Source: Cytophagaceae bacterium (lineage in GTDB: Bacteria; Bacteroidota; Bacteroidia; Cytophagales; Cytophagaceae). From it: a stretch of DNA of 64,000 nt. The DNA lies in contig JALONM010000003.1 of assembly GCA_025454925.1 (NCBI GenBank), forward strand, positions 1 through 64,000, given 5' to 3'. A program made the position numbers and the translations under genes. The first letter of the stretch is position 1, and every line of letters starts with the position of its first letter. The notes below the pieces were generated by a model that saw nothing but the letters and a program-made list of their open reading frames with translations, was not told the origin of the DNA and made no database searches. Shown piece by piece: positions 1 through 64,000 of this stretch.

Positions 1-3000
1 TTGAGAATGTTGGGATCCGAATCCCTGGTGCGGATAATGCCAGCGATGATAGGATTGATTGTTGACTACCCATCGGCAGTAGGCACCCACGCCGGATTTA
101 TTGGAGACAGTACCTTGCAGCTTTAATTGCGACCAGGAGTCTGCGCTTCCATTGTTTTTAAACACAAAATTTTTCTGAGCGCCATGAGTAGCCAAGGAAA
201 TATCAAGGTCCCCGTCTTTATCAAAATCGGAAACGGCAGAGGAAATAGTATTGCCTAAAAGTCCTGTTACGATTTCGGTCGTATTGCGTGTAAAATTTCC
301 CTGCTGGTTGAAGTATAAATATTTCTGTCCTTTGTCATTGCTGATGTAACAATCGAGGAATCCGTTGTGATCAAAATCAGCCAGCACACATCCATGGCTA
401 TTTCCGTTGTGGTTGGAAACCGGCGAGGATGAAAGAAAGGTACATGTTCCGTTGCGATCGTTTCGGAAAAGAAAATTATGCTGATTGGAAGCGTTGCTTA
501 CCAGCAAGTCGGGATCTCCGTCGTTATCCCAATCGCCCCAGCAACTGCCCACGGAATTGGCCGATTGGTCGCGAATGGCTGCAGGAGTCTGTTCCTTGAA
601 CGTGCCGTTTCCTTGATTGACAAAGAGAAGATTGGATCGGGTACTATCTTCAAAGGACATGGGTACAAACAGATCCGGAAATCCATCCAGGTTTATATCG
701 GTCCAGGAAGCGCCTGTTGTTTTCCCAGCAGCGGTAGGAAACTCGGATAAGGTAGTTTTTCTGAACTGACAATTTCCTTCGTTGTGATATAATTCATTAA
801 AACGGGTGGGATGATAGTTGTAAACGAATACATCCAACTTTCCATCGCGATCATAATCGGCCCAGCAGGCACCGTGGTAATAGCCGTTGTCGAGGGCCAT
901 GGCGTTGGAGGTAAGTTTGGTAAATGTTCCTGCATCGTTCCGGAAAACCTGACAATTGCCCACTGCTGTCAAGAGCAAATCCTGGTCACCATCGTTGTCC
1001 ATATCGGCCCAACTGGAGGAAGTAAAAATCCCTTTTCGATCGGTTAATCCAGGAATGGCAAGGGAAGTAAAATTTCCCGATCCATTATTGCGATAGGCAC
1101 GGTTGTATTGATTTTTATTATACTCTGTTAAAAATACATCTTCCCAACCATCCCCGTCTAAATCTACCCAGGAGGCCGACCAGGAATTACTCAGATGCTG
1201 TTCCAAGGTTGAATTTACCAAGGGTTGAAACTGATAAGAGGAAAGATTGCCACTAAGTAAACTAATCCCTTGTGAAGCGACAGATTGCTCCAGCAATCCG
1301 TTGTATTGTGCCGTCACCTGCACTTCCAAGGTTTGAGTACTGTTGTTGGGTAATAATGTACCTTGATTGGAAATTGGTTTGGCAAGCAGCGTGGTAGTAA
1401 TTTGAATTTCTTCCTGCGCGCGCACCGTTCCTGAATAATCATATTCGACGATCGTAGCATCTGCACCCGGTACCGGCGTTCCTTCATATAACTCAGTAGA
1501 GGCGCTGGTGCTCAAGGTAGAGGAAATTACATCAAATCCTCCTGCCACCTGCAGGCTCACTTGCACGATAGTTCCTTCCCTAGCAGATTCATTGGTCACC
1601 TTGGAAACTACTTGACATGTTTGACCCGGTGCGATTTGAGAAACAGAGCTGGATATTTCTGCTTTTAATCGTTGTTCTTGTGAACTACCAAAATACATCA
1701 TCCAGTTATCGTTAAAGTTGGTATTCATAACGGATATGGGGTTATCTGAAAATACTTCCAGGTAAGGACGCTCGGGTCCTACGGCAGTGCCGGTACCATT
1801 GTATATCGATTTCCATTCGTTCAAGTTCAGGTAACAATCTACGTAGCGGTTGGGAAGTATGGTATACGTGCGATTAATTTTGGCGCCTTGTGTATAAGCG
1901 TCTCGAACAGTTACTTGTGCAGTATCTTGCGAAAACAAAAACACATGGGTTAATGCCTGCCCGAAAAGAGAACCGGTAAAGGGGTTGCGAACATTTTGCT
2001 GATTGCCTGGAGGGGCGAGATAGGTTAAAAAATAAGTACCGGAGCTTGTACCATTTTCCGAACTCACCATGGTGGCCATATCTGAGGTTCCCGGACTTCC
2101 TGTTTCAAACCAGTTGCCTTCAAATACGGAAACTTTTTTTCCAGCGCTGCAGGTCAGGCGGAATACCGTTGGGTAACTGACGTTACCGTTGCTTTTTCCT
2201 ACCCATTCGGCAAATCTTCGTTGTTGCAAATTCCAGGATTTTACTGGCACCCAGGTACCGTTGGAATAGCGATCGAGTTGCACCGCGTTGTCGTTGCTCC
2301 ACGATACAATCCGGATTTCTTGTTCACCCAGGCTTTGATAAGGAACAGCAAAGTACATCAACTCACCACTGGATGATCCGTTGGAAGTGGGCACATACCC
2401 TCCCCCGTCGCGTTCATTTCCATAGAGCGCACCGTACTGGACCGTGACGGGTTTGTTTGTTTCAATCACATAGGTTTCACCAGAAATCAACAAATCTCTT
2501 CCGTGTGTATTTTTGTAGATAATGTCTTCTCCCGGATTTAACGTTACTTGAGTTACAACCTGCTGCGTATCGAGGTTGACGTGGGTTAGTCCGGTAAGGA
2601 GTGAATTAGCCCATGAAATTCTTCGGATGGTAAGCACGGTATTCGGTTGATAGGCAAATACATTGAGGTCTCGGTTGGAGCTTGTCTTTTTAGGTGTATA
2701 CAAAATAAACTTCGTACCCAGCGAGGACTTACTGATTGAGGGCAACCAATCGTGCTGCCAATCGGAGTCGGTGGATTGTGAGGCATACACCAATTTGCTG
2801 GCGCGTATGATAAAATAATCTCCATCCTGTTTCCAGACACCTCCGGAAGCATACCGGGCATCGTCGTTGATTCCGTTATCTTTTAAATACAGCACGTACG
2901 ACTGTCCGGCATACAGCACACCCGATCTGCTGTCGTCGGAATCGCCATCCATGTCATCGTCTATAATTTCAAAGGTAGTTCCGTCGTAGATGGCTGTAAT

Positions 3001-3135
3001 CACGAGGCAAACATTACGCTGCACCGGATCGTTGTTGGGAGGCACAAAAATATTGAAATAGGTGGAAGGTTCACCGGTAGCCCACAGCAGGCAAGGAAGT
3101 AATATACTTCCTATCACAATCAAGATCGATTTCAT
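1..3135 (-). CDS. Secreted FG-GAP/VCBS repeat protein with UnbV-type end, C-terminus cut by window edge
   Basis: The reverse frame is open from an ATG at 3135 to base 1 (1045 codons) and has no stop inside the window, so the C-terminus is missing. It opens with a signal peptide (MKSILIVIGSILLPCLLWA). The N-terminal half is a beta-rich region with unclear relatives, followed by a stretch resembling a conserved-repeat (DUF11-like) domain. From about residue 640 there are repeated D-x-D-x-D-G-like calcium loops (for example DLDGDGWED, DMDNDGDQD, DWDNDGDPD), the hallmark of FG-GAP/VCBS propeller repeats. The last 35 residues (NKSGVGA then GFGSQ) resemble the start of an ASPIC/UnbV domain. Such proteins are exported and bind calcium; a sorting domain may lie outside the window. 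The function is probably adhesion or carbohydrate binding, which is inference. Confidence 0.85.
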   Translation of the reverse strand, partial: MKSILIVIGSILLPCLLWATGEPSTYFNIFVPPNNDPVQRNVCLVITAIYDGTTFEIIDDDMDGDSDDSRSGVLYAGQSYVLYLKDNGINDDARYASGGVWKQDGDYFIIRASKLVYASQSTDSDWQHDWLPSISKSSLGTKFILYTPKKTSSNRDLNVFAYQPNTVLTIRRISWANSLLTGLTHVNLDTQQVVTQVTLNPGEDIIYKNTHGRDLLISGETYVIETNKPVTVQYGALYGNERDGGGYVPTSNGSSSGELMYFAVPYQSLGEQEIRIVSWSNDNAVQLDRYSNGTWVPVKSWNLQQRRFAEWVGKSNGNVSYPTVFRLTCSAGKKVSVFEGNWFETGSPGTSDMATMVSSENGTSSGTYFLTYLAPPGNQQNVRNPFTGSLFGQALTHVFLFSQDTAQVTVRDAYTQGAKINRTYTILPNRYVDCYLNLNEWKSIYNGTGTAVGPERPYLEVFSDNPISVMNTNFNDNWMMYFGSSQEQRLKAEISSSVSQIAPGQTCQVVSKVTNESAREGTIVQVSLQVAGGFDVISSTLSTSASTELYEGTPVPGADATIVEYDYSGTVRAQEEIQITTTLLAKPISNQGTLLPNNSTQTLEVQVTAQYNGLLEQSVASQGISLLSGNLSSYQFQPLVNSTLEQHLSNSWSASWVDLDGDGWEDVFLTEYNKNQYNRAYRNNGSGNFTSLAIPGLTDRKGIFTSSSWADMDNDGDQDLLLTAVGNCQVFRNDAGTFTKLTSNAMALDNGYYHGACWADYDRDGKLDVFVYNYHPTRFNELYHNEGNCQFRKTTLSEFPTAAGKTTGASWTDINLDGFPDLFVPMSFEDSTRSNLLFVNQGNGTFKEQTPAAIRDQSANSVGSCWGDWDNDGDPDLLVSNASNQHNFLFRNDRNGTCTFLSSSPVSNHNGNSHGCVLADFDHNGFLDCYISNDKGQKYLYFNQQGNFTRNTTEIVTGLLGNTISSAVSDFDKDGDLDISLATHGAQKNFVFKNNGSADSWSQLKLQGTVSNKSGVGAYCRWVVNNQSYHRWHYPHQGFGSQHSQ

Positions 3136-3223
3136 AACAGCAGTCGTTTTAGCCTATAGGAGACATAGCACGTGCCGATTTTAAAAACCACTGATAATGA
3201 AATGTATAGAATATGAAGGTTGA

Positions 3224-3252
3224 ATTTTTATTCCAGTATTGGGAATAAAAAT
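3224..3252. terminator. AT-rich hairpin downstream of the lipoprotein gene
   Basis: An 11-bp perfect inverted repeat (ATTTTTATTCC at 3224-3234 and its complement at 3242-3252) encloses a 7-base loop. It lies 72 bases past the stop of the reverse-strand gene at 3324. The T-rich arms suit a terminator, though no long separate U-run follows. Confidence 0.45.
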
Positions 3253-3323
3253 CCTTTTAAGAAAATGGAAAAATTTCTTAATCCGCAATTATACTTTGAA
3301 AAAATTCTTTGGAGCAAGGCCGG

Positions 3324-4313
3324 TTAAAGGCGCTTTAATTCATACATAACCAAATCGTCGTTGTAGACTGCGCCGGCCTCGAGCGCTGGAGGAGCATACA
3401 AGCCAAAATGTACATTGGCTAAGCCTCCTGTATAGGAAAGTCCGCAAGCAGTTTCCTTTTGCTGCACTTGTGATTCCTGAAGACATGAATCCGAGAGGCA
3501 GGGCCGGATGCCTACCTGTGTATTGATGTTGTTGCAAGCAAGTCTTGGATGAATGAGTGATTCGGAAACCAACACCTCATCCTGCCACACTTTTGCATAC
3601 GGCGTATTGTAAGGATTATTGGTAGAAAAATCTATCAGGGAAGAAATTTTGACCCATTTTTTTTGTAGAAAAGGCAGGTCTTTGCGTTGGTACAGATTGG
3701 GGGAATGCTCTTCTTGTTTTGGTACGTGCGCCAACATGATATAACCATCTTTGTGTAAATTGATTTGAATCGTTCGCAGCCACTCATCATCCTGATAGGT
3801 GCTTAAAGTGGCAAAACTAAACCAGTCTTTGTTGTCCTCATTCAGCAAAGTTACATCCAAGTACACCCAACATTCAACAAATACCAATCCATGAAACACC
3901 CCATCGCTGGTTTTGTGCAGTTGAAAAGTGGGATAGCCACGATGGTTGGTGTTTTTTCCTGTCACCACCGGATTGGCTGAGGTAAACCAACCTTTGTGTG
4001 CCTTGGATCCGGAATGCACGTGCTCGGTGCTAAGACCATGATAGGTTTCTTGTGTGGCATTTTCAACCACCTGAGGCGAAGGGACCACATAAAACCCTGC
4101 TACATCCGACTCTTGTTCAAAGCCCGTAGAATAACGTTTTGTAATGGCTATTCCGGTAGTTCCTGTAAACCGGGAGAGGTAAAGGACTTCTTCGGAAACA
4201 GATTCCTCTGTTGTTTTTTTCTTTTTGCAGGCAAAACTCAAAAGGCCTAGCATCAGTATCAACATTCTCATCGCAGTGATTCTTTGTATCCTATTCGTTG
4301 ATTTCATTTTCAA
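3324..4313 (-). CDS. Putative lipoprotein with jelly-roll (polysaccharide lyase/lectin-like) domain
   Basis: This encodes 329 residues starting at ATG 4313. A lipobox (LLSFAC, Cys at about residue 29) is followed by KKKK, so it is probably an outer-membrane lipoprotein. An alternative start 14 codons downstream (MRMLILML) gives a shorter, more typical signal. The mature part has alternating hydrophobic strands and motifs such as FVECWVYLDV and KVWQDEVLVSES. They resemble the beta-sandwich of concanavalin-like or polysaccharide-lyase-like domains, in which a long-axis strand is followed by a short 'vw.dg..v' strand. I see no catalytic signature. It follows no recognisable operon. The function is unknown; carbohydrate binding is only a guess from the fold. 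Confidence 0.75.
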   Translation of the reverse strand: MKMKSTNRIQRITAMRMLILMLGLLSFACKKKKTTEESVSEEVLYLSRFTGTTGIAITKRYSTGFEQESDVAGFYVVPSPQVVENATQETYHGLSTEHVHSGSKAHKGWFTSANPVVTGKNTNHRGYPTFQLHKTSDGVFHGLVFVECWVYLDVTLLNEDNKDWFSFATLSTYQDDEWLRTIQINLHKDGYIMLAHVPKQEEHSPNLYQRKDLPFLQKKWVKISSLIDFSTNNPYNTPYAKVWQDEVLVSESLIHPRLACNNINTQVGIRPCLSDSCLQESQVQQKETACGLSYTGGLANVHFGLYAPPALEAGAVYNDDLVMYELKRL

Positions 4314-4466
4314 ATCAGTCTTACTGTAGTATTTAAAGGCGCTTGCATCAGTTATCTACTTACTAAGTGATGCTCCCTAATATCATTGGTCTATATTTTC
4401 CTTGGAAGATTTATGTAAATCTCACGTTAGTTAAGACAAGAATGCACCAGTAAAAGTTAACAAAAA

Positions 4467-4492
4467 AGTCCCGCGTTCGCGGGACTTTTTTT
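4467..4492. terminator. Rho-independent terminator, bidirectional
   Basis: A GC-rich stem (AGTCCCGC with its complement) closes a GTTC loop and has an A-run on one side and a T-run on the other. It sits about 25 bases after the stop of the reverse-strand gene at 4513, which it terminates. Confidence 0.85.
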
Positions 4493-4512
4493 ATGATAAA
4501 TGGAAGTTGCTA

Positions 4513-5010
4513 TTATTGGCCAACCTCTTCTTCTAATTCTTCGAGCGTTTCTTCACCTTCTTTGGAAGCAGATTCTGCTTTTTTACCAGCATTCTTTTTG
4601 CGTTCTTCTAATTTCTTCATACGTTCTGCTTTTTTAGCTTCGTATTTAGCATATTGATCTGGGTTTACAGAAGATTTTAAATCGGATTGCCACGATTCAA
4701 AAATGGCTTTGCGTTCTGCTTTGAATGCAGTTTTATCTTGTGAATTCGCATATTTGGCGCGCAATTCAGCCATTTTTTTGGTACGGGCCAAGGTAATCTC
4801 TTTTACTTTCGGCATCTGATCGTCAGAAAGTCCCATTTCGCTCTTTAAGCGACCAGTAATTTTGTCTGCGCGCTCTTCCGGACTCATGTTTTTCTTGGCT
4901 TGAGCATTGGCAGCATTTCCTTTGCCTTTCCCTTTTCCTTTAGCGTTTCCATTCTGAGCAAACATCATGGCGCTCGCAAGAAGAGCAACTACAAATAACA
5001 ACTTTTTCAT
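4513..5010 (-). CDS. Periplasmic charged helical protein, Spy/LTXXQ-like
   Basis: The 165-residue product has a clear signal peptide (MKKLLFVVALLASAMMFAQ). It then has a Gly-Lys repeat (GKGKGKGKGN, about 23-32) and a long charged helical region with two MSPEERADKI.../LSDDQMPKV-type segments. This layout resembles the LTxxQ/Spy-CpxP 'heavy-metal resistor' helical proteins, which act as periplasmic chaperones, and small Bacteroidota DUF4890-type proteins. The C-terminus is very acidic (EGEETLEELEEEVGQ) after a Lys-rich stretch. It is monocistronic, with its own terminator at 4467-4492. The envelope-stress role is inferred from the fold class only. Confidence 0.75.
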   Translation of the reverse strand: MKKLLFVVALLASAMMFAQNGNAKGKGKGKGNAANAQAKKNMSPEERADKITGRLKSEMGLSDDQMPKVKEITLARTKKMAELRAKYANSQDKTAFKAERKAIFESWQSDLKSSVNPDQYAKYEAKKAERMKKLEERKKNAGKKAESASKEGEETLEELEEEVGQ

Positions 5011-5150
5011 ACGTGTTTAAAAATTAAATTGGTTAGTTAAAAATTTCCTGTTTTGTTTAACAATCATGGCTTTGTCAAAATACTTGCCAGAGTTTTCTAC
5101 GTGTTATTTTCCAGTAAGATTTATTTATTTTTTCAATTAAGCAAATTGTA

Positions 5151-5954
5151 TTATGAAAGTATGGGTAACTTGGATTGTACCTTAAGTAAGAGAGGATGTG
5201 TTGCTGAAAAATGCAGATGATTAAGCTGGGTAAAAACGGTTATGCCCGATACATTGCTGCAGCCAATCAAATCTGCTTGTTCGAGGAATGAGGGAGCGTA
5301 TCGACCTTCCTGCACTTTAGTAAACTCGGAAAAAAGAGCTATTAACTGAGCGCGCATGACGCCTTTAATGCAACCGCAATCGAGTGAAGGCGTATAAACC
5401 TGATCGTCTTTTATCCAAAAAATATTTCCCAGGCTCGCTTCTGCAACATTTCCATTTGTATCTAACAAAATGACATCTTCATACCCTCCATTCTTTTTAA
5501 ATAATCCTGCCAATACGTACGGTAAAAACTGATTGGTTTTATAGGGGCTTACAGGCGTGCGATGCAAGCGGTAGTCTGTAAAATAGGTTACTTTGCTTTT
5601 TACAGAAGGAGCCGGAGTATATGGCCTTCCGGTGATGAGCCATTGAGGCTCGTTGGATTCCGGACTTACGAGCCCTCCATCGGAGCGCCATATCTGAAGC
5701 TTGAAGCGAAAGGCTTGATGAGAATCTGCTAGTTTCAGTACTTCGCTTTCCCAATCGACCAGCTTGATGGAAATTTGAAGTAATTGGGCAATTTCATTCA
5801 TTCTGTTCAGGTGTAATTCCCAGGCAAGAATTTTTTTTTCTTTTACAATCAACACTTCAAAAAAGCCATCCGCATATTGGAAGGCTCTGTTATTTCCTAA
5901 AGAAAGCTCTTGCGGCGAAACAATGCGGCCATTCCAATTTATCAACATATCCAT
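5151..5954 (-). CDS. Class IV PLP aminotransferase (PabC or D-amino-acid/branched-chain type)
   Basis: The 267 residues match fold-type IV PLP enzymes. NNRAFQYADGFFEVLIV near the start is the usual 'DhGf..GDGvFE' region. YKTNQFLPYVLA carries the likely PLP-binding lysine. GNVAEASLGNIFWI is the conserved 'G.v.E.s.sNif' motif, and TPSLDCGCIKGVMR is the 'TP.l..gil.GitR' motif. In this family substrate cannot be told from the motif alone. 4-amino-4-deoxychorismate lyase (PabC, folate synthesis) is the commonest role for stand-alone proteins of this length, because a true branched-chain aminotransferase (ilvE) is present at 62007. It is divergent from gpsA, with a 78-base gap. Confidence 0.85.
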   Translation of the reverse strand: MDMLINWNGRIVSPQELSLGNNRAFQYADGFFEVLIVKEKKILAWELHLNRMNEIAQLLQISIKLVDWESEVLKLADSHQAFRFKLQIWRSDGGLVSPESNEPQWLITGRPYTPAPSVKSKVTYFTDYRLHRTPVSPYKTNQFLPYVLAGLFKKNGGYEDVILLDTNGNVAEASLGNIFWIKDDQVYTPSLDCGCIKGVMRAQLIALFSEFTKVQEGRYAPSFLEQADLIGCSNVSGITVFTQLNHLHFSATHPLLLKVQSKLPILS

Positions 5955-6032
5955 TTTATTTTACTTACTAGGTGCGCCTTGTTTATGAGGAGCAGGGAAG
6001 CGATTTGAAATTATCGCTTTTAACATTAATTT

Positions 6033-7070
6033 GTGGCATTATACGTAAAGGTTTTGAAATCAGAAAATATTCAGCAAGAGGCCCCGAGGGTGGCAGTTAT
6101 TGGCGGCGGAAGCTGGGCCACCGCTCTGGTGAAGATACTGAGTGAGCAACCCTTGCGAATCAGTTGGTGGATTCGCAGTCAGGAAGATGTGAAGCATATC
6201 AAAGAATTTGGTAACAATCCACGTTATTTGAGTAACATACAGTTTCCTTTAAAAAAAATTAAACCCAGCACCGATCTTCGCAAAACATTGGAAGAATGCC
6301 AGGTGATCATATTGGCAGTGCCGTCTGCATTTATTTTGGAGGTATTGAATTTCACCCACGCTGAATTGTGGAAAAATAAAACCATAGTGTCAGCCATCAA
6401 GGGTATGATCCCCAATAAAAATCAGTTGATCACCGAATACATGCGGCAACGGTTCGGACTGGATCCGTCCCAGCTTTGTATCATTGCGGGCCCTTGTCAT
6501 TCGGAAGAAATAGCCTTGGAAAAAAGATCGTATCTGACCTTGGCGGGCAGTGGAGAAAAACAGCGCGAATGGATGGCTCAGGTATTGGCATGTCGGTATG
6601 TACGCACGTGCACCCTGCCTGATCTGGAAGGGGTAGAATACGCAGCGATTATGAAAAACATCATAGCGATAGCCTGCGGATTGGCCAGAGGTTTAAATTA
6701 TGGAGACAACTTTCAGGCGGTGCTGGTATCGAATGCCATGCAGGAAATAAAATCATTTCTGAACGCCGTATGTCCCCAAAACAGGGATGTAGACGTAAGT
6801 GCCTACCTGGGCGACTTACTGGTTACTTGCTATTCGCCGTATAGCCGCAATCGTACACTTGGTTACATGGTGGGGAAAGGATACAGCGTGCGAGCCGCCA
6901 TGTCGGAAATGAATATGATTGCGGAAGGATATTACGCCGTAAAATCGATGTATGAAATTGGCAAACAACTACAACTTTCGATGCCGATCACCAAAGCCGT
7001 TTATAATATTTTATATGAGCGTATCTCTCCTACGATGGAAATTAAAATTTTGGAAAACTCGATGAACTAA
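6033..7070 (+). CDS. gpsA: Glycerol-3-phosphate dehydrogenase [NAD(P)+]
   Basis: GpsA reduces dihydroxyacetone phosphate to sn-glycerol-3-phosphate for phospholipid synthesis in the cytoplasm. The Rossmann dinucleotide motif GGGSWATAL lies at about residue 24. The substrate and catalytic segments EYAAIMKNIIAIACGLARGLNYGDN, LGDLLVTCYSPYSRN and the C-terminal AEGYYAVKSM (usually VEG) follow in the normal order. At 345 residues the length is typical. The annotated start is a GTG at 6033. It gives about 17 residues before the first strand, slightly longer than usual, so a later start (for example TTG at 6054) is possible. It converges on the peroxiredoxin gene across the terminator at 7100-7134. 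Confidence 0.95.
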   Translation: MALYVKVLKSENIQQEAPRVAVIGGGSWATALVKILSEQPLRISWWIRSQEDVKHIKEFGNNPRYLSNIQFPLKKIKPSTDLRKTLEECQVIILAVPSAFILEVLNFTHAELWKNKTIVSAIKGMIPNKNQLITEYMRQRFGLDPSQLCIIAGPCHSEEIALEKRSYLTLAGSGEKQREWMAQVLACRYVRTCTLPDLEGVEYAAIMKNIIAIACGLARGLNYGDNFQAVLVSNAMQEIKSFLNAVCPQNRDVDVSAYLGDLLVTCYSPYSRNRTLGYMVGKGYSVRAAMSEMNMIAEGYYAVKSMYEIGKQLQLSMPITKAVYNILYERISPTMEIKILENSMN

Positions 7071-7099
7071 GTTCATTGCCATCACAATCGATCTCAATA

Positions 7100-7134
7100 A
7101 AAATGCCTTTGAACTTTACGCTCAAAGGCATTTT
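7100..7134. terminator. Bidirectional terminator between gpsA and peroxiredoxin
   Basis: The stem AAAATGCCTTTGA pairs with TCAAAGGCATTTT around a 9-base loop, with A- and T-runs on either side. It lies between the two convergent genes and can serve both. Confidence 0.85.
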
Positions 7135-7157
7135 CCTTTATTATTGAAAGCAGGGAA

Positions 7158-7790
7158 TTATTTGGCAGAAACCAAATATTCAGCGGTAGATTCTACAGTA
7201 GCTTTCATTGCTTTTTTACCTTTATTCCAGTTTGCAGGGCATACTTCGCCGTGCTCTTCGTTGTGAATCAACGCATCTACCATGCGAAGGGATTCTTCTA
7301 TGTTTCTTCCCAATGGGAAATCGTTGATTACCAAATGACGCACTACACCAGCTTTGTCAATTAAGAAAGATCCACGGAACGCGATAGGGGCTCCATTGAA
7401 TACCATCTCTCCTTTCTCGTTGAAATCAAAATCACCACCCAAAACACCGAAATTAGAGGCGATTGTTTTGGCAGTATCAGCTACCAACGGATAGGTAACA
7501 CCTTCAATTCCTCCTTTGTTTAGAGGGGTGTTTAACCAAGCCAGGTGTGAATTTTCTGTATCCGTAGAACAACCTACCACAGCGCAATTACGGGCTTCAA
7601 ATTCGGCCAATAGTTCCTGAAATTTCAACAATTCAGTGGGACAAACGAATGTGAAGTCTTTTGGATAAAAGAAGAACATTACATACTTCTTTCCCAAGTA
7701 CTGATCTAATGAAAAATTTTCAACTACTTCTTTTCCGTTCAATACTGCAGGTGCAATAAATGAAGGAGCTTTTTTTCCTACTAGAGCCAT
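7158..7790 (-). CDS. ahpC: Typical 2-Cys peroxiredoxin (AhpC/Prx family)
   Basis: This thiol peroxidase reduces hydrogen peroxide and organic peroxides. The 210 residues contain the peroxidatic cysteine motif FTFVCPTEL (Cys50) and the resolving cysteine in GEVCPANW (Cys184), as in typical 2-Cys enzymes. The active-site Thr/Pro in PTE and the conserved Arg in AFRGSFLID are also present. Two extra cysteines (69 and 74) lie in the strand after the active site. No AhpF is nearby, so the reductant is probably a thioredoxin system elsewhere. It lies 22 bases downstream of perR on the same strand and is probably co-transcribed with and repressed by it. Confidence 0.95.
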   Translation of the reverse strand: MALVGKKAPSFIAPAVLNGKEVVENFSLDQYLGKKYVMFFFYPKDFTFVCPTELLKFQELLAEFEARNCAVVGCSTDTENSHLAWLNTPLNKGGIEGVTYPLVADTAKTIASNFGVLGGDFDFNEKGEMVFNGAPIAFRGSFLIDKAGVVRHLVINDFPLGRNIEESLRMVDALIHNEEHGEVCPANWNKGKKAMKATVESTAEYLVSAK

Positions 7791-7812
7791 ATATGTTTAG
7801 AATTTATTTTGT

Positions 7813-8268
7813 TTACTTGCTTAATTCCACTTGCTGGCGCACATCTATTTTTTCGCCCAAAACCTGAAGGCGGATGTCGTGGATTTTAAAATTGCTTATT
7901 CGTTTGGATTCAAAATATTGTTCCAGCATTTTCACCAGCTCTTCATCTTCGTAATCGATGAGTTCTTCAGTATTGGTGCAGTACAAGTGATTGTGTGTAT
8001 CGGTGTATCCATCGTAACGCGTAACACCATGATCGGATAATACTTTATCTGCCAATTTGGAATCCACAAACGTATCGAGAGTTTTGTATACAGTCGCTAA
8101 AGAAATACTGGGATTATTGCTGTGTATGTGCTCGTAAATCATTTCCGCAGTCGGATGATTGTTCATATTTACGAGTGCCTCATATATTACCACGCGCTGT
8201 GGAGTAGCCTTCAGATTTCTTTTCATCAGGCGTTCACGGGCTTCCTCAAAACTAATTTTTTGAACCAC
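7813..8268 (-). CDS. perR: PerR-type Fur-family peroxide regulator lacking the structural zinc cysteines
   Basis: The 151-residue protein is a Fur-family metal-dependent repressor. It has an N-terminal winged helix (LKATPQRVVIYEALV, then SLATVYKTLDTFV) and a C-terminal dimerisation half. The five regulatory ligands of Bacillus PerR (His37, Asp85, His91, His93, Asp104) have counterparts at His38, Asp86, His92, His94 and Asp105, so iron-sensing chemistry is plausible. The structural Cys4 zinc site is not conserved: only Cys97 remains, and there is no C-terminal CxxC. It precedes the peroxiredoxin gene, its expected target. A promoter and a palindrome at its start suggest autoregulation. Confidence 0.88.
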   Translation of the reverse strand: MVQKISFEEARERLMKRNLKATPQRVVIYEALVNMNNHPTAEMIYEHIHSNNPSISLATVYKTLDTFVDSKLADKVLSDHGVTRYDGYTDTHNHLYCTNTEELIDYEDEELVKMLEQYFESKRISNFKIHDIRLQVLGEKIDVRQQVELSK

Positions 8269-8304
8269 AACAATAAATTTTATCAGATAATAATAATTAT
8301 CAAC

Positions 8305-8316
8305 TAGTAATTACTA
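8305..8316. promoter_or_regulatory. Candidate PerR operator
   Basis: The 12-base perfect palindrome TAGTAATTACTA lies just downstream of the -7 box of the perR promoter, where the transcript should start, 37 bases before the start codon. AT-rich palindromes of this kind are typical Per/Fur boxes. PerR binding here is inference. Confidence 0.45.
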
Positions 8317-8319
8317 TTA

Positions 8320-8350
8320 CAAAAGTAGCACTTTGTTAATACAACTCAAA
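8320..8350 (-). promoter_or_regulatory. Bacteroidota-type promoter of perR-ahpC
   Basis: Read on the reverse strand, TTTG (8347-8350) is followed after exactly 19 bases by TACTTTTG (8320-8327). This matches the Bacteroidota sigma consensus of a -33 TTTG and a -7 TAnnTTTG. Confidence 0.7.
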
Positions 8351-8417
8351 CAGTAAAAATGTTTAATTTTAAACGGATATGTGTTTAACTTTAATGAGCT
8401 AGTAAACAACCATTTAA

Positions 8418-9011
8418 ATGAAACTTGACGCATCGTATTGGCAAAACAGGTATTTGCAGCAAGATACTGGCTGGGACATTGGGCATGTATCGCCTCCTAT
8501 AAAGGAAATTATCGATTCTCTATCCAACCGAGCGCTTCGCATTTTAATTCCAGGCTGCGGGAAAGGCTATGAAGTAGAGTACCTGCATCGTCAGGGCTTT
8601 ACTCAGGTAATCGCCGCCGATTATGCAGAGGAAGCTAAAAGAGAATTTTTACTTCGTGTACCAGACTTTCCTGCCTCTCATTTTTGGGTGGAAGATTTCT
8701 TTTCCCTGGCAGGTACATTTGATATTATTCTGGAGCAAACTTTTTTCTGTGCCCTTGATCCATCGCTGCGCATGAGGTATGTAGCGCACATGGCAAAATT
8801 GCTAGCCGACGATGGCACCTTGACAGGTTTACTATTTAATGACTTTCAACAAGCACTGCAACCGCCCTTTGGCGGAAGTAAGGAGGAATATTTTGCATTA
8901 TTTAAAAATTCGTTTGAAGAGGTTTCTTTGGAACCGTGCTTAAATTCCATCGCTCCAAGATCAGGGAGGGAATTGCTGCTGCGTTGCCGTAAAACAATAA
9001 AAAATACCTAA
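8418..9011 (+). CDS. SAM-dependent methyltransferase, TPMT-like
   Basis: The 197 residues have the class I methyltransferase fold. ALRILIPGCGKGYEVEYL is motif I (SAM-binding GxGxG-like loop), VIAADYAEEA is the acidic motif II, and DIILEQTFFCAL is motif IV. The N-terminal YWQNRYLQQDTGWDIG and the EQ.FFCAL motif are characteristic of the thiopurine S-methyltransferase-like branch (PF05724). That branch also includes halide/thiol methyltransferases and chalcogen-detoxifying enzymes. The substrate is unknown. It is followed after 36 bases by kdsA on the same strand, but no functional link is obvious. Confidence 0.85.
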   Translation: MKLDASYWQNRYLQQDTGWDIGHVSPPIKEIIDSLSNRALRILIPGCGKGYEVEYLHRQGFTQVIAADYAEEAKREFLLRVPDFPASHFWVEDFFSLAGTFDIILEQTFFCALDPSLRMRYVAHMAKLLADDGTLTGLLFNDFQQALQPPFGGSKEEYFALFKNSFEEVSLEPCLNSIAPRSGRELLLRCRKTIKNT

Positions 9012-9047
9012 CTTCGCCGACAGTCCAAATTAGGCTGTACTATCCAC

Positions 9048-9854
9048 ATGATTGAAATACCTAAGTTACATCATACCCAAAGTGGTAATTTTTTTTTAAT
9101 AGCCGGGCCATGCGCCATTGAAGGCAGAGACATAGCATTCGAAATTGCGGAAGCACTCGTAAAGCTCAGTGATAAACATCAGGTTCCCCTAATCTTTAAA
9201 GGCTCTTATAAAAAAGCCAATCGCACCAAATTGGATTCTTTCACAGGGATCGGAGATGAAAAAGCCTTAGGAATTCTAAAAGAAATCGGAACCCATTTTT
9301 CTGTGCCAACGATTACCGATATTCACGAATCCCACGAAGCCGCGATCGCAGCCGCGTATGTGGATGTGCTGCAAATTCCTGCCTTCTTGTGCCGTCAAAC
9401 GGATTTACTCGTGGCGGCAGCACAAACCGGAAAAGTAGTGAATGTAAAGAAGGGTCAGTTTTTATCGGGCGCTTCTATGAAATTTGCCGTGGAAAAAGTT
9501 CAATCTCTGCAGAACCCAAATGTAATGCTTACCGACAGAGGCAACTCATTCGGATACTCGGATCTGGTGGTTGATTACCGGAATCTGGTGGAGATGAAAG
9601 CTTTTGGCTGTCCGGTGGTGATGGATTGTACCCATAGTTTGCAACAGCCCAATCAAAGTTCTGGCGTAACCGGTGGAAAACCTGCTTTGATAGAAACCAT
9701 TGCGAAAGCAGCCATCGCCGTTGGTGCCGATGGACTGTTTATGGAAACTCACCCCAGACCATCGGAAGCAAAATCCGATGCCGCCAATATGTTACCTTTA
9801 GAAAAATTAGATGGAATATTAGAGCGCCTGGTACGCATTCGCAAAGCACTTTAA
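9048..9854 (+). CDS. kdsA: 3-deoxy-8-phosphooctulonate synthase (KDO-8-P synthase), metal-dependent type
   Basis: KdsA condenses arabinose-5-phosphate and phosphoenolpyruvate to KDO-8-phosphate, a precursor of the lipopolysaccharide inner core. The 268 residues show the conserved FLIAGPCAIEG, FKGSYKKANRTKLDSFTG, TDIHES, IPAFLCRQTDLL, NVKKGQF, TDRGNSFGY and METHPRP segments. Cys22 in AGPCAIE occupies the place filled by asparagine in the Escherichia coli enzyme, which places this among metal-dependent (Aquifex-like) KdsA proteins. AMP nucleosidase follows 29 bases later. The gene shows that the organism makes KDO-containing lipopolysaccharide. Confidence 0.96.
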   Translation: MIEIPKLHHTQSGNFFLIAGPCAIEGRDIAFEIAEALVKLSDKHQVPLIFKGSYKKANRTKLDSFTGIGDEKALGILKEIGTHFSVPTITDIHESHEAAIAAAYVDVLQIPAFLCRQTDLLVAAAQTGKVVNVKKGQFLSGASMKFAVEKVQSLQNPNVMLTDRGNSFGYSDLVVDYRNLVEMKAFGCPVVMDCTHSLQQPNQSSGVTGGKPALIETIAKAAIAVGADGLFMETHPRPSEAKSDAANMLPLEKLDGILERLVRIRKAL

Positions 9855-9883
9855 TAGATCTTTCTTTAATAAGATAATCTCGT

Positions 9884-10654
9884 ATGAAAACGAAAGAAGA
9901 AATCGTTCGTGACTGGTTACCCAGGTATACCGGAACTCCATTGGAAGAATTCGGTCAATACATTCTGTTAACCAATTTCAGAAATTATGTAGACATGTTT
10001 GCCGAACAGTTTGGCACTACGGTAAAAGGCACGGACAAACCCATGCAAACCGCTACTGCCAATAATATTACCATCATCAATTTCGGCATGGGTAGTGCGG
10101 TAGCCGCTACCGTAATGGATTTGCTGTCGGCTATCAATCCGCAAGCTGTTTTATTTTTAGGTAAATGCGGTGGATTGAAGAAAACAAAAGTCGGCGATTT
10201 GATTTTACCTATTGCTGCTATTCGGGGAGAAGGAACCAGCGATGATTACATGCCCCCTGAAATACCGGCATTACCTTCTTTCCGTTTGCAACAGTCTGTA
10301 TCGTATGTGATCAAAAAGAAAGAGCTGGATTACTGGACCGGAACCATCTATACAACGAACCGTAGGGTGTGGGAGCACGATGAAAAATTTAAAGAATACC
10401 TGCGCGATATCCGGACAATGGGCATTGACATGGAAACAGCTACCATTTTTATTGTAGGCTTTGCCAATGGAATCCCACATGGTGCACTCTTATTGGTTTC
10501 CGATAATCCAATGACTCCGGATGGCGTTAAAACTTCCAAAAGCGATGTTACCGTGACTCAGAAATATGTGGCTACGCATTTGCAAATCGGCATTGAATCC
10601 TTGCAAGAACTTGCCAATTCCGGCGACTCTGTAAAACACCTGATATTTGAATAA
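9884..10654 (+). CDS. amn: AMP nucleosidase (phosphorylase-like fold)
   Basis: The enzyme hydrolyses AMP to adenine and ribose-5-phosphate and helps to control adenylate pools. The 256 residues correspond to the catalytic nucleoside-phosphorylase-like domain, without the N-terminal regulatory domain of the enterobacterial enzyme. That short form is usual in Bacteroidota. Recognisable segments are INFGMGSAVAATVMDLL, LFLGKCGGLKKTKVGDLILP, IRGEGTSDDYMP and GIDMETATIF (the purine/ribose-binding Met-Glu), followed by LLVSDNPMTPDGVK. It lies between kdsA and a small membrane protein gene in a forward run. Confidence 0.9.
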   Translation: MKTKEEIVRDWLPRYTGTPLEEFGQYILLTNFRNYVDMFAEQFGTTVKGTDKPMQTATANNITIINFGMGSAVAATVMDLLSAINPQAVLFLGKCGGLKKTKVGDLILPIAAIRGEGTSDDYMPPEIPALPSFRLQQSVSYVIKKKELDYWTGTIYTTNRRVWEHDEKFKEYLRDIRTMGIDMETATIFIVGFANGIPHGALLLVSDNPMTPDGVKTSKSDVTVTQKYVATHLQIGIESLQELANSGDSVKHLIFE

Positions 10655-10670
10655 GCTTACGCAAACAAAC

Positions 10671-11132
10671 ATGAAAACAATAGGACCTAGCTTAACGAAA
10701 TGGAAACAATATAGAAATACCATATTTGTATTGATTCTGGTGTTCGTGATGATGATCGTTGCTACATTTCTTTTCAACGCCAAAAATCAATCGATGATTA
10801 TGATTGGTATTGTCAGTTATTTTGTAGTAGCTTTTTTAATGTTGATGCGAAAATTTGCAGAAAAAATTGTCATCGACAGTAAAGCGGTGCAAATACATAC
10901 TTACAACCTTTTTGGCAGCAGTGTAATTTCCATTCCCGTCGATCAAGCAGAATTTGAACTCTATTCGAACATGCTCTCCAGTAAAAGCAAGGCTGGGATT
11001 TTGTTCTACCAGAAATCTATGTTCAAATTTTATCTTACCCTGAATCAACCGGGATGGACACCTGAATTAATTGAGGAAGCCAGAACCGCTTTAAGCCAAT
11101 CCTCAATAAAAGAGAAGAAGAATACCAAATAA
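10671..11132 (+). CDS. Small membrane protein of unknown function
   Basis: From the ATG at 10671 it encodes 153 residues. A TTG at 10647 in the same frame would overlap the AMP nucleosidase gene and is less likely. Two adjacent hydrophobic segments (about residues 17-35 and 41-57) suggest a membrane hairpin. A soluble beta-rich C-terminal half follows (IVIDSKAVQIHTYNLFG, ISIPVDQAEFELYS), of the kind seen in PH-like membrane-associated domains, and the tail is Lys-rich. It is probably co-transcribed with amn and ends at the terminator at 11160-11193. The family was not recognised. Confidence 0.7.
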   Translation: MKTIGPSLTKWKQYRNTIFVLILVFVMMIVATFLFNAKNQSMIMIGIVSYFVVAFLMLMRKFAEKIVIDSKAVQIHTYNLFGSSVISIPVDQAEFELYSNMLSSKSKAGILFYQKSMFKFYLTLNQPGWTPELIEEARTALSQSSIKEKKNTK

Positions 11133-11159
11133 GCTTCCTTAGTTTCGGATCATAAAAGA

Positions 11160-11193
11160 AATCAAAATGAGCATGCTTGTTTTGATTTTTTCT
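11160..11193 (+). terminator. Terminator after the small membrane protein gene
   Basis: A 28-base near-perfect palindrome (AATCAAAA ... TTTTGATT around AGCATGCT) is followed directly by TTTTT, 28 bases past the stop at 11132. The remaining 196 bases before the next gene are very AT-rich and hold only the inverted repeat at 11361-11387. Confidence 0.75.
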
Positions 11194-11360
11194 TACCTAA
11201 AAAGATAACATTTATCAATACTTTATTACGCTAAAAACAAGTTCTATACTAGGTATAAAAGCGTATTTTTTTATTTTTACATTTACACAAAATATTACTA
11301 TCCAAAATATTACAAAATTAACCCCATTTCACACCCTTAACTGATTTTATTTAAAAACGT

Positions 11361-11387
11361 TAGAATACTTACATAACAAGTATTCTA
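11361..11387 (+). promoter_or_regulatory. Perfect inverted repeat abutting the porin start codon
   Basis: TAGAATACTT (11361-11370) and its exact complement AAGTATTCTA (11378-11387) flank a 7-base loop, and the repeat ends two bases before the ATG at 11390. It could be a protein operator or an mRNA hairpin that occludes the ribosome-binding region. No purine-rich Shine-Dalgarno is visible outside it. Confidence 0.6.
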
Positions 11388-11389
11388 AA

Positions 11390-12556
11390 ATGAATCGATT
11401 TTACCTACTTCTTCTTGCTTGCCCATTTGCCCTCCTGGCCCAAGAAGACAATATCAAAATCCGTTTTAATGGTTTTGGAGATTTTACCTTAGGACATACT
11501 TTTGGAAATCCAGTCGAATCTTTTTCTGATTCATTGTTACAAAATTTTGGTGAGGATCCTTATCCCAAAGGCGTCAACCAAGGCATCGGTGTACCGGGAA
11601 TAGATTTTGTCAATACCGTCTTTCTTCATGAAAACATTACTGTTCAATCGGAAGTAAACCTTCAATCCCCCAGAGGGAAGTCCGGCGGCCCTGAATTAGA
11701 CATTGAACGAATGTATATCGACTATAAAGTTTCGGATAAAATCGGTTTACAAGGTGGTCTGTTTTTTACTCCAATCGGATTTATCAATCGAAATTTGTAT
11801 TCACGCGCCTGGTTAATGAATTCTGTGCACCTGTTCAGAATGGCTGAAGAAGAAGCCGGCTATATGCCCAACCACATGATCGGCATGAATGCTTACGGAA
11901 CGTTTCAGATAAGTGAGAGTTTTGGGTTGAAATATATTGTTGGTGTCGGCAATTCCAGGGGGCATACCCCTGTTGAGAATCTCTATGGACGGTCTTTTGA
12001 AGGCTATCAGCTTACCGGATTGCTGGAAGGTATTGTGCAAGGGCCTAAAGATTTCCGCTTTGGCATCAGTGGTTTCTCGAATGAAATACCCAGTTTTAAA
12101 AATATTTCTTCCTATGGAATTTCAATATCGGATGTAGACAGCAACCGCACATTCATTCAGGAAAACGGCATAGTACCTTACCTTCATTATTCCGGAAAGC
12201 GTTTTGAGATTCTAGGAGAATACGTGTGGTCTATATATTCCGGTGGTGGTGAGCAAAAATCAGTAAACATGGCGGTAGCAGAAATCGCCTTTATTTCCAG
12301 CATCAAAGAAAAAAGATTTGCCCCCTATGTGCGCTACGACTTCATACGGATTCCGACCGGAGGCGGCCCTTATATTGGCCTGCGTGAATCAGGAGGAATT
12401 GTCAGCCGAGTGTATGAGCCGAATCTCAGCTCCATCATGACTGGTATTTGTTATGATTTGGCATCGTTTAACCGAATCAAGCTTGAATATGTGACACACT
12501 TTGTAGGTCCATATAAGCAACATGGCATTGTATTTCAAACAGCGTTTGGATTTTAA
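11390..12556 (+). CDS. Outer-membrane beta-barrel, porin-like
   Basis: The 388 residues start with a signal peptide (MNRFYLLLLACPFALLAQ). Alternating-residue beta strands follow throughout, and the protein ends in a C-terminal aromatic strand (GIVFQTAFGF), the usual outer-membrane-barrel end signal. Segments such as VQSEVNLQSPRGKSGGPELDIERMYIDYKVSDKIGLQGGLFFTPIGF resemble phosphate-selective or carbohydrate porins, where strands alternate with FxTPxG loops. It heads a forward gene run with a phosphate-binding-like protein and a di-heme peroxidase. A role in passing a small anion or a redox-active solute is inference. Its start codon follows a perfect inverted repeat. Confidence 0.82.
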   Translation: MNRFYLLLLACPFALLAQEDNIKIRFNGFGDFTLGHTFGNPVESFSDSLLQNFGEDPYPKGVNQGIGVPGIDFVNTVFLHENITVQSEVNLQSPRGKSGGPELDIERMYIDYKVSDKIGLQGGLFFTPIGFINRNLYSRAWLMNSVHLFRMAEEEAGYMPNHMIGMNAYGTFQISESFGLKYIVGVGNSRGHTPVENLYGRSFEGYQLTGLLEGIVQGPKDFRFGISGFSNEIPSFKNISSYGISISDVDSNRTFIQENGIVPYLHYSGKRFEILGEYVWSIYSGGGEQKSVNMAVAEIAFISSIKEKRFAPYVRYDFIRIPTGGGPYIGLRESGGIVSRVYEPNLSSIMTGICYDLASFNRIKLEYVTHFVGPYKQHGIVFQTAFGF

Positions 12557-12578
12557 TAAACTAAAACCAACAACACCT

Positions 12579-13034
12579 ATGCGTAAACTGATAATCACTG
12601 CTGGACTGCTGATCATTTCGATTAGCATGAGTTCGTACCAGGGGCAAAACCTGGGCACCGAAATGGTAGTAATTGTAAATAATAGTAATCCCGTAAGCAC
12701 TCTTACCTCTTCACAGGTAAAGCTAACGTACCTCCGGAAAATTAATAAACGCTGGAAAGAATTAAACAAAAATATTCTTCCGGTGGATCGAAAAAGTGAT
12801 CAGGACCTGAGAAAAAGTTTCATCAAAGAAGTATTGCAAATGTCTCCGGAGGAATTAAGTCGATATTATACCGAGCGGGAATATCAGAATGCTGAGGCAC
12901 CTCCGGTAAAATTAAACAGTGATGCGGAGGTAATCGCTTATGTTGAAAGCAATGTAGGGGCTATAGGCTATGTAAGCAAAGCCGCCGCCAATGCGAATGC
13001 CAACAAAGTAAAAGTGGTGTATGCCATTCAATAA
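12579..13034 (+). CDS. Short periplasmic phosphate-binding-protein-like (PstS superfamily) protein
   Basis: The start is the ATG at 12579 (151 residues); an in-frame upstream ATG at 12522 would overlap the barrel gene. A signal peptide (MRKLIITAGLLIISISMSSYQGQ) is followed by VVIVNNSNPVSTLTSSQVKLTYL. LRKSFIKEVLQMSPEELSRYY and YVESNVGAIGYVSK come later. These are the hallmarks of the short PBP_like proteins related to PstS, at roughly half the length of a complete binding protein. In other phyla such genes sit next to porins and HAMP-domain sensors, as here. The bound ligand is not evident; phosphate itself is not certain. It overlaps the next gene by 14 bases. Confidence 0.8.
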   Translation: MRKLIITAGLLIISISMSSYQGQNLGTEMVVIVNNSNPVSTLTSSQVKLTYLRKINKRWKELNKNILPVDRKSDQDLRKSFIKEVLQMSPEELSRYYTEREYQNAEAPPVKLNSDAEVIAYVESNVGAIGYVSKAAANANANKVKVVYAIQ

Positions 13035-14061
13035 TTATTTCCGGCTTTCGATAGGTCTCTTCGCTGTTTTGCTCGGACTGCATTTTACCTGGAAGGAAAA
13101 TGCCAATATCCTGCAAGTAGCGTTACGACTTAAACGAAGTGGGAAATTGGGAACCTTGAACTACGAGAGCAAAAAAATAAACGCGGATAAAGCGGCTCTC
13201 GGAAAGCTGTTGTTTTTTGACAAGCGACTTTCGCGCAACAATAACATTTCGTGTGCTACGTGTCATGTTCCTGAATTGGGGTTTTCGAACGGACAGGCAA
13301 GCTCGCAAGGAACCCATGGCAAAACACTAATCCGCCACGTGCCACATTTGTATAACCTGGCATGGCAACATAATTTCTTCTGGGATGGCAGAGCCGTTCA
13401 CCTGGAAGATCAGTTAAAAGCAGTTATTGAATCTAAAGATGAGATGGATATGAGCCTGGAAGAGATTTCCGTGCGGCTTCAATCCGACAGTCAACTTACA
13501 CAACACTTCCTTTCCCTATTTCCCGGCTCCGGGATTAATCCCAATAGTATCTCTCAATCACTATTGGAATTCGAGCGAAGCATCATGGCAGGTCCCTCCC
13601 GGTTTGATGCCTTTCTGGAGGGCGATAGCAGTGCCTTGCAAGCCTCAGAACAGCGAGGCCTGCTGCTATTCAGCGGCAAGGCAGGATGCATCAAATGCCA
13701 TTCCGGTGCGCAATTTACCGATGGAATGTTTCACAACGTAGGTGTAATTACCGAGGACCTGGGGCGGCACCGGATCGATAAAATTGGGATGGCCAATGAG
13801 TTTGAATCAAGACCTTATCCATTTTTTTCTAATTATAAAGCATTTAAAACTCCCACTTTAAGAAACTTATCTTTCACCGCTCCGTATTTTCATAATGGAT
13901 CCAAATCTGAATTGCAGGAGGTCATCCGGTTTTATAATCGCGGAGGAGATAATCCGGACCGCACCGGGGTTGCAAAAGAAATAAAACCTCTGCATCTTAC
14001 CGACGAAGAGATGCATGATTTGGAGTCATTTTTAAGGAGTTTAAGCGCAGAAAAGCCCTAG
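13021..14061 (+). CDS. Di-heme cytochrome c peroxidase / MauG family
   Basis: The 346 residues contain two c-type haem attachment motifs: CATCH (Cys78, Cys81, His82) and CIKCH (Cys223, Cys226, His227). An N-terminal hydrophobic segment (about 8-24) directs export or anchors it in the inner membrane. KAALGKLLFFDKRLSRNNNISCATCH, FWDGRAVHLEDQ and FKTPTLRNLSFTAPYFHNGS are classic bacterial cytochrome c peroxidase/MauG signatures. It either reduces hydrogen peroxide using a periplasmic electron donor or oxidises a protein substrate; the MauG-type alternative cannot be excluded. The 14-base overlap with the PstS-like gene shows translational coupling. Confidence 0.92.
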   Translation: MPFNNYFRLSIGLFAVLLGLHFTWKENANILQVALRLKRSGKLGTLNYESKKINADKAALGKLLFFDKRLSRNNNISCATCHVPELGFSNGQASSQGTHGKTLIRHVPHLYNLAWQHNFFWDGRAVHLEDQLKAVIESKDEMDMSLEEISVRLQSDSQLTQHFLSLFPGSGINPNSISQSLLEFERSIMAGPSRFDAFLEGDSSALQASEQRGLLLFSGKAGCIKCHSGAQFTDGMFHNVGVITEDLGRHRIDKIGMANEFESRPYPFFSNYKAFKTPTLRNLSFTAPYFHNGSKSELQEVIRFYNRGGDNPDRTGVAKEIKPLHLTDEEMHDLESFLRSLSAEKP

Positions 14062-14138
14062 TTGCCATTTCTACGCTATAAAAACCTTGATTTCAGAAGC
14101 ATAATGATTTCTGTTTTTTTGTTATAACCGTAAATGCG

Positions 14139-15779
14139 ATGAATTTTAACTGGACCCTAAGCAAAAAGCTTACGATTGGTTTTATTGCGATTTTTGTTGT
14201 ATGCCTTCTTTCGGTAGGTGCCTGTTTGTTTATTATAACCAAAAGTAATTCCACAGACATTAAGATATCGGAGCAAACGTTGCCTACCGTGATGTTATAC
14301 AAAGACCTGAACACGTTTTGTTCAGAACTCAAGCGACTCAATAATTCCTACATTTACACGCCTAATACTACCGATAAAACGGCACTTACCAATATTTTTA
14401 CGAACGAATATGCTGATCTGAAATTAAGGGCAAAAGTATTGTATGACCAAAGCAACGATGCTGTATTCAACCAAAAATTAGACGCTACCTTTGCCAGCCT
14501 GGATGATTTAAAAGGGTATTCCGGCCGCATTACAAAAGCCTTGGCCCTGGATGAGGATTATGCCAACGATGCAAAAGTTGACGAGGCCTTGTTGGTGTAC
14601 GAAAAGAAATTCTTACCGAAAAGCAAAGGAACTTCCGAACTTATCCAGAACAACTTAGTCTATTACACCGATCAACTGAAAACCATACAATCTAAAAAAT
14701 CCGACGACTTCCTGATGGTGCTGATTGTAGTGGTCTCCTTTATTTCTATACTCATCTTCTTTGGATACTTCGGATTTCTATTTATTAAAAAGACAATCCT
14801 CGACCGCCTGATCAGCTTTAAAGACATTATTTACGACCTTAGCCAAGGAAGGATTGTTGACGTAGACCGCTCTTATCAGAGCGATGAAATTGGTGCCATG
14901 CAAAACAGCATAAAACAGTTGATAAACGGACTGAAGGACAACACCAACTTTGCCGTTGAAATTGGTAAAGGAAATTACGATGTAAAATTTCAGGCACTCG
15001 GAGAAGCAGATCAATTGGGCAATGCCTTGCTGGAAATGCGTAGCAACCTGAAAAAAAATGTGCAAGAAGAAGACAAAAGAGCCTGGGCCAATACTGGAAT
15101 CGCCAAGTTTTCGGATATGTTGAGACAAAACTACCAGAACCTGGAAGAAATGAGCGATGTATTGCTAAAATTTCTGGTACAATACAGCAATTCCATGTTT
15201 GGTTGCATTTTCTTTGCAGAGAAAAACATGGAAGGCAGAACGGTACTGGTAATGCAATCGTGTTACGCCTCACAGCAAAAAAAGCATCTCATTAAAACCG
15301 TTGAAATCGGTGAAGGTTTGGTTGGCCAATGTTATGTTGAACGCGAATATATTTTCATGACCGAAATTCCTTCCAATTATATAAAAATCACATCCGGTTT
15401 AGGAAAAGCATTACCCAGTGCAGTCCTTATTATCCCCATCAAGTTTAACGATGAAGTACTGGGAATTATAGAGTTGGCTTCCTTTCAGGTATATAAAAAC
15501 CATGAGGTAGAATTATTGTTGCAATTGTCTGAAAACTTTGCTTCATCCCTTTCTAACCTTACCATGAATATTAAAACCCGTCAGTTGTTGGATGAGTTGA
15601 AGCAACAGTCTAATGTGCTTAGGGAACAAGAAGAAGAAATGCGCCAAAACATGGAAGAGCTTACTGCTACCCAAGAAGAAATGGAACGTAAAACCCATGA
15701 ATTGGAGCTAACCAAACAACAGCAAGAAGAGTTGATACAAAGTTTACAAGCACAACTAAAATCGATGCAAGCCTCATAG
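14139..15779 (+). CDS. Membrane sensor: four-helix periplasmic domain, HAMP, GAF, coiled coil, no output domain
   Basis: The 546 residues start with a transmembrane helix (about 10-32). A helical periplasmic region (33-185) resembles 4HB_MCP sensors, and a second transmembrane helix lies at about 190-215. A HAMP-like linker (to about 270), a GAF domain (about 320-460; GEGLVGQCYVEREYIFM) and a Gln/Glu-rich coiled coil to the end complete it. There is no histidine kinase, GGDEF or methyl-accepting tip, so it must signal through a partner. This architecture is known in Bacteroidota as GAF-domain proteins without output. It starts 77 bases after the peroxidase gene, where only a weak hairpin with a T-run (14092-14121) intervenes, so co-expression is possible. 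Confidence 0.85.
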   Translation: MNFNWTLSKKLTIGFIAIFVVCLLSVGACLFIITKSNSTDIKISEQTLPTVMLYKDLNTFCSELKRLNNSYIYTPNTTDKTALTNIFTNEYADLKLRAKVLYDQSNDAVFNQKLDATFASLDDLKGYSGRITKALALDEDYANDAKVDEALLVYEKKFLPKSKGTSELIQNNLVYYTDQLKTIQSKKSDDFLMVLIVVVSFISILIFFGYFGFLFIKKTILDRLISFKDIIYDLSQGRIVDVDRSYQSDEIGAMQNSIKQLINGLKDNTNFAVEIGKGNYDVKFQALGEADQLGNALLEMRSNLKKNVQEEDKRAWANTGIAKFSDMLRQNYQNLEEMSDVLLKFLVQYSNSMFGCIFFAEKNMEGRTVLVMQSCYASQQKKHLIKTVEIGEGLVGQCYVEREYIFMTEIPSNYIKITSGLGKALPSAVLIIPIKFNDEVLGIIELASFQVYKNHEVELLLQLSENFASSLSNLTMNIKTRQLLDELKQQSNVLREQEEEMRQNMEELTATQEEMERKTHELELTKQQQEELIQSLQAQLKSMQAS

Positions 15780-15783
15780 CAAC

Positions 15784-16371
15784 ATGGACCATACCTTGGG
15801 AGTGATATTGGCAGGAGGATTCAGCTCCCGTATGGGACAAGATAAAGCCTTGCTTATACATTCCTTTTATAAAATAAGTTGGCTCGAAAAACAATACAAT
15901 CTGTTATCTACTTTTTTCCCTCAAGTTGTTGTTTCCAAAAGAAAAGAACAGAATTACTTTAACATTCTGCCTTCGGCTATGTACTTGTCGGATACGGCTG
16001 CGGTAGAAGGACCTTTGCGTGGAATTCTTACTGTACACCAGAAATTTCCTAAGATGCATTTATTTGTGGCTGCTGTTGATCTTCCTGGTTTAAATCCCTT
16101 GATTATATCCAAAATTATGAATCAATTCCGGAAAAATCCGGAAGCGGATGCCGTGGTATTTAAAGACCAGTATTTCGAGCCTTTATGCGGAGTTTACAAA
16201 AGCGATTTTCTTGCACGCCTTTGTAAGCAGTTTCAGAATCTTCAAGAAACAGAGGAAAACAAAACCTTTAGCTTGCAATACATTCTTGAAAATGCAAATA
16301 CTTTATCGCTTCCTATTTCCGAAGAAGATTTACAAGCACTTCGCAATATCAACTCTCCCGATCAACTCTAA
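15784..16371 (+). CDS. mobA: MobA-like nucleotidyltransferase (molybdenum cofactor guanylyltransferase)
   Basis: The 195 residues begin with VILAGGFSSRMGQDKA, the LAGGxSxRMGxDK nucleotide-binding motif of MobA-type enzymes, which attach GMP to molybdopterin. EGPLRGI matches the 'GPLaGi' motif, and AAVDLPGL stands where most family members have CDMP. FEPLCGVYK matches the 'qPl.alY' segment. The length is normal. It begins four bases after the GAF-sensor stop, so the two are probably in one transcript. No other molybdopterin gene is visible in the window, and a related nucleotidyltransferase function cannot be ruled out. Confidence 0.8.
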   Translation: MDHTLGVILAGGFSSRMGQDKALLIHSFYKISWLEKQYNLLSTFFPQVVVSKRKEQNYFNILPSAMYLSDTAAVEGPLRGILTVHQKFPKMHLFVAAVDLPGLNPLIISKIMNQFRKNPEADAVVFKDQYFEPLCGVYKSDFLARLCKQFQNLQETEENKTFSLQYILENANTLSLPISEEDLQALRNINSPDQL

Positions 16372-16403
16372 AACCGGGAATTTCTTTTCTTAGGCTACCC
16401 CAC

Positions 16404-16434
16404 AAAAAAAAATCCCCCGGGATGTCCCAGGGAA
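16404..16434 (-). terminator. Terminator of the lipoprotein gene at 16467
   Basis: On the reverse strand, CCCTGGG pairs with CCCGGGG (one G-T wobble) and is followed by a nine-base T-run. It lies 30 bases beyond the stop and also faces the convergent mobA-like gene. Confidence 0.7.
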
Positions 16435-16466
16435 TCGGTGTCGACGTCATGCCGAACAGGTATCGA

Positions 16467-17225
16467 TTATTCAATGATTTGACCATCGGTAAAGATGAGG
16501 CGCTCCGGATGCCATTCGGGTTTAATGAATTCGCGCTTAAGTCCGGTAGAAATCGAAGAAGATGAACTGGCTTCATTCAGATTTAATTTAATTACCTGAA
16601 GGAGGGTATCCCCCACTCCTATCCCTTCAAAGTTAGACAAGGTGAGACCTTTCACTTTTGATTGGAAAAGATCTACAAAGATCACATCTCCTTTAAAGGC
16701 TTTAATTGGCTTTTGACTGATGTTTATGAATGCAACTTTGTATGTCAGTGTATTTTTATCGATCGCAACTTCTGGCTTTTTCGCTTTAGCCTTGGATTTG
16801 GCTTTAGGTTCTTCCTCTTCAGGTAATACTTCCAATATTTCGTTTTCAATGATCGTTACCTTTAACGACTTAGATAAGTTTCTCAATTTATCGAGCGTAT
16901 GAAGCTGAGCGTAATTTTTCTGCACTTTGTTTTTTTCAGCTTCAATGCGCTTTTGCTCATCTTCCTTGATCGCCTGATTCAGGATATCACGGTAAGTGGC
17001 ATGGTATTCCAGAATATGGGATCCGATCAAACCATGCTCTACCATAAATTTGGCAAGCAAACGGGTTTGTGTGGAATCTAGTTTTTCCATTTCCACAATT
17101 CTTCTGTAATCGTCTTCTGCTGTATGTCTATGGTATTCCTTGTCCAGCGGATTACTGCAGGAACTCAAGAGGAATATCGAGAAGGTAGAAATGACAAGGA
17201 TAAAAGAATGAAACTTCTTTATCAT
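16467..17225 (-). CDS. Putative lipoprotein with helical domain and Lys-Ala repeat
   Basis: The 252 residues carry a lipobox (FLLSSC, Cys about 23). A charged helical region (about 35-115, including KRIEAEKNKVQKNYAQLHTLDKL) follows. Then comes a low-complexity linker (EEEEPKAKSKAKAKKPE) and a C-terminal beta-like domain (TYKVAFINISQKPIKAFKGDVIFVDLF...) typical of small domains that bind or present peptides outside the membrane. It starts two bases after the bestrophin gene stop and is probably co-transcribed with it. The function is not recognised. Confidence 0.75.
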   Translation of the reverse strand: MIKKFHSFILVISTFSIFLLSSCSNPLDKEYHRHTAEDDYRRIVEMEKLDSTQTRLLAKFMVEHGLIGSHILEYHATYRDILNQAIKEDEQKRIEAEKNKVQKNYAQLHTLDKLRNLSKSLKVTIIENEILEVLPEEEEPKAKSKAKAKKPEVAIDKNTLTYKVAFINISQKPIKAFKGDVIFVDLFQSKVKGLTLSNFEGIGVGDTLLQVIKLNLNEASSSSSISTGLKREFIKPEWHPERLIFTDGQIIE

Positions 17226-17227
17226 AA

Positions 17228-18118
17228 TTAATTGGTTTTTAAAATAGCAGAAACAGATTTCTTGATGGAGTTACAAATCGCATCGATGGGTAGGTCATTT
17301 TCATCCTGTCCAAAAGGATCTTCAATTTCTTCGCCAATAGCTTCAAGTCCTACGAGGGCGTAGAAAATGATCATCACGATCAGAATACACCAATAGCCGA
17401 GGTCATGAATGAAACCGAATGGCAATATCAGAGTAAAGAAGAAAATGAATTTTTTAAGGTGTATGCTGTATGAGAATGGTACCGGCGAAGTACGGATGCG
17501 TTCGCAGGAACTGGTAATCTCAACGGCCATATCCATGTGCTTCATCAACTCCAGCAATTGAGGATCGGTAAATTTACCTTCCTTGTACAAGGCGTTAATG
17601 CGTTCTGAAATGGTGGCCACAATCTGGTTCGGCACATGATAAACGGTTTTCAGAAAATCGTTGTACCCGGGAATAACTTCGTAAAGTTCTTCGTAGACTA
17701 CTTCGCCTCGCAAGTTTTCTTTCATTGCAAAAGCATGATTGGTAATCATCTTGGCGAAAAACTTTTTGTTCTCCATATCATTAGCCGGAAGAAAGGCATT
17801 GATTTTAATGGCGAAGTTTTTGGCGTTGGCTCCTAAATAACTCAGGAGCTTGCGACCTTCCCACCAGCGATCATAGGCCGTATTGGTTCTGAATACCAGA
17901 AGAAGACCCAAAACAATACCGAGTATGGAGAAAACGGTGGATGGTGCTTTAAAGTAAATATGAAAAACTTTGTCTTCCAGAAACTCGATGGCAAAGGTGT
18001 ATACGCCCACCATTACCACACTATACATTAAGTTTCGAAGTGTTTTTGTTTTATGAAAATCAAAAATGACTGAAAACCAAAGCGGAGCGTTTTCTTTTTT
18101 GCCAAATTCGTCAAGCAT
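17228..18118 (-). CDS. Bestrophin-family chloride channel (UPF0187)
   Basis: The 296 residues show the bestrophin signatures LLVFRTNTAYDRWWEGRK (about 75-92), RIRTSPVPFSYSIHLKKF and the acidic IGEEIEDPFGQDENDLP near the C-terminus. At least four hydrophobic helices surround these. Bacterial bestrophins form pentameric anion or cation channels in the inner membrane. The upstream region to 18248 holds no gene. The lipoprotein that follows two bases later may be translationally coupled. A shorter, more divergent relative is found at 26711-27490. Confidence 0.9.
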   Translation of the reverse strand: MLDEFGKKENAPLWFSVIFDFHKTKTLRNLMYSVVMVGVYTFAIEFLEDKVFHIYFKAPSTVFSILGIVLGLLLVFRTNTAYDRWWEGRKLLSYLGANAKNFAIKINAFLPANDMENKKFFAKMITNHAFAMKENLRGEVVYEELYEVIPGYNDFLKTVYHVPNQIVATISERINALYKEGKFTDPQLLELMKHMDMAVEITSSCERIRTSPVPFSYSIHLKKFIFFFTLILPFGFIHDLGYWCILIVMIIFYALVGLEAIGEEIEDPFGQDENDLPIDAICNSIKKSVSAILKTN

Positions 18119-18248
18119 ACCTGCGCAGGAGAACGTTTATAGAACAATTTTCTTGATTTCTCCCTCAACGCAAAATTGATATATTTTTTTAAAATACAAA
18201 ATCTATTTACAAGAATTTCAAGGGGTTGAGTATTACTTTAGGCTACCT

Positions 18249-18968
18249 TCAAGCTTCGAGCAAGCGGGCTACCTCTCCCAGCACAATAACGGCCGGAGAA
18301 CCTATACCATGCTGGCGAACCAGCGGAAGGATTGAGTTTACGGTACCACCAATACAACGCTCCTGAGCCCAGGTGCCATCTTGAATAATGGCTACAGGAA
18401 GCTCCCCTTTACCGGCTTCCTGGTAAATGGCAATAATTTCAGGTAGTTTCGTCATCCCCATTAGCACTACTGCAGTGGTATTGGTTCGGGCCGCCAGGGC
18501 TACATCCTGCGAAAGCTGATGATCGCGGTTACTTCCCGTAAGCACCCAAACACTTTCATTAATACCTCTTCTCGTCAGAGGTATTCCTCGTAGTTCGGGC
18601 ACCGAATAAAAGCTCGACAAGCCAGGGATTACTTGAGTTTGCACACCATGCTGGCGTGCAAACTCAATTTCTTCGTGTCCTCTTCCGAAAATATAGGGAT
18701 CTCCGCCTTTCAGGCGCACCACATGTCCTTGAGAGAGAGCTTTATCTACAATTAATTGATTGATGTCTTCTTGCTTGAATTGACAAACGCCAACTTTCTT
18801 TCCTACGAAAATTTTCTCACAGGCTTCCTGGCAATGCTGCAACAAATCAGGGTGAGCGAGCGCATCGTACAATACTACATTGGCTTGCTGCAAGGCACGC
18901 ACCCCTTTCAAGGTTATCAACTCAGGATCGCCAGGACCCGCGCCAACCAAGGTGAGCCGGGCTACCAT
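18249..18968 (-). CDS. cobA: Uroporphyrinogen-III C-methyltransferase (SUMT)
   Basis: CobA transfers two methyl groups from SAM to uroporphyrinogen III to give precorrin-2, the first step to sirohaem. The 239 residues have the SUMT motifs LVGAGPGDPELITLKGVRAL, VLYDALAHPDLL, RLKGGDPYIFGRGHEE, VIPGLSSFYSVPELRGIPLTRRG and VVLMGM in order. It overlaps the upstream reductase gene by one base (TGATG), which indicates coupled translation. The last sirohaem steps are supplied by the divergent gene at 21990, and the reductase uses the cofactor. Confidence 0.95.
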   Translation of the reverse strand: MVARLTLVGAGPGDPELITLKGVRALQQANVVLYDALAHPDLLQHCQEACEKIFVGKKVGVCQFKQEDINQLIVDKALSQGHVVRLKGGDPYIFGRGHEEIEFARQHGVQTQVIPGLSSFYSVPELRGIPLTRRGINESVWVLTGSNRDHQLSQDVALAARTNTTAVVLMGMTKLPEIIAIYQEAGKGELPVAIIQDGTWAQERCIGGTVNSILPLVRQHGIGSPAVIVLGEVARLLEA

Positions 18969-21100
18969 CAGGAAATCAATACTTGTTGTTTACGGTATTC
19001 TTTTATCTTGCCAACAAAGTGACGGGCTTGCGCTACAAAAGCTTCGCTGAATGCCACACTTGGTTCTTGTTTATTGATCTGCAATACGAGGGATTCAAAA
19101 CTACCTCCTTCGATTTGCACTTTGCCAGTTTTCACCAATTTCTCATCGAAATCGCGAATAATACCGATCTGAGTATTGCAATTCACTCCCTCTCCGGTAA
19201 GCAAGGCTTTTGCCCCGCATACCATGGTAGTATAAGCAGCATACGCTGCATCAGCAGTGCTGTTGCGGGCTAGCAGGCGCTCGGTCCAGGCTAGTTTATC
19301 TTCAGTCTCTGATATCAAGGTACCCACTAAATCCAACATCACACCGGCACATTCTCCTACTCCGACCTCTGTTACATAAGCATCCTGGTGGCCCCAATCT
19401 ATATAGTCGGAAGCATCCAAGGTAGATACTTCGGCAAGTGGTTTGAGCAGTTTATAAAAATACATTTTGTCCTCAGCCGTTCTGCGACGGAAATAGGCAT
19501 TGAAGTACTCCCCTTCCTGACCGTGCTGCTCGTAATCGGAAAGAATAACCCTGACCGCCTCTACACATCGTTTGCTCGGCAATTTAATTACCTTGTCTGC
19601 AATAGAACCTGTGCCATCTGGCTCCAAACCACCGCCCAACATCACCTGCATGGCAGGTAATACATGGGCCCCGTTCTTAATGGACATACCATGGAATCCA
19701 ATGTTACCTATGGTGTGCTGCCCGCAGGCATTCATGCATCCACTGATCTTAATTTTAATATTTCGGTTGAATACTGTATCCGGAAATTCCTCCGTCAACA
19801 TTTTTTCAATCGCTGCCGACAAACCTGTTGAGCTGCTGATACCTAAATTACAGGTATCCGTGCCCGGACAAGCTGTAATGTCGGCCATGCTGTCGAAGCC
19901 CGGTTCGGCCAAAGCCAATGCATCGAGTGCATTAAAGAGGGCAGGCAATTCCTGTTCTTCCACAAATTTTAACAACCAACCTTGATTGACGGTAATTCGA
20001 ATATCCTCGGAAGCAAATTTTTTCACTACCTGCGCAAATGCTCTGGCATTGTCGGATGCCAGGTCGCCCAGGTGCTGTTTTACATACACTCCAAAGAAAC
20101 CTGCTTGCTTTTGCTCAAAAACATTGGTCTTTTTCCAACGTTCGTACTTAGCTGGATGAATAGGCTTTTCAACAAGTAAAGAAGACTTGTGTGCCGGAAC
20201 AATTTCCTCAACAGGTGTATATTCAAACGATTGTGTTTTTATTCCTTTGCGCTCTTCTTCTACCAACTTCATGAACGCTTCAAGACCTATGCCATGCACC
20301 AGGTATTTCAAGCGCGCTTTATTCCTTTTGCTGCGCTCTCCGTAGCGATCAAATACGCGAATAACGGCCTCAGTAAAAGGAATGATCTGGTTTTCTGCTA
20401 AAAACTCATACGCAGTAAATGCCATAAATGGCTGGGCTCCCAATCCTCCGGCAATTAATACCTTGAATCCACGCTTGCCATCTTGAATACGCGGAATAAA
20501 TCCGAGGTCGTGAATAAACCCGAATGCGGTATCTTCTTCGCTGGAAGAAAAAGACATTTTAAACTTTCTTCCCATCTCCTGACAAATCGGATTGCGGAGA
20601 AAATATTCAAAATGCGCATGCGTATAAGGAGTTACGTCGAACGGTTCCTTAGGATCGATACCGGCGGTGCAAGACGCGGTGATGTTACGGACGGTATTTC
20701 CGCAAGCTTCACGCAACGTTACCCCTACTTCTTCCAAGTCTGCCCATACCTTCGGGGAGTTTTCCAATTTCACAAAGTGAATTTGTATATCCTGACGTGT
20801 GGTAAGATGCAAATTAGAAGATGCATACTTGTCGGAAATATCGGCGATTCGAATCAATTGATCGGGTGTAATTTTTCCGTAAGGAAGTTTAATCCGGATC
20901 ATTTGAACACCCTCCTGACGCTGGCCGTAAACGCCACGTGCCAAGCGATAGGCCCGGAACTTTTCCGAATCAATTTCTTCACTTCTGAATGCTTTAATTT
21001 TCCCTTGCAGCTCTACGATATCTTCCTTGGATGCGGGATTAATCTTGTCAAGAAGCTCTGTAAAATTGATTTCCGTACCTACTTTTTCCATCTCAAACAA
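18968..21100 (-). CDS. Siroheme/4Fe-4S nitrite or sulfite reductase with extra C-terminal domain
   Basis: The 710 residues match assimilatory sirohaem reductases. There are two ferredoxin-like half-domains (MIRIKLPYGKIT, NLHLTTRQDIQIHF) and a TACPGTDTC...SGCMNACGQH cluster with the C-x5-C and C-x3-C ligand pattern (Cys411, 417, 455, 459). RNITASCTAG is the sirohaem-binding segment. After about residue 560 a helical extension (LARNSTADAAYAAYTTMVCGAKALL, GVNCNTQIGIIRDFDEKLV) resembles the HEPN-type tail found in many Bacteroidota homologues. Nitrite and sulfite cannot be told apart here, since neither cysH/cysD nor nitrate genes are in the window. It is transcribed toward cobA from a candidate promoter and structured leader upstream. 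Confidence 0.9.
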   Translation of the reverse strand: MFEMEKVGTEINFTELLDKINPASKEDIVELQGKIKAFRSEEIDSEKFRAYRLARGVYGQRQEGVQMIRIKLPYGKITPDQLIRIADISDKYASSNLHLTTRQDIQIHFVKLENSPKVWADLEEVGVTLREACGNTVRNITASCTAGIDPKEPFDVTPYTHAHFEYFLRNPICQEMGRKFKMSFSSSEEDTAFGFIHDLGFIPRIQDGKRGFKVLIAGGLGAQPFMAFTAYEFLAENQIIPFTEAVIRVFDRYGERSKRNKARLKYLVHGIGLEAFMKLVEEERKGIKTQSFEYTPVEEIVPAHKSSLLVEKPIHPAKYERWKKTNVFEQKQAGFFGVYVKQHLGDLASDNARAFAQVVKKFASEDIRITVNQGWLLKFVEEQELPALFNALDALALAEPGFDSMADITACPGTDTCNLGISSSTGLSAAIEKMLTEEFPDTVFNRNIKIKISGCMNACGQHTIGNIGFHGMSIKNGAHVLPAMQVMLGGGLEPDGTGSIADKVIKLPSKRCVEAVRVILSDYEQHGQEGEYFNAYFRRRTAEDKMYFYKLLKPLAEVSTLDASDYIDWGHQDAYVTEVGVGECAGVMLDLVGTLISETEDKLAWTERLLARNSTADAAYAAYTTMVCGAKALLTGEGVNCNTQIGIIRDFDEKLVKTGKVQIEGGSFESLVLQINKQEPSVAFSEAFVAQARHFVGKIKEYRKQQVLIS

Positions 21101-21123
21101 TGTTAAAACTATCTATACATACT

Positions 21124-21184
21124 TAGTAGAGATTTATTTAAAAGAGGTAAAATGCTGTTAATTTGTCATTTTACATCTCTACTA
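21124..21184. promoter_or_regulatory. Long interrupted inverted repeat upstream of the siroheme reductase
   Basis: TAGTAGAGAT (21124-21133) pairs exactly with ATCTCTACTA (21175-21184). Inside it GTAAAATG (21147-21154) pairs with CATTTTAC (21167-21174), which gives an 18-bp stem interrupted by a 13-base bulge on one side. It lies in the gap between the two divergent siroheme operons. It could be a pair of operator half-sites or a structured 5' leader of the reductase mRNA. Confidence 0.6.
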
Positions 21185-21195
21185 TTTCAAGCCAA

Positions 21196-21226
21196 TAAAA
21201 TTAGGCCTTATTTGGATTAATTCAAA
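21196..21226 (-). promoter_or_regulatory. Candidate promoter of the siroheme reductase-cobA operon
   Basis: On the reverse strand TTTG (21223-21226) is followed after 19 bases by TAATTTTA (21196-21203), one mismatch from the Bacteroidota -7 TAnnTTTG. Transcription would start near 21189, immediately before the inverted repeat, and give a leader of about 90 bases. Confidence 0.5.
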
Positions 21227-21249
21227 ACAAAAGCGGGAATTGATTACTT

Positions 21250-22005
21250 TTGTGCGTGCATTTTTTTTCACATACTTGTAAAATTCCTGGAAAAATCTGG
21301 AAGGTTTTGCTTCCTGTCGGTTCGCAGCAGGCTTGGGTGCAGTTTGAAACCCAGCAACAATTTGGTATTTGCCTGGTGGATGTATCAACAGGAACCATCC
21401 GAAATTCAATGTCTTTGCCAGAACAACTATTGATACTCGAAGGTGGTGATTCGGAATGGCTCATCTTTACACGGTTTCAACGCAGGGATTGGCCCATTTC
21501 CACGGGTCTACTGGCCTGGGAAAAAAGAACTCAAACCTGGCAAAAATTTGACAAAGCCCGTTTTCAAACGATGCTGCCAAATGGCTATTGCAGGGTGGCC
21601 TGGCAGGGAGAAGGAGAACTCGTGTTAAGGCTCCAGGATGGAAAAACGTTTGAAAATATTGAAGCTGCAACGCAGGAAGATCATCATTGGACCTATCATC
21701 CTCAAGATTCCTATTATTCGATGTTGTCAAAGCTGATCAGCACGAAAACCGGTTGGCAAGCGGAAGGTGCCATTGAATATTCGGAATGCGACCAATACCT
21801 CCTGCTGGCATTTCATTGCACAGAAGGTACAACCTTACGGCCTCATTACTTGTTACTATCCAGAAAAGGAGAAGTATGTTGGAAAGATGCCGGAAAACAG
21901 CAAGTGCATGCTCCTATCAATACACTCCTGCTCGCCAACGAGCAGGTATTAGTATTGCTAACAAACGACGATGAATTGATTAGTATTCCATGGAAAAAAA
22001 TGTAG
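21250..22005 (+). CDS. DUF4905-type protein of unknown function
   Basis: The frame opens after a stop at 21241-21243. The first usable codons are TTG 21250 and GTG 21256, with no nearer ATG that spares the domain. The 251 residues contain FFSHTCKIPGKIW near the start and repeated W-rich beta strands (WLIFTRFQRRDWPISTGLLAWE, GYCRVAWQGEGELVLRL). They match the DUF4905 family of Bacteroidota. Proteins of this family often lie beside siroheme or sulfate-assimilation genes, but no reaction is known to me. The end overlaps the siroheme dehydrogenase gene by 16 bases, so the two are translationally coupled. Confidence 0.72.
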   Translation: MCVHFFSHTCKIPGKIWKVLLPVGSQQAWVQFETQQQFGICLVDVSTGTIRNSMSLPEQLLILEGGDSEWLIFTRFQRRDWPISTGLLAWEKRTQTWQKFDKARFQTMLPNGYCRVAWQGEGELVLRLQDGKTFENIEAATQEDHHWTYHPQDSYYSMLSKLISTKTGWQAEGAIEYSECDQYLLLAFHCTEGTTLRPHYLLLSRKGEVCWKDAGKQQVHAPINTLLLANEQVLVLLTNDDELISIPWKKM

Positions 22006-22586
22006 ATGCCAATCCTTTGTTTCCGGTTTTTTTTAGAACTGACAAAGTGAAAATATTGATTGTAGGCGGAGGCGCAGTAGGCACTGAAAAAGTAAGTGCC
22101 ATTCTAAAACACTGTCCGGATGCCAGAATAAGGGTGGTGGCACCAGAAATCAGAGAAGAAATTCTAGACTTGAAAAAAAAGCATGAAGGACTGGATTTGG
22201 TTTATAAGTTGTACGATCGCAGCGACCTGTTGTCTTTTAATCTGGTGATATCAGCCACTTGTTTTACAGAACTCAATGCACAGGTACAAAAAGATTGCAA
22301 CGAGGCCAGCATTTTATGCAATATTGCCGACACTCCTGAACGTTGTGATTTTTACATGTGTTCGGTAGTTACCAAAGGAGATTTAAAAATCGCCATTTCA
22401 ACCAATGGCAAATCCCCAACCATGGCCAAGCGCATACGGGAATGGATGGAAGATCTCCTGCCCGCTTCTCTTCAGCAAGTATTAGATAACTTGCATCAGC
22501 TGCGTGAAAAAATGAAAGGTGATTTCGAAAGTAAGGTACAGCAATTAGATGCGCTGACTGAAGTCATGAAAAAGCGTGATGAATAA
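21990..22586 (+). CDS. Precorrin-2 dehydrogenase / sirohydrochlorin ferrochelatase (Met8p/SirC/CysG-N type)
   Basis: This completes sirohaem synthesis by NAD-dependent oxidation of precorrin-2 (and in bifunctional members by iron insertion). The 198 residues show FFRTDKVKILIVGGGAVGTEKVSAIL (Rossmann GGGxVG), the sheet-end VISATCFTELNAQV, LCNIADTPERCDFYMCSVVTKGDLKIAISTNGKSPTMAKRIREW and a helical C-terminal dimer domain. All are typical of the CysG N-terminal part. With cobA it provides the sirohaem needed by the reductase. The stop lies in a hairpin (22573-22602). Confidence 0.92.
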   Translation: MEKNVDANPLFPVFFRTDKVKILIVGGGAVGTEKVSAILKHCPDARIRVVAPEIREEILDLKKKHEGLDLVYKLYDRSDLLSFNLVISATCFTELNAQVQKDCNEASILCNIADTPERCDFYMCSVVTKGDLKIAISTNGKSPTMAKRIREWMEDLLPASLQQVLDNLHQLREKMKGDFESKVQQLDALTEVMKKRDE

Positions 22587-22602
22587 TTAAAATCATCACG
22601 CT
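22573..22602. terminator. Hairpin between convergent genes
   Basis: AGCGTGATGA (22573-22582) pairs perfectly with TCATCACGCT (22593-22602) and overlaps the stop codon of the siroheme gene. There is no T-run, so it may be a weak bidirectional terminator. Confidence 0.45.
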
Positions 22603-22636
22603 CCTGCAGCGACTTATAGCAGATACAACCACGTGC

Positions 22637-23941
22637 TTATCGTTTCTTTTTCCCTGCTTGCATAAGTTCTTCAATTTCCTCGGAATCAAGCGGAATATCA
22701 CGCATCAAATCCAATGGCTTACTTTTTGTAATCAGAAAATCGTTTTCCAAGCGTATACCCAAGCCTTCCTCTGGAATATAAATACCAGGCTCCACCGTTA
22801 GTACCATTCCTTCCTGAAACAGTTGATGTTTGCTTCCTACATCGTGCACATCCAGCCCCAGGTAATGAGAAACACCGTGCATAAAATATTTTCGATAAAG
22901 CGGTGCGCGTTTGTCTTGTTTCTTGATATCTGATTTACTGAGCAGTTTTAATTCCACCAGCTCCTTTTCTACCATGGCCGCTACTTCACGGTTATATTCT
23001 TCAAATGAATTTCCTGGAACTAATAATTCTGAAGCTTTTTTCAGGATTCTATGTACCGCCTGGTAAACATTTCTTTGTCGTTTGCTAAAGGTTCCTGACA
23101 CAGGAATACACCGGGTAAGATCGGAAGCATAATTGGCATACTCGGCACCAAAATCCATAAGGATAACCTCGCCTTCCTGACATTTTTTATTGTTGGTAGT
23201 ATAATGCAAAACGCAAGCATTGGCGCCGCTGGCAATAATGGAAGCATAGGCTGGGCCACGGGATCGATGTATTAAAAATTCATGCAGTATTTCCGCTTCA
23301 ATTTCGAATTCCCAAATACCTGGTTCCACAAAATCCAATACTCTGCGAAAGGCTTTCTCGGTAATTTGGCAGGCTTGCTGCATCAAATCAATTTCATATA
23401 CCGACTTAATGGTTCTTAACTCAGAAAGTATGGGGGCAGAACGTTCCAACCGATGCAAGGGATACTGTTGCTTAAACGAATGCACATAGCGGTCATCGCG
23501 GGTTTGCACGACTCTGTCGGCTCTGCCATGTTCGTTGGAATTGAGGTATATATGTTCACACTCAAAAATTAGCTGGGGTAAAATTGAATCCAACTGTGAA
23601 GTCCAGTAAATGGTTTCAATGCCTGATCGTTTGCTGGCTTCCTCTTTACTCAGCTTTTGCCCTTCCCAAATAGCTATATGATCGTTGGTTTCCCGAATGA
23701 ATAACAGCTCACGATGCTTTTCATTCTTTGCATCCGGGAACAACACCAACACGGTTTCTTCCTGGTCGATACCACTCAGGTAAAACATATCGCTGTTTTG
23801 TTTAAACGGCATCACCCCATCGGCATTCGTAGGCATGGTATCATTGGAATGAAATATAGCAAGTGAAGAGGATTTCATCCGGGAGGAAAAACGTCTCCGG
23901 TTTCCGATGAATAAATTTTTAGGGATTGACGAATAACGCAT
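22637..23941 (-). CDS. pepP: Xaa-Pro aminopeptidase (M24 family)
   Basis: The enzyme removes an N-terminal residue preceding proline. The 434 residues include an N-terminal creatinase-like half (about 1-175) and a C-terminal pita-bread domain. The metal ligands appear in the expected order: Asp in VILMDFGAEYANYASDLTR (two Asp), His in MHGVSHYLGLDVHD, Glu in VEPGIYIPEEG and Glu in RLENDFLI. GANACVLHYTTNNKK holds the substrate-binding His. It is divergent from the disrupted subtilase gene across 38 bases. No signal peptide is visible. Confidence 0.93.
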   Translation of the reverse strand: MRYSSIPKNLFIGNRRRFSSRMKSSSLAIFHSNDTMPTNADGVMPFKQNSDMFYLSGIDQEETVLVLFPDAKNEKHRELLFIRETNDHIAIWEGQKLSKEEASKRSGIETIYWTSQLDSILPQLIFECEHIYLNSNEHGRADRVVQTRDDRYVHSFKQQYPLHRLERSAPILSELRTIKSVYEIDLMQQACQITEKAFRRVLDFVEPGIWEFEIEAEILHEFLIHRSRGPAYASIIASGANACVLHYTTNNKKCQEGEVILMDFGAEYANYASDLTRCIPVSGTFSKRQRNVYQAVHRILKKASELLVPGNSFEEYNREVAAMVEKELVELKLLSKSDIKKQDKRAPLYRKYFMHGVSHYLGLDVHDVGSKHQLFQEGMVLTVEPGIYIPEEGLGIRLENDFLITKSKPLDLMRDIPLDSEEIEELMQAGKKKR

Positions 23942-23979
23942 GTGACAGAATTGAAATTTTAGCTATATTACTAAAAGTT

Positions 23980-25486
23980 ATGAAAAAATGGATTTGTCTT
24001 TTTTGTATTTTAGTAGTGCATGTTAGTTCCTTGTACGGACAATCATTGTATTGGATCGTATTTCGCGACAAAGCAACTACCCCTTTTGATATCAGAAGCA
24101 TTTTAAGCGCCGAAGCTATTGCCAACCGGAACGCTCATGGAAGAATACCTGGAAACACTGCGCTCCATGGGCATTGCACCCAGGGTAAGCTCCCGTTGGA
24201 TCAATGCTGCTTCCGTTTCCGCTGACCCGTTTCAATTGGCTCAAATCAAGAACCTGCCTTTTGTTCAACAAGTGGTTGCAATTCGAAGCACCCAGCATTT
24301 GAGTTCGCAACACATCATGGTAAATTCTAACCAGTACCACCTTGCCATGCTGCAAATGGGCATTAGAACGTTTCTAAAAGATTCCCTTACTGGAAAAGGA
24401 GTCACGGTGGGCATTATAGATGCAGGATTTTACGATGCTAAAAATTCTCGATTCCTAAAGCATATTTTCAACGAGTATAAAATTTTAGGGCAACGTGATT
24501 TCATAGACACCGATCGTTCAGACCTTATTGAAGAAAAGAAAACCAGTTCGGATACGCATGGCAAAACCGTATTGGAAATGATTGCCGGATTTAACGAAAG
24601 TTCTGGAGAACAGCTTGGCATGGCTCCTAATGCCCGCTTTTATCTGGCCCGCACGGAACATGGTGACCGCGAATACCGCGGGGAAGAAGAAATGTGGGTG
24701 CAGGCTCTGGAATGGATGGACAGCCAGGGAGTACGCCTGATCAATACCTCTTTAGGATATGCCATCAAAATGGATAACCCGGAAGAAAATTATCAGTTGG
24801 AAGATATGAATGGAAAAACTACCATCATTGCCAAAGCCGCTCAAATTGCTACAACAGAAAAGGGAATTTTCCTGGTGGTTTCCGCAGGAAATGAAGGTAG
24901 CAACAATCTCTGGAATATCATTTCTTCCCCTGCTGATGCTGAAGGCGCACTTTCGGTTGGCGCTACCGAACCCGGTAATTGCATGCGCATTGATTACAGC
25001 AGCATCGGGCCTGAATTCAATCCCTTCTTAAAACCTAATGTGTCCTGCTACTCTCCCAATGGAACTTCCTTCTCGGCTCCGGCCGTTTGCGGTTTTGTAG
25101 CCTGTCTGATGCAAAAAGCACCACACCTCAATAATGTGGAATTAAAATCTATTCTTGAAAAAAGTAGTTCGCTTTATCCCATGGGCAATAACTATATTGG
25201 ATATGGAATTCCGCAAGCCGACCGCGCTTTGGCCTTGCTGCAAAATCCCAACGCCCATGTAAGCGAGGTAACTACCGTGCAAGTGATGAGCGACCGTTAC
25301 TTACTCCGTTTCAACAACAAAAGCAAAGGACAGGTGGTACTGTTTCATAAAAAAAATGCCCAGCATGTTATTTCCCAGCAAACGATGATGATTTCAAATA
25401 AAAAAATCAAAATCAAAAAACCACTGCAGGCGAAACAAAGTACGCTGGTGTTGCCCGACAAAAAAATCATCGAATTAATCTGGTAA
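23980..25486 (+). pseudogene. Subtilisin-like (S8) serine protease gene with a frameshift near the N-terminus
   Basis: The signal peptide and first domain start at ATG 23980 (MKKWICLFCILVVHVSSLYGQ, then LYWIVFRDKATTPFDI and LSAEAIANRN), read in one frame to about 24136. The rest (RWINAASVSADPFQLAQIKNLPFV... to IIELIW) is in the +1 frame from 24137. About 14 residues usual between 'AIaRR' and 'Y..L...G' are missing at the switch, which fits a small out-of-frame deletion. The catalytic triad is intact: Asp in VTVGIIDAGFYDA, His in SDTHGKTVLEMI and Ser in NGTSFSAPAVCG. A cytosolic product from ATG 24137 could still be made but would lack the signal peptide. No T9SS sorting domain follows. It could also be a sequencing error. 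Confidence 0.7.
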
Positions 25487-25487
25487 T

Positions 25488-26600
25488 ATGCTTGCGTTTG
25501 ATGCCAAAAGGGCATTTATGAATACATCGGGGCTTGGTAATTACAGCAGAACTCATTTGCTGTCTCTCCAGCATTTTTTCCCTTCTGAACCGTTGCTCCT
25601 CTTCAGTCCTAAAATTAAAATACCTTTTCTAAAGGCCAACGACAAGCAACGGATCCAATGCCCAACCGGTATTTTCCGAACACTTCCGGGAGCCTCGTAT
25701 TGGCGTTCGTACCGCATTTCAGCCTTGGCAGAAGCAGCCGGTGCCAGCGTCTTTCATGGACTCAGCAACGAACTGCCACTCAACATCCACAAATTCCGGA
25801 TGAAAAAAGTAGTTACCCTGCACGATTTAATTTTCATACACTACCCGCATTATTATAAAGCTTTCGACCGCGCCTTCTATTTAAAAAAGGTACAATATGC
25901 TTGCACGCACGCAGATGTAATTGTTGCCATCAGTGAGCAAACCAAAAAAGATCTAATCGAACGGTTGAATGTACCCGAAGAAAAAATAGAATTAGTATAT
26001 CAGGATTGCCATACGCGTTTTCATTCACTTGCTCCCGAATCATCGGTTCAAGCAGTGAGGGAAAAATACGGTCTTACAGAGCCCTATATCCTTTCTGTTG
26101 GCACTCCTGAGGCCAGAAAAAAGCAACTGGCTTTATTGAAAGCTTTTACTAGGATTCGATGGGAAGGCATCCAACTGGTGCTGGTAGGAAGAAAAACAGC
26201 CTATCTGAAAATGCTTTTTCACTATATTCAGGAACACCACCTGGGTACCTCGGTGCGTATTCTGACGGATGTCCTTTCAGAGGAATTACCGGCGTTGTAC
26301 CGTGGCGCCTTATGCAGCGCATACCTATCAGAATACGAAGGTTTTGGTCTACCCCTGGTGGAATCTCTAAACCAGGAAATTCCCGTACTTGCATCCAATC
26401 GATCTTGCCTGCCTGAAGCGGCAGGACCTGGAGCTTTGTATGTCAATCCTGAAACAGAAGCAGAAGTAGCTGATGGACTTAGTCAACTCCTGCAGAACGA
26501 AACCTTACGAAACCAACTGGGCGAAAAAGGAAAACAGCACGTACAAAAATTCAGAATTGAAAATAATCTTCCTTCCTGGAAAAAAATATATGAACTCTAA
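25488..26600 (+). CDS. Glycosyltransferase family 4 (GT-B fold)
   Basis: The 370 residues begin MLAFDAKRAFMNTSGLGNYSR, the start of many GT4 enzymes. An N-terminal domain (FHGLSNELPL, VVTLHDLIF) is followed by a linker at ADVIVAISEQTKKDLI. The nucleotide-sugar-binding C-terminal domain has PYILSVGTPEARKKQLALLKAF and the E-x7-E-like SEYEGFGLPLVESLNQ motif. The acceptor and donor are unknown. It follows the subtilase stop by one base (TAA-T-ATG) and is translationally coupled to it, so frameshift disruption upstream does not stop its own frame but could lower coupling. It is probably involved in surface glycan or LPS synthesis. Confidence 0.88.
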   Translation: MLAFDAKRAFMNTSGLGNYSRTHLLSLQHFFPSEPLLLFSPKIKIPFLKANDKQRIQCPTGIFRTLPGASYWRSYRISALAEAAGASVFHGLSNELPLNIHKFRMKKVVTLHDLIFIHYPHYYKAFDRAFYLKKVQYACTHADVIVAISEQTKKDLIERLNVPEEKIELVYQDCHTRFHSLAPESSVQAVREKYGLTEPYILSVGTPEARKKQLALLKAFTRIRWEGIQLVLVGRKTAYLKMLFHYIQEHHLGTSVRILTDVLSEELPALYRGALCSAYLSEYEGFGLPLVESLNQEIPVLASNRSCLPEAAGPGALYVNPETEAEVADGLSQLLQNETLRNQLGEKGKQHVQKFRIENNLPSWKKIYEL

Positions 26601-26710
26601 ACGTTTGTTAAATATTATCTAAGTGCAATTCAATAGATAAGAACTCCTTAGTTGAGACCAGATCTCAATCTGAAAATTCTTCTTTGAAAAATATAGATTA
26701 ATCTAAAGGG

Positions 26711-27490
26711 TTACTTCAATTTATTGATGGTATTTTCAGCATCAATAATTACATCGTCTTCTCCCACTGAGTCGAATGGGTGTTCCAGATGATCCTGTAT
26801 ATTATCCAGACTCACTAATATAAAACTGTACAAAATAGGCATCACGTATTCGAGATGGGCGGCATACGTGCGGAAAGTATTCGCAAAATAAGGTCCGTAA
26901 ATAATTGGAAAAAGATAAATGAAAACCTTACTGTAAGCCCTCAAGGTAATGGGTGTACGGTACTGGTGAATGATTTTCATATTATCGAAAGCAATGATCA
27001 GTTTGCTTAGGTATTGATTAATCCTTGACACTTCGCCACTTTGAACACCATACTCTCTCAATTCAATGGTAAGCTTGGATAATTCTGAAAACTCCTGATA
27101 GATTTCCTCTTCTTTGGAAGCAAACTCTGCTTGATTTCTGGAATGAAAAAGTACTCTTGTTTTCTCAAGAATCTGAAACACTCGTTGCTTTAATCGCTCT
27201 GGAATATTTTGATTTTTATCCGTAGGCCAATCGCGCATGGCATAATACATGGCAACGGCATGACCATGAAAATCGGAAAGATGACGGAGTGCGTTCTCTC
27301 TTCTGTTAAAAGCTGAACCAATGGAAAATACTACGGGGAAAACAATTGCAATACCCACCAGCATATCCGGAAACTGAGCCGTTAGCTTTAACTGGAAGCA
27401 AATGTAACTAGAAAGAACAGATAAGGTTGTTACAATGAGCGTCTTGTAATTTATGATGGTAAAGACGCTTTTAAAAATTCGCATGTTCAT
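26711..27490 (-). CDS. Bestrophin-like membrane protein, divergent
   Basis: The 259 residues have hydrophobic segments near 14-32, 44-60 and 195-240, around a soluble helical middle. YRTPITLRAYSKVFIYLFPIIYGPYF and the acidic SLDNIQDHLEHPFDSVGEDDVIID match, in order and spacing, the 'RtSPvPfsY..hlk.fi...ilP' and 'ge.ieDPFG.d.nDlpID' regions of the bestrophin at 17228-18118. The N-terminal 'FRTNxAYdRWWEGR' signature is replaced by FNRRENALRHLSDF. I therefore call it a distant bestrophin relative. It is the last gene after greA and the HIT gene, 25 bases downstream of the latter. Confidence 0.6.
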   Translation of the reverse strand: MNMRIFKSVFTIINYKTLIVTTLSVLSSYICFQLKLTAQFPDMLVGIAIVFPVVFSIGSAFNRRENALRHLSDFHGHAVAMYYAMRDWPTDKNQNIPERLKQRVFQILEKTRVLFHSRNQAEFASKEEEIYQEFSELSKLTIELREYGVQSGEVSRINQYLSKLIIAFDNMKIIHQYRTPITLRAYSKVFIYLFPIIYGPYFANTFRTYAAHLEYVMPILYSFILVSLDNIQDHLEHPFDSVGEDDVIIDAENTINKLK

Positions 27491-27515
27491 GAAACTACGT
27501 TGATAACACCAAACC

Positions 27516-27905
27516 CTAGCTCATACGAATTTTTTCCGCAGTGGTTTTTAATTCCTCCTGAGTAGGGCTAAGTTTAGGTCTCGAAAAGTTAATATCTTGA
27601 ACGGTTTGTAAAGGGATCAGATGCACGTGTGCATGGGGTACTTCCAATCCGATCACTGCTACGCCAATCTTTTTGCAGGGAACGGCCTTTTTAAGTTGCG
27701 TAGCAACTTGCTTGGCAAACACATGCAGTCCGGCAAGTTCCTGATCTTCCATGTCGAAAATATAATCGACTTCCTTTTTAGGAATCACCAGAGTATGACC
27801 TTCGGCCAAAGGACTTACATCCAGAAAAGCCAGGTAATGATCGTTTTCTGCAATTTTATGACAAGGAATTTCGCCTTTAATAATCCGGGAAAATATTGTA
27901 GACAT
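27516..27905 (-). CDS. HIT-family nucleotide-binding hydrolase (Hint type)
   Basis: The 129 residues begin with IFSRIIKGEIPCHKI, as in Hint/PKCI proteins. The histidine triad is VPHAHVHLIPL (His91, 93, 95), which binds and transfers nucleoside monophosphates from phosphoramidate or dinucleotide substrates. In most Hint proteins the start also carries a CxFC pair; here only one Cys remains near residue 15, so a structural zinc is unlikely. It begins eight bases after the greA stop, and the pair is a conserved neighbourhood in Bacteroidota. It is probably translated from the same message. Confidence 0.93.
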   Translation of the reverse strand: MSTIFSRIIKGEIPCHKIAENDHYLAFLDVSPLAEGHTLVIPKKEVDYIFDMEDQELAGLHVFAKQVATQLKKAVPCKKIGVAVIGLEVPHAHVHLIPLQTVQDINFSRPKLSPTQEELKTTAEKIRMS

Positions 27906-27913
27906 AAGGAGGC

Positions 27914-28387
27914 TTACAAACTAATATCCAACACTTCCAATTCCAGTTTACCAGCAGGAATTTCAATAGTCGCTACTTCGCCTAATTTTTTCCCAAGCAA
28001 CCCCTTTCCAATAGGTGACTTAACCGAAATTTTTCCAAGTTTCAAATCCGCCTCTTCTTCGGCAACCAGCATGTATTCGACTACAGCGTTGGTTTTCTTG
28101 TTCTTAAGCTTCACTTTAGAAAGAATAGAAACACTGGAAGTATCCAGGCTAGACATATCAATCAGACGGGCGTTTGAAAGCAGCTCTTCCAATTTTGAAA
28201 TTTTCAGTTCGAGCAAGCCTTGAGCGTCTTTGGCGGCATCGTATTCGGCATTTTCACTCAGGTCACCCTTATCGCGTGCTTCGGCGATCTGACGGGCAAT
28301 ATCCGCACGTCCTCTGGTTTTTAGATCCTGAAGTTCATCTTTCAGTTTTTTCAGACCTTCTTCCGTGTAATACGTCAGTTTACTCAT
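27914..28387 (-). CDS. greA: Transcription elongation factor GreA
   Basis: GreA rescues backtracked RNA polymerase by stimulating transcript cleavage. The 157 residues have the two-helix coiled coil (TEEGLKKLKDELQDL...) with the tip motif AEARDKGDLSENAEYDAAKDAQ, which carries the acidic residues that coordinate the catalytic magnesium. The C-terminal FKBP-like domain contains KISVKSPIGKGLLGKKLGEVATIEIPAG. It is the first gene of greA-HIT-bestrophin-like. A 7-bp hairpin in its leader (28404-28422) lies just before the start codon. Confidence 0.96.
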   Translation of the reverse strand: MSKLTYYTEEGLKKLKDELQDLKTRGRADIARQIAEARDKGDLSENAEYDAAKDAQGLLELKISKLEELLSNARLIDMSSLDTSSVSILSKVKLKNKKTNAVVEYMLVAEEEADLKLGKISVKSPIGKGLLGKKLGEVATIEIPAGKLELEVLDISL

Positions 28388-28403
28388 AGTTTTCTTATTT
28401 AAA

Positions 28404-28422
28404 CCAGTATTCCAGATACTGG
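28404..28422 (-). promoter_or_regulatory. Small hairpin in the greA leader
   Basis: CCAGTAT (28404-28410) pairs with ATACTGG (28416-28422) around five bases, 17 bases before the greA start codon. It could affect translation initiation or be an operator. The basis is one inverted repeat. Confidence 0.3.
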
Positions 28423-28443
28423 GCGATTTCGGATTACCACAAT

Positions 28444-28470
28444 AAAAAAAACGGCTTTCTCAACCGTTTC
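28444..28470 (-). terminator. Terminator of the aminotransferase gene
   Basis: AAACGG pairs with CCGTTT around a nine-base loop and continues into a run of seven or eight T on the reverse strand, some 90 bases past the stop at 28560. It separates the aminotransferase from greA. Confidence 0.65.
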
Positions 28471-28559
28471 TGCAAAGGTAATATTTTTTAAAGTAAAATC
28501 AAGCAGCGAAGCGGAAATGGGGTTAGCGAAAGCCAGATCCCTTTCCGATCTCACGGTGG

Positions 28560-29870
28560 TTAATTTCCACTTGCCAGGTATTCTTGAATAGCTTCCCTGA
28601 TAGAATTGAAAATAAATTCAATGTTTTGTTCGTCTTGTTCCAGCAAGGTAACACGGAACCCGCGAAGATCGGAACAAAAGGATGAAATAGGAACAACGCA
28701 AATACCTTTAGCCCCGAGTAAGTAATATACAAAGCGCTTATCCAAATCCATGCCCGGCTGGCTCACCCATTCCTCCACCATGGCGCGCACCGATGGGTCT
28801 TCAATATGCAGTTTCTGTTTCGCATTCAACACACCGTCTTTAAATATAATTGTGTTGTAAAAGGCTCCATAGGTCTCGTTAAACCGCAGTTCCGGAACCT
28901 GACCCAACATGGAAGCAATTTTTTTACTGCGTTTTCCGATAATGGTATTCAACGCTTCGCGATATGGCTTAAAGCGCGCATCTCCCATGATCTTGGGGAT
29001 GGCCAATTGAGGCAACGTGGTGGAACATACCTCAATCATTTTCGCATTCTCCAGCGCCGAACAAAATTTATTGAAGTCTTTATGTTTATCGCGGTTATAA
29101 AATTCCATCCATCCGCAACGCGAACCAGGCCAGGGCAATTCTTTTGAAATCCCTTTCATGGCAATACCTGGCACATCGCCAATGACTTCTGCCAGAGAAT
29201 ATGCCTTTGCCCCGTTGTACGTAATGTTTAGATAAATTTCATCGCTGATCAGCATCAGCTTAAATTCTTTGGCAATGGCTACAATACGCTGTAATGTTTC
29301 CAACGGATAAACCATGCCTGTTGGATTATCGGGGTTGATGATCAGAATACCAATAATGTTGGGATTGTACTTTACTTTATTGTACAATTCATCCAAATCC
29401 GGATACCAGTGGTTATCGGGGTCCAGGCGATAGGTAATGGGTTCGCTGTGAGCATGTGCCGCTTCGGCCGAGGAATGCGTGCTGTACGCAGGCGATGGAC
29501 CGATGACACGGAGTCCGGTATTAATAAACTGATAAACTTTGGCAATGGCATCCCCCAACCCATTAAAAAAAAGAATGTCTTCCGGGGTAATTTGAACCCC
29601 TCCTTTTTCATTATTTAAGGCCGTGAGAAATTGCCGTGTTTCTAAAATTCCTTTGGTTGGACAATACCTGTAGGATTTTTCGTCCATGGCAAGTGAAGAA
29701 ACTATCTCCCTCATCCAAAGCGGAATTTCATTCCCTTTCTGAACAGGGTCACCAATATTTTCCCAATAAATTTTCTTCCCGAGTTGTTGAATTTTATCCG
29801 CCTTTTTTACGATTTCGCGGATTTCATAACTCAGCTCTTTAGCACCTTCGCTTAATATTTTATGCCTCAT
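28560..29870 (-). CDS. Class I/II PLP aminotransferase
   Basis: The 436 residues match fold-type I aminotransferases of the AspC/AlaA type: YRYCPTKGILETRQFL, DILFFNGLGDAI, INPDNPTGMVYP, LISDEIYLNITY and SRCGWM. The PLP-binding lysine lies in MKGISKELPWPGSRCG. IISDEIY and GSRCGW are the standard co-factor and substrate sites. The C-terminal segment has GFRVTLL, where the carboxylate-binding Arg sits. It is slightly longer than AspC (about 400 residues). The exact substrate (alanine, aspartate or another) cannot be settled. A terminator follows at 28444-28470. Confidence 0.9.
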   Translation of the reverse strand: MRHKILSEGAKELSYEIREIVKKADKIQQLGKKIYWENIGDPVQKGNEIPLWMREIVSSLAMDEKSYRYCPTKGILETRQFLTALNNEKGGVQITPEDILFFNGLGDAIAKVYQFINTGLRVIGPSPAYSTHSSAEAAHAHSEPITYRLDPDNHWYPDLDELYNKVKYNPNIIGILIINPDNPTGMVYPLETLQRIVAIAKEFKLMLISDEIYLNITYNGAKAYSLAEVIGDVPGIAMKGISKELPWPGSRCGWMEFYNRDKHKDFNKFCSALENAKMIEVCSTTLPQLAIPKIMGDARFKPYREALNTIIGKRSKKIASMLGQVPELRFNETYGAFYNTIIFKDGVLNAKQKLHIEDPSVRAMVEEWVSQPGMDLDKRFVYYLLGAKGICVVPISSFCSDLRGFRVTLLEQDEQNIEFIFNSIREAIQEYLASGN

Positions 29871-30082
29871 TGCCTGAACGATAAGGACGCAAAAATAACA
29901 GATTAGGTGGATAATTCAACCGGCTTTTTTCAACGAAGTCATTCCTGCAGGCTGGCGCACCCGTCTCTGCTTCATGCGCTTGCAAGTATCCTGCTGAGGT
30001 AGTACCTTTCAGATGGGAATTAGATCGTTTTGAACGCCTAATCCTTCTTCAGGCCGGACAGTTTAGCCTTTTTTGCAAGTTT

Positions 30083-30352
30083 ATGAGTAAAGTAACTGAT
30101 AGTATCCAAAAAATTGCCCCAAGGGCTTGGGTGGAAATCTGCGATTTTTACCAACAAAAAATATTGTCTAATGGCAATGTATCTACTCCATTAGATCAAC
30201 TTCCTTTTGAATTGGCCATGGGTGTGTATTACCGGTTTTTTATTGAAAATGCGCTGGAATGGGACCTCGGAAATATTCCTTACGAACATCTACAGGATAC
30301 CTTGGTGGACGTATTTGATCATTATGAAAAATCACTTTCTCATTTTAGTTAA
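30083..30352 (+). CDS. Small helical protein, unknown function
   Basis: The ATG at 30083 opens 89 residues without a signal peptide. MSKVTDSIQKIAPRAWVEICDFYQQ is amphipathic. The rest (LPFELAMGVYYRFFIENALEWDLGNIPYEHLQDTLVDVF) is acidic and aromatic, and probably helical. It has no motif that I recognise. It is followed seven bases later by the 40-residue membrane protein gene at 30359, so the two are likely co-transcribed. The 212 bases upstream, to the aminotransferase start, contain a few short palindromes (for example CCTGCAGG) but no clear gene. Confidence 0.6.
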   Translation: MSKVTDSIQKIAPRAWVEICDFYQQKILSNGNVSTPLDQLPFELAMGVYYRFFIENALEWDLGNIPYEHLQDTLVDVFDHYEKSLSHFS

Positions 30353-30358
30353 GCGCAC

Positions 30359-30481
30359 ATGTCAACTTGGAAGAGAATAAAAGAATTTTACCAACGCAAT
30401 GAGAAATACATGATTGCAGAAATCCTCATGTATGCCACCATGATTATTGGTATCATTATTCTATTTTTGATTTTTTCGTAG
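30359..30481 (+). CDS. 40-residue small membrane protein
   Basis: An ATG at 30359 gives MSTWKRIKEFYQRNEKYM followed by a strongly hydrophobic helix (IAEILMYATMIIGIIILFLIFS) and a stop at 30479-30481. The charged N-terminal tail and single helix are what a small inner-membrane protein looks like. It starts seven bases after the previous stop. Its end overlaps the tail of the convergent receptor gene by 26 bases. Without comparative data it is a plausible but unproven gene. Confidence 0.5.
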   Translation: MSTWKRIKEFYQRNEKYMIAEILMYATMIIGIIILFLIFS

Positions 30482-32375
30482 GCTTGTCTTCAATGTGACC
30501 GAGCACCAAATAACTCCATCCATCAGGATCCGCTTTCGGACGCTTTTTCTGCTCCATTGCTTCCAGCACTTTGCGCTTAAAAGCCCAACAGGTCTGACGA
30601 CGCAGCGATAATTTTTCCGAAAGTTCGTCGGCGGTTATTTCAGTTCTATTGCTGATAAGAAATACCATGTAAAACGCTTTTACGATAGGGAATTTCAGGC
30701 GATAAAACAACGTATTGGCCGTCGCCGATTCTATATAGCTGCATTTCGAACATCGGCGGGAATATGGTATTGGACCGTTGGAATAGTTCGTATTCTGGCA
30801 CTTTTCGCAGCGATATCCTTTAGCCCATTTCATGTTCGATAAAAACTCCAAACAGGAATTTTCATCCGAATAAATATTCTGAAACTCTTCAAAGCTCACG
30901 ATCTTTTGCATGACACGGGCTTTGCTCAAGTCTTTTACATTGGATTCCAGTTTAATGTTATCGGCGTGAAGCACTTCGTTCATCCGGCGGATTTCTTCAT
31001 TGGCTGCTTCCAGCTCTAGTGTGCGTTCTTTTACCTTGGCCTCCAGCTCCTGATTCACTTTATCTTTGAGCGCCTCATTTTCCTTTAACTGCACAATAAT
31101 TTCTTGTTGTAAGGATTCGTTTTTAATCAGTTGATTAATTTTCTCCCGCTGTTCCAGTTCTTTATCGCGCTTGAATGTATTCATGCGATCTGCCAAGGCC
31201 AAAGACAAGGTAATCACTTCCAGCACTACGGCAAAGTTGAGGGCATAAACCACTACGATGCTGCTGGTTTGAATAATCCCCAGGTTATTAAGCGAAGTCA
31301 CCAGGAAGCCGATAAATACAAATGAAAAAGCGAGCACATAAAAACGAGCGGGCTTAAAACCAATATACCAGCCATAAATACCCGCCAGGTAGGCAATCAA
31401 TAAGGCCATCACGTCCAATTGAGGGTCCATCAGAGAAGCCCGATCAAAAATCAGTCGCACCAAGAATATCCCCACCCGTATGGCTATTACCGTATATAGT
31501 ATAATCCGGATTCTGGGAGATGTAAGCCGGGGCACCAAAAAGCTTTTGGCATACAACATAGCGGTAATAACTACGCACAACGCTGCGAATGGCCTTGTAT
31601 AATTATTGATGGATGGGATGTTGGGCCATAAATACTGAAATGCCAGACCGCTGTCTACCAATAAATATACGGCCAGGCTGATTACATAAAAAACGTAGAA
31701 AATATAGGTGAAGTCTTTTAGCGTAAAAAACAAAAAGCTATTGAGCAGAATGATAATGATGAGGATGCCGTAAAAAATTCCAAAGAAATAATATTCCCCC
31801 AGCGCATAGTTAACAAACCTTTCAAAGGACCTGGCTACAAATATAAACCGAATAGAATCGTCGGATTTAACTCTCAGGTAACAAACCAAAGTTTGGGATT
31901 TAAAATCAGGAAGTAAAAATTCAAGGTTTTTATGTTGAAAGGTTTTGTTATTGAAGGTAAAGTTGTCTCCTGTTTTTAATTCGGAATACTGGCCTGTGGA
32001 ATCGGGCAAAAAAATACTCAGACTATCAATTTTAAAATCGTATGCTTCGAGCAACCAGCTTTTATGGCGGGGAGATGCATCGTTTAAAGTAATTTTGATC
32101 CAATAGGCAGAGGCGGTATTGTCATTGCCCGCAATACTACTTTTTTTTCCCTGGTGCAATTGAAATTTGGAAGCAAACTCAGGAGCACTAACCTGTTTAA
32201 TGTTCCAGACGGAATTTTTATCTTCCAGGATTTCAAAACTTGAAATAAAATATTCCTCATTCTCACCAAGAGTCTGAACAATACTTTGCTGTGCACTTAA
32301 AAAGTACGTCGACCACATTATAAAGAATAAAGTGAGCCCCCTACGGGAAGAGAGATGCCTCTTGCGTGCAGTCAT
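30456..32375 (-). CDS. 7TMR-DISM receptor fused to a transposase-derived zinc-ribbon/helix-turn-helix
   Basis: The start is the ATG at 32375 (639 residues); a TTG ten codons upstream is possible. Residues 1-30 are a signal peptide (ends YFLSAQQ). About 40-185 match the extracellular 7TMR-DISMED2 beta domain (ASAYWIKITLND, SWLLEAYDFKIDSLSIF). About 195-395 hold seven hydrophobic helices. About 400-488 is a coiled coil (KVKERTLELEAANEEI). About 493-600 resemble the N-terminus of IS1595/ISXO2-type transposases: VSFEEFQNIY, the zinc ribbon CEKC-x15-CSKC (Cys523, 526, 542, 545), SATANTLFYRLKFPIVKAFYMV, and a helix-turn-helix TADELSEKLSLRRQTCWAFKRKV. No DDE catalytic core follows. The receptor presumably senses carbohydrate-like ligands and acts through DNA or protein binding of the C-terminal module. 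Confidence 0.85.
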   Translation of the reverse strand: MTARKRHLSSRRGLTLFFIMWSTYFLSAQQSIVQTLGENEEYFISSFEILEDKNSVWNIKQVSAPEFASKFQLHQGKKSSIAGNDNTASAYWIKITLNDASPRHKSWLLEAYDFKIDSLSIFLPDSTGQYSELKTGDNFTFNNKTFQHKNLEFLLPDFKSQTLVCYLRVKSDDSIRFIFVARSFERFVNYALGEYYFFGIFYGILIIIILLNSFLFFTLKDFTYIFYVFYVISLAVYLLVDSGLAFQYLWPNIPSINNYTRPFAALCVVITAMLYAKSFLVPRLTSPRIRIILYTVIAIRVGIFLVRLIFDRASLMDPQLDVMALLIAYLAGIYGWYIGFKPARFYVLAFSFVFIGFLVTSLNNLGIIQTSSIVVVYALNFAVVLEVITLSLALADRMNTFKRDKELEQREKINQLIKNESLQQEIIVQLKENEALKDKVNQELEAKVKERTLELEAANEEIRRMNEVLHADNIKLESNVKDLSKARVMQKIVSFEEFQNIYSDENSCLEFLSNMKWAKGYRCEKCQNTNYSNGPIPYSRRCSKCSYIESATANTLFYRLKFPIVKAFYMVFLISNRTEITADELSEKLSLRRQTCWAFKRKVLEAMEQKKRPKADPDGWSYLVLGHIEDKPTKKSKIE

Positions 32376-32918
32376 ATATGTCCGCTTTGTTACCAAGCCT
32401 GCCAAATTAACAAAAAAAAACCAAATTCCTTACAAAGGACCTAGCAGGTGCAAAAAACTTCCCGGTTTATACGTACTTGTTACCATCATTCCTCTTACCG
32501 AAAAAAAAACAACATAGCGCATTAAGCCTGTCTACTGCGATGGATTATATACCCGCTGATGATTTTCGTTTCATGAATAAAATTGAACCAATGGTTGCTT
32601 TCATTGTTTCTTACTCAAAGCTATTTCAAACAACTATGGACTAGGTGGTTCAAAGATTGGGATGGAGCGATCGTTTTCTACCGACAACTATCTTTTCTAG
32701 TAGACTATGGTAAACCTGCGACTTTACAAAATAGAGTATTTTAATGATTTACTTAAGACGTAGTTCATCATAAAACTGAAATCAAGCCTGAGAAAAACAC
32801 CAGTATAGGTGAAAAATCATGGAAATTCGTAATTATTAGTCTTGTATATTTTTTTGGATTTAATTTTTATTTATTTTCGGCAGTAAGTACTTCTTCAAAC
32901 TTTTTATAATAAATAATT
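32376..32918. other. 543-base intergenic region, no gene seen
   Basis: This gap separates the divergent receptor gene and gltA. It is AT-rich and includes a 34-codon reading frame at 32540-32644 that I cannot support. I see no clear hairpin or perfect Bacteroidota promoter. Near-matches to a -7 box (TATTTTCG at about 32871) lie 40-50 bases before the gltA start. Confidence 0.5.
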
Positions 32919-34202
32919 ATGTCACAAGATGCAGAAATAATCCTGGAAGGTAAAAGTTACAAATTCCCTATCGTTGTTGGATCAGAGGGAGAAAAGGCGA
33001 TCGATATCGGTAAATTGAGGGATGTAACAGGCTATATTACCTTGGATACCGGCTATAAAAATACAGGAGCCACCAAGAGTGCCATTACCTTTTTGGACGG
33101 AGAGCAAGGCGTCTTGCGTTACCGGGGTTACCCTATTGAGGAACTGGCAGAAAAGGCATCTTTCCTGGAAGTATCCTATCTGCTGATCTATGGTGAATTG
33201 CCGACAGAAGCACAATTAGACGCGTTCAGAAAACGTATTACCCGTCATACCAACCTTCACGAAGACATTAAAAAAATATTTGATGGTTTCCCAAGTACGG
33301 CACACCCGATGGGAGTGCTTTCCTCGGTAGTGAGTGCATTAACTGCTTTCTATCCGGGAGCCATTAATCCCAATTCCAGCGACGACGAAGAAGATCTTAC
33401 CGTAGTGCGTCTGATGGCAAAACTTCCCACCATTGCAGCATGGTCTTATCGCAATAGCAAAGGACAACCTCTCATGTATCCAAAAAATAAATATGGGTAT
33501 GTGGAGAATTTTCTATACATGATGTTCGCTACTCCAAACGAAGATTATGAACTAGATCCAATCGTAGTAAGTGCGTTGAATAAATTACTTATACTTCATG
33601 CTGACCACGAGCAAAACTGCTCTACTTCCACGGTGCGTATTGTAGGTTCTGCCAAAGCCAGTTTATATTCGTCTGTTGCGGCCGGTATCAATGCGCTTTG
33701 GGGTCCGCTGCACGGTGGTGCCAACCAGGAGGTGATTGAAATGTTGGATGAAATTCAGGCTTCCGGCATCAGCACTAAAGAATACATCGAAAAGGTGAAA
33801 AACAAAACCGTACGTCTGATGGGCTTTGGTCACCGTGTTTATAAAAACTTTGACCCAAGAGCGAAGATTATCAAAAAAGCTTGTGATGATATTCTAAATA
33901 ACCTGGGCGTTAAAGATCCCGTGCTTGAAATTGCCAAAGAACTGGAGCAAGCCGCCCTTAGTGATCCTTATTTCGTGGAGCGTAAATTGTATCCAAACGT
34001 TGATTTCTATTCGGGCATTATTTATAGAGCCCTTGGCTTGCAGACCGACCTGTTTACTGTAATGTTTGCGCTTGGTCGCCTGCCAGGCTGGATTGGCCAA
34101 TGGAAGGAACTAAGAGATGCCAACGAACCTATCGGCCGACCTCGTCAGGTGTATACTGGTTACAACAACCGTCCTTACGTTGATATTCAGCAAAGAGGTT
34201 AA
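32919..34202 (+). CDS. gltA: Citrate synthase
   Basis: GltA condenses oxaloacetate with acetyl-CoA at the entry of the citric-acid cycle. The 427 residues include ITFLDGEQGVLRYRGYPIEELAEKASFLEVSYLLIYGELP and both catalytic histidine regions (LHADHEQNCSTSTVR and GPLHGGANQEV). The GFGHRVYKNFDPRA motif and the catalytic Asp in PNVDFYSGI are also present. The long N-terminal domain places it with the type II, hexameric NADH-sensitive group, though regulation is not shown by sequence. It is monocistronic, with a strong terminator at 34226-34261. Confidence 0.96.
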   Translation: MSQDAEIILEGKSYKFPIVVGSEGEKAIDIGKLRDVTGYITLDTGYKNTGATKSAITFLDGEQGVLRYRGYPIEELAEKASFLEVSYLLIYGELPTEAQLDAFRKRITRHTNLHEDIKKIFDGFPSTAHPMGVLSSVVSALTAFYPGAINPNSSDDEEDLTVVRLMAKLPTIAAWSYRNSKGQPLMYPKNKYGYVENFLYMMFATPNEDYELDPIVVSALNKLLILHADHEQNCSTSTVRIVGSAKASLYSSVAAGINALWGPLHGGANQEVIEMLDEIQASGISTKEYIEKVKNKTVRLMGFGHRVYKNFDPRAKIIKKACDDILNNLGVKDPVLEIAKELEQAALSDPYFVERKLYPNVDFYSGIIYRALGLQTDLFTVMFALGRLPGWIGQWKELRDANEPIGRPRQVYTGYNNRPYVDIQQRG

Positions 34203-34225
34203 TCTTGCTGCAGAAATATTCCCAA

Positions 34226-34261
34226 AAACTAAAAGAGGTCCAGCAGGGCCTCTTTTAGTTT
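34226..34261 (+). terminator. Terminator of gltA
   Basis: AAACTAAAAGAGG pairs with CCTCTTTTAGTTT around a short G-rich loop, 24 bases past the gltA stop. The T-run is within the 3' arm. Confidence 0.8.
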
Positions 34262-34302
34262 ACTCCTATTTACCAAGCCTTTCAAGGATTTAGTAAGGAC
34301 GC

Positions 34303-35091
34303 ATGCAAACTCTTGATGTAAAAGAATTACTCGAAACCTATTATCTCAAATTCAACCGGGTCGATTTTATTCCGGATGATCCTGTTTCCATACCGCATCG
34401 TTACAGTCTACAGCAAGACATAGAAATCATGGGGTTTATGGCCGCCATACTGGCTTGGGGACAACGTAAAACCATCCTTCAGAAATGCCTGGATTTAGAT
34501 AACCGATTTTCAGGAAAACCATATGAATTCATCACGCAAGCCAGCGACCAGGATTTTAAAGCCTTATTAGGCTTTAAGCATCGAACGTTTAACGATACTG
34601 ATCTTTTGTATTTTGTAGAGGCTTTGCGTGCGCTTTACCAGCAATACAATAGTTTAGAACTCGCATTTCTAGGCAAACCCGGGGATGCTACAGTAGAATC
34701 CGGACTCATTGCTTTCCGGGAGCGTTTTTTTTCATTACCGGAGGTTCCTTCGCGGACCACAAAGCACGTCAGCAGTCCGGCTAAAAACAGCGCTTGCAAG
34801 CGACTGGTCATGTATTTGAGATGGATGGTTAGAACCGACACGCACGGCGTTGATTTTGGTTTATGGAAAAAGATCCACTCCTCCCAATTGGTTTGCCCCT
34901 GCGATGTGCATGTAGAGCGGGTAGCGCGACGGTTGCAACTCATTCAACGAAAGCAGACCGATTGGCAAACTGCACTTGAACTAACCTCCAACCTCCGCGC
35001 TTTGGATCCTCTAGACCCTGTTAAATACGATTTTGCCTTGTTTGGGATGGGTATTGAAGAATCTGGATTTTCAATAAAACGAAAAAGATGA
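34303..35091 (+). CDS. TIGR02757/DUF2400 family protein
   Basis: The 262 residues begin with KELLETYYLKFNRVDFIPDDPVSIPHRYSLQQDIEIMGFMAAILAWGQRKTIL. The D-P-V/I-x-x-P-H-R-Y-x-x-x-x-D-x-E region is characteristic of the TIGR02757 proteins common in Bacteroidota. LVMYLRWMVRTDTHGVDFGLWKKI is the second conserved block. KYDFALFGMGIEE, near the C-terminus, is the last. The core helices resemble helix-hairpin DNA-glycosylase-like folds, but no activity is established to my knowledge. It stands between gltA and a DinB-like gene. Confidence 0.85.
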   Translation: MQTLDVKELLETYYLKFNRVDFIPDDPVSIPHRYSLQQDIEIMGFMAAILAWGQRKTILQKCLDLDNRFSGKPYEFITQASDQDFKALLGFKHRTFNDTDLLYFVEALRALYQQYNSLELAFLGKPGDATVESGLIAFRERFFSLPEVPSRTTKHVSSPAKNSACKRLVMYLRWMVRTDTHGVDFGLWKKIHSSQLVCPCDVHVERVARRLQLIQRKQTDWQTALELTSNLRALDPLDPVKYDFALFGMGIEESGFSIKRKR

Positions 35092-35192
35092 CTTTGTTTT
35101 CACTCTCAGGCATAATAGAAACTTCTTAGATTTGAGATTTAAAAACTGAATCTTTAACTTGCGCGCCCCGTAAAAAATAAAAAAACGGTGCC

Positions 35193-35762
35193 ATGAGCGC
35201 GCAAAAATATTACGAACAAACGGTATTGCCAATTGCCAAGTATTGGTTAAAGGAATTGGAATTTTATGGAGAAAATCAATTTCGTAAAGTCACTGAATCC
35301 TCTCCCTGGACCATTGGTCAAGTATATCAGCATGTGAGCGAGGATGTATTGCACTCAAATGCAAAGATTTTAGAAAATGTATTACAGGGCAAACACGAAA
35401 GTGTTGGTGGTAAAAACCTGAAAGGTTGGCTCGTCTTTTCCTTTTCTAATTTTCTTTGGTTTAAATTCAAATCAGAAGAAAATTATCAACCGGAACAACC
35501 GGAGAGCCTTACCAAAGCGAAGGATAAAATGTATCGCTACCTTAAGGAAATGCAGCGTTATGCAGTCCTAGTGGATAAAAACGCTGGTGTTACTGGCAAA
35601 ATCAAACATCCTCATTTTGGATATTTAAATGCCTTGGAATGGTATAAAGTCACCCACTTGCATATGGTGCATCATCAGAAACAGAAGAACAAAATAGATC
35701 GCATATTAAGGCGCTCTCCAAAAGAATCATTCGGAGAAGACGTTGTGCAAGAAAACGAATAG
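35193..35762 (+). CDS. DinB/DfsB-fold protein
   Basis: The 189 residues are helical, with the metal-site histidines characteristic of the DinB four-helix-bundle superfamily. One is in WTIGQVYQHVSED (helix 2) and others are in THLHMVHHQKQKNKIDRI (the C-terminal helix). Some members are thiol-dependent S-transferases; the substrate is not clear here. The gene ends at 35762 and meets the strong bidirectional terminator at 35766-35797, which also serves the convergent DUF5606 gene. Confidence 0.8.
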   Translation: MSAQKYYEQTVLPIAKYWLKELEFYGENQFRKVTESSPWTIGQVYQHVSEDVLHSNAKILENVLQGKHESVGGKNLKGWLVFSFSNFLWFKFKSEENYQPEQPESLTKAKDKMYRYLKEMQRYAVLVDKNAGVTGKIKHPHFGYLNALEWYKVTHLHMVHHQKQKNKIDRILRRSPKESFGEDVVQENE

Positions 35763-35765
35763 CAA

Positions 35766-35797
35766 AAAAAATCCCGCCAAGGCGGGATTTTTTTTTC
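35766..35797. terminator. Bidirectional terminator
   Basis: AATCCCGCC and GGCGGGATT form a 9-bp stem with a two-base loop between an A-run and a T-run. It lies between two convergent stops. Confidence 0.9.
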
Positions 35798-35808
35798 TAT
35801 TCTGCAAA

Positions 35809-36363
35809 TTATTCCTTTTTTGCTTTGGCTTTGGTAGCTTTCGCTTTGGGCTTTTCTTCGGTTGAATCTTCTTCTTTTTTCGCTTTCGCTTTGGCCTTTG
35901 GCTTTTCTTTTACTTCGCCTTCTTCCTGAACCAATGCCTCGGTGGCAGTTTCTTTCTTCTCTTCAATTACCAGAGCTTCAGGGAAGAACTTCACTAGAAT
36001 TTCATACCAACTTACCAGTTTTTTAATGTCGCTGGCATATACTTTTTCTTCGTCGTAGTCAGGAAGCACTTTGCTTAAAAATGCTCTCAATTCAGCTTCT
36101 GAAGATTTGGTAGTTACGCCAAGTGACTCTCCGAACGTTGATTTTATGGTTACCAGAATTTCTTCCAAAGGCTTCGATGACTCTGCACCTGTGGTGTATA
36201 TTGATATTTCTTTCAATATCGAAACTCTTTCGTTGGCATTGGCTACCAACTTACTTTTTTTCTCATCCAGTGTTTCAAGAATTACCCCATTGCGGGTAGG
36301 TTTTAAGATCCTGAACAATCCCCCTTTACCAGATACAGAGGCGATTTCTTTAAGCAATTCCAT
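35809..36363 (-). CDS. DUF5606 protein with Lys/Ala-rich tail
   Basis: The first 125 residues (MELLKEIASVSGKGGLFRILKPTRNGVILETLDEKKSKL...) match DUF5606, a Bacteroidota family of unknown function. The remainder (about 126-184) is low-complexity with repeats of the KPKAKAKAKKEED type, probably a disordered basic tail that could contact RNA or DNA. It begins 18 bases after the TonB-like gene stop on the same strand, so the two may be co-transcribed. Confidence 0.8.
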   Translation of the reverse strand: MELLKEIASVSGKGGLFRILKPTRNGVILETLDEKKSKLVANANERVSILKEISIYTTGAESSKPLEEILVTIKSTFGESLGVTTKSSEAELRAFLSKVLPDYDEEKVYASDIKKLVSWYEILVKFFPEALVIEEKKETATEALVQEEGEVKEKPKAKAKAKKEEDSTEEKPKAKATKAKAKKE

Positions 36364-36381
36364 TGATTTTACTATTCGTGA

Positions 36382-36741
36382 TTACAATTTGAAAATGACA
36401 GGTATATTGTCAGCGAAACGGTAGCCAGGAGCTCTGAAACGTAATAAATTAACAACTCTCAGGGCTTCTTCCCCGCATCCTCCTCCAATATTTTTTACCA
36501 CTTTGGCTCCGGTAATTTTACCATCTGCTTCTATGTTTACGTGGATAATGCACTGTCCTTGAATACGATTGCGTTTGGCATTCATAGGGTATACTTTCTG
36601 TGCATCAATAAATTTATACATAGCTTCCTGTCCGCCCTCGTAATACTGAGCTGCGGCCACAGCAGTAGAAGGATTCTGAGCCCAAGCCGTAACCAAGGAA
36701 AAGAATAGTACTGCTAACATGGTTTGTAGTGATCTTTTCAT
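36382..36741 (-). CDS. Secreted TonB C-terminal-domain protein
   Basis: The 119 residues start with a signal peptide (MKRSLQTMLAVLFFSLVTAWA). The mature part YPMNAKRNRIQGQCIIHVNIEADGKITGAKVVKNIGGGCGEEALRVVNLLRFRAPGY is a TonB_C-type fold. It has the YP..A...gi.G.v.v.f.V...G.v....v....c..e..r.v pattern. The usual membrane anchor and proline-rich linker are absent, so this is a soluble periplasmic TonB domain of a kind common in Bacteroidota, with uncertain role. Confidence 0.85.
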   Translation of the reverse strand: MKRSLQTMLAVLFFSLVTAWAQNPSTAVAAAQYYEGGQEAMYKFIDAQKVYPMNAKRNRIQGQCIIHVNIEADGKITGAKVVKNIGGGCGEEALRVVNLLRFRAPGYRFADNIPVIFKL

Positions 36742-36826
36742 ACCTCTAAATTGTTTACTTTGTTTCCATCATTCCCATCTATTCTACTACATTTGAAACC
36801 TCAAGGTTCAAATTTAAACTTATTTT

Positions 36827-37465
36827 TTATTTATTAGAATCTTTCTTACCCCCATTTTTAAGCTCTTTATTGACCTCTTCGATATACTTAAGTAACTCAT
36901 CTCTACCTATTTTATCTTCAGTGGAGGTGTAAAAAAGAGGTGGTAATTCTTCCCAATTTTTCAACAACTCTTTTTTGAAGCTCGCAATCATAGTGCCAGT
37001 TTTTGACTTTAATTTCAGGTCGGCTTTGGTAAATACAATTACAAAGGGGATTCCCTCTTCGCCCAACCATTCAATCAATTCCAAATCGCTGTCCTGTGGC
37101 TCTATTCTGGCATCCACCAAAACCATAACACAGGTAAGAGATTCGCGCTGCGAAAAATATTCAATCATCATCTGGCTGAATTCACCCCGTTCTTCTTTAC
37201 TTCTGCGGGCATATCCATAACCTGGTAAATCGACCAGGTACCAGGATTCATTGATGAGAAAATAATTCAGCGTTCTGGTTTTTCCAGGTGTGGAAGAAAC
37301 GTGAGCCAATTTACCATTATTGGTAAGCATATTGACGAGGGATGATTTACCCACATTTGATCTACCTATGAAAGCATATTCAGGCTTGCGATCCTTGGGA
37401 CCTTGTGTATGATCCGGTACACTGCACACAAATGTGGCACTCGATACTTTGACAGGTTTAGCCAT
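36827..37465 (-). CDS. engB: Ribosome biogenesis GTPase YsxC/EngB
   Basis: This essential GTPase assists maturation of the large ribosomal subunit. The start MAKPVK at 37465 (212 residues) is preferred. An ATG 11 codons upstream would overlap the previous gene further, and this start already overlaps it by eight bases. G1 is GRSNVGKSS, G2 lies at STPGKTRTLNYF, G3 is DLPGYGYA, G4 is FTKADL and G5 is in YTSTED. The order and length are normal. The tail is Lys-rich. It is last in pth-hypothetical-engB. Confidence 0.96.
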   Translation of the reverse strand: MAKPVKVSSATFVCSVPDHTQGPKDRKPEYAFIGRSNVGKSSLVNMLTNNGKLAHVSSTPGKTRTLNYFLINESWYLVDLPGYGYARRSKEERGEFSQMMIEYFSQRESLTCVMVLVDARIEPQDSDLELIEWLGEEGIPFVIVFTKADLKLKSKTGTMIASFKKELLKNWEELPPLFYTSTEDKIGRDELLKYIEEVNKELKNGGKKDSNK

Positions 37466-37853
37466 GTTGCTTTTTAGATTTTTTATACAATAACACAAAG
37501 GTAAGTAGCAGACCCGATGCGCTTATCCAGGACATCCACTTAGACCGATTTTTGGTGGCAAGCAGTCGAAGTAGCTCCTCTTTGTTTAATTTAACCAATC
37601 GTAAGCGCGCCACTCCGGCCAATTGAAGTTCTTTGCCTGGCGACAGCTCGGGAAGTTTGCCTTCGAACAATGCTGTATCCTTTTCCCAAAATACCTGAGC
37701 TGTTCCTTCTCCATGACGGGCGCTAATTACAAGTGCTTTTACCGGAAGGATTTCCTTTTCGTGGAAAGAAGGTATGCTCCAATACATAAAAAAGGAAGCC
37801 ATCGTAAGGCATAAAAAAAAAGCCAAAGGTAAAAAGATGATCGGTCCTTTCAT
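37458..37853 (-). CDS. Small two-helix membrane protein, unknown
   Basis: The 131 residues have an N-terminal membrane helix (about 3-28), a soluble central region (FHEKEILPVKALVISARHGEGTAQVFWEKDTALFEGKLPELSPGKELQL), and a C-terminal helix (about 107-122) that ends in a short basic tail. No family is recognised. It begins 13 bases after the pth stop and overlaps engB by eight bases, so it belongs to this housekeeping operon. Confidence 0.65.
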   Translation of the reverse strand: MKGPIIFLPLAFFLCLTMASFFMYWSIPSFHEKEILPVKALVISARHGEGTAQVFWEKDTALFEGKLPELSPGKELQLAGVARLRLVKLNKEELLRLLATKNRSKWMSWISASGLLLTFVLLYKKSKKQHG

Positions 37854-37866
37854 GGTTCAAATCTAT

Positions 37867-38436
37867 TTATTTGGTATTTACGACATTCATAGCCATGGCT
37901 ATTCCTGCACTCATCCAGGTCTCCAGGCCTTTAGCACATTTGTCAATGAGCAGGGGAAGGTCTTTCTGCTCTTCTGTTCCGAATTTACCAAGCACAAAAT
38001 TGGATTGCTGACCTTTGGCAAAATTATTTCCTATTCCGAAACGTAAACGTGGAAACTGATCGCTCTGCAACAGCTCCTGTATGTTAGCGAGACCATTGTG
38101 ACCACCATGCGATCCTTTGGCTCGCATGCGCAGGGCTCCAAATGGCAAAGCCAGGTCATCGGTAATCACCATGGTATTTTCCAGTGGCACCTGGTGTTCG
38201 CGCATCCAGTATTGAAAGGCCTTCCCGCTCAAATTCATATAGGTCGTAGGCTTCAGAACAAAAATTTTTCTCCCCTTCCATTTCACCTCGCTGGTGTACG
38301 CCAGGCGTCCTAAGGTAAAATTACCATCCAGCTTTTTAACAAATTCATCTACCACCATAAACCCAATATTATGTCGGGTTTGGTCGTATTCGGCACCAAT
38401 ATTTCCTAATCCACACACCAGGTAGTTCATATACAC
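37867..38436 (-). CDS. pth: Peptidyl-tRNA hydrolase
   Basis: Pth releases peptides from peptidyl-tRNA that drops off the ribosome. The 189 residues carry the conserved LVCGLGNIGAEYDQTRHNIGFMVVD with the catalytic His. They also show KPTTYMNLSGKA, DDLALPFGALRMRAKGSHGGHNGLANI (the substrate-gate and second His) and FPRLRFGIG. The start may be ATG 38436 or the second Met, two codons later. It is the first gene of a reverse-strand housekeeping operon. Confidence 0.95.
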   Translation of the reverse strand: MYMNYLVCGLGNIGAEYDQTRHNIGFMVVDEFVKKLDGNFTLGRLAYTSEVKWKGRKIFVLKPTTYMNLSGKAFQYWMREHQVPLENTMVITDDLALPFGALRMRAKGSHGGHNGLANIQELLQSDQFPRLRFGIGNNFAKGQQSNFVLGKFGTEEQKDLPLLIDKCAKGLETWMSAGIAMAMNVVNTK

Positions 38437-38477
38437 AATCCTATTTCCTGATTTTACAATTTATGTTTCTTACCAAT

Positions 38478-40448
38478 TTATTCATTGGTATACGTCGATG
38501 CTGGTAAGCCCGCTCCATTGAATAGGCTGGCATTAAAATCATCTTGCATACCATATCTTACCAACACAGGCTTCGACACTTTTTTGCTGGAAAGCACCAG
38601 CAGGCCTTTCTGTAATTTGACAGTCGCCGGATAGAATTTTTTATCTGCTCCGGCAATTTCAAATCCTTTGGATGATTTCAAGTACCATCCTTCCGCATGT
38701 TGATAATTTAGTACCAATGTATTTTTTTTCGATGTTACCGAAATTACCGTTGGTCCATAGGCTGGAATAGACTTTCCATATTGATTCCGGAGCGCTAATG
38801 CAGCGGCTCTGTTTCCTATTTCAAATTTTTGGGGAGGATGCACATTATCGCTTCTACCCAAATCCAACGTTACCACCAGGCCCGAAGCTTTCGACGATTC
38901 TGCCACCAGGCGTTGCACATTTCGCAAGTAGCCACTGGCTCCATCCTGATTGTAGCGATACGGAGCAATTTGTACAATGTACATAGGTAGCTCTTCATTC
39001 CAGGCTCTGCGCCAGCTTTGCATCAAAGCCGGAAGCAAGGTTTTGTATTGCTCTGCTCTTCCTACATTGGTTTCGCCCTGGTACCAAATAATACCTCTGC
39101 AGGCATACGGCGCCAGAGGAGCTACCATGGCATTATAAATCGACCCGGGTACTTCATGGCTTCCCGATTGGGAAGAAGGTCGTTTTAAATAATCTAGCGA
39201 AGAGGCCGGATATAAATAAAATCGTCCATTCCGAAATTCGGCTACTGGTAAAAATTTCCATTCACCTTCCAGTCGAACATGTTTAAGCGTATCCTTTGTA
39301 TGCATTATTTTCATGGCACCTTTATCCCAGATTCCGCCACCACCTTGATGATCAATGACACGAATTGCCAATACATTTTTTCCTTGTTTGAGAATGTTTT
39401 CCGGGATAGAATACCTGCGCGGTTTGTTCCATAAACCCGAAATTTCTGTAGCTCCAATAAGAGTTCCATTAAGAAATACTTGATCCATGTCGTCAATGCC
39501 TGGAAATGAAAAAACAGCAGTTCCTTTCCAGACCTGTTCCAGGGTAAATTCCTTTCTAAACCAAACGGCTCCATCAAATCCTGGAAGCCCGGCATTTTCC
39601 CAAGCTTGAGGAAGGTTCATGCGAAGCCAATCCTGATCGGTATAGTCAAATTCTTTACACTCTTTATCCTGAAGGTTAAGATTTTTGAAATCACCATAAG
39701 GCACTTGAACGGTAGTACGTGAGTACACAAAATCATCGAGTTTTGTTTGTTGCGTAGCCAAATCCGGATAAAGGCTTTTCCACTGAGCAAAATCAGACAT
39801 GGCAGTGACTTCTTCCGGCGCTGTCCAGGATTCAGCAGAAGTGCCGCCCCAGGAGGTATGAATAATGCCTACCGGAACATTTAATTCTTTTAAAATTCGT
39901 TTAGCAAAAAAATAGGCTGTTGCACTAAAATACTGTTTTTCTTTTCCAATTGCCTTTTGCCATTTCCCTGAACAATTGCGGGCTTTGACAAATGAAAAGC
40001 CACGCTGTACAGTAAACATACGGATGGAATCGGAATGAAAAGATTGTATTTCCCGGTTGCCAAATTCAATCGTATCTCTGGGAGGCCAACCCACTAAGGG
40101 AATTTCCATATTGGATTGGCCTGAACAAATCCAAACTTCACCAAATAGAATATCCTGAATAAAAACGGACTCCCCTTCGTTGCTAATGCGCAGCGTTGCG
40201 ATTTGTGCATGCATGGAAGCAGCCAATGTCAAACTCCAGTTACCTTCCTTGTCAACACGGGCTTTGTTGGGAGTATCCCACGAAGGCTCAATAAACACGG
40301 TAGATAAAGGCTTTCCTCTCCCCCATACCTGAAGGTTTTTGCCGCGCTGCAATACCATACCGGAAGAGAATATAGAAGGCAGTTCCAGGGCATTACCGGT
40401 AAACAATATTCCAGTTAGTAAAAAGAAAATTAAAATTTTGAAACGCAT
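38478..40448 (-). CDS. Secreted sialate O-acetylesterase (DUF303/SASA)
   Basis: The enzyme removes O-acetyl groups from sialic acids or other acetylated sugars. The 656 residues start with a signal peptide (MRFKILIFFLLTGILFTGNA). The catalytic serine is in VWICSGQSNME (about 110) and the later block IIWYQGETNVGRAEQY and SDNVHPPQKFEIG supplies the His. Between them is a beta-galactosidase-like sandwich region (AVWFRKEFTLEQVWKG, GIDDMDQVFLNGTLIG, VLAIRVIDHQGGGG), at about 265-400. This arrangement is typical of Bacteroidota members. It follows the sirtuin gene on the same strand by 34 bases. No other sialic-acid gene is visible. Confidence 0.92.
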   Translation of the reverse strand: MRFKILIFFLLTGILFTGNALELPSIFSSGMVLQRGKNLQVWGRGKPLSTVFIEPSWDTPNKARVDKEGNWSLTLAASMHAQIATLRISNEGESVFIQDILFGEVWICSGQSNMEIPLVGWPPRDTIEFGNREIQSFHSDSIRMFTVQRGFSFVKARNCSGKWQKAIGKEKQYFSATAYFFAKRILKELNVPVGIIHTSWGGTSAESWTAPEEVTAMSDFAQWKSLYPDLATQQTKLDDFVYSRTTVQVPYGDFKNLNLQDKECKEFDYTDQDWLRMNLPQAWENAGLPGFDGAVWFRKEFTLEQVWKGTAVFSFPGIDDMDQVFLNGTLIGATEISGLWNKPRRYSIPENILKQGKNVLAIRVIDHQGGGGIWDKGAMKIMHTKDTLKHVRLEGEWKFLPVAEFRNGRFYLYPASSLDYLKRPSSQSGSHEVPGSIYNAMVAPLAPYACRGIIWYQGETNVGRAEQYKTLLPALMQSWRRAWNEELPMYIVQIAPYRYNQDGASGYLRNVQRLVAESSKASGLVVTLDLGRSDNVHPPQKFEIGNRAAALALRNQYGKSIPAYGPTVISVTSKKNTLVLNYQHAEGWYLKSSKGFEIAGADKKFYPATVKLQKGLLVLSSKKVSKPVLVRYGMQDDFNASLFNGAGLPASTYTNE

Positions 40449-40482
40449 ACTATGGGAGAAAAATATTTGAAAGTAATTATCC

Positions 40483-41184
40483 TTATTGATTCTGTAACAA
40501 TTGCATTAGCTGTTCGGCAGCCCTGGGAACACCAAGGGTCGCAGGTTCTGCGAGGCATACCAGGGAACGTACCCCCGATATCAGTTCTGCTTTCGGATCA
40601 ATGTACCACTTGGGAATCTCTTCGGATACATAATGTACAAGCGAAGCCGCCGGATAAACTTGCAAGGAAGTTCCTACCACCCAAAAGTAGTCGGCCTGAG
40701 ATGCTAAGCCAATAGCCATATCAATCATGGGCACTGCTTCGCCAAACCACACTATATGAGGGCGTAATTGAGATCCCTTTTCACAACGATCCCCTTCTTT
40801 TAATTCCCAGCCGTCCATATCATACACCAGAGATGGATCCGCGGTACTTCGAGATTTGAAAAGTTCTCCGTGCAGATGCACTACATGACTGGATCCAGCC
40901 CGTTCATGCAAATTGTCCACATTTTGTGTTACTATGGTTACGTCTATCCATTCTTCCATAGCAGCCAGGAAGTGATGAGCTCCATTGGGTTTTGCTTCCA
41001 ATGCGGCTTTGCGGCGAAGGTTATAAAACTCCAGCACCAGACTTCGGTTGCGTCTCCATCCATCGGGAGATGCTACGTCTTCAATTTTATGGCCTTCCCA
41101 CAAGCCTCCTGCATCGCGAAAGGTAGCAATGCCACTTTCTGCACTAATGCCAGCCCCGGTTAATACCACTAACTTCTTTTTCAT
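40483..41184 (-). CDS. cobB: NAD-dependent protein deacylase, sirtuin class III, without the zinc cysteines
   Basis: The 233 residues have the sirtuin motifs: LTGAGISAESGIATFRDAGGLW, VTQNVDNLHERAG with the catalytic region, and VVHLHGELFKS (active-site His). LRPHIVWFGE is the flank of the zinc site and VVGTSLQVYPAASL binds NAD. FYNLRRKA carries the Tyr and Arg that mark class III (SIRT5-type) desuccinylases. The zinc-ribbon cysteines are not conserved: FKSRSTADPS replaces the first pair and only one Cys (GDRCEKGSQ) remains in the second. It overlaps no neighbour and lies upstream of the esterase on the same strand. Confidence 0.92.
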   Translation of the reverse strand: MKKKLVVLTGAGISAESGIATFRDAGGLWEGHKIEDVASPDGWRRNRSLVLEFYNLRRKAALEAKPNGAHHFLAAMEEWIDVTIVTQNVDNLHERAGSSHVVHLHGELFKSRSTADPSLVYDMDGWELKEGDRCEKGSQLRPHIVWFGEAVPMIDMAIGLASQADYFWVVGTSLQVYPAASLVHYVSEEIPKWYIDPKAELISGVRSLVCLAEPATLGVPRAAEQLMQLLQNQ

Positions 41185-41270
41185 AGCTTGAAAGCCTTAA
41201 CCATACAAGCTGCAAGTTAAAAAAAATCGGGAACGTTTTCGGGATTAAAAGTCTTATTAAAAAATTAGAT

Positions 41271-42554
41271 ATGACAGAGGAATTTATCAGCTACCTGTGG
41301 ACGCATCAATATTTTTCCAAAGATCAACTATGCACCTCCGATGGCAAACCACTCCGTATACTCTTCCCGGGCATTCGAAACCACCATCAGGGTCCAGATT
41401 TTTTACATGCCCGCCTGATACTCGATCAGATGGAATGGTTCGGAAATATTGAAATTCATATCCGTGCTTCCGATTGGGAAAAACATCACCGGGGAGATGA
41501 GCGATACAATTCAACCATCCTCCATGTAGTATGGGAAGAAAACCAAATTATTCAACGTGCTGATGAAAGTGTGCTCCCATGTTTGTCGCTTCGATCCCGC
41601 ACCGATTCTGCATTACTGGAGCAATGTCAGCAGCTACGTGTTTCGCCTGAAATTCCGGCTTGCCGGCCACATTGGCCGGGTGTAGAATCCATTTATTGGT
41701 CTCAAATGATGGAGCGATGTGCGGTGGAACGACTCGAACAAAAATCCCAACAAATTCAATCCAAGCTGCAGGAACATGCTTCCTGGGACGAACTGCTGTG
41801 GCATTTAGTGGCCCGGGCAATCATGCGGCAAGTAAACGCGTTACCCATGGAGCAATTACTGCATTCATTACCTTACAAATTATTATATAAATACCGACAT
41901 CGAACCTCACAACTGGAAGCATTATTATTAGGACATGCTGGTTTGCTTGCAGCTCCGGTCCATAGTGCTTATGCCTGTTTTCTTGCCAAGGAATATGAAT
42001 ACCTTTCTGCCTTGCACCAGTTGCCTGCGGCTATGCGTCAATCTCAATGGAACTTTTTACGCACGCGCCCATCCAATTTCCCTTCTCTTCGACTGGTGCA
42101 ACTGGCCCGGATACTTCCTACCTTGGAGGACGTCCGCTCTGTGCTGGAAGACAATCAGCGATTAGAAACCATAGGAACATTGCTGGCTCCACAGGCATCC
42201 TCCATCAACATGGATCCTTATCACTTTCTAGGCCTGGAGAAATGTTCATTGCAGATAGGACAAGATACGCTGCACACATTGTATATTAACGCGCTGGTGC
42301 CCTGGTTGGTGGCCAGATCTCAGTTTTTAAATACCCCGTCTTTGGCCGACCAAGCGTTGGACTTGCTCAGCCAATTGCCACCTGAGTCGAATAAAATTAC
42401 ACGAAGTTACGCATCACCCTATATCCCCATCACTAATGCACTGGATACTCAAGGGATTATTTGGTTGCATAACCAATACTGCCAAGGTAAAAAATGTTTA
42501 TCTTGCCGTATTGGAAATAAAATTCTGAATGGAAAAATGGCAACACCTGTATAG
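41271..42554 (+). CDS. DUF2851 family protein
   Basis: The 427 residues begin with EFISYLWTHQYFSKDQLCTSDGKPLRILFPGIRNHHQGPDFLHARLILDQMEWFGNIEIHIRASDWEKHHRGDERYNSTILHVVW. The block is characteristic of DUF2851, including GPDF, WxGNIEIHxxxSDW and HxxxxYNxxxLHVVW. It might form a nuclease-like active site (acidic and histidine residues on adjacent strands), though activity is not known to me. The final LHNQYCQGKKCLSCRIG is a typical C-terminus (CxxKxCLxCxIG). It overlaps the next membrane-protein gene by 26 bases and is divergent from the sirtuin gene. Confidence 0.85.
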   Translation: MTEEFISYLWTHQYFSKDQLCTSDGKPLRILFPGIRNHHQGPDFLHARLILDQMEWFGNIEIHIRASDWEKHHRGDERYNSTILHVVWEENQIIQRADESVLPCLSLRSRTDSALLEQCQQLRVSPEIPACRPHWPGVESIYWSQMMERCAVERLEQKSQQIQSKLQEHASWDELLWHLVARAIMRQVNALPMEQLLHSLPYKLLYKYRHRTSQLEALLLGHAGLLAAPVHSAYACFLAKEYEYLSALHQLPAAMRQSQWNFLRTRPSNFPSLRLVQLARILPTLEDVRSVLEDNQRLETIGTLLAPQASSINMDPYHFLGLEKCSLQIGQDTLHTLYINALVPWLVARSQFLNTPSLADQALDLLSQLPPESNKITRSYASPYIPITNALDTQGIIWLHNQYCQGKKCLSCRIGNKILNGKMATPV

Positions 42555-43845
42555 TGCCTGCATCATGGGAATCCTGCTTTTACTATGGTACAAAGGAACA
42601 GGATACTTTACGCGCCTAGCTCTTGGTAATTATTATTACTTTTCGCTGCTGTTAAAAATTGGTTTCATGCTGATTATGCTGGTTATCCATCAGTTCTGGT
42701 ATTCTCAAAATGATTACACCGCCGTTACTCAAGCATTTGAAGGCTTGAGCGGTCTGCTGTTGAATGATATTCGCACCTACTGGGAATGCTTATCCGGAAT
42801 ACAACACAAGCGATTAGATGACTTATTGATTTTTCAACGCGATGACCGCGCCTGGTATTTTTTGCGTGTTTTTCATCCTGTTTATGTTATTAGTGGCAAC
42901 AATATCTGGACATCCAGCTTTTTTTTCACCTTAGTATTTCATTCCATTACCTTCGTCTTTGTAAATTTCCTTCATATTCGTTTTCACCTGAGAGCTTCCC
43001 TCTTAATGATTGCGTTTTTCCTGCTTCCAACCTATGGTTTCTGGTGTTCAGGATATTGGAAAGAACCAGTGGTTTTTTCCATGCTTTACGCCAGCATATT
43101 GCTTCTCCATGCATTTCGTCCTCAACCGTGGTGGAAGAATACAGGAATTGTATTGTTGGTTATCCTGCTTTGGTTTATCAGTACTCGGTTGAAATTTTAT
43201 TTCGTAGCTCCTTTTCTTATTTTCTTTATTCCATACCTTACCACACGTTGGCTTTCCCAACGATATTCACTGAAACCCGCCTGGAAAGTCTTCTGCATGG
43301 CAATCTGCATGGCCTTTATGGTAGTAGTGGCGTCGCAATTACATTACACTCTTTCTTTATCGCAAGTTTCGAGATCTATCTGGATAAATCATTTCGTTAT
43401 ACATCTGGTTTCTTACAATCATGATTTTATTTTTGAAAATTTCGGACCTAGTTTTTATGAATTGCTATGTTCTATTCCGGAAGCATTGCAACACGGATTT
43501 CTGTCCCCCTTTCCTTCCCTATTGTATAATCCACTTATGGTAGTTTTTGGAATAGAATATGCCTTGTTGGGATCGTTATTTTTCATCTTGCTCTTTCAAA
43601 GACTGCGTTCTGGAAAAATTCCGGTGTATTGGTTAGAAACAAGTTGTCTAGTTCTTTTCATTTTCTTCTCACTTTGTTTGCTGGCACTGACTTGTCCAAA
43701 TCCTGGCACCTTATCACGCTACAAAACATTGGTGCAGCCATTCTGGAGTATGCTGGTGCTGCATGCAATTCCCGATCGATATTACCAACAGTTGGAAACC
43801 ATTTGGCTGAAAAGTCAGAATCGTTTTCTGAAAAATTTCAAGTGA
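42529..43845 (+). CDS. Polytopic membrane protein, GT-C-like, unknown
   Basis: The 438 residues contain about ten hydrophobic segments, with a Tyr/Trp-rich first half and IWTSSFFFTLVFHSITFVFVNFLHIRF in the middle. No classical GT-C DxD or ExD motif is obvious in the first loop. The topology resembles Bacteroidota sugar-polymer membrane enzymes in which YKGTGYF and NDYTAVTQAFEG are outside loops. The overlap with DUF2851 suggests a shared transcript. The function is unassigned. Confidence 0.6.
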   Translation: MEKWQHLYSACIMGILLLLWYKGTGYFTRLALGNYYYFSLLLKIGFMLIMLVIHQFWYSQNDYTAVTQAFEGLSGLLLNDIRTYWECLSGIQHKRLDDLLIFQRDDRAWYFLRVFHPVYVISGNNIWTSSFFFTLVFHSITFVFVNFLHIRFHLRASLLMIAFFLLPTYGFWCSGYWKEPVVFSMLYASILLLHAFRPQPWWKNTGIVLLVILLWFISTRLKFYFVAPFLIFFIPYLTTRWLSQRYSLKPAWKVFCMAICMAFMVVVASQLHYTLSLSQVSRSIWINHFVIHLVSYNHDFIFENFGPSFYELLCSIPEALQHGFLSPFPSLLYNPLMVVFGIEYALLGSLFFILLFQRLRSGKIPVYWLETSCLVLFIFFSLCLLALTCPNPGTLSRYKTLVQPFWSMLVLHAIPDRYYQQLETIWLKSQNRFLKNFK

Positions 43846-44126
43846 TAAAAACCACGCTTTACCTCATTCAAAATGAATGGGGATGTTGGGCAATACCAAT
43901 CCTTTTTAGTAGTTTTAACTGGGTTTAGTCCTTAGAAGCGCAGTGTATTATGGAGCATTTCATGGCTCTGCGTTTCATGGCCTGTAATGCAATGCCGACA
44001 CAGGAAATCATGGGAATTTCTTTTATTTTAATGGTTTCTGAGTTAATCGTTTTTCATTAGAAGAATTTTTATTGAAAAATACGGGTTTAATTCTATGGTT
44101 TCTTGAGCCTCAAATAAACAGGTAGT
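43846..44126. repeat. Intergenic region with short repeats shared with 60820-61250
   Basis: The 281 bases hold no gene. CATGGCTCTGCGTTTCATGGC at 43961-43981 recurs at 60820-60840 with two differences. The block starting AGAAGAATTTTTATTG at 44059-44090 recurs at 61220-61250, and in reverse at 54831-54854. The second lies just ahead of the PorE-like gene and could carry promoter or other regulatory function. Confidence 0.5.
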
Positions 44127-46073
44127 ATGAATACAACACGTTGGATAATCAAATTTGCTCTGGGTCTGGCCCTACTTATTTTTCTTCCGGTATCCGAAAC
44201 CTATGCACAGCAATTAAGTACCAAAAGTAAAAAAGCGATACGGTACTACCAGCAAGCTGATTTGTATCTAAGTTCCGCGTATCGCAGGTTTGAAGAAGCC
44301 AAAGAACTCTTATATAGTGCCATTCAGGAAGATCCGGAGTTTGTGGAAGCTTACCTGAAGCTTGCAAGCATCCATAAACTTTTTAACGATTCGGAAAAAG
44401 CCCGGAAAGCTTTACAGAAAGCAGCCGATTTAAAACCTTCGGATCCTGCATTGGCAGGCGCCTATTTGCTGTTGGCCGATTTGTACATGGAAAATTCCAG
44501 CTTTGACAAAGCTGCCGTGTATTACGAAAAAGTAATTCAGGTGCAAGTCAAGGATCAAACCATGTTGATGAAAGCCGAAAGCCGACTCAAATCAGCAAAA
44601 TTTGCTGCTCAGGCCATCCAAAACCCGGTTCCAGTAAAGCCTAAAAAGATGGAAGCCTCCATCAATAATTTTCATGCACAGGGCTATCCAATTCTCACGG
44701 CCGACAATCAAACGATGCTTTTTTATGTGTTGCGGACGCCCGATAGCAAAGGCGATATTATGATCAGTCAAAAAAATACGTCGGGACAATGGGAACATGC
44801 GGTTTCACTTTCAGAGGCAATTAACAGCGATGCCGATGAAGGAGCTCCGACAATGTCTGCCGATGGACGGTCGGTGGTATTTGCAGCCTGTCAACGGCCT
44901 GGTTCAGTAGGAGGTTGCGACTTGTATATTTCCTACCGGGAAGGAGACGAATGGACCGCTCCGGAGAATCTTGGAAACCAGGTAAATTCCAGCGCCTGGG
45001 ACTCCGAACCCAGCATCAGCGCCGATGGCAGAACCTTATACTTTTCCTCTGACCGACCTGTTGCAAAAGGCAGAAGAGACCGAAATATCTGGATGTCTCA
45101 AAAAGATGCCCAAGGTGCATGGAGCAAAGCCGTTGCCTTGGGAGCCCCCATCAATACACCTGGTGACGAGGTGTCTCCCTTTATTCATGCCAACAATCAA
45201 ACCCTTTACTTTGCTTCTAACTTTCACCCTGGCATGGGAGGATACGATGTTTTCTATTCCCGAAAAAAAGATACTACCTGGAGTACTCCGGTAAACTTGG
45301 GATATCCTCTTAATACCACCGACAACGACGGCACCATTTTCATTACTACCGATGGTGCCACCGGTTATTATTCCGTTTTTGAAAGAAACGCCCGCTATAA
45401 TTCAGCTTCTTTCATTTATGAATTTGAAATGCCTGAAACCTTGAAAGAAGAAAATAGATCTACATATTCCAAAGGCATCGTCACCGACAAAATAAGCAGC
45501 AAACCCTTGAAGGCAACAATAGAATTGATTGATCTGCAAAGCGCACAAGTTTCCCAATCCGTGCAATCGGATAAAGTATCTGGTAGTTATTTACTGGTGC
45601 TAACTCAAGGACAACAATATGTACTGCGTGTTTCGGCGGAAGGCTATTTGTTTGAAAGCCGCATGCTCGATTTTCGCTCTGTCGAAAAATTGGATCCCCT
45701 ATCTTTGAATTTCCAACTTACTCCTGCCAAGAGCGGCGCCTCCATTGTACTTAATAATATCTTCTTCCAAAGCAATAGTGCTGAATTGCAAAAAGAATCT
45801 TTTGTAGAGTTGGATAAAATCGCCGACTTCCTATCGATGAATCCTACTTTACGGATAGAACTATCCGGACATACAGACGACATTGGCTCTGATGCAGAGA
45901 ATCTGCTCTTGTCGGGAAAAAGAGCTACCACGGTGTATGATTACTTATTGAAAAAAGGAATTAAAGCAGAACGCTTAAAACATACAGGTCTTGGAGAAAG
46001 AAAACCCAAATATCCCAATAACAACGAGGCCAACCGGGCTTTGAACCGACGCATAGAGTTTAAGATTTTGTAA
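44127..46073 (+). CDS. PorE-like TPR / beta-propeller / OmpA protein
   Basis: The 648 residues combine a signal peptide (ends SETYAQ), TPR repeats (about 30-160; FEEAKELLYSAIQEDPEFVEAYLKLASI) and PD40/WD40-like propeller blades (about 185-430; GAPTMSADGRSVVFAA, SEPSISADGRTLYFSSDR). A carboxypeptidase-regulatory-like beta domain follows (about 445-535), then an OmpA peptidoglycan-binding domain (about 545-648; LSGHTDDIGSDAENLLLSGKRATTVYDYL). The order matches PorE, a T9SS periplasmic component of Porphyromonas. PorE-type OmpA families are numerous in this phylum, and T9SS cargo occurs at 52959. The signal has no lipobox, unlike some PorE relatives. Confidence 0.82.
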   Translation: MNTTRWIIKFALGLALLIFLPVSETYAQQLSTKSKKAIRYYQQADLYLSSAYRRFEEAKELLYSAIQEDPEFVEAYLKLASIHKLFNDSEKARKALQKAADLKPSDPALAGAYLLLADLYMENSSFDKAAVYYEKVIQVQVKDQTMLMKAESRLKSAKFAAQAIQNPVPVKPKKMEASINNFHAQGYPILTADNQTMLFYVLRTPDSKGDIMISQKNTSGQWEHAVSLSEAINSDADEGAPTMSADGRSVVFAACQRPGSVGGCDLYISYREGDEWTAPENLGNQVNSSAWDSEPSISADGRTLYFSSDRPVAKGRRDRNIWMSQKDAQGAWSKAVALGAPINTPGDEVSPFIHANNQTLYFASNFHPGMGGYDVFYSRKKDTTWSTPVNLGYPLNTTDNDGTIFITTDGATGYYSVFERNARYNSASFIYEFEMPETLKEENRSTYSKGIVTDKISSKPLKATIELIDLQSAQVSQSVQSDKVSGSYLLVLTQGQQYVLRVSAEGYLFESRMLDFRSVEKLDPLSLNFQLTPAKSGASIVLNNIFFQSNSAELQKESFVELDKIADFLSMNPTLRIELSGHTDDIGSDAENLLLSGKRATTVYDYLLKKGIKAERLKHTGLGERKPKYPNNNEANRALNRRIEFKIL

Positions 46074-46167
46074 TAGTCAAGTAGCCCGTTTTAATTCCTT
46101 ATAATTAGGAAACATCAACTTAACCCTCTACTAACAATTAGATAATTTTTGCGCAGGATCTTTGGGA

Positions 46168-47742
46168 ATGCGTAAGCAACATTTCCCATCCATAGCCAGT
46201 ATCATATTCATATGCTTCACTGGAGTAGCTTTTTTACTGCACCTTGGATCGCAGGCTTTACTGGCCGATGAGCCAACCCGCGCCTTGGTAATGATGGAAA
46301 TGAAACTCAGTGGAAATTTGCTGGTTCCTTCCATAAACGGCAACCCCTATTTGAACAAACCTCCTCTATTCAACTGGATTCTTTATGGGATCACGGAATT
46401 GGCGGGGTCCGAACATGAATTTTGGCTTCGTTTGCCATCGGTATTGTCATTCTTCCTGTTTGCTTTTCTGATTTATTTTTTTCTGAAAAAAGATCTGGGA
46501 CATGAAATTGCTTTCGCGTGTTCGCTGGCTACCTTAGGCAGTTTGCGCCTTCTTTTCTACGAAAGTTTTCTTGGCCATATCGATCCTTTATTTTGTTGTG
46601 CCATTCTTACATTGTGGGGAACAACCCGTGCCTATTTGGCCAGTAGGATGAATACTTCCTACTTTTTCTACGCTTGGGTCATTACCCTCATCGCATTTTT
46701 TTTAAAAGGATTACCAGCCTTGGTATTTTTGTTTCATGCACAACTGTTTATTTTTTTTAAACCACCGTTGCGCCGACAACTTTTTTCTGCCCCCCAATGG
46801 CTGGGAGGGTTACTTTTTTTTATCATCACCGGAGCCTACTACTTGGCTTATTCTCAAAAAGCACCCTTGATGCCGCTGCTAACTGCCTTGCTGCATGAAT
46901 CCAGCAAGCGAACCGTACTGGAAAATTCCTGGTGGATCTCCATCCGTCATCTATTCCTTTTCCCATTGGAATGCTTTATCAACTTTGCTCCCTGGACATT
47001 TCTTCTTATCGTCATTCCTGTAAAGGCTTGGAAAAAATTATGGGGCGAAGAAAAAATCCGGTTCTGGATTCAGTTTTGTTTTTTAAACAGCATCGTGTAC
47101 TGGCTGTCACCCGAAACAAGACCTCGCTACATTATGATGTTTATTCCATTTATTCTATTGCCAGGCATCTATTATGGTATGAAGTGCCGGTGCAAAGCCA
47201 GCATTCAGGCTAATATCATCAAGACGATTGCCGGAATAATGATACTTGCGGGAATTGGGATGGTGGCGGCAGGACAATTGGGAACCTTGGTGAATGCAAC
47301 CCTAAGCGCTTCCATTTTATTTCTTTTTGCAATTAGTTTGTTTGTTTACCTGCATAAGCGTTCAAACCCAATTCGCACCAATTTTCAATTATTGATATTG
47401 ATTGGTTGCAGCTTGATGGTGATGCGAATATGCTTTGGAATTTCAATTCTGGCCACCCGATCCTTGAACGAACCATCGGCCTTGTATAAGAAAGAAGCAG
47501 AACGACTGGCTGAAAAGACGAAGGAACACCAACTTATAATTCACGCATATACCGTAGTGCCACACGATGAATTATTCTACCTGGAAAGATCGCGCAGAAC
47601 AATAGTTACCATTACACATGCCGAGCCCCAAAAAGGAATATGCTATTTCACCTACAAAGCTGACACCAGTCGATTTCACTTACTCGACAGCATGAAAACC
47701 TCTTTTGAACAAGCCACAGTTTTTGCATGTCTGCTAAAATAA
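46168..47742 (+). CDS. ArnT/FlmK-like lipid-linked sugar transferase (GT83/GT39)
   Basis: The ATG at 46168 gives 524 residues with about 11-12 membrane helices. The first loop carries the DEPTRALVMMEMKLSGNLLVPSINGNPYLNKPPLFNW block, in which Asp-Glu is the catalytic pair of ArnT-type transferases. The DE, 'p.lng.pyl.KPPl..w' pattern identifies the family. These enzymes transfer a sugar from a polyprenyl phosphate carrier to lipid A or a glycan at the outer face of the inner membrane. It is followed by a flippase-like gene, a GT2 and a YdjC deacetylase, which together resemble the Francisella FlmF2-NaxD-FlmK route. The C-terminal soluble part is short. Confidence 0.85.
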   Translation: MRKQHFPSIASIIFICFTGVAFLLHLGSQALLADEPTRALVMMEMKLSGNLLVPSINGNPYLNKPPLFNWILYGITELAGSEHEFWLRLPSVLSFFLFAFLIYFFLKKDLGHEIAFACSLATLGSLRLLFYESFLGHIDPLFCCAILTLWGTTRAYLASRMNTSYFFYAWVITLIAFFLKGLPALVFLFHAQLFIFFKPPLRRQLFSAPQWLGGLLFFIITGAYYLAYSQKAPLMPLLTALLHESSKRTVLENSWWISIRHLFLFPLECFINFAPWTFLLIVIPVKAWKKLWGEEKIRFWIQFCFLNSIVYWLSPETRPRYIMMFIPFILLPGIYYGMKCRCKASIQANIIKTIAGIMILAGIGMVAAGQLGTLVNATLSASILFLFAISLFVYLHKRSNPIRTNFQLLILIGCSLMVMRICFGISILATRSLNEPSALYKKEAERLAEKTKEHQLIIHAYTVVPHDELFYLERSRRTIVTITHAEPQKGICYFTYKADTSRFHLLDSMKTSFEQATVFACLLK

Positions 47743-48611
47743 TTTCTTTGCCCCCTTATCTGGTCTTCCTTTTTAAGATTTCCGTTTCCTGTGTATTGGT
47801 ATTCATGGTACTTACTAAAATGGATTGGAAAGAATTATCGAGTATACAAGCAACCTCCTTATACCGGGTACTACCCGTTTCGGTGCTTGCGTATTTACTT
47901 TCTAAGTTTGCCTCCGCTGTTCGACAACACCAGTTATTATCGAAGGAAGGAATCAACATTTCGTACAAAGAAAATTTAAAAATTTACTGGCTGGGAATGT
48001 TTTACAACACTCTGTTGCCAGGAGGCGTTGGCGGCGATATGATAAAAGCTATTCAGCTGCACAAACTCAGTAAGGTTCCTCTGGTGCGCATTGCCAAAAT
48101 TTTGTTGTTGGATCGTTTGTCGGGCATGGTGGTTCTGCTGAGTGCCATAGCCCTACTTGGATGGATTATTTTACCTCATATCGGAAACATTGGTGTATGG
48201 ACTTGGTTAGCCTGTTTTCTTGCATGTTTTCCATTGATGCATGGCATTCATTATTATTTATCTCCCGTCAACAAGGCTGCTCAGTGGAAAGGTTGGCTGC
48301 TATCGGCAATGGTGCAGGGCATACAGGGCCTTATGTTTTTATACATTGTTTTCAACCTGGGAAATCATGAGGTTAGCATCGCACCATGCATGTTTATCTT
48401 TTTCCTTTCTTCGCTGGCAGCTTCTCTCCCCTTGAGTATAGGAGGCATTGGCGTAAGGGAATATATTTTCCTGGTGTTGGCATCGCATTATTCAATGCCG
48501 TCTTCCATACTGGTAAGTGGCTCCTTTATCTTTTACCTGAGCAGCCTGGCAGCCAGTTTACCTGGCGTTTTCTTTACCCGATTTACCAGCACAAAAAAAA
48601 CAGGCACCTAA
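47727..48611 (+). CDS. Lysylphosphatidylglycerol synthase-TM/UPF0104 membrane protein, candidate flippase
   Basis: The 294 residues have about eight hydrophobic helices. YNTLLPGGVGGDMIKAIQLHKLSKVPLVRIAKILLLDRLSGM is the conserved central block of the LPG_synthase_TM family (normally 'N.flPg..GGD..ra..l....'). SLAASLPLSIGGIGVREYIFLVLAS matches the second conserved 'lP.s.gGlGvrE' block. This fold occurs as a flippase domain of MprF and in AglD-type proteins. It overlaps the ArnT-like gene by 16 bases, and is a plausible carrier for the lipid-linked sugar; this is inference. Confidence 0.82.
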   Translation: MSAKIISLPPYLVFLFKISVSCVLVFMVLTKMDWKELSSIQATSLYRVLPVSVLAYLLSKFASAVRQHQLLSKEGINISYKENLKIYWLGMFYNTLLPGGVGGDMIKAIQLHKLSKVPLVRIAKILLLDRLSGMVVLLSAIALLGWIILPHIGNIGVWTWLACFLACFPLMHGIHYYLSPVNKAAQWKGWLLSAMVQGIQGLMFLYIVFNLGNHEVSIAPCMFIFFLSSLAASLPLSIGGIGVREYIFLVLASHYSMPSSILVSGSFIFYLSSLAASLPGVFFTRFTSTKKTGT

Positions 48612-48662
48612 AATTTACGATTTGATTACCCAAAAGAAACAGTGGATGGAGAACTTTAGGAC

Positions 48663-49676
48663 ATGGAAATAAGAAGCGTTTCGATAATTGTGCCGGTGCA
48701 TAATGAAGCCCATTCCTTGCGGAAATTATCAGAGAAAGTTCATGCAGTTCTTGACAATCAAACATATCGATATGAACTTATTTTTGTAAACGACGGAAGT
48801 AAAGACCGCAGCTGGGAAATCATTCAGGAGTTGAGTCAAAACAACCGTCGCATTAAGGGAATTGATTTGGCAGGAAATTACGGTCAAACGATGGCTTTGA
48901 GAGCTGGTATCGAGAAGGCTAAGGGCGATGTAGTGGTGGCCATGGACGGAGATTTACAACACGACCCTATCTATATTCCTCAATTCCTTCAGCTTATTGA
49001 AGAGGGATACGACATGGTAGGTGGATATAAAGAAACCGACTCCCGATCAACCTCCACCGCGTTGCTGTCTAAAATTGCTCATTGGTTGATCTGCCAACTA
49101 AGTGGGGTTCGATTAAAGTATTTCGGAGCCACGTTTAGAGCGTATCGAACCTATTTGCTTAAACAATCCCATTTAATGGGCGACTCTCACCGGTTCTTAG
49201 CAGCGTTACTCTCAAGAAAAGGAATACGGCAAACTGAAATTCCTATTCGCATTGAAGACCGGATTCATGGCAAAAGCAATTATTCCTGGAAGAAAATATT
49301 TATTATTTTACCGGATTTAATTTTTTTAAAGTTTATCGTATCCTTCATGAACAAACCATTCCGCTTGTTTGGAAGCATTGGAGCTGTTTCATTTCTTTCA
49401 GGTTTCTTCCTTTCAATTCTCCTTATAGGCTTATCATTGTTTTCTTCGGCTAATATTAAAGAAGAATACATTTCCGAATTTATTTTTTCACTCATCTCCA
49501 TGACGCTTGGCGCCATCCTTTTATGTTTTGGTATTGTAGCGGAGATCGGAGTTCATACCTATTTTTTAAAATCCAACAGAAGTCCCTATTGTATCCGCGA
49601 ACAAACAGGAATTTCCAAAAACAAAGTACGGATGTTGTCCAGCCATCCTGCATATCAGGAGGTACAAGGTGCGTAA
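48663..49676 (+). CDS. Polyprenyl-phosphate glycosyltransferase, ArnC/FlmF2/DPMS-like
   Basis: The 337 residues start with a GT2 domain: IIVPVHNEAHSLRKL, IFVNDGSKDRSW (D for nucleotide), VVVAMDGDLQHDP (DxD-like), GGYKETDSRS, and RFLAALLSRKG. Two membrane helices at about 230-295 follow, the layout of ArnC, GtrB and FlmF2 enzymes. They attach a sugar to undecaprenyl phosphate at the cytoplasmic face. It lies 51 bases after the flippase-like gene and overlaps the deacetylase gene by eight bases, so it is part of one operon. Confidence 0.92.
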   Translation: MEIRSVSIIVPVHNEAHSLRKLSEKVHAVLDNQTYRYELIFVNDGSKDRSWEIIQELSQNNRRIKGIDLAGNYGQTMALRAGIEKAKGDVVVAMDGDLQHDPIYIPQFLQLIEEGYDMVGGYKETDSRSTSTALLSKIAHWLICQLSGVRLKYFGATFRAYRTYLLKQSHLMGDSHRFLAALLSRKGIRQTEIPIRIEDRIHGKSNYSWKKIFIILPDLIFLKFIVSFMNKPFRLFGSIGAVSFLSGFFLSILLIGLSLFSSANIKEEYISEFIFSLISMTLGAILLCFGIVAEIGVHTYFLKSNRSPYCIREQTGISKNKVRMLSSHPAYQEVQGA

Positions 49677-50442
49677 GTTAATTGTAAATGCAGATGATTA
49701 TGGCCTTTCTAATTCTGTCAATAAGGCCATTCTAAATTTATTGGAATCAGAAAGAATTTCCAGCACTACTGTCTTAGCTAATTACGCTTCGAGTCATGCT
49801 CTCCAGCAACTCCTGCCTTTTAAAAATCAAGCAGGTATTCATTTAAATCTGGTGGAAGGAAAACCCATTTGCGATCCCGATCTATTGCCATCTATCACAG
49901 AAAACGGATGTTTTATCGGTTCGAAAAAAATGCTGAAACGATTGATCTTACACCGCATTAACCCGGCAGAAGTAGCCATGGAGGTGAGAGCCCAAATTAT
50001 AAAAGTAAAAGAGGCTGGATTTCCCATTACGCATGCCGATTCTCATCAGCATACTCATACCTTCCCACTTCTTTCATCAATAATTGCGGAGGAATTGAGC
50101 AGGTTTTCCATTCAGTATATTCGTTACTCAAAGCCAGATAACAGAGATAGTGCGCGTATGAAAATGCTATTTGGACTTCAACTATTTTTTTCTTCTACGC
50201 AAAAAAAATTTAAACGTCCTTCCGCTCTGTTAAGTGATTTTTCTATACCCAACTTTAATCCTCAACTACTGGAAAAAAAATTAAAAAAATATCCAGGTGT
50301 AGTGGAATTGATGTGTCACCCTTCTGTGGAGAACGACAGGAGCTATTTAAACAAAAAACGAGACTACGAATTTCTGCAATCGGACGACTGGTTGAACATA
50401 TTAAAAACATCCAACAGATCGCTTATTCCATTTAATTTCTGA
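49669..50442 (+). CDS. YdjC/ChbG-family carbohydrate deacetylase, NaxD-like
   Basis: The 257 residues start at a GTG (49669) preceded by a strong AGGAGG eight bases upstream, and overlap the GT2 gene by eight bases. LIVNADDYGLSNSVNKAIL has the ADDYG metal motif (Asp-Asp). GIHLNLVEGKP has the conserved HxNL, and THADSHQHTHTFP holds further metal-ligand histidines. The family removes acetyl groups from N-acetylated sugars. NaxD of Francisella acts on undecaprenyl-phosphate N-acetylgalactosamine, so this gene's neighbours suggest the same step here. The specific substrate is inference. Confidence 0.9.
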   Translation: MRKLIVNADDYGLSNSVNKAILNLLESERISSTTVLANYASSHALQQLLPFKNQAGIHLNLVEGKPICDPDLLPSITENGCFIGSKKMLKRLILHRINPAEVAMEVRAQIIKVKEAGFPITHADSHQHTHTFPLLSSIIAEELSRFSIQYIRYSKPDNRDSARMKMLFGLQLFFSSTQKKFKRPSALLSDFSIPNFNPQLLEKKLKKYPGVVELMCHPSVENDRSYLNKKRDYEFLQSDDWLNILKTSNRSLIPFNF

Positions 50443-50472
50443 TTATTTACTCCTTCTTAAGGAGTAAATAAT
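50442..50472. promoter_or_regulatory. Perfect 14-bp inverted repeat after the deacetylase stop
   Basis: ATTATTTACTCCTT (50442-50455) pairs exactly with AAGGAGTAAATAAT (50459-50472) around CTT. There is no T-run after it, so it may be a protein-binding operator or a processing hairpin as well as a terminator. It starts at the last base of the deacetylase stop codon. Confidence 0.5.
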
Positions 50473-50565
50473 GAAAACGAAATAATTTAATAGAATAATG
50501 GATTGGCATTGTTCGATTTTAATGCTACATTAATTGTAGATAATAGACTGGTAAGTACTTGTTGT

Positions 50566-51417
50566 ATGCATGTTGATGACGTCTCATTTTTTTTAACCGG
50601 ACATCGGGGAGCCAGGGGGTTGTTTCCGGAAAATTCAATTCCAGGTTTTTTGCATACTTTGGAGCATCCTGTTAATGCCATTGAACTGGATGTCATCATC
50701 AGCAAGGATAATCAGGTAGTGGTATCGCATGAACCATGGCTGCATCCGGAGTTTTGCCTGAATGAGAATGGCGAGCGCATTACTGAATCGGAGGCACTCT
50801 CCTACAATCTTTACCAGATGCCTTATCAAACGATGTTGCAATTTGATTGCGGCAGTGCATTGCATCCCAGATTTCCGATGCAAAAAAAAATTTCAGTACA
50901 CAAACCGCTGCTTTCTGAAGTATTAGAACATTGTTTACCCAATCCTCGACAAGTGATTTGGGATATTGAAATAAAATCGGTACCAGCAGAATACGGAACA
51001 TTTCAACCTTCTCCCGATGTATTCTGCGAATTGGTATTAAAAACCTTGAAGCCATTTCTTATTCCGAAGCAAATCTTAGTGCGATCTTTTGACTATGCCC
51101 CCTTGCAGTATTTACACAGGAATTATCCGGAACTTCCGTTGTGCCTGATTGTGGAAGATAACTTGGGCTGGGATCGTCACATCGAAACCTTAGGATTTAT
51201 TCCTCAGGTTTACAGCCCTGATTTCACCTTGGTTTCAGAAACCTTACTTGAACAAGCACACGGTATGTCCTGCAAAGTAGTTCCCTGGACAGTCAATGAA
51301 ACCAGTGATATGCTGCGCCTGATAGCGCTGGGTGTGGATGGACTCATCAGCGACTATCCGGATCGTTTTGCGCATCCGGTAATACTCAGTCGTCTTCACC
51401 GGTCGTATGAATTGTAA
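50566..51417 (+). CDS. Glycerophosphodiester phosphodiesterase
   Basis: From ATG 50566 it encodes 283 residues; a TTG at 50503 would add a leader with no domain. It has the GDPD signatures LTGHRGARGLFPENSIPGFLHTLE (catalytic HRG...PENS), AIELDVIISKDNQVVVSHEP (metal-binding E-x-D and second His), VIWDIEIKS and VVPWTVNETSDMLRLIALGVDGLISDYPD. No signal peptide is seen, so it probably acts in the cytoplasm on glycerophosphodiesters from lipid turnover, giving glycerol-3-phosphate. It follows the inverted repeat at 50442-50472. Confidence 0.93.
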   Translation: MHVDDVSFFLTGHRGARGLFPENSIPGFLHTLEHPVNAIELDVIISKDNQVVVSHEPWLHPEFCLNENGERITESEALSYNLYQMPYQTMLQFDCGSALHPRFPMQKKISVHKPLLSEVLEHCLPNPRQVIWDIEIKSVPAEYGTFQPSPDVFCELVLKTLKPFLIPKQILVRSFDYAPLQYLHRNYPELPLCLIVEDNLGWDRHIETLGFIPQVYSPDFTLVSETLLEQAHGMSCKVVPWTVNETSDMLRLIALGVDGLISDYPDRFAHPVILSRLHRSYEL

Positions 51418-51445
51418 ATAAAAAAACCAATTTTTTAGCCTGCTT

Positions 51446-51811
51446 ATGATACTAGTGACACAACTGCTGATTGGCTTGATAGCTGCGGAACACTTCTACT
51501 TTTTATACTTCGAAATGTTTGCCTGGGAAACCATTGGAAAAAAAACATTCAAATCACTTCCAGCTCATTTGTTTGGCCCCACCAAGGGGCTGGCAGCCAA
51601 TCAGGGATTATACAATGGTTTTCTGGCTGCAGGACTAATTTGGTCTTTGTGCATTTCCGATCCGGCCTGGTCAAAAAACATAGCTGTCTATTTTCTTGGT
51701 TGTGTAATCGTAGCAGGAGTATACGGCGCTTTTTCTGCAAGTAAAAAAATATTTTGGGTACAAGCAGCTCCTGCCTTGGTAACCTTGGCATTGGTGTCTT
51801 TTTATAGATAA
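51446..51811 (+). CDS. DUF1304 membrane protein
   Basis: The 121 residues have about four membrane helices and match DUF1304: AAEHFYFLYFEMFAWET is the signature at the N-terminus, and LAANQGLYNGFLAAGLIW the second. The C-terminus is AAPALVTLALVSFYR. Its role is unknown. It starts 28 bases after the phosphodiesterase stop and may be co-transcribed with it. Confidence 0.9.
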   Translation: MILVTQLLIGLIAAEHFYFLYFEMFAWETIGKKTFKSLPAHLFGPTKGLAANQGLYNGFLAAGLIWSLCISDPAWSKNIAVYFLGCVIVAGVYGAFSASKKIFWVQAAPALVTLALVSFYR

Positions 51812-51886
51812 TGAAATAGAACCGGTGGCAAGGGATGTACAAAAAAGTCAACCGTGCGGGGATTTTTTTTGATCCACACTATTTTT

Positions 51887-52705
51887 CTACCTGTCTTGAT
51901 CTTTTTCCATGCGACTAGAATTGTTCGCTCCTGGAGCAGATGGTTCAGGCATATTGTTATCGCTGCTTCCTGGAGTTTGTTGTACCATAGAACGTTTTTT
52001 TGCCATTGGCTCTCTATTCCGGTTTCGCCGACTCCATTTCTTTACCCAATATAAATAGACAACATACAATGATTCTCCATCGGTTTTTATAAAAAATAGT
52101 AAGTACAACACCATGGGGAGGCTGATACTTAAAACAGGTACATAATGTTGCCACGCTGTTGAAGGATCATATAATATTGCCATGACCAAGCCTGCGAGAC
52201 TGCCCATGGCATGTGCTTCATGGCATATCCCATCGTTGCGCCGATATGATTTATAAATGGTGTAAACAATGTAAAGAAATCCATACAGCCAGGATGGCAA
52301 TGGAATAATTCCCCATGCAACTATATCAACTTCGGGCATTAAAACTATTACAGCACTTACCAAACCCGCAACAGCCCCTGAAGCGCCTACAGCAGAATAT
52401 TGAGGATACTTGCGATAGGTATAGTATACAAATGCAGAGGACGCCAACAGGCTAATAAAATAAATCAAAAGCATCCACCCTGGGCCGTAAGCATCCTCCA
52501 GCAAATACCCAAAAAGCACCAGGGCAATCATATTAAACAGCAGGTGTTGTTGCGATAGATGCACAAATCCGCATGTTATCATTCGGCGCAGTTGTCCCTC
52601 CTGAATAGCGCCAACCTCCAGCTTCCAAGCATTCATAAATGTCGTCCTGGTAAATCCCAGGTAACTGATCCATATATGTAGAATCATTAAGGCAACGGAG
52701 GCCAT
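51887..52705 (-). CDS. Rhomboid-family intramembrane serine protease
   Basis: The 272 residues have six or more hydrophobic helices and the rhomboid features FVHLSQQHLLFNMIALVLFGYLLE, the active-site serine in SAVGASGAVAGL (GxSG) and the catalytic histidine in HEAHAMGSLAG. It cleaves transmembrane substrates within the lipid bilayer; the substrates are unknown. A Ser/Asn/Pro-rich soluble tail (about 225-272) follows the membrane domain. It converges on the DUF1304 gene and is divergent from the T9SS cargo gene, with a 253-base gap that holds nothing recognisable. Confidence 0.9.
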   Translation of the reverse strand: MASVALMILHIWISYLGFTRTTFMNAWKLEVGAIQEGQLRRMITCGFVHLSQQHLLFNMIALVLFGYLLEDAYGPGWMLLIYFISLLASSAFVYYTYRKYPQYSAVGASGAVAGLVSAVIVLMPEVDIVAWGIIPLPSWLYGFLYIVYTIYKSYRRNDGICHEAHAMGSLAGLVMAILYDPSTAWQHYVPVLSISLPMVLYLLFFIKTDGESLYVVYLYWVKKWSRRNRNREPMAKKRSMVQQTPGSSDNNMPEPSAPGANNSSRMEKDQDR

Positions 52706-52958
52706 CTCAATTCAATAAAATTCCAACATCCGATAATTTCAAACGAATATCGCAATTATACTATTTCCAACCATAGCCAACAAAATAATCCAATAAATAG
52801 CTTACATAAATCAAGAAAACGAACTAGTAACAAAAAATTATTATACAATTTCGGAGGAAGCCATGAGAAAGGCGTACCTTCGTAGTATATTCATTTTATC
52901 CGGTAAATGGAACAGAGGAAAATTGCCGGACCTGCAGCATCTATTAGAATTTTGAATT

Positions 52959-54719
52959 ATGAAAGCACGCTATTTCCTCCTCGGTTTATCTCTAACCATT
53001 GCCTGTTTTACGACCTCGCAGGCTCAGGTAAATGCCTATGCGAAAGTACAAAGCATCGCCGGAGCGATACTTCAGGTCACGCATGTGCATGAAAACGTTG
53101 GCACATTCGAAATCGGCCAAGAGGTGATTTTGTTGCAAATGCAGGATGGTTCTTTATCCAACACCAGCAACACCAGCAGTTTTGGCAACTTAGGCAGCAT
53201 ACAAAGTGCGGGTATGTATGAAATCGCCACGATATCCAATATCGTGGAATCAGGGGGAGTTCCGCAACTGATTGAACTTAGCCACACACCATCTCTTTCT
53301 TTTCACGCAGCAACTTCCTTGCAGCTCATTTCCTATCCAGTGCTGGGAAGCGGGAATTTCACTACAACTTCTGCCCTTACTGCATTGCCCTGGAATGGAT
53401 TTATTGGCGGAGTGGTTGTCTTTCAGGTGCATGGGAAATTATTTCTCAACCATCCTGTGCATGCGGATCTGGCGGGCTTCAGAGGAGGAAATAAATCCGG
53501 CAACGATGGCAGCACCTGTATTTCTACTACCTATATCAGTCAAGGAGCTGCGCAGCATGGCGCCAAAGGTGAAGGTATTTTCCCGGGTGTTTACGGACAT
53601 TCTACACACCCCTACGCGCATGGAAGAGCGCCAATTATCAATGGCGGTGGCGGTGGAAGTTCTCATAATTCCGGTGGTGGTGGTGGTGGAAATTTTTTAC
53701 CCGGTGAAAATGGAGGCGACGGATGGAATTGCAGCAGTTCGTCGTTTGGATTAGGTGCGTATGATTTATCGGCCCAGGCCAGTACAAGCCGCTTGTTCAT
53801 GGGCGGTGGCGGCGGAGGTGGCCAGGAAAACAACAGCCAGGGTTCCAATGGTGCCAACGGGGGAGGAATTGTGTGGATAAAAGCCGACAGCATTATCATT
53901 CAACAATGCCTGGCTACGATATCGGCCAAAGGTGGAAATGCCACCAATGCCACCTCGGATGGAGCCGGTGGTGCTGGTGGTGGTGGTTCCATCATCCTAT
54001 GGACCCAAGGGATGCGAAAATCGAATGCTTGTGCCTATACCATTGATGCCAGTGGTGGAAGAGGTGGCAATGTAATTAGTTTGAGCGCTCACGGCGGCGG
54101 CGGCGGCGGTGGCGGAGGAATGGTGTATTCGCCTATGAGTGCGTTTCCTCCCGGCATACAAATCAATCAAAGTACCGGTCCCTCTGGACTGAATAATCTT
54201 CCTCTTTCTTCCTCGCTTATCGCATTCGAGGCAAGCTTAAACCATCCATGGGTATTTGTCCGTTGGAAAATTCTGGAGGATAAAGACGTAGAGCAATATG
54301 TGTGCTGGGGTTCTTCTGATGGAAAGGACTGGAAAAAAATAATGCATTCACAAGCCAAGGGCTCGGAGGGCTTGCAGGAATACTCCCAGGAATTTCTCTG
54401 GGAAAGCCGGATGGCATACCTGCGCTTGAGCATTGAAACCCGCTATGGACGAAGCTTTTCGGAGGTTGTGTCCTTGAACAGTTCCGAAAGTAATGACGCA
54501 CTGCCGTATCCGAATCCGGCGGAAAGTTTTATAAAAGTACCTACCAGCTTTATACAGGGACGCTACCGAATTTCAAATCTCAACGGAAAGGAACTAATGG
54601 CTGCACCGCTCCTTTTAGACGAAGTGCCTGTGCAAGAGCTTCCTCCAGCTCTATATTTACTGGAGGTTTGGAGTGCCAGCGGTGAAGAACACAAGGTTTT
54701 TACTTTTCATAAAAACTAA
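52959..54719 (+). CDS. Glycine-rich secreted protein with T9SS type A sorting domain
   Basis: The 586 residues begin with a signal peptide (ends TTSQAQ). A beta-rich region (about 25-190) precedes poly-glycine stretches (INGGGGGSSHNSGGGGGGN, about 225-390) that alternate with conserved SAKGGNAT / DASGGRGGN segments. A PKD- or jelly-roll-like domain (about 410-500) precedes the type A C-terminal domain: YPNPAESFIKVP...YRISNLNGKELM...LYLLEVWSASGEEHKVFTFHKN. The last 70 residues target export by T9SS. The function is probably a surface matrix or adhesion protein. The glycine codons produce GGTGGTGG repeats. Confidence 0.88.
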   Translation: MKARYFLLGLSLTIACFTTSQAQVNAYAKVQSIAGAILQVTHVHENVGTFEIGQEVILLQMQDGSLSNTSNTSSFGNLGSIQSAGMYEIATISNIVESGGVPQLIELSHTPSLSFHAATSLQLISYPVLGSGNFTTTSALTALPWNGFIGGVVVFQVHGKLFLNHPVHADLAGFRGGNKSGNDGSTCISTTYISQGAAQHGAKGEGIFPGVYGHSTHPYAHGRAPIINGGGGGSSHNSGGGGGGNFLPGENGGDGWNCSSSSFGLGAYDLSAQASTSRLFMGGGGGGGQENNSQGSNGANGGGIVWIKADSIIIQQCLATISAKGGNATNATSDGAGGAGGGGSIILWTQGMRKSNACAYTIDASGGRGGNVISLSAHGGGGGGGGGMVYSPMSAFPPGIQINQSTGPSGLNNLPLSSSLIAFEASLNHPWVFVRWKILEDKDVEQYVCWGSSDGKDWKKIMHSQAKGSEGLQEYSQEFLWESRMAYLRLSIETRYGRSFSEVVSLNSSESNDALPYPNPAESFIKVPTSFIQGRYRISNLNGKELMAAPLLLDEVPVQELPPALYLLEVWSASGEEHKVFTFHKN

Positions 54720-54735
54720 GGTCTACAGCAGTTTT

Positions 54736-54784
54736 ATTATACCTACTATTGATGCGTGTTCACCGCTTCTGCAATAGGTATAAT
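54736..54784. terminator. Bulged hairpin after the T9SS cargo gene
   Basis: ATTATAC and CTATTG on the left pair with CAATAG and GTATAAT on the right (13 bp with a 3-base bulge), 16 bases past the stop. There is no T-run on the + strand, so termination is uncertain. Confidence 0.4.
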
Positions 54785-54830
54785 CACTCCATAAGCGACT
54801 GGGAAAAGCGTTGTGGTATGAATCATGCTC

Positions 54831-54854
54831 TACTTTTTCAATAGAAATTCTTCT
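54831..54854 (-). repeat. Reverse copy of the AGAAGAATTT intergenic element
   Basis: On the reverse strand this reads AGAAGAATTTCTATTGAAAA, close to the copies at 44059 and 61220. It lies 20-44 bases before the next gene's start. Confidence 0.45.
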
Positions 54855-54874
54855 GTTGAAAACCGAAAATATAA

Positions 54875-55576
54875 ATGGCTAGTGTACATCGATCTCTAAA
54901 ACTTATTGGTATTTATCTGGTTGTTCAAGCAGCTTTTCTGAGTTGTGAACCAGGTCCGGCTGTAACGAAGCAAAGTGATTCGTTGGCAAAAGCCGAAGCG
55001 TTTGCATATGCTATACCGGCTACACTTCCCTTGCACCTGGATCGGATGGACTGGGAAAACGAATCTCGGATACCTATTGAAAAGGACGCCCGCGCCATAA
55101 TCAACGCTGAAGTGCAGACCTATTGGCATCCTTTCAACCTTGAAGGACTTCCCGTTTCCGATAGCTATTTTAATACCCTTTGCATCAAAGATTCGAATCT
55201 TTTGATGTTTCTGGTCTTGTTACAAAATCCGGTAACCAGTGAAATCATTGGCAAGGTCATTTTTTTTGATGCTTCCCAAAAAAGAAGTGCTGCTCCTTCC
55301 TTTGACTTCAAGTGCTATGCAATGTATGAAAAGGTGGATGGTAAGTTGGTAAGCTCTTCGTTGAAGAAGACGTTGGGCATTCTTGATCCAGAAATTAGAT
55401 CTTGCGATTTTAATGCCGATGGGAAACCTGATTTCCATTTCAAGAGGCTCCTGCACAACGGAACGTATAATGCCTTGCTCAGCACTATTATCACCCTAAA
55501 GGACAACACGCTGGATACCCTGTATTTCTGCGAGCAACCGTTGGGCCCATGGTCGGAGAAAAAAGATTGTTTTTGA
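54875..55576 (+). CDS. Putative lipoprotein, unknown function
   Basis: The 233 residues have a lipobox (AAFLSC, Cys about 24) with EPGP after it. The mature part has a helical start and a beta-rich domain (FNTLCIKDSNLLMFLVLLQNPVTSEIIGKVIFFD) and a D-x-N-x-D-G calcium-like loop (DFNADGKPDFHF). The family was not recognised. It is probably exposed on the outer membrane. It converges on the glycosyltransferase gene at 55652, with a small hairpin at 55615-55633 between them. Confidence 0.7.
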   Translation: MASVHRSLKLIGIYLVVQAAFLSCEPGPAVTKQSDSLAKAEAFAYAIPATLPLHLDRMDWENESRIPIEKDARAIINAEVQTYWHPFNLEGLPVSDSYFNTLCIKDSNLLMFLVLLQNPVTSEIIGKVIFFDASQKRSAAPSFDFKCYAMYEKVDGKLVSSSLKKTLGILDPEIRSCDFNADGKPDFHFKRLLHNGTYNALLSTIITLKDNTLDTLYFCEQPLGPWSEKKDCF

Positions 55577-55614
55577 CCGTTTATTGGTTTTGAAAAACCC
55601 ATACACAAAGGAAA

Positions 55615-55633
55615 GCTATTTTTGATAAATAGC
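55615..55633. terminator. Short hairpin between convergent genes
   Basis: GCTATTT (55615-55621) pairs with AAATAGC (55627-55633) around five bases. It lacks a good T-run and is a weak candidate. Confidence 0.35.
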
Positions 55634-55651
55634 AGGGCTGGCATCACGGTG

Positions 55652-56413
55652 CTAGGAAAACAAAGGTTTGATTTTGTAAAACCACACCGCTCGAATGGAA
55701 ATCCACATGTGAGCAAGGACAGTAGGCAGCCATCCGAAATGGCTCGAAAGCACGCTGAATCGATCGCGCAGCGACTGTTTCAACCGTTTATCAGAAAGTC
55801 CGCCTTTTAAATACCTGGAAATTATAACCGGAGCCTGGTATACCCTGGTGGATTTTTTCAGAGACGCGATGATCCAATCAATGTCGGCACAATAGGGATG
55901 CGCTATATCAAAAGCTGGAGCGAGACTGCTACGAATTAAAATCGACTGATGACAAACCACCATTCCAAATCGAAAATCGGTCCAGCGCATTTGCGCAGGC
56001 AATCGATGCGGTGTACATTGACTTCGGGTGCCTAATTCCTTTCCCTGCTCATCAATCATCATGGTTTCCCCATAAAGGATATCAGCATCAGCAGGAGCTT
56101 GCATGAATATTTTTTCCAGGACGGTAGATGAAAAAAAAGTATCCCCGGCATTCATAAAGAGAATGTATTCTCCCTTTGCCATGGCAAGTCCTTTGTTCAT
56201 AGCATCGTAAAGACCCTTGTCGGGTTCGCTGATCCAACGGGTAATTCGGGAGGCATTACTATGAATCAACTCCAGTGTGCCGTCGGTAGAATTACCGTCT
56301 ATTACCAGGTACTCGTAAGAAGTAAACGTTTGAGAAAAAATACTGTCGAAGGTTGCAGGCAGCCATGCGGCTCCGTTGTATACCACCGTAACGATTGATA
56401 CCTTGACGGCCAT
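55652..56413 (-). CDS. Glycosyltransferase family 2
   Basis: The 253 residues contain the GT-A signature VSIVTVVYNGAAWLPATFDSIFSQTF, EYLVIDGNSTDGT, SEPDKGLYDAMNKGLAMAKGEYILFMNAGDTFF (DxD-like NAGD) and RISRYLKGGLS-type C-terminal region. No membrane helix is present, so it is cytoplasmic and adds one sugar to a growing glycan. It starts six bases after the stop of the NeuD-like gene, on the same strand, and is co-transcribed with it. Confidence 0.9.
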   Translation of the reverse strand: MAVKVSIVTVVYNGAAWLPATFDSIFSQTFTSYEYLVIDGNSTDGTLELIHSNASRITRWISEPDKGLYDAMNKGLAMAKGEYILFMNAGDTFFSSTVLEKIFMQAPADADILYGETMMIDEQGKELGTRSQCTPHRLPAQMRWTDFRFGMVVCHQSILIRSSLAPAFDIAHPYCADIDWIIASLKKSTRVYQAPVIISRYLKGGLSDKRLKQSLRDRFSVLSSHFGWLPTVLAHMWISIRAVWFYKIKPLFS

Positions 56414-56419
56414 TGGAAA

Positions 56420-57028
56420 TTATTTGATTTTGGCAGCCGGGCTACCTACGTATGTTCCGGGTTCGGTGATGTCCTTAATAACCGTGGCACCGGCTCCAAT
56501 AACGACGTTGGAGCACACAGAAATATTATTAATCAATTTGGATCCAACGCCCATGAATACATTGTCGCCCACTTTGCATTGTCCGGAAACCACAGCACAA
56601 GGAGCAAAGTGACAATGACTGCCTACTACGGCCTCGTGCTCAATAATGGCACCGTTGTTTACAATGTTGTTGTCGCCAATTACAGAATCGGGGCCGATAA
56701 GGGTAAAATTAGCAATAAAATTTCCATGCCCCAGTTTGGCATTGATGCCAATATGCGAAGAATTGGAAACTACATTAGTAAAGCCAAATTTGGCGTATTT
56801 GTCAAATACCCGTTTGCGTGTTTTGTTATCGCCAATGGCAATAATGACGCGACCTTCTATGTGATCCTTGGTTTCATTGATGACCGGATGTCCGAGAATT
56901 TTTTTCCCCGGAGAAGCGGTAATATCTACGAATACTACCGATGATTTTGGCTCAGACTGAAGGAAAGTATCCGCGACACTTTTGGAATGACCTCCTGCTC
57001 CTACGATAACAAGTTTTTTAGAACTCAT
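56420..57028 (-). CDS. NeuD/PglD-type sugar O- or N-acyltransferase
   Basis: The 202 residues have a small N-terminal Rossmann-like domain (LVIVGAGGHSKSVADTFLQ, DITASPGKKILGHPVI) and a C-terminal left-handed beta-helix with hexapeptide repeats (IGPDSVIGDNNIVNNGAIIEHEAVVG, CKVGDNVFMGVGSKLINNISVCSNVVIGAGATVIKDITEPGTYVGSPA). It is typical of NeuD and PglD acetyltransferases that act on nucleotide-linked or lipid-linked sugars. His in IEHEA is the likely catalytic residue. It leads a two-gene operon with the GT2. Confidence 0.92.
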   Translation of the reverse strand: MSSKKLVIVGAGGHSKSVADTFLQSEPKSSVVFVDITASPGKKILGHPVINETKDHIEGRVIIAIGDNKTRKRVFDKYAKFGFTNVVSNSSHIGINAKLGHGNFIANFTLIGPDSVIGDNNIVNNGAIIEHEAVVGSHCHFAPCAVVSGQCKVGDNVFMGVGSKLINNISVCSNVVIGAGATVIKDITEPGTYVGSPAAKIK

Positions 57029-57163
57029 AAAAAAAGTATTTAATCTTCCGGCAAAACAAAAATCCTCAAAAATATAGGTTTATGTATATATTTACGGAAG
57101 AAAAACAGAAACGACTGTAATAATAGTGTATTTTTATTTCAAAATTAAAAGTATAAGCATCGC

Positions 57164-59692
57164 ATGAAAAATAATTTCTGGAAAAAGCTGATGCCACATG
57201 CCATCGCTTGTTCCATTTTTTTGGTTATTACCTCTCTGTACCATTTCCCCGCCCTGTCAGGGCGTAAGCTCGTGCAGAATGACGTGGTTCAGTCTGCAGG
57301 CAACCTGCAGGAAGCTACGGAGTATAAGAAAAAAGGCGAAGCAATACTTTGGTCGAATTCCATGTTTAGTGGAATGCCTGTATGGCGCGGTACCGATAAC
57401 AACGTATTCAAAACCATCCATTATACGTTGTTCACGTTGATGCACCCGGCTATCGTCATGACCTTCCTGGCGTTCCTGGGTTTTTATGTTATGATGCTAC
57501 CTATGCGAGCTACGCCTCTGGTGGCCTTTTTAACTAGTTCAGCTTTTGCGTTATCCTCATTTAATATTGTTAGTATAGAAGCCGGACACATCAACAAAGT
57601 GCTGGACATGGCTCTGATGGCCCCTGTTCTCGGTGGTATGTTTTTGGTATACAAAAAGAAATACTGGGAAGGGGCTTTGGTTACGCTAATCTTCCTGGGT
57701 CTTCATATTTACTACGCGCACTATCAGATCAGTTATTACCTCATTATTCTTATCGGCTTTTATTTTATTTCAGAGCTAATCTTCCGGATTCTGAGAAAAG
57801 ATCTTTCGAGCTTTGTAAAAGGCTCCCTCATTTTAGCCGGTGTCGCCTTGTTGGCCGTTGCCCCCAACCTCACCAAAATCTATACGAATTACGTATACAG
57901 CAAAAGCACTACCCGCGGTGGTTCGGAACTTACCGAACGTCAGAAGAAAAACGATGCGGGAGGTTTGGATAAAGAATACGCTTTATCCTGGTCGAATGGT
58001 GTGGATGAGGTGCTGACCATATATGTTCCGTATTTGTATGGAGGCTCCTCGAATGAAAACATTGGAAAAAACAGTGCGCTTGGGAAAGTGTTGCGGAACT
58101 ATGATCCGGAAACTGCCAAGCAATTTGTCGCCAATGCTCCCCTCTATTACGGGCCTCAACCTTTTACTTCGGGGCCGGTTTATTTCGGCGCCATCATCGT
58201 ATTTTTATTCTTCCTGGGCTTAGTCATAGTCGATCATCCTGCCAAATGGTGGATTTTGGGTGCTAGTGTATTTTCTTTATTTATGTCGATGGGCAAACAT
58301 TTTCCTGCTCTTACGAATATCCTGTTTGACTTTTTCCCGCTGTACAACAAATTCCGTTCGGTAACGATGGCCATGTGTATTGCCATGGTTACCTTCCCAT
58401 TGCTGGGTGGATTGGCCCTGCTGAAAATTATGCGTGGTGAAGTGGAAGAACGCAAGCTGATGATGGGATTGGGCGCAGCACTCGCCGGCTGTTTGTTAAT
58501 TGTGGTGTATGCCATTAGCGTGCCCGACGGCAGAGGGTATCCGGTGGTGACCGTAGGTGCCAATCAAACCTTAAAACAAATTGCCGATAGCACCGGCATC
58601 GCTGAGCAAACCTTGGTTGGACTTAATCCTTCGTTGTCCAAAGGCATTCGTCCGGGAATGGAAATTGAAGTACCGCCTATGAATTATCCGGTGGAAATTT
58701 TAGAAGCCTTAACCGAAGACCGCTTGAATCTGGCCAGCAGCGACGCTTTCCGTTCGTTTTTATTTTCATTACTGGCGGCCGGCCTGATTTGGGCCATTCA
58801 TAAAAAGTGGTTACAAACGAATTATTCGTTGGCCGCTCTTTGCTTTCTGGTATTGGTGGATTTATTTTTCATTGATAAACGATACCTGGGTTCGGATGAT
58901 TTTAAGCCGGCCAAATACATGGAAAAGGTATTTGCCACGACAGCTGCCGATGATTACATTTTGAAAGATACCAGTTATTACCGTGTGCTGAATACGGCGA
59001 AAAACCCATTCAACGATGCTACGACCTCGTATCACCATCATTCGGTGGGTGGCTATAGTGCTATTAAACTGGGGCGCTACCAGGAGCTTATTGAATACCA
59101 CATTCAACGCAATAACATTGCGGTGTTAAACATGCTGAATACAAAGTATGTGATTATGCAGGACCAGAAAACCGGACAGGTGATGCCTCAACGCAACCCT
59201 GGAGCACTGGGGAATGCCTGGCTGGTGCGCGATGTGAAGATGGTAGAAAACGCTGATGCGGAAATTGCCGAACTGAGCAACCTTAATCCGGCGAACACTG
59301 TAATTGTAGACAAGCGTTTTGAAAATCAACTGAAAAATGTTTCGCTTGAATTTGACAGTACGGCCTCCATCCGGTTTTTAAGTTATCATCCCGACCGCTT
59401 GCGTTACGAATCCAATGCTGCCCGGGCTCAGGTAGCCGTGTTTTCTGAAATTTACTATCAACCGGGCTGGAACGCTTACGTGGACGGAGTTTTGACAGAT
59501 CACTTCCGGTGCAACTATGTATTGAGAGGGATGGTGCTGCCGGCCGGTAAGCATACCATTGAATTTAAATTTGAACCTGCGCACTATTTTACTACTGAAA
59601 AAGTGGTGCTGGCAGCCTCTGTATTGGTCGTGCTGGCGGTTGCTTTCTTCTTGTTCCAGTATTACCGGAACCTTAAAAAGGAAGTGGCATAA
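57164..59692 (+). CDS. YfhO-family membrane glycosyltransferase with inserted LysM-like domain
   Basis: The 842 residues have at least ten helices and YfhO features: HFPALSGRKLVQNDVVQSAGN at the start, LYHFP...D.v and WSNSMFSGMPVW, and a C-terminal periplasmic region ending YQPGWNAYVDGVLTDHF. YfhO proteins are GT-C-like and modify lipoteichoic acids or surface glycans. Residues about 460-505 resemble LysM: VTVGANQTLKQIADSTGIAEQTLVGLNP...IRPGMEIEVP. They lie between two membrane segments, in a predicted extracytoplasmic loop. This insertion is not usual and suggests attachment to peptidoglycan or chitin-like sugars. It has 71 bases to the next gene. Confidence 0.85.
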   Translation: MKNNFWKKLMPHAIACSIFLVITSLYHFPALSGRKLVQNDVVQSAGNLQEATEYKKKGEAILWSNSMFSGMPVWRGTDNNVFKTIHYTLFTLMHPAIVMTFLAFLGFYVMMLPMRATPLVAFLTSSAFALSSFNIVSIEAGHINKVLDMALMAPVLGGMFLVYKKKYWEGALVTLIFLGLHIYYAHYQISYYLIILIGFYFISELIFRILRKDLSSFVKGSLILAGVALLAVAPNLTKIYTNYVYSKSTTRGGSELTERQKKNDAGGLDKEYALSWSNGVDEVLTIYVPYLYGGSSNENIGKNSALGKVLRNYDPETAKQFVANAPLYYGPQPFTSGPVYFGAIIVFLFFLGLVIVDHPAKWWILGASVFSLFMSMGKHFPALTNILFDFFPLYNKFRSVTMAMCIAMVTFPLLGGLALLKIMRGEVEERKLMMGLGAALAGCLLIVVYAISVPDGRGYPVVTVGANQTLKQIADSTGIAEQTLVGLNPSLSKGIRPGMEIEVPPMNYPVEILEALTEDRLNLASSDAFRSFLFSLLAAGLIWAIHKKWLQTNYSLAALCFLVLVDLFFIDKRYLGSDDFKPAKYMEKVFATTAADDYILKDTSYYRVLNTAKNPFNDATTSYHHHSVGGYSAIKLGRYQELIEYHIQRNNIAVLNMLNTKYVIMQDQKTGQVMPQRNPGALGNAWLVRDVKMVENADAEIAELSNLNPANTVIVDKRFENQLKNVSLEFDSTASIRFLSYHPDRLRYESNAARAQVAVFSEIYYQPGWNAYVDGVLTDHFRCNYVLRGMVLPAGKHTIEFKFEPAHYFTTEKVVLAASVLVVLAVAFFLFQYYRNLKKEVA

Positions 59693-59760
59693 GTTTGTTA
59701 AAATTCAATTAATAGTTATTTTTACAGACATTAAAGAGTTTTACCTTAAAAAAATTACAA

Positions 59761-60705
59761 ATGGAAGAAAATATTCCCTCCTCACGGGAGCAGAAAAAAG
59801 GAAGCAACAAAGGTTTGCTCATTGCCTTCATTGCCATTCTTTTCCTGATAAACTGTGTTCAATTCTTTCTTTATTTTAGAGGAGAACAAAAAATTGAAGA
59901 GCAATCGCTCATTATTGATGCAAACAAAAAGAGAATTGATTCTCTTACCACAGAGTTGGATAAAGCGATTGCTGATTTGAAAATCAAACAAGAAGAAATT
60001 GCTAAGCTGGGCGGAGATACTACGCGCATGGGCGAATTGATTCGTAAGCTGGAAGAAGACAAGCGCATGGCGGTAGCTTCTGCTGGTTCCTGGCAAACCA
60101 AATACAACAAAATCAAAGATAATATTGATGCTGCCAACCGTTTAAAAGACGATGCAGAACGTGAAGTGGAACGCTTGAAGATTTTGCTGGCGCAACAAGA
60201 CACTATTATCACCAATCAAAAGCAAACGATTGTGCTAAGGGAGGACTCTATTCTTAAGTTAACTTCGGTACAAAAGGTGTTGCAGGATAAGGTTGCCATT
60301 GCTTCGGAACTTAAAGCGGAGTCCTTCAAACTTTCTGCCTTCAACGCCAAAGGCAAAGAAGATCCGGAAACACCATTCAAAGCTAAAAGAACTGATAAAA
60401 TTAAGGTATCGTTTAACCTGGCCGAAAATAAGGTTGCGGATAAAGGTGGTCGTGATATTTACATGCGATTGATTGAACCAGGTGGGGCAGCTTTGTTTGA
60501 TCTGGCGAATGGCGGCGGAAGCTTTGTAAATGCCGATGGAAAAGAAATTTTCTTTACCATGAAGCAAAACATTCTGTTTGAAAACAAAGGCCAGAAAGTA
60601 TCTTTTGAGTACAAAAAAGGTGCTCCGTACAAAGTAGGCAAGCATACCATTGAAGTTTGGTGTGAAGGCCGGATGATTGGAACAGGGACTTTTGAAATAA
60701 AATAA
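59761..60705 (+). CDS. Membrane-anchored coiled-coil protein
   Basis: The 314 residues have one transmembrane helix (about 18-40), a long coiled coil (about 42-185: KIEEQSLIIDANKKRIDSLTTELDKAIADLKIKQEEIAKL and onward), and a beta-sandwich C-terminal domain (about 205-314: FNLAENKVADKGGRDIYMRLIEPGGAALF...FEYKKGAPYKVGKHTIEVWCEGRMIGTGTFEIK). Similar proteins occur beside YfhO or gliding-motility genes in Bacteroidota but I do not know the family name. It ends at the terminator at 60720-60755. Confidence 0.75.
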   Translation: MEENIPSSREQKKGSNKGLLIAFIAILFLINCVQFFLYFRGEQKIEEQSLIIDANKKRIDSLTTELDKAIADLKIKQEEIAKLGGDTTRMGELIRKLEEDKRMAVASAGSWQTKYNKIKDNIDAANRLKDDAEREVERLKILLAQQDTIITNQKQTIVLREDSILKLTSVQKVLQDKVAIASELKAESFKLSAFNAKGKEDPETPFKAKRTDKIKVSFNLAENKVADKGGRDIYMRLIEPGGAALFDLANGGGSFVNADGKEIFFTMKQNILFENKGQKVSFEYKKGAPYKVGKHTIEVWCEGRMIGTGTFEIK

Positions 60706-60719
60706 ATCCGTTGAATCCA

Positions 60720-60755
60720 ATAAAAAAGGCCGGTGTTTAACCGGCCTTTTTTATT
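60720..60755. terminator. Rho-independent terminator
   Basis: AAAAAAGGCCGGT pairs with ACCGGCCTTTTTT around GTTTA, 14 bases past the stop at 60705, with A- and T-runs at both ends. Confidence 0.9.
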
Positions 60756-61318
60756 GCTCTAACCCACCATGGATCTTTAAACCCGCTTTTCTCCATAGAC
60801 GTGCATGAGGTAGAAAGCGCATGGATCTGCGTTCCATGGCGGTTACTCCCGAGATAGAAAACCATGAGCTTCGAAAAGATATTCTTCTGTTCGATTGCTT
60901 CTGAACCTTAATTTTTAAAATCGTTCCTCCCTCATGGAAGTTCTTTGGCGAATGGGGTTCGAGGAGGCCTCCGGCCCGGATAGAGTGGAAAGCCCGCGGC
61001 AGGCGACTTCGATTGCGGACCGCCATTGGCGCGGCCTTGAAGCGATAGCCGAATAAGCCGGCCAAATCCTTTTAATCCGGATTAAACTCTAATTTCTCCC
61101 TACAAATTCTTGGCTTATTCCCCGAAATGGTTGTTCTTCTTCCCCAGAGATTTGAGGGTTGAAACCTTATCCTAATAACAAATATCTAATCCTTGGAGGG
61201 TTAACCGGCTTTTCTTCCTAGAAGAATTTCTATGGAGAAATTTGGGTTAAACGCCCCAATAGTGGAATAGAGTCAAATTCTATTATTGAAAAAAGGCGGT
61301 ATAATAGGAAGTCCTGCG
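60756..61318. repeat. 563-base repeat-rich intergenic region with a GC-rich core
   Basis: This holds no credible gene; the reverse frame at 60751-61065 is not supported. It includes copies of the CATGG(A)TCTGCGTTCCATGGC element (60820-60840) and the AGAAGAATTTC element (61220-61250). A GC-rich block at 60961-61065 contains GGAGGCCTCC and a hairpin (GGACCGCC with GGCGCGGCC). A 16-base palindrome, TTTAATCCGGATTAAA, lies at about 61073-61088. Similar GC-rich intergenic elements recur in Bacteroidota genomes as I recall them, but I cannot verify this here. It could be a degenerate mobile repeat or a structured RNA. Confidence 0.5.
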
Positions 61319-61861
61319 TTAGTATGCCAGCAGAGCTTCTGCCTGACGGTGGAGGTATTCCAGGTGTTTGGGGTTGAGGAGTTGCCCCTCCTGCAGTGCT
61401 TTGTCGATGCCTTGGAAGCGCACTTTCTGCGACAAAACCTGTGCCCCGAGGTAGTGCAATACGTCGGTAAAATGACTAAGTGCCAAGGCAGCCCCTAAAT
61501 CGCCGGAGGATATACCCACGAGGGCTGTTTTTTTATTTTTAAAGCTGGAAGGATAATCGAAGCCATCTACGAAGGCCTTGAGCACACCGGGGAAAGATCC
61601 GTTGTATTCGGGGATAATAAACACCAGTTTATCGCAGGACCGTACCTGCTGTATGAACTCGTTGAATACGGGATTTTTGCCATTGTTGGTGTACAAAGCG
61701 GAAACCGTAAAATCGGAAGGCAAACGCGACAGATCGATTAACTGGCTGGGCTGATTTTTTTCCTGCAAGACGCGCTGATAGAGCGCGCTCAACTGCAGAC
61801 TGCGTGATTGTGGGCGGTTGGTTCCTGCGATAATTCCGATCATACTACTATTACTTTCCAT
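61319..61861 (-). CDS. NAD(P)H-dependent FMN reductase
   Basis: The 180 residues have the flavodoxin-like fold with IGIIAGTNRPQSRSLQLSALY (phosphate loop of FMN), LVFIIPEYNGSFPGVLKAFVDGFDY (the conserved PEYN...PG.LKn..D) and ALVGISSGDLGAALAL. It probably reduces quinones, azo compounds or chromate using NAD(P)H, or supplies reduced flavin. The start may be ATG 61861 or the second Met six codons later. It is divergent from ilvE, and two tandem hairpins lie between them. Confidence 0.9.
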   Translation of the reverse strand: MESNSSMIGIIAGTNRPQSRSLQLSALYQRVLQEKNQPSQLIDLSRLPSDFTVSALYTNNGKNPVFNEFIQQVRSCDKLVFIIPEYNGSFPGVLKAFVDGFDYPSSFKNKKTALVGISSGDLGAALALSHFTDVLHYLGAQVLSQKVRFQGIDKALQEGQLLNPKHLEYLHRQAEALLAY

Positions 61862-61911
61862 ACAAATATGAACAAAAAAAGGTGATCTTAGTTCGCGCCT
61901 GGGGTAACATT

Positions 61912-61965
61912 ACGGTTCCCCCTTATCCTTTCTTTGAGGGAACCGTATAATATCTTTTGATATTA
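61912..61965 (+). promoter_or_regulatory. Two tandem hairpins upstream of ilvE
   Basis: ACGGTTCCC (61912-61920) pairs with GGGAACCGT (61938-61946) around a 17-base pyrimidine-rich loop. Then TAATATC (61948-61954) pairs with GATATTA (61959-61965). The second ends 41 bases before the ilvE ATG. They may be a leader element controlling ilvE or an operator. Confidence 0.5.
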
Positions 61966-62006
61966 GAAATAAAGTTCTTTAAATTAGCATTTTGCAACGA
62001 AGGGAT

Positions 62007-63074
62007 ATGAGTTCGAATACCATACGCATTGAGAAAACCACTCAATCAAAAATAGGAAGTACCGATTTTTCCAACCTTGAATTTGGAGCTGTTTATTCTG
62101 ACCACATGTTTGTGGTAGATTTTAAAAATAAAACCTGGGAAAACCCAAAGATTACGCCGTTTCAAAATCTAACCATGTCGCCCGCCTGTTCTGTATTGCA
62201 CTACGGACAAACGGTGTTTGAAGGGATGAAAGCATTTCGCGCAGACAATGGCGATATTTTAATTTTCAGACCGGAGGCGCACTGGAAACGTTTGAACCAA
62301 TCGTGCAAGCGTTTGTGTATGCCGGAGGTTCCCCTGGAACTGTTTATGGAGGGGCTTACCGAATTGGTGAAATTGGACAATCAATGGATTCCTTCGCTGG
62401 AAGGTTGCTCGATGTACATTCGTCCGTTCATGTATGCATCCGATGAATTTATCGGAGTAAAACCTTCTTCCACTTATAAATTTATTATTTTCACTTCGCC
62501 GGTATCAGGCTACTACAAAGGCTCTGTAAAGGTGATCGTGGAAACGGAATTTGTACGCGCTGCGGAAGGCGGAATCGGGTATGCCAAAACCGGTGGAAAT
62601 TATGCAGCGTCTTTGCTTCCGGCAAAGCAAGCGCTGGAAAAAGGATACCATCAGTTGCTATGGACCGACAGCAAAGAGCATAGTTATTTTGAAGAAAGCG
62701 GTACCATGAACCTGATGTTTGTGGTGAACGATACTATTTTAACACCTCCCCTGAGTTCGTCGATATTGGCTGGTGTTACGCGCGATTCCATTTTAACGCT
62801 TGCCAACGATCTGGGATACAAAATTGAAGAACGCCGTATCAGTGTAGCTGAAATTGTAGAAGCACTCGAAAACAAAAAATTGCAAGATGCTTTTGGTACA
62901 GGAACTGCTGCGACCATTACACACATTTCACAAATTCACTGCAATGGCAAAGACTACGAATTGCCTGCCATCAATACCCGTAAAATCAGCAACGCGTTGA
63001 ATGATGCCTTGATGAACATCAAACTGGGTAAAGCCGAAGATAAGTTTGGATGGAATTTTAGAATAAAAAAATAA
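62007..63074 (+). CDS. ilvE: Branched-chain amino-acid aminotransferase
   Basis: IlvE catalyses the last step of leucine, isoleucine and valine synthesis and the first step of their breakdown. The start ATG 62007 (355 residues) has AGGGAT just upstream; a TTG at 61992 is less likely. Features are LHYGQTVFEGMKAFR, IRPFMYASDEFIGV, GGIGYAKTGGNYAASLLPA (PLP lysine), FEESGTMNLMFV and ILAGVTRDSIL with GTGTAATITHI. This is the large, eukaryote-like form (BCAT group). A strong terminator follows at 63083-63110. It differs from the smaller class IV enzyme at 5151-5954. Confidence 0.95.
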   Translation: MSSNTIRIEKTTQSKIGSTDFSNLEFGAVYSDHMFVVDFKNKTWENPKITPFQNLTMSPACSVLHYGQTVFEGMKAFRADNGDILIFRPEAHWKRLNQSCKRLCMPEVPLELFMEGLTELVKLDNQWIPSLEGCSMYIRPFMYASDEFIGVKPSSTYKFIIFTSPVSGYYKGSVKVIVETEFVRAAEGGIGYAKTGGNYAASLLPAKQALEKGYHQLLWTDSKEHSYFEESGTMNLMFVVNDTILTPPLSSSILAGVTRDSILTLANDLGYKIEERRISVAEIVEALENKKLQDAFGTGTAATITHISQIHCNGKDYELPAINTRKISNALNDALMNIKLGKAEDKFGWNFRIKK

Positions 63075-63082
63075 ATGCGCAG

Positions 63083-63110
63083 AGCTGCACCCCGGTGCAG
63101 CTTTTTTTTG
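63083..63110 (+). terminator. Rho-independent terminator of ilvE
   Basis: AGCTGCACC and GGTGCAGCT form a 9-bp stem separated by CC, followed by eight T. It begins nine bases after the ilvE stop. Confidence 0.9.
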
Positions 63111-63151
63111 ATCAAAGCAATCCTCCGGTTACCTCAATTGATGTGAAGCCC

Positions 63152-64000
63152 ATGAAAAACCTGATGTATTTAAATCGCTACTTCTGGCGATACAAATGGC
63201 TTTTGATGGCTGGTGTGGTATGGATTATTTTAAACAACTGGTTTCTGATCAAGCGGGGTCCGTTGGTGCGAGAAGGTACCAATGAAATCGTCCGGTTTCT
63301 GAAAGACGACGGCTACGACAGGAGTTTGTTTTTACAGGCTACCCTGGAGTTAAGTTTGTACATTGTAGGCGCCTCGGTCATTGCAGGCGTATGTTTGTAT
63401 TTTCAGCGCAAATCGTTGATAGGAATGTCGCGCCATATTGAATATGACTTAAAGAACGACATCTATCGCCACTACCAGAAATTGCCTCTTCGATTTTACA
63501 AAAAGAATAATACAGGAGATCTGATGAACCGGATTTCGGAAGATGTAGGCCATGTGCGGCAATACCTGGGACCAAGTCTTATGTACGGCATCAACATGGT
63601 AGTATTGTTCAGCATTGCCATTCATTATATGTGGCAGGTGAGTCCGGTGCTTACCTTGAGCACGCTGTCTCCCCTGCCCTTGCTGGTAGCAGCGATTTAT
63701 CTGGTGCACGCCCGGGTGAACCGGCAATCGGAAGCCATTCAAAAAAGTCAGTCGCGCCTGGCCACGATGGTACAGGAAATTTTTTCGGGAATACGAATTG
63801 TAAAAGCTTTTGCAAAAGAAACACATATACAAACTACATTTTCGTCGGAATCTGATCAGTACCGCAAAGAATCTATAAAACTTAGCAGCATACAAGCCTT
63901 CTTTTTTCCGGTCATTATGTTTTTAATCGGCATGAGCACGGTATTGCTGGTGGGCGTTGGTGGCTACCTGATCATAGAAGGAAAAGACAATTTAAGTTTG
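63152..64000 (+). CDS. ABC transporter, MsbA/lipid-exporter-like, C-terminus cut by window edge
   Basis: An ATG at 63152 opens a frame that runs in register to base 64000 (283 codons) without a stop. It encodes the first membrane domain of a half-size ABC exporter: a helix at about 12-30 and another at about 60-80. KSLIGMSRHIEYDLKNDIYRHYQKLPLRFYKKNNTGDLMNRISEDVGHVRQYLGP is the standard ABC_membrane coupling region. VQEIFSGIRIVKAFAKE marks the next coupling helix. The nucleotide-binding domain is outside the window. MsbA-like proteins export lipid A or drugs. Confidence 0.88.
   Translation, partial: MKNLMYLNRYFWRYKWLLMAGVVWIILNNWFLIKRGPLVREGTNEIVRFLKDDGYDRSLFLQATLELSLYIVGASVIAGVCLYFQRKSLIGMSRHIEYDLKNDIYRHYQKLPLRFYKKNNTGDLMNRISEDVGHVRQYLGPSLMYGINMVVLFSIAIHYMWQVSPVLTLSTLSPLPLLVAAIYLVHARVNRQSEAIQKSQSRLATMVQEIFSGIRIVKAFAKETHIQTTFSSESDQYRKESIKLSSIQAFFFPVIMFLIGMSTVLLVGVGGYLIIEGKDNLSL

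What the first reader, a model, noticed from the sequence alone, without database searches (positions are those of the whole stretch)
30456..32375. 7TMR-DISM receptor joined to an IS1595-type transposase DNA-binding module
The protein is a seven-helix sensor with an extracellular 7TMR-DISMED2 domain, a coiled coil and, at residues 493-600, a four-cysteine zinc ribbon (C-x2-C-x15-C-x2-C) plus a helix-turn-helix. The order of motifs (Cys-rich finger, then S-A-T-A-N-T-L-F-x-R-L-K-F-P-I, then T-A-D-E-L-S-E-K-L-S-L-R-R-Q-T-C-W) matches the N-terminus of IS1595/ISXO2 transposases, but no DDE catalytic domain follows. A membrane receptor that carries a domesticated transposase DNA-binding region as its output would be a new type of one-component signalling: ligand binding outside, contact with chromosomal sites at the membrane. 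Domain identities are from motif reading. 7TMR-DISM receptors normally end in kinase, GGDEF or phosphatase domains, so this ending is unusual.
Basis: partly seen in the sequence, partly recalled or inferred. Interest (0 to 1): 0.85.

Follow-up and report, generated by a model that had tools for sequence, protein, structure and literature searches.

The report
Membrane sensor with transposase-derived DNA-binding output
A large family of bacterial membrane receptors carries, in place of a kinase, the DNA-binding end of an ancient jumping-gene enzyme, and comparative genomics indicates that these receptors switch on neighbouring sugar-polymer uptake and digestion genes directly from the membrane.

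Summary
The 639-aa protein has a 7TMR-DISMED2 domain, a 7TMR-DISM membrane domain, a coiled coil, and a C-terminal zinc ribbon plus helix-turn-helix homologous to the N-terminus of IS1595/ISXO2 transposases, with no DDE domain. It is not a local accident: this genome has nine such receptors, all 18 sampled family relatives have matches, and 77 of the 80 best genome-collection hits are the same fusion. In a tree all sensor-borne modules form one clade nested among transposases, so the module was captured once. At least two proteins carry it on an unrelated Reg_prop/Y_Y_Y sensor. In named relatives the gene usually lies next to SusC/SusD or glycoside-hydrolase genes. Their promoters hold two direct copies of AAGCGTATCA, 86-93 bp apart: pairs in 45 of 80 loci, 0.01 expected. 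This resembles the long-spaced direct repeats predicted for SusR and HTCS, but the DNA-binding domain is unrelated to SusR's. Best reading: a new class of membrane-bound one-component regulators, mostly of glycan utilisation. For the window gene itself no operator or target was found; it lies opposite citrate synthase, and its genome has no SusD hit. DNA binding is inferred, not measured.

The parts
30456..32375 (-). receptor gene, 639 aa, 7TMR-DISM sensor with transposase-derived output
31839..32240 (-). 7TMR-DISMED2 periplasmic sensor domain (residues 46-179), related to the RetS sensor domain
   Evidence: Pfam 2.9e-25; profile match to 3jyb and 2xbz at about 3e-7; beta-rich in the model
31185..31796 (-). 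7TMR-DISM seven-helix membrane domain (residues 194-397)
   Evidence: Pfam 6e-43; helices in the model
30906..31184 (-). coiled coil linking the last membrane helix to the module (residues about 398-490)
   Evidence: long helices 378-452 and 459-490 in the model, the middle at low confidence
30735..30866 (-). IS1595-type zinc ribbon (residues 504-547), Cys 523, 526, 542, 545
   Evidence: Pfam PF12760; cysteines invariant
30549..30686 (-). three-helix helix-turn-helix (residues about 564-609)
   Evidence: NCBIfam IS1595 match; model helices 564-576, 582-589, 593-609; structural neighbours nearly all DNA-binding HTH proteins, weak Z
30459..30548 (-). C-terminal tail with invariant W620, where transposases continue into the DDE domain
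32376..32918 (.). 543-bp region between the receptor and divergent citrate synthase; would hold both promoters; no operator found
32919..34202 (+). citrate synthase gene (named from its sequence), divergent neighbour kept in L075 and L076; possible but unproven target
30083..30352 (+). small neighbour gene (89 aa) with relatives next to the receptor in L075 and L076
   Evidence: similarity to cluster 25 judged by eye

Best explanation
The protein belongs to a large Bacteroidota family of membrane-bound one-component transcription regulators. The periplasmic 7TMR-DISMED2 domain senses a ligand, probably a sugar or oligosaccharide (inferred). The signal passes through seven membrane helices and a dimerising coiled coil (inferred) to a zinc-ribbon plus helix-turn-helix module that was captured once from the N-terminal DNA-binding part of an IS1595/ISXO2 transposase (shown by homology and tree). 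In relatives, the module most likely binds two direct copies of an AAGCGTATCA-type site, usually 86-93 bp apart, upstream of the adjacent glycan-utilisation genes (SusC/SusD, glycoside hydrolases) and activates them from the membrane, as SusR and the hybrid two-component systems do with other DNA-binding domains. Site and gene association are shown by comparative genomics; binding and activation are inferred. The window gene is one of nine paralogues in a genome with no SusD detected; it most likely works the same way at an unknown target, with the divergent citrate synthase and its own promoter as candidates.
For: Domains and homology. Nine receptors in this genome share the module, while the other 7TMR-DISM proteins whose C-termini could be read end in other outputs, mostly kinase-like by eye. 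Distribution: all 18 family relatives have matches, 16 of 395 genomes drawn from the class carry receptor-length fusions, and 77 of 80 named loci are fusions. Single capture: sensor-borne modules form a clade (96/87, with one standalone protein) nested in transposases. Same module on a Reg_prop/Y_Y_Y sensor in L077 and L113. SusC is the next gene on the same strand in 40 of 80 loci; others have GH30, GH5, GH16, GH18 or GH97 genes nearby; SusC/SusD also follow the receptor in two further families of the order. Own-genome paralogue L006 follows GH16 and GH3 genes. Operator: core density 2.55 per kb between receptor and next gene against 0.037 elsewhere; same-strand pairs in 45 of 80 loci against 0.01 expected and 8 of 281 controls; 17 of 26 clade members against 1 of 43 outside; 9 of 10 exact 16-bp matches in eight genomes lie at the receptor locus; the Reg_prop-type L113 has a relaxed-core pair too. 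Long-spaced direct repeats are what PMC3878776 predicts for SusR-like regulators and HTCSs.
Against: No experiment shows DNA binding or activation. For the window gene no operator and no glycan gene was found nearby, and its genome has no SusD hit. Most paralogues in this genome lie among housekeeping genes. The operator is clear only in one module clade, with a related element in family f13; other clades show weak candidates or none. Loci from one genus are not independent. The sugar ligand is inferred only from gene context and the RetS-like sensor.
Confidence: 0.8

Rival explanations
1. The module no longer binds DNA; it is a protein-protein or zinc-sensing domain that passes the signal to a soluble partner.
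For: Zinc ribbons often bind proteins (general knowledge); the HTH is a weak profile match; this genome also encodes a standalone 148-aa zinc-ribbon/HTH protein (L010).
Against: A clade-specific operator-like direct repeat sits beside the receptor gene. The HTH region and all four cysteines are conserved. The standalone protein has a separate origin in the tree.
Confidence: 0.1
2. The receptors act on mobile elements: the module still recognises IS1595 terminal repeats and represses or guides transposition.
For: The module is transposase-derived and related active-looking elements exist in the same family.
Against: The terminal repeat of the nearest element (TAGGATTACCCATTTA) does not resemble the operator. 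Receptors lie next to glycan genes, not insertion sequences.
Confidence: 0.03
3. The AAGCGTATCA repeats are the site of another regulator of the same locus, and the receptor gene is only a neighbour.
For: Direct repeats with long spacing are also predicted for SusR-like proteins and HTCSs.
Against: The element occurs with different target genes, follows the module clade (17 of 26 against 1 of 43), and a relaxed pair accompanies the module on a different sensor. No other regulator gene is shared by all these loci in the gene-order table.
Confidence: 0.06
4. Recent insertion of a transposase fragment into one receptor gene, without function.
For: None beyond the homology.
Against: Nine paralogues, relatives across the phylum and conserved synteny; single capture.
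Confidence: 0.01

Closest known systems
7TMR-DISM receptors (RetS, LadS, SagS type)
   Same: DISMED2 sensor and seven-helix domain, both above Pfam cut-offs; sensor profile matches RetS structures 3jyb and 2xbz
   Different: Usual outputs are kinase, GGDEF or phosphatase domains (general knowledge); here the output is a transposase-derived DNA-binding module
IS1595/ISXO2 transposases
   Same: zinc ribbon and HTH at the N-terminus, up to 52% identical
   Different: no DDE domain; fused to a receptor; not mobile
SusR-like regulators of Bacteroides
   Same: membrane regulator of glycan genes; operators predicted as long-spaced direct repeats, 67 or 77 bp (PMC3878776)
   Different: different sensor and unrelated C-terminal domain (hmmsearch and hhalign find no similarity to three DUF6377 proteins)
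Hybrid two-component systems (HTCS)
   Same: membrane-anchored glycan regulators with direct-repeat operators; L077 and L113 have the Reg_prop/Y_Y_Y sensor type
   Different: no kinase or receiver domain and no AraC-type HTH
Transmembrane transcription regulators (ToxR, CadC; survey PMC10269533)
   Same: sensor, membrane region and DNA-binding domain in one chain
   Different: the words transposase, zinc and 7TM do not occur in the survey's main text, so this output is not described there
ChiS-family DNA-binding domain on 7TMR-DISM (PMC8092284)
   Same: a DNA-binding domain reported in architectures that include 7TMR-DISM
   Different: a different DNA-binding domain as far as I know; not compared here

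Membership tests
7TMR-DISM receptor | 7TMR-DISM_7TM domain | tested here: met
   E 6e-43, 147.5 bits against a cut-off of 29
7TMR-DISM receptor | 7TMR-DISM extracellular domain | tested here: met
   DISMED2, E 2.9e-25
IS1595 transposase | N-terminal zinc ribbon | tested here: met
   27.2 bits against a cut-off of 25.4 for the module alone; 24.2 for the full protein
IS1595 transposase | DDE catalytic domain | tested here: not met
   NCBIfam match covers positions 3-57 of 215 only; the chain ends after the HTH
IS1595 transposase | mobile element bounded by terminal inverted repeats | tested here: not met
   conserved synteny with citrate synthase, clade of receptors in the tree, paralogues at most 51% identical, no inverted repeat pair in the upstream region
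SusR-like regulator | homologous DUF6377 C-terminal region | tested here: not met
   no hmmsearch or hhalign similarity to three DUF6377 proteins
SusR-like regulator | long-spaced direct-repeat operator at glycan genes | tested here: inconclusive
   present in relatives, not found for the window gene
HTCS | kinase and receiver domains with AraC HTH | tested here: not met
   no such Pfam match in P0001 or the other members of A4
Transmembrane one-component regulator | membrane region and DNA-binding domain in one chain | tested here: met
   membrane domain and transposase-type zinc ribbon and HTH by profile and model
Transmembrane one-component regulator | sequence-specific DNA binding and transcription control | not testable with these tools
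   only the operator association in relatives is shown

The most novel reading that the evidence does not exclude
A further class of Bacteroidota glycan-gene regulators, beside SusR, HTCS and ECF sigma/anti-sigma systems: membrane receptors whose output is a domesticated insertion-sequence DNA-binding domain, captured once, spread by duplication and moved onto other sensors, binding long-spaced direct repeats from the membrane.
Probability: 0.75. Interest if true: 0.85.

Novelty: new variant of a known kind. Interest (0 to 1): 0.8.

Why it matters
It adds a transposase-derived class to the regulators of polysaccharide utilisation in Bacteroidota, shows a bacterial insertion sequence supplying the DNA-binding part of a sensory receptor, and comes with a predicted 10-bp site and named target genes in culturable Pedobacter, Mucilaginibacter and Chitinophaga, so it can be tested directly. 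It also raises the question why unrelated membrane regulators of glycan genes share long-spaced direct-repeat operators.

Tried and rejected
Insertion artefact: rejected. Homology to the SusR/DUF6377 C-terminus: not found. Operator in the window's own intergenic region or around seven own paralogues: no direct-repeat pair found. Footprints of L096/L097, the GH18 group and family f19: nothing convincing; the L086/L088/L090 group shows a possible variant pair TAArYGCAA at 67-77 bp, not tested further. Foldseek against PDB: no match at E 0.001; VIA-align rows are nearly all DNA-binding HTH proteins but weak (Z up to 4.2). PDB sequence search with the module alone: none. The first alignment was too divergent for a collection scan. 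Literature searches found no description of this fusion in the open library.

Full report
The observation. The gene at window 30456-32375 on the minus strand encodes 639 residues. Profile searches give the 7TMR-DISMED2 domain at 46-179, the seven-helix domain at 194-397, and a zinc ribbon of the IS1595 transposase type at 504-547. The NCBIfam IS1595 transposase model matches 561-612 with its first 57 positions only, and the chain ends without a DDE domain. The model of the module has mean pLDDT 86.6; the full-length model has a beta-rich sensor, a bundle of membrane helices, long helices of a coiled coil, and then the module. Structural neighbours of its last part are nearly all DNA-binding helix-turn-helix proteins, but with weak scores. 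The sensor matches the RetS sensor domain.

Origin of the module. Proteins with the module but no receptor, of about 300 aa, are up to 52% identical to it, and several carry the ISXO2-like DDE domain. In a tree of 98 modules all sensor-borne modules, with one standalone protein, form a clade (96/87) nested inside transposases. This is best read as one capture followed by duplication. The few columns (116) limit finer resolution. Two proteins, in Flexithrix (L077) and Desertivirga (L113), carry the module behind a Reg_prop/Y_Y_Y sensor, the type known from hybrid two-component systems, and fall at different places in the clade.

Distribution. The genome holds nine receptors with the module, one cut by a contig end, out of 18 proteins with the 7TMR-DISM domain. 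The others whose C-termini could be read end in other outputs, mostly histidine-kinase-like by eye. All 18 sampled genomes of the same family have at least one match, and 16 of 395 genomes drawn from the class have receptor-length open frames with it. A scan of named genomes found 367 relatives through one peptide pattern; of the best 80 loci, 77 are 7TMR-DISM fusions, in Cytophagales, Pedobacter, Mucilaginibacter, Chitinophaga and others.

Gene context. In 40 of 80 named loci the next gene on the same strand is a SusC-like TonB-dependent receptor, mostly followed by SusD. Other loci have GH30, GH5, GH16, GH18 or GH97 genes nearby. Genomes of this kind have 16-86 SusD genes, roughly 1% of genes (my estimate at one gene per kb), so this adjacency is far above chance. 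In family f19 the receptor is directly upstream of SusC in four of five genomes, and in f13 SusC follows within two genes, although these SusC proteins are only about 31-38% identical to the others. In the window's own genome one paralogue follows GH16 and GH3 genes and another lies near a TonB-dependent receptor, but most lie among housekeeping genes and no SusD was detected. The window gene is divergent from citrate synthase, an arrangement kept in L075 and L076.

Operator. Alignment of the receptor-to-susC gaps showed two blocks, GGTATTwAAGCGTATCA twice about 92 bp apart. The gap before GH30 genes in Mucilaginibacter showed the same core twice, 86-88 bp apart, although the genes differ. The core AAGCGTATC has a density of 2.55 per kb in these gaps against 0.037 per kb in the rest of the loci. 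Same-strand pairs 65-100 bp apart lie within 700 bp downstream of the receptor in 45 of 80 loci; Markov resampling gives 0.01 on average and never more than 1, the opposite strand gives 1, and other genes 8 of 281. In the tree the exact core lies beside 17 of 26 members of one module clade and 1 of 43 other sensor genes, though upstream flanks were short for many of the latter. In eight whole genomes, 9 of 10 exact matches to the 16-bp pattern lie at the receptor locus, so the element looks like a dedicated site. The Reg_prop-type L113 has a relaxed-core pair 78 bp apart, which suggests that the site follows the module and not the sensor; this is a single case. Family f13 has a related block CGTGTGnnnnAAGYGTATA.

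Comparison. Predicted operators of SusR-like regulators in Bacteroides are direct repeats 67 or 77 bp apart, and those of HTCSs are also long-spaced direct repeats (PMC3878776). The geometry found here is of the same kind. The DNA-binding domains are not related by sequence: three DUF6377 proteins (SusR type; that assignment is from my own knowledge) show no similarity to the module. So it works like SusR but is not a SusR. Membrane-bound one-component regulators as such are well known (PMC10269533), hence the rating as a new variant. I found no description of this fusion in the papers searched; subscription literature is not covered.

What is shown and what is inferred. Shown: architecture, homology, single-clade origin, distribution, adjacency to glycan genes in relatives, and the repeated element with its statistics. 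Inferred: DNA binding, activation, dimerisation through the coiled coil, a sugar ligand, and for the window gene everything about its target.

Noticed in passing
L155-L160, L215-L223 (genome G198): Nine or ten dispersed ~310-aa proteins with the IS1595 N-terminus whose first two DDE aspartates appear lost by eye (VDEF and TDGW motifs replaced) in the copies read; possibly a soluble domesticated family.
   Followed up: partly
L010 (own genome), L170-L172, L174: A conserved standalone ~145-aa zinc-ribbon/HTH protein without DDE domain or receptor, separate in the tree from the receptor modules.
   Followed up: partly
L091 and L113 (Desertivirga arenae): A 7TMR-DISM receptor and a Reg_prop/Y_Y_Y protein with the same output module lie about 7 kb apart on one contig, a possible case of recent output exchange.
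   Followed up: partly
L161, L162 (genome G018): Two identical 991-bp insertion sequences with TAGGATTACCCATTTA terminal repeats and about 8-bp target duplications (by eye): close active-looking relatives of the module's source.
   Followed up: partly
L086, L088, L090: A possible variant operator, TAArYGCAA twice at 67-77 bp, beside receptors of another module group.
   Followed up: partly
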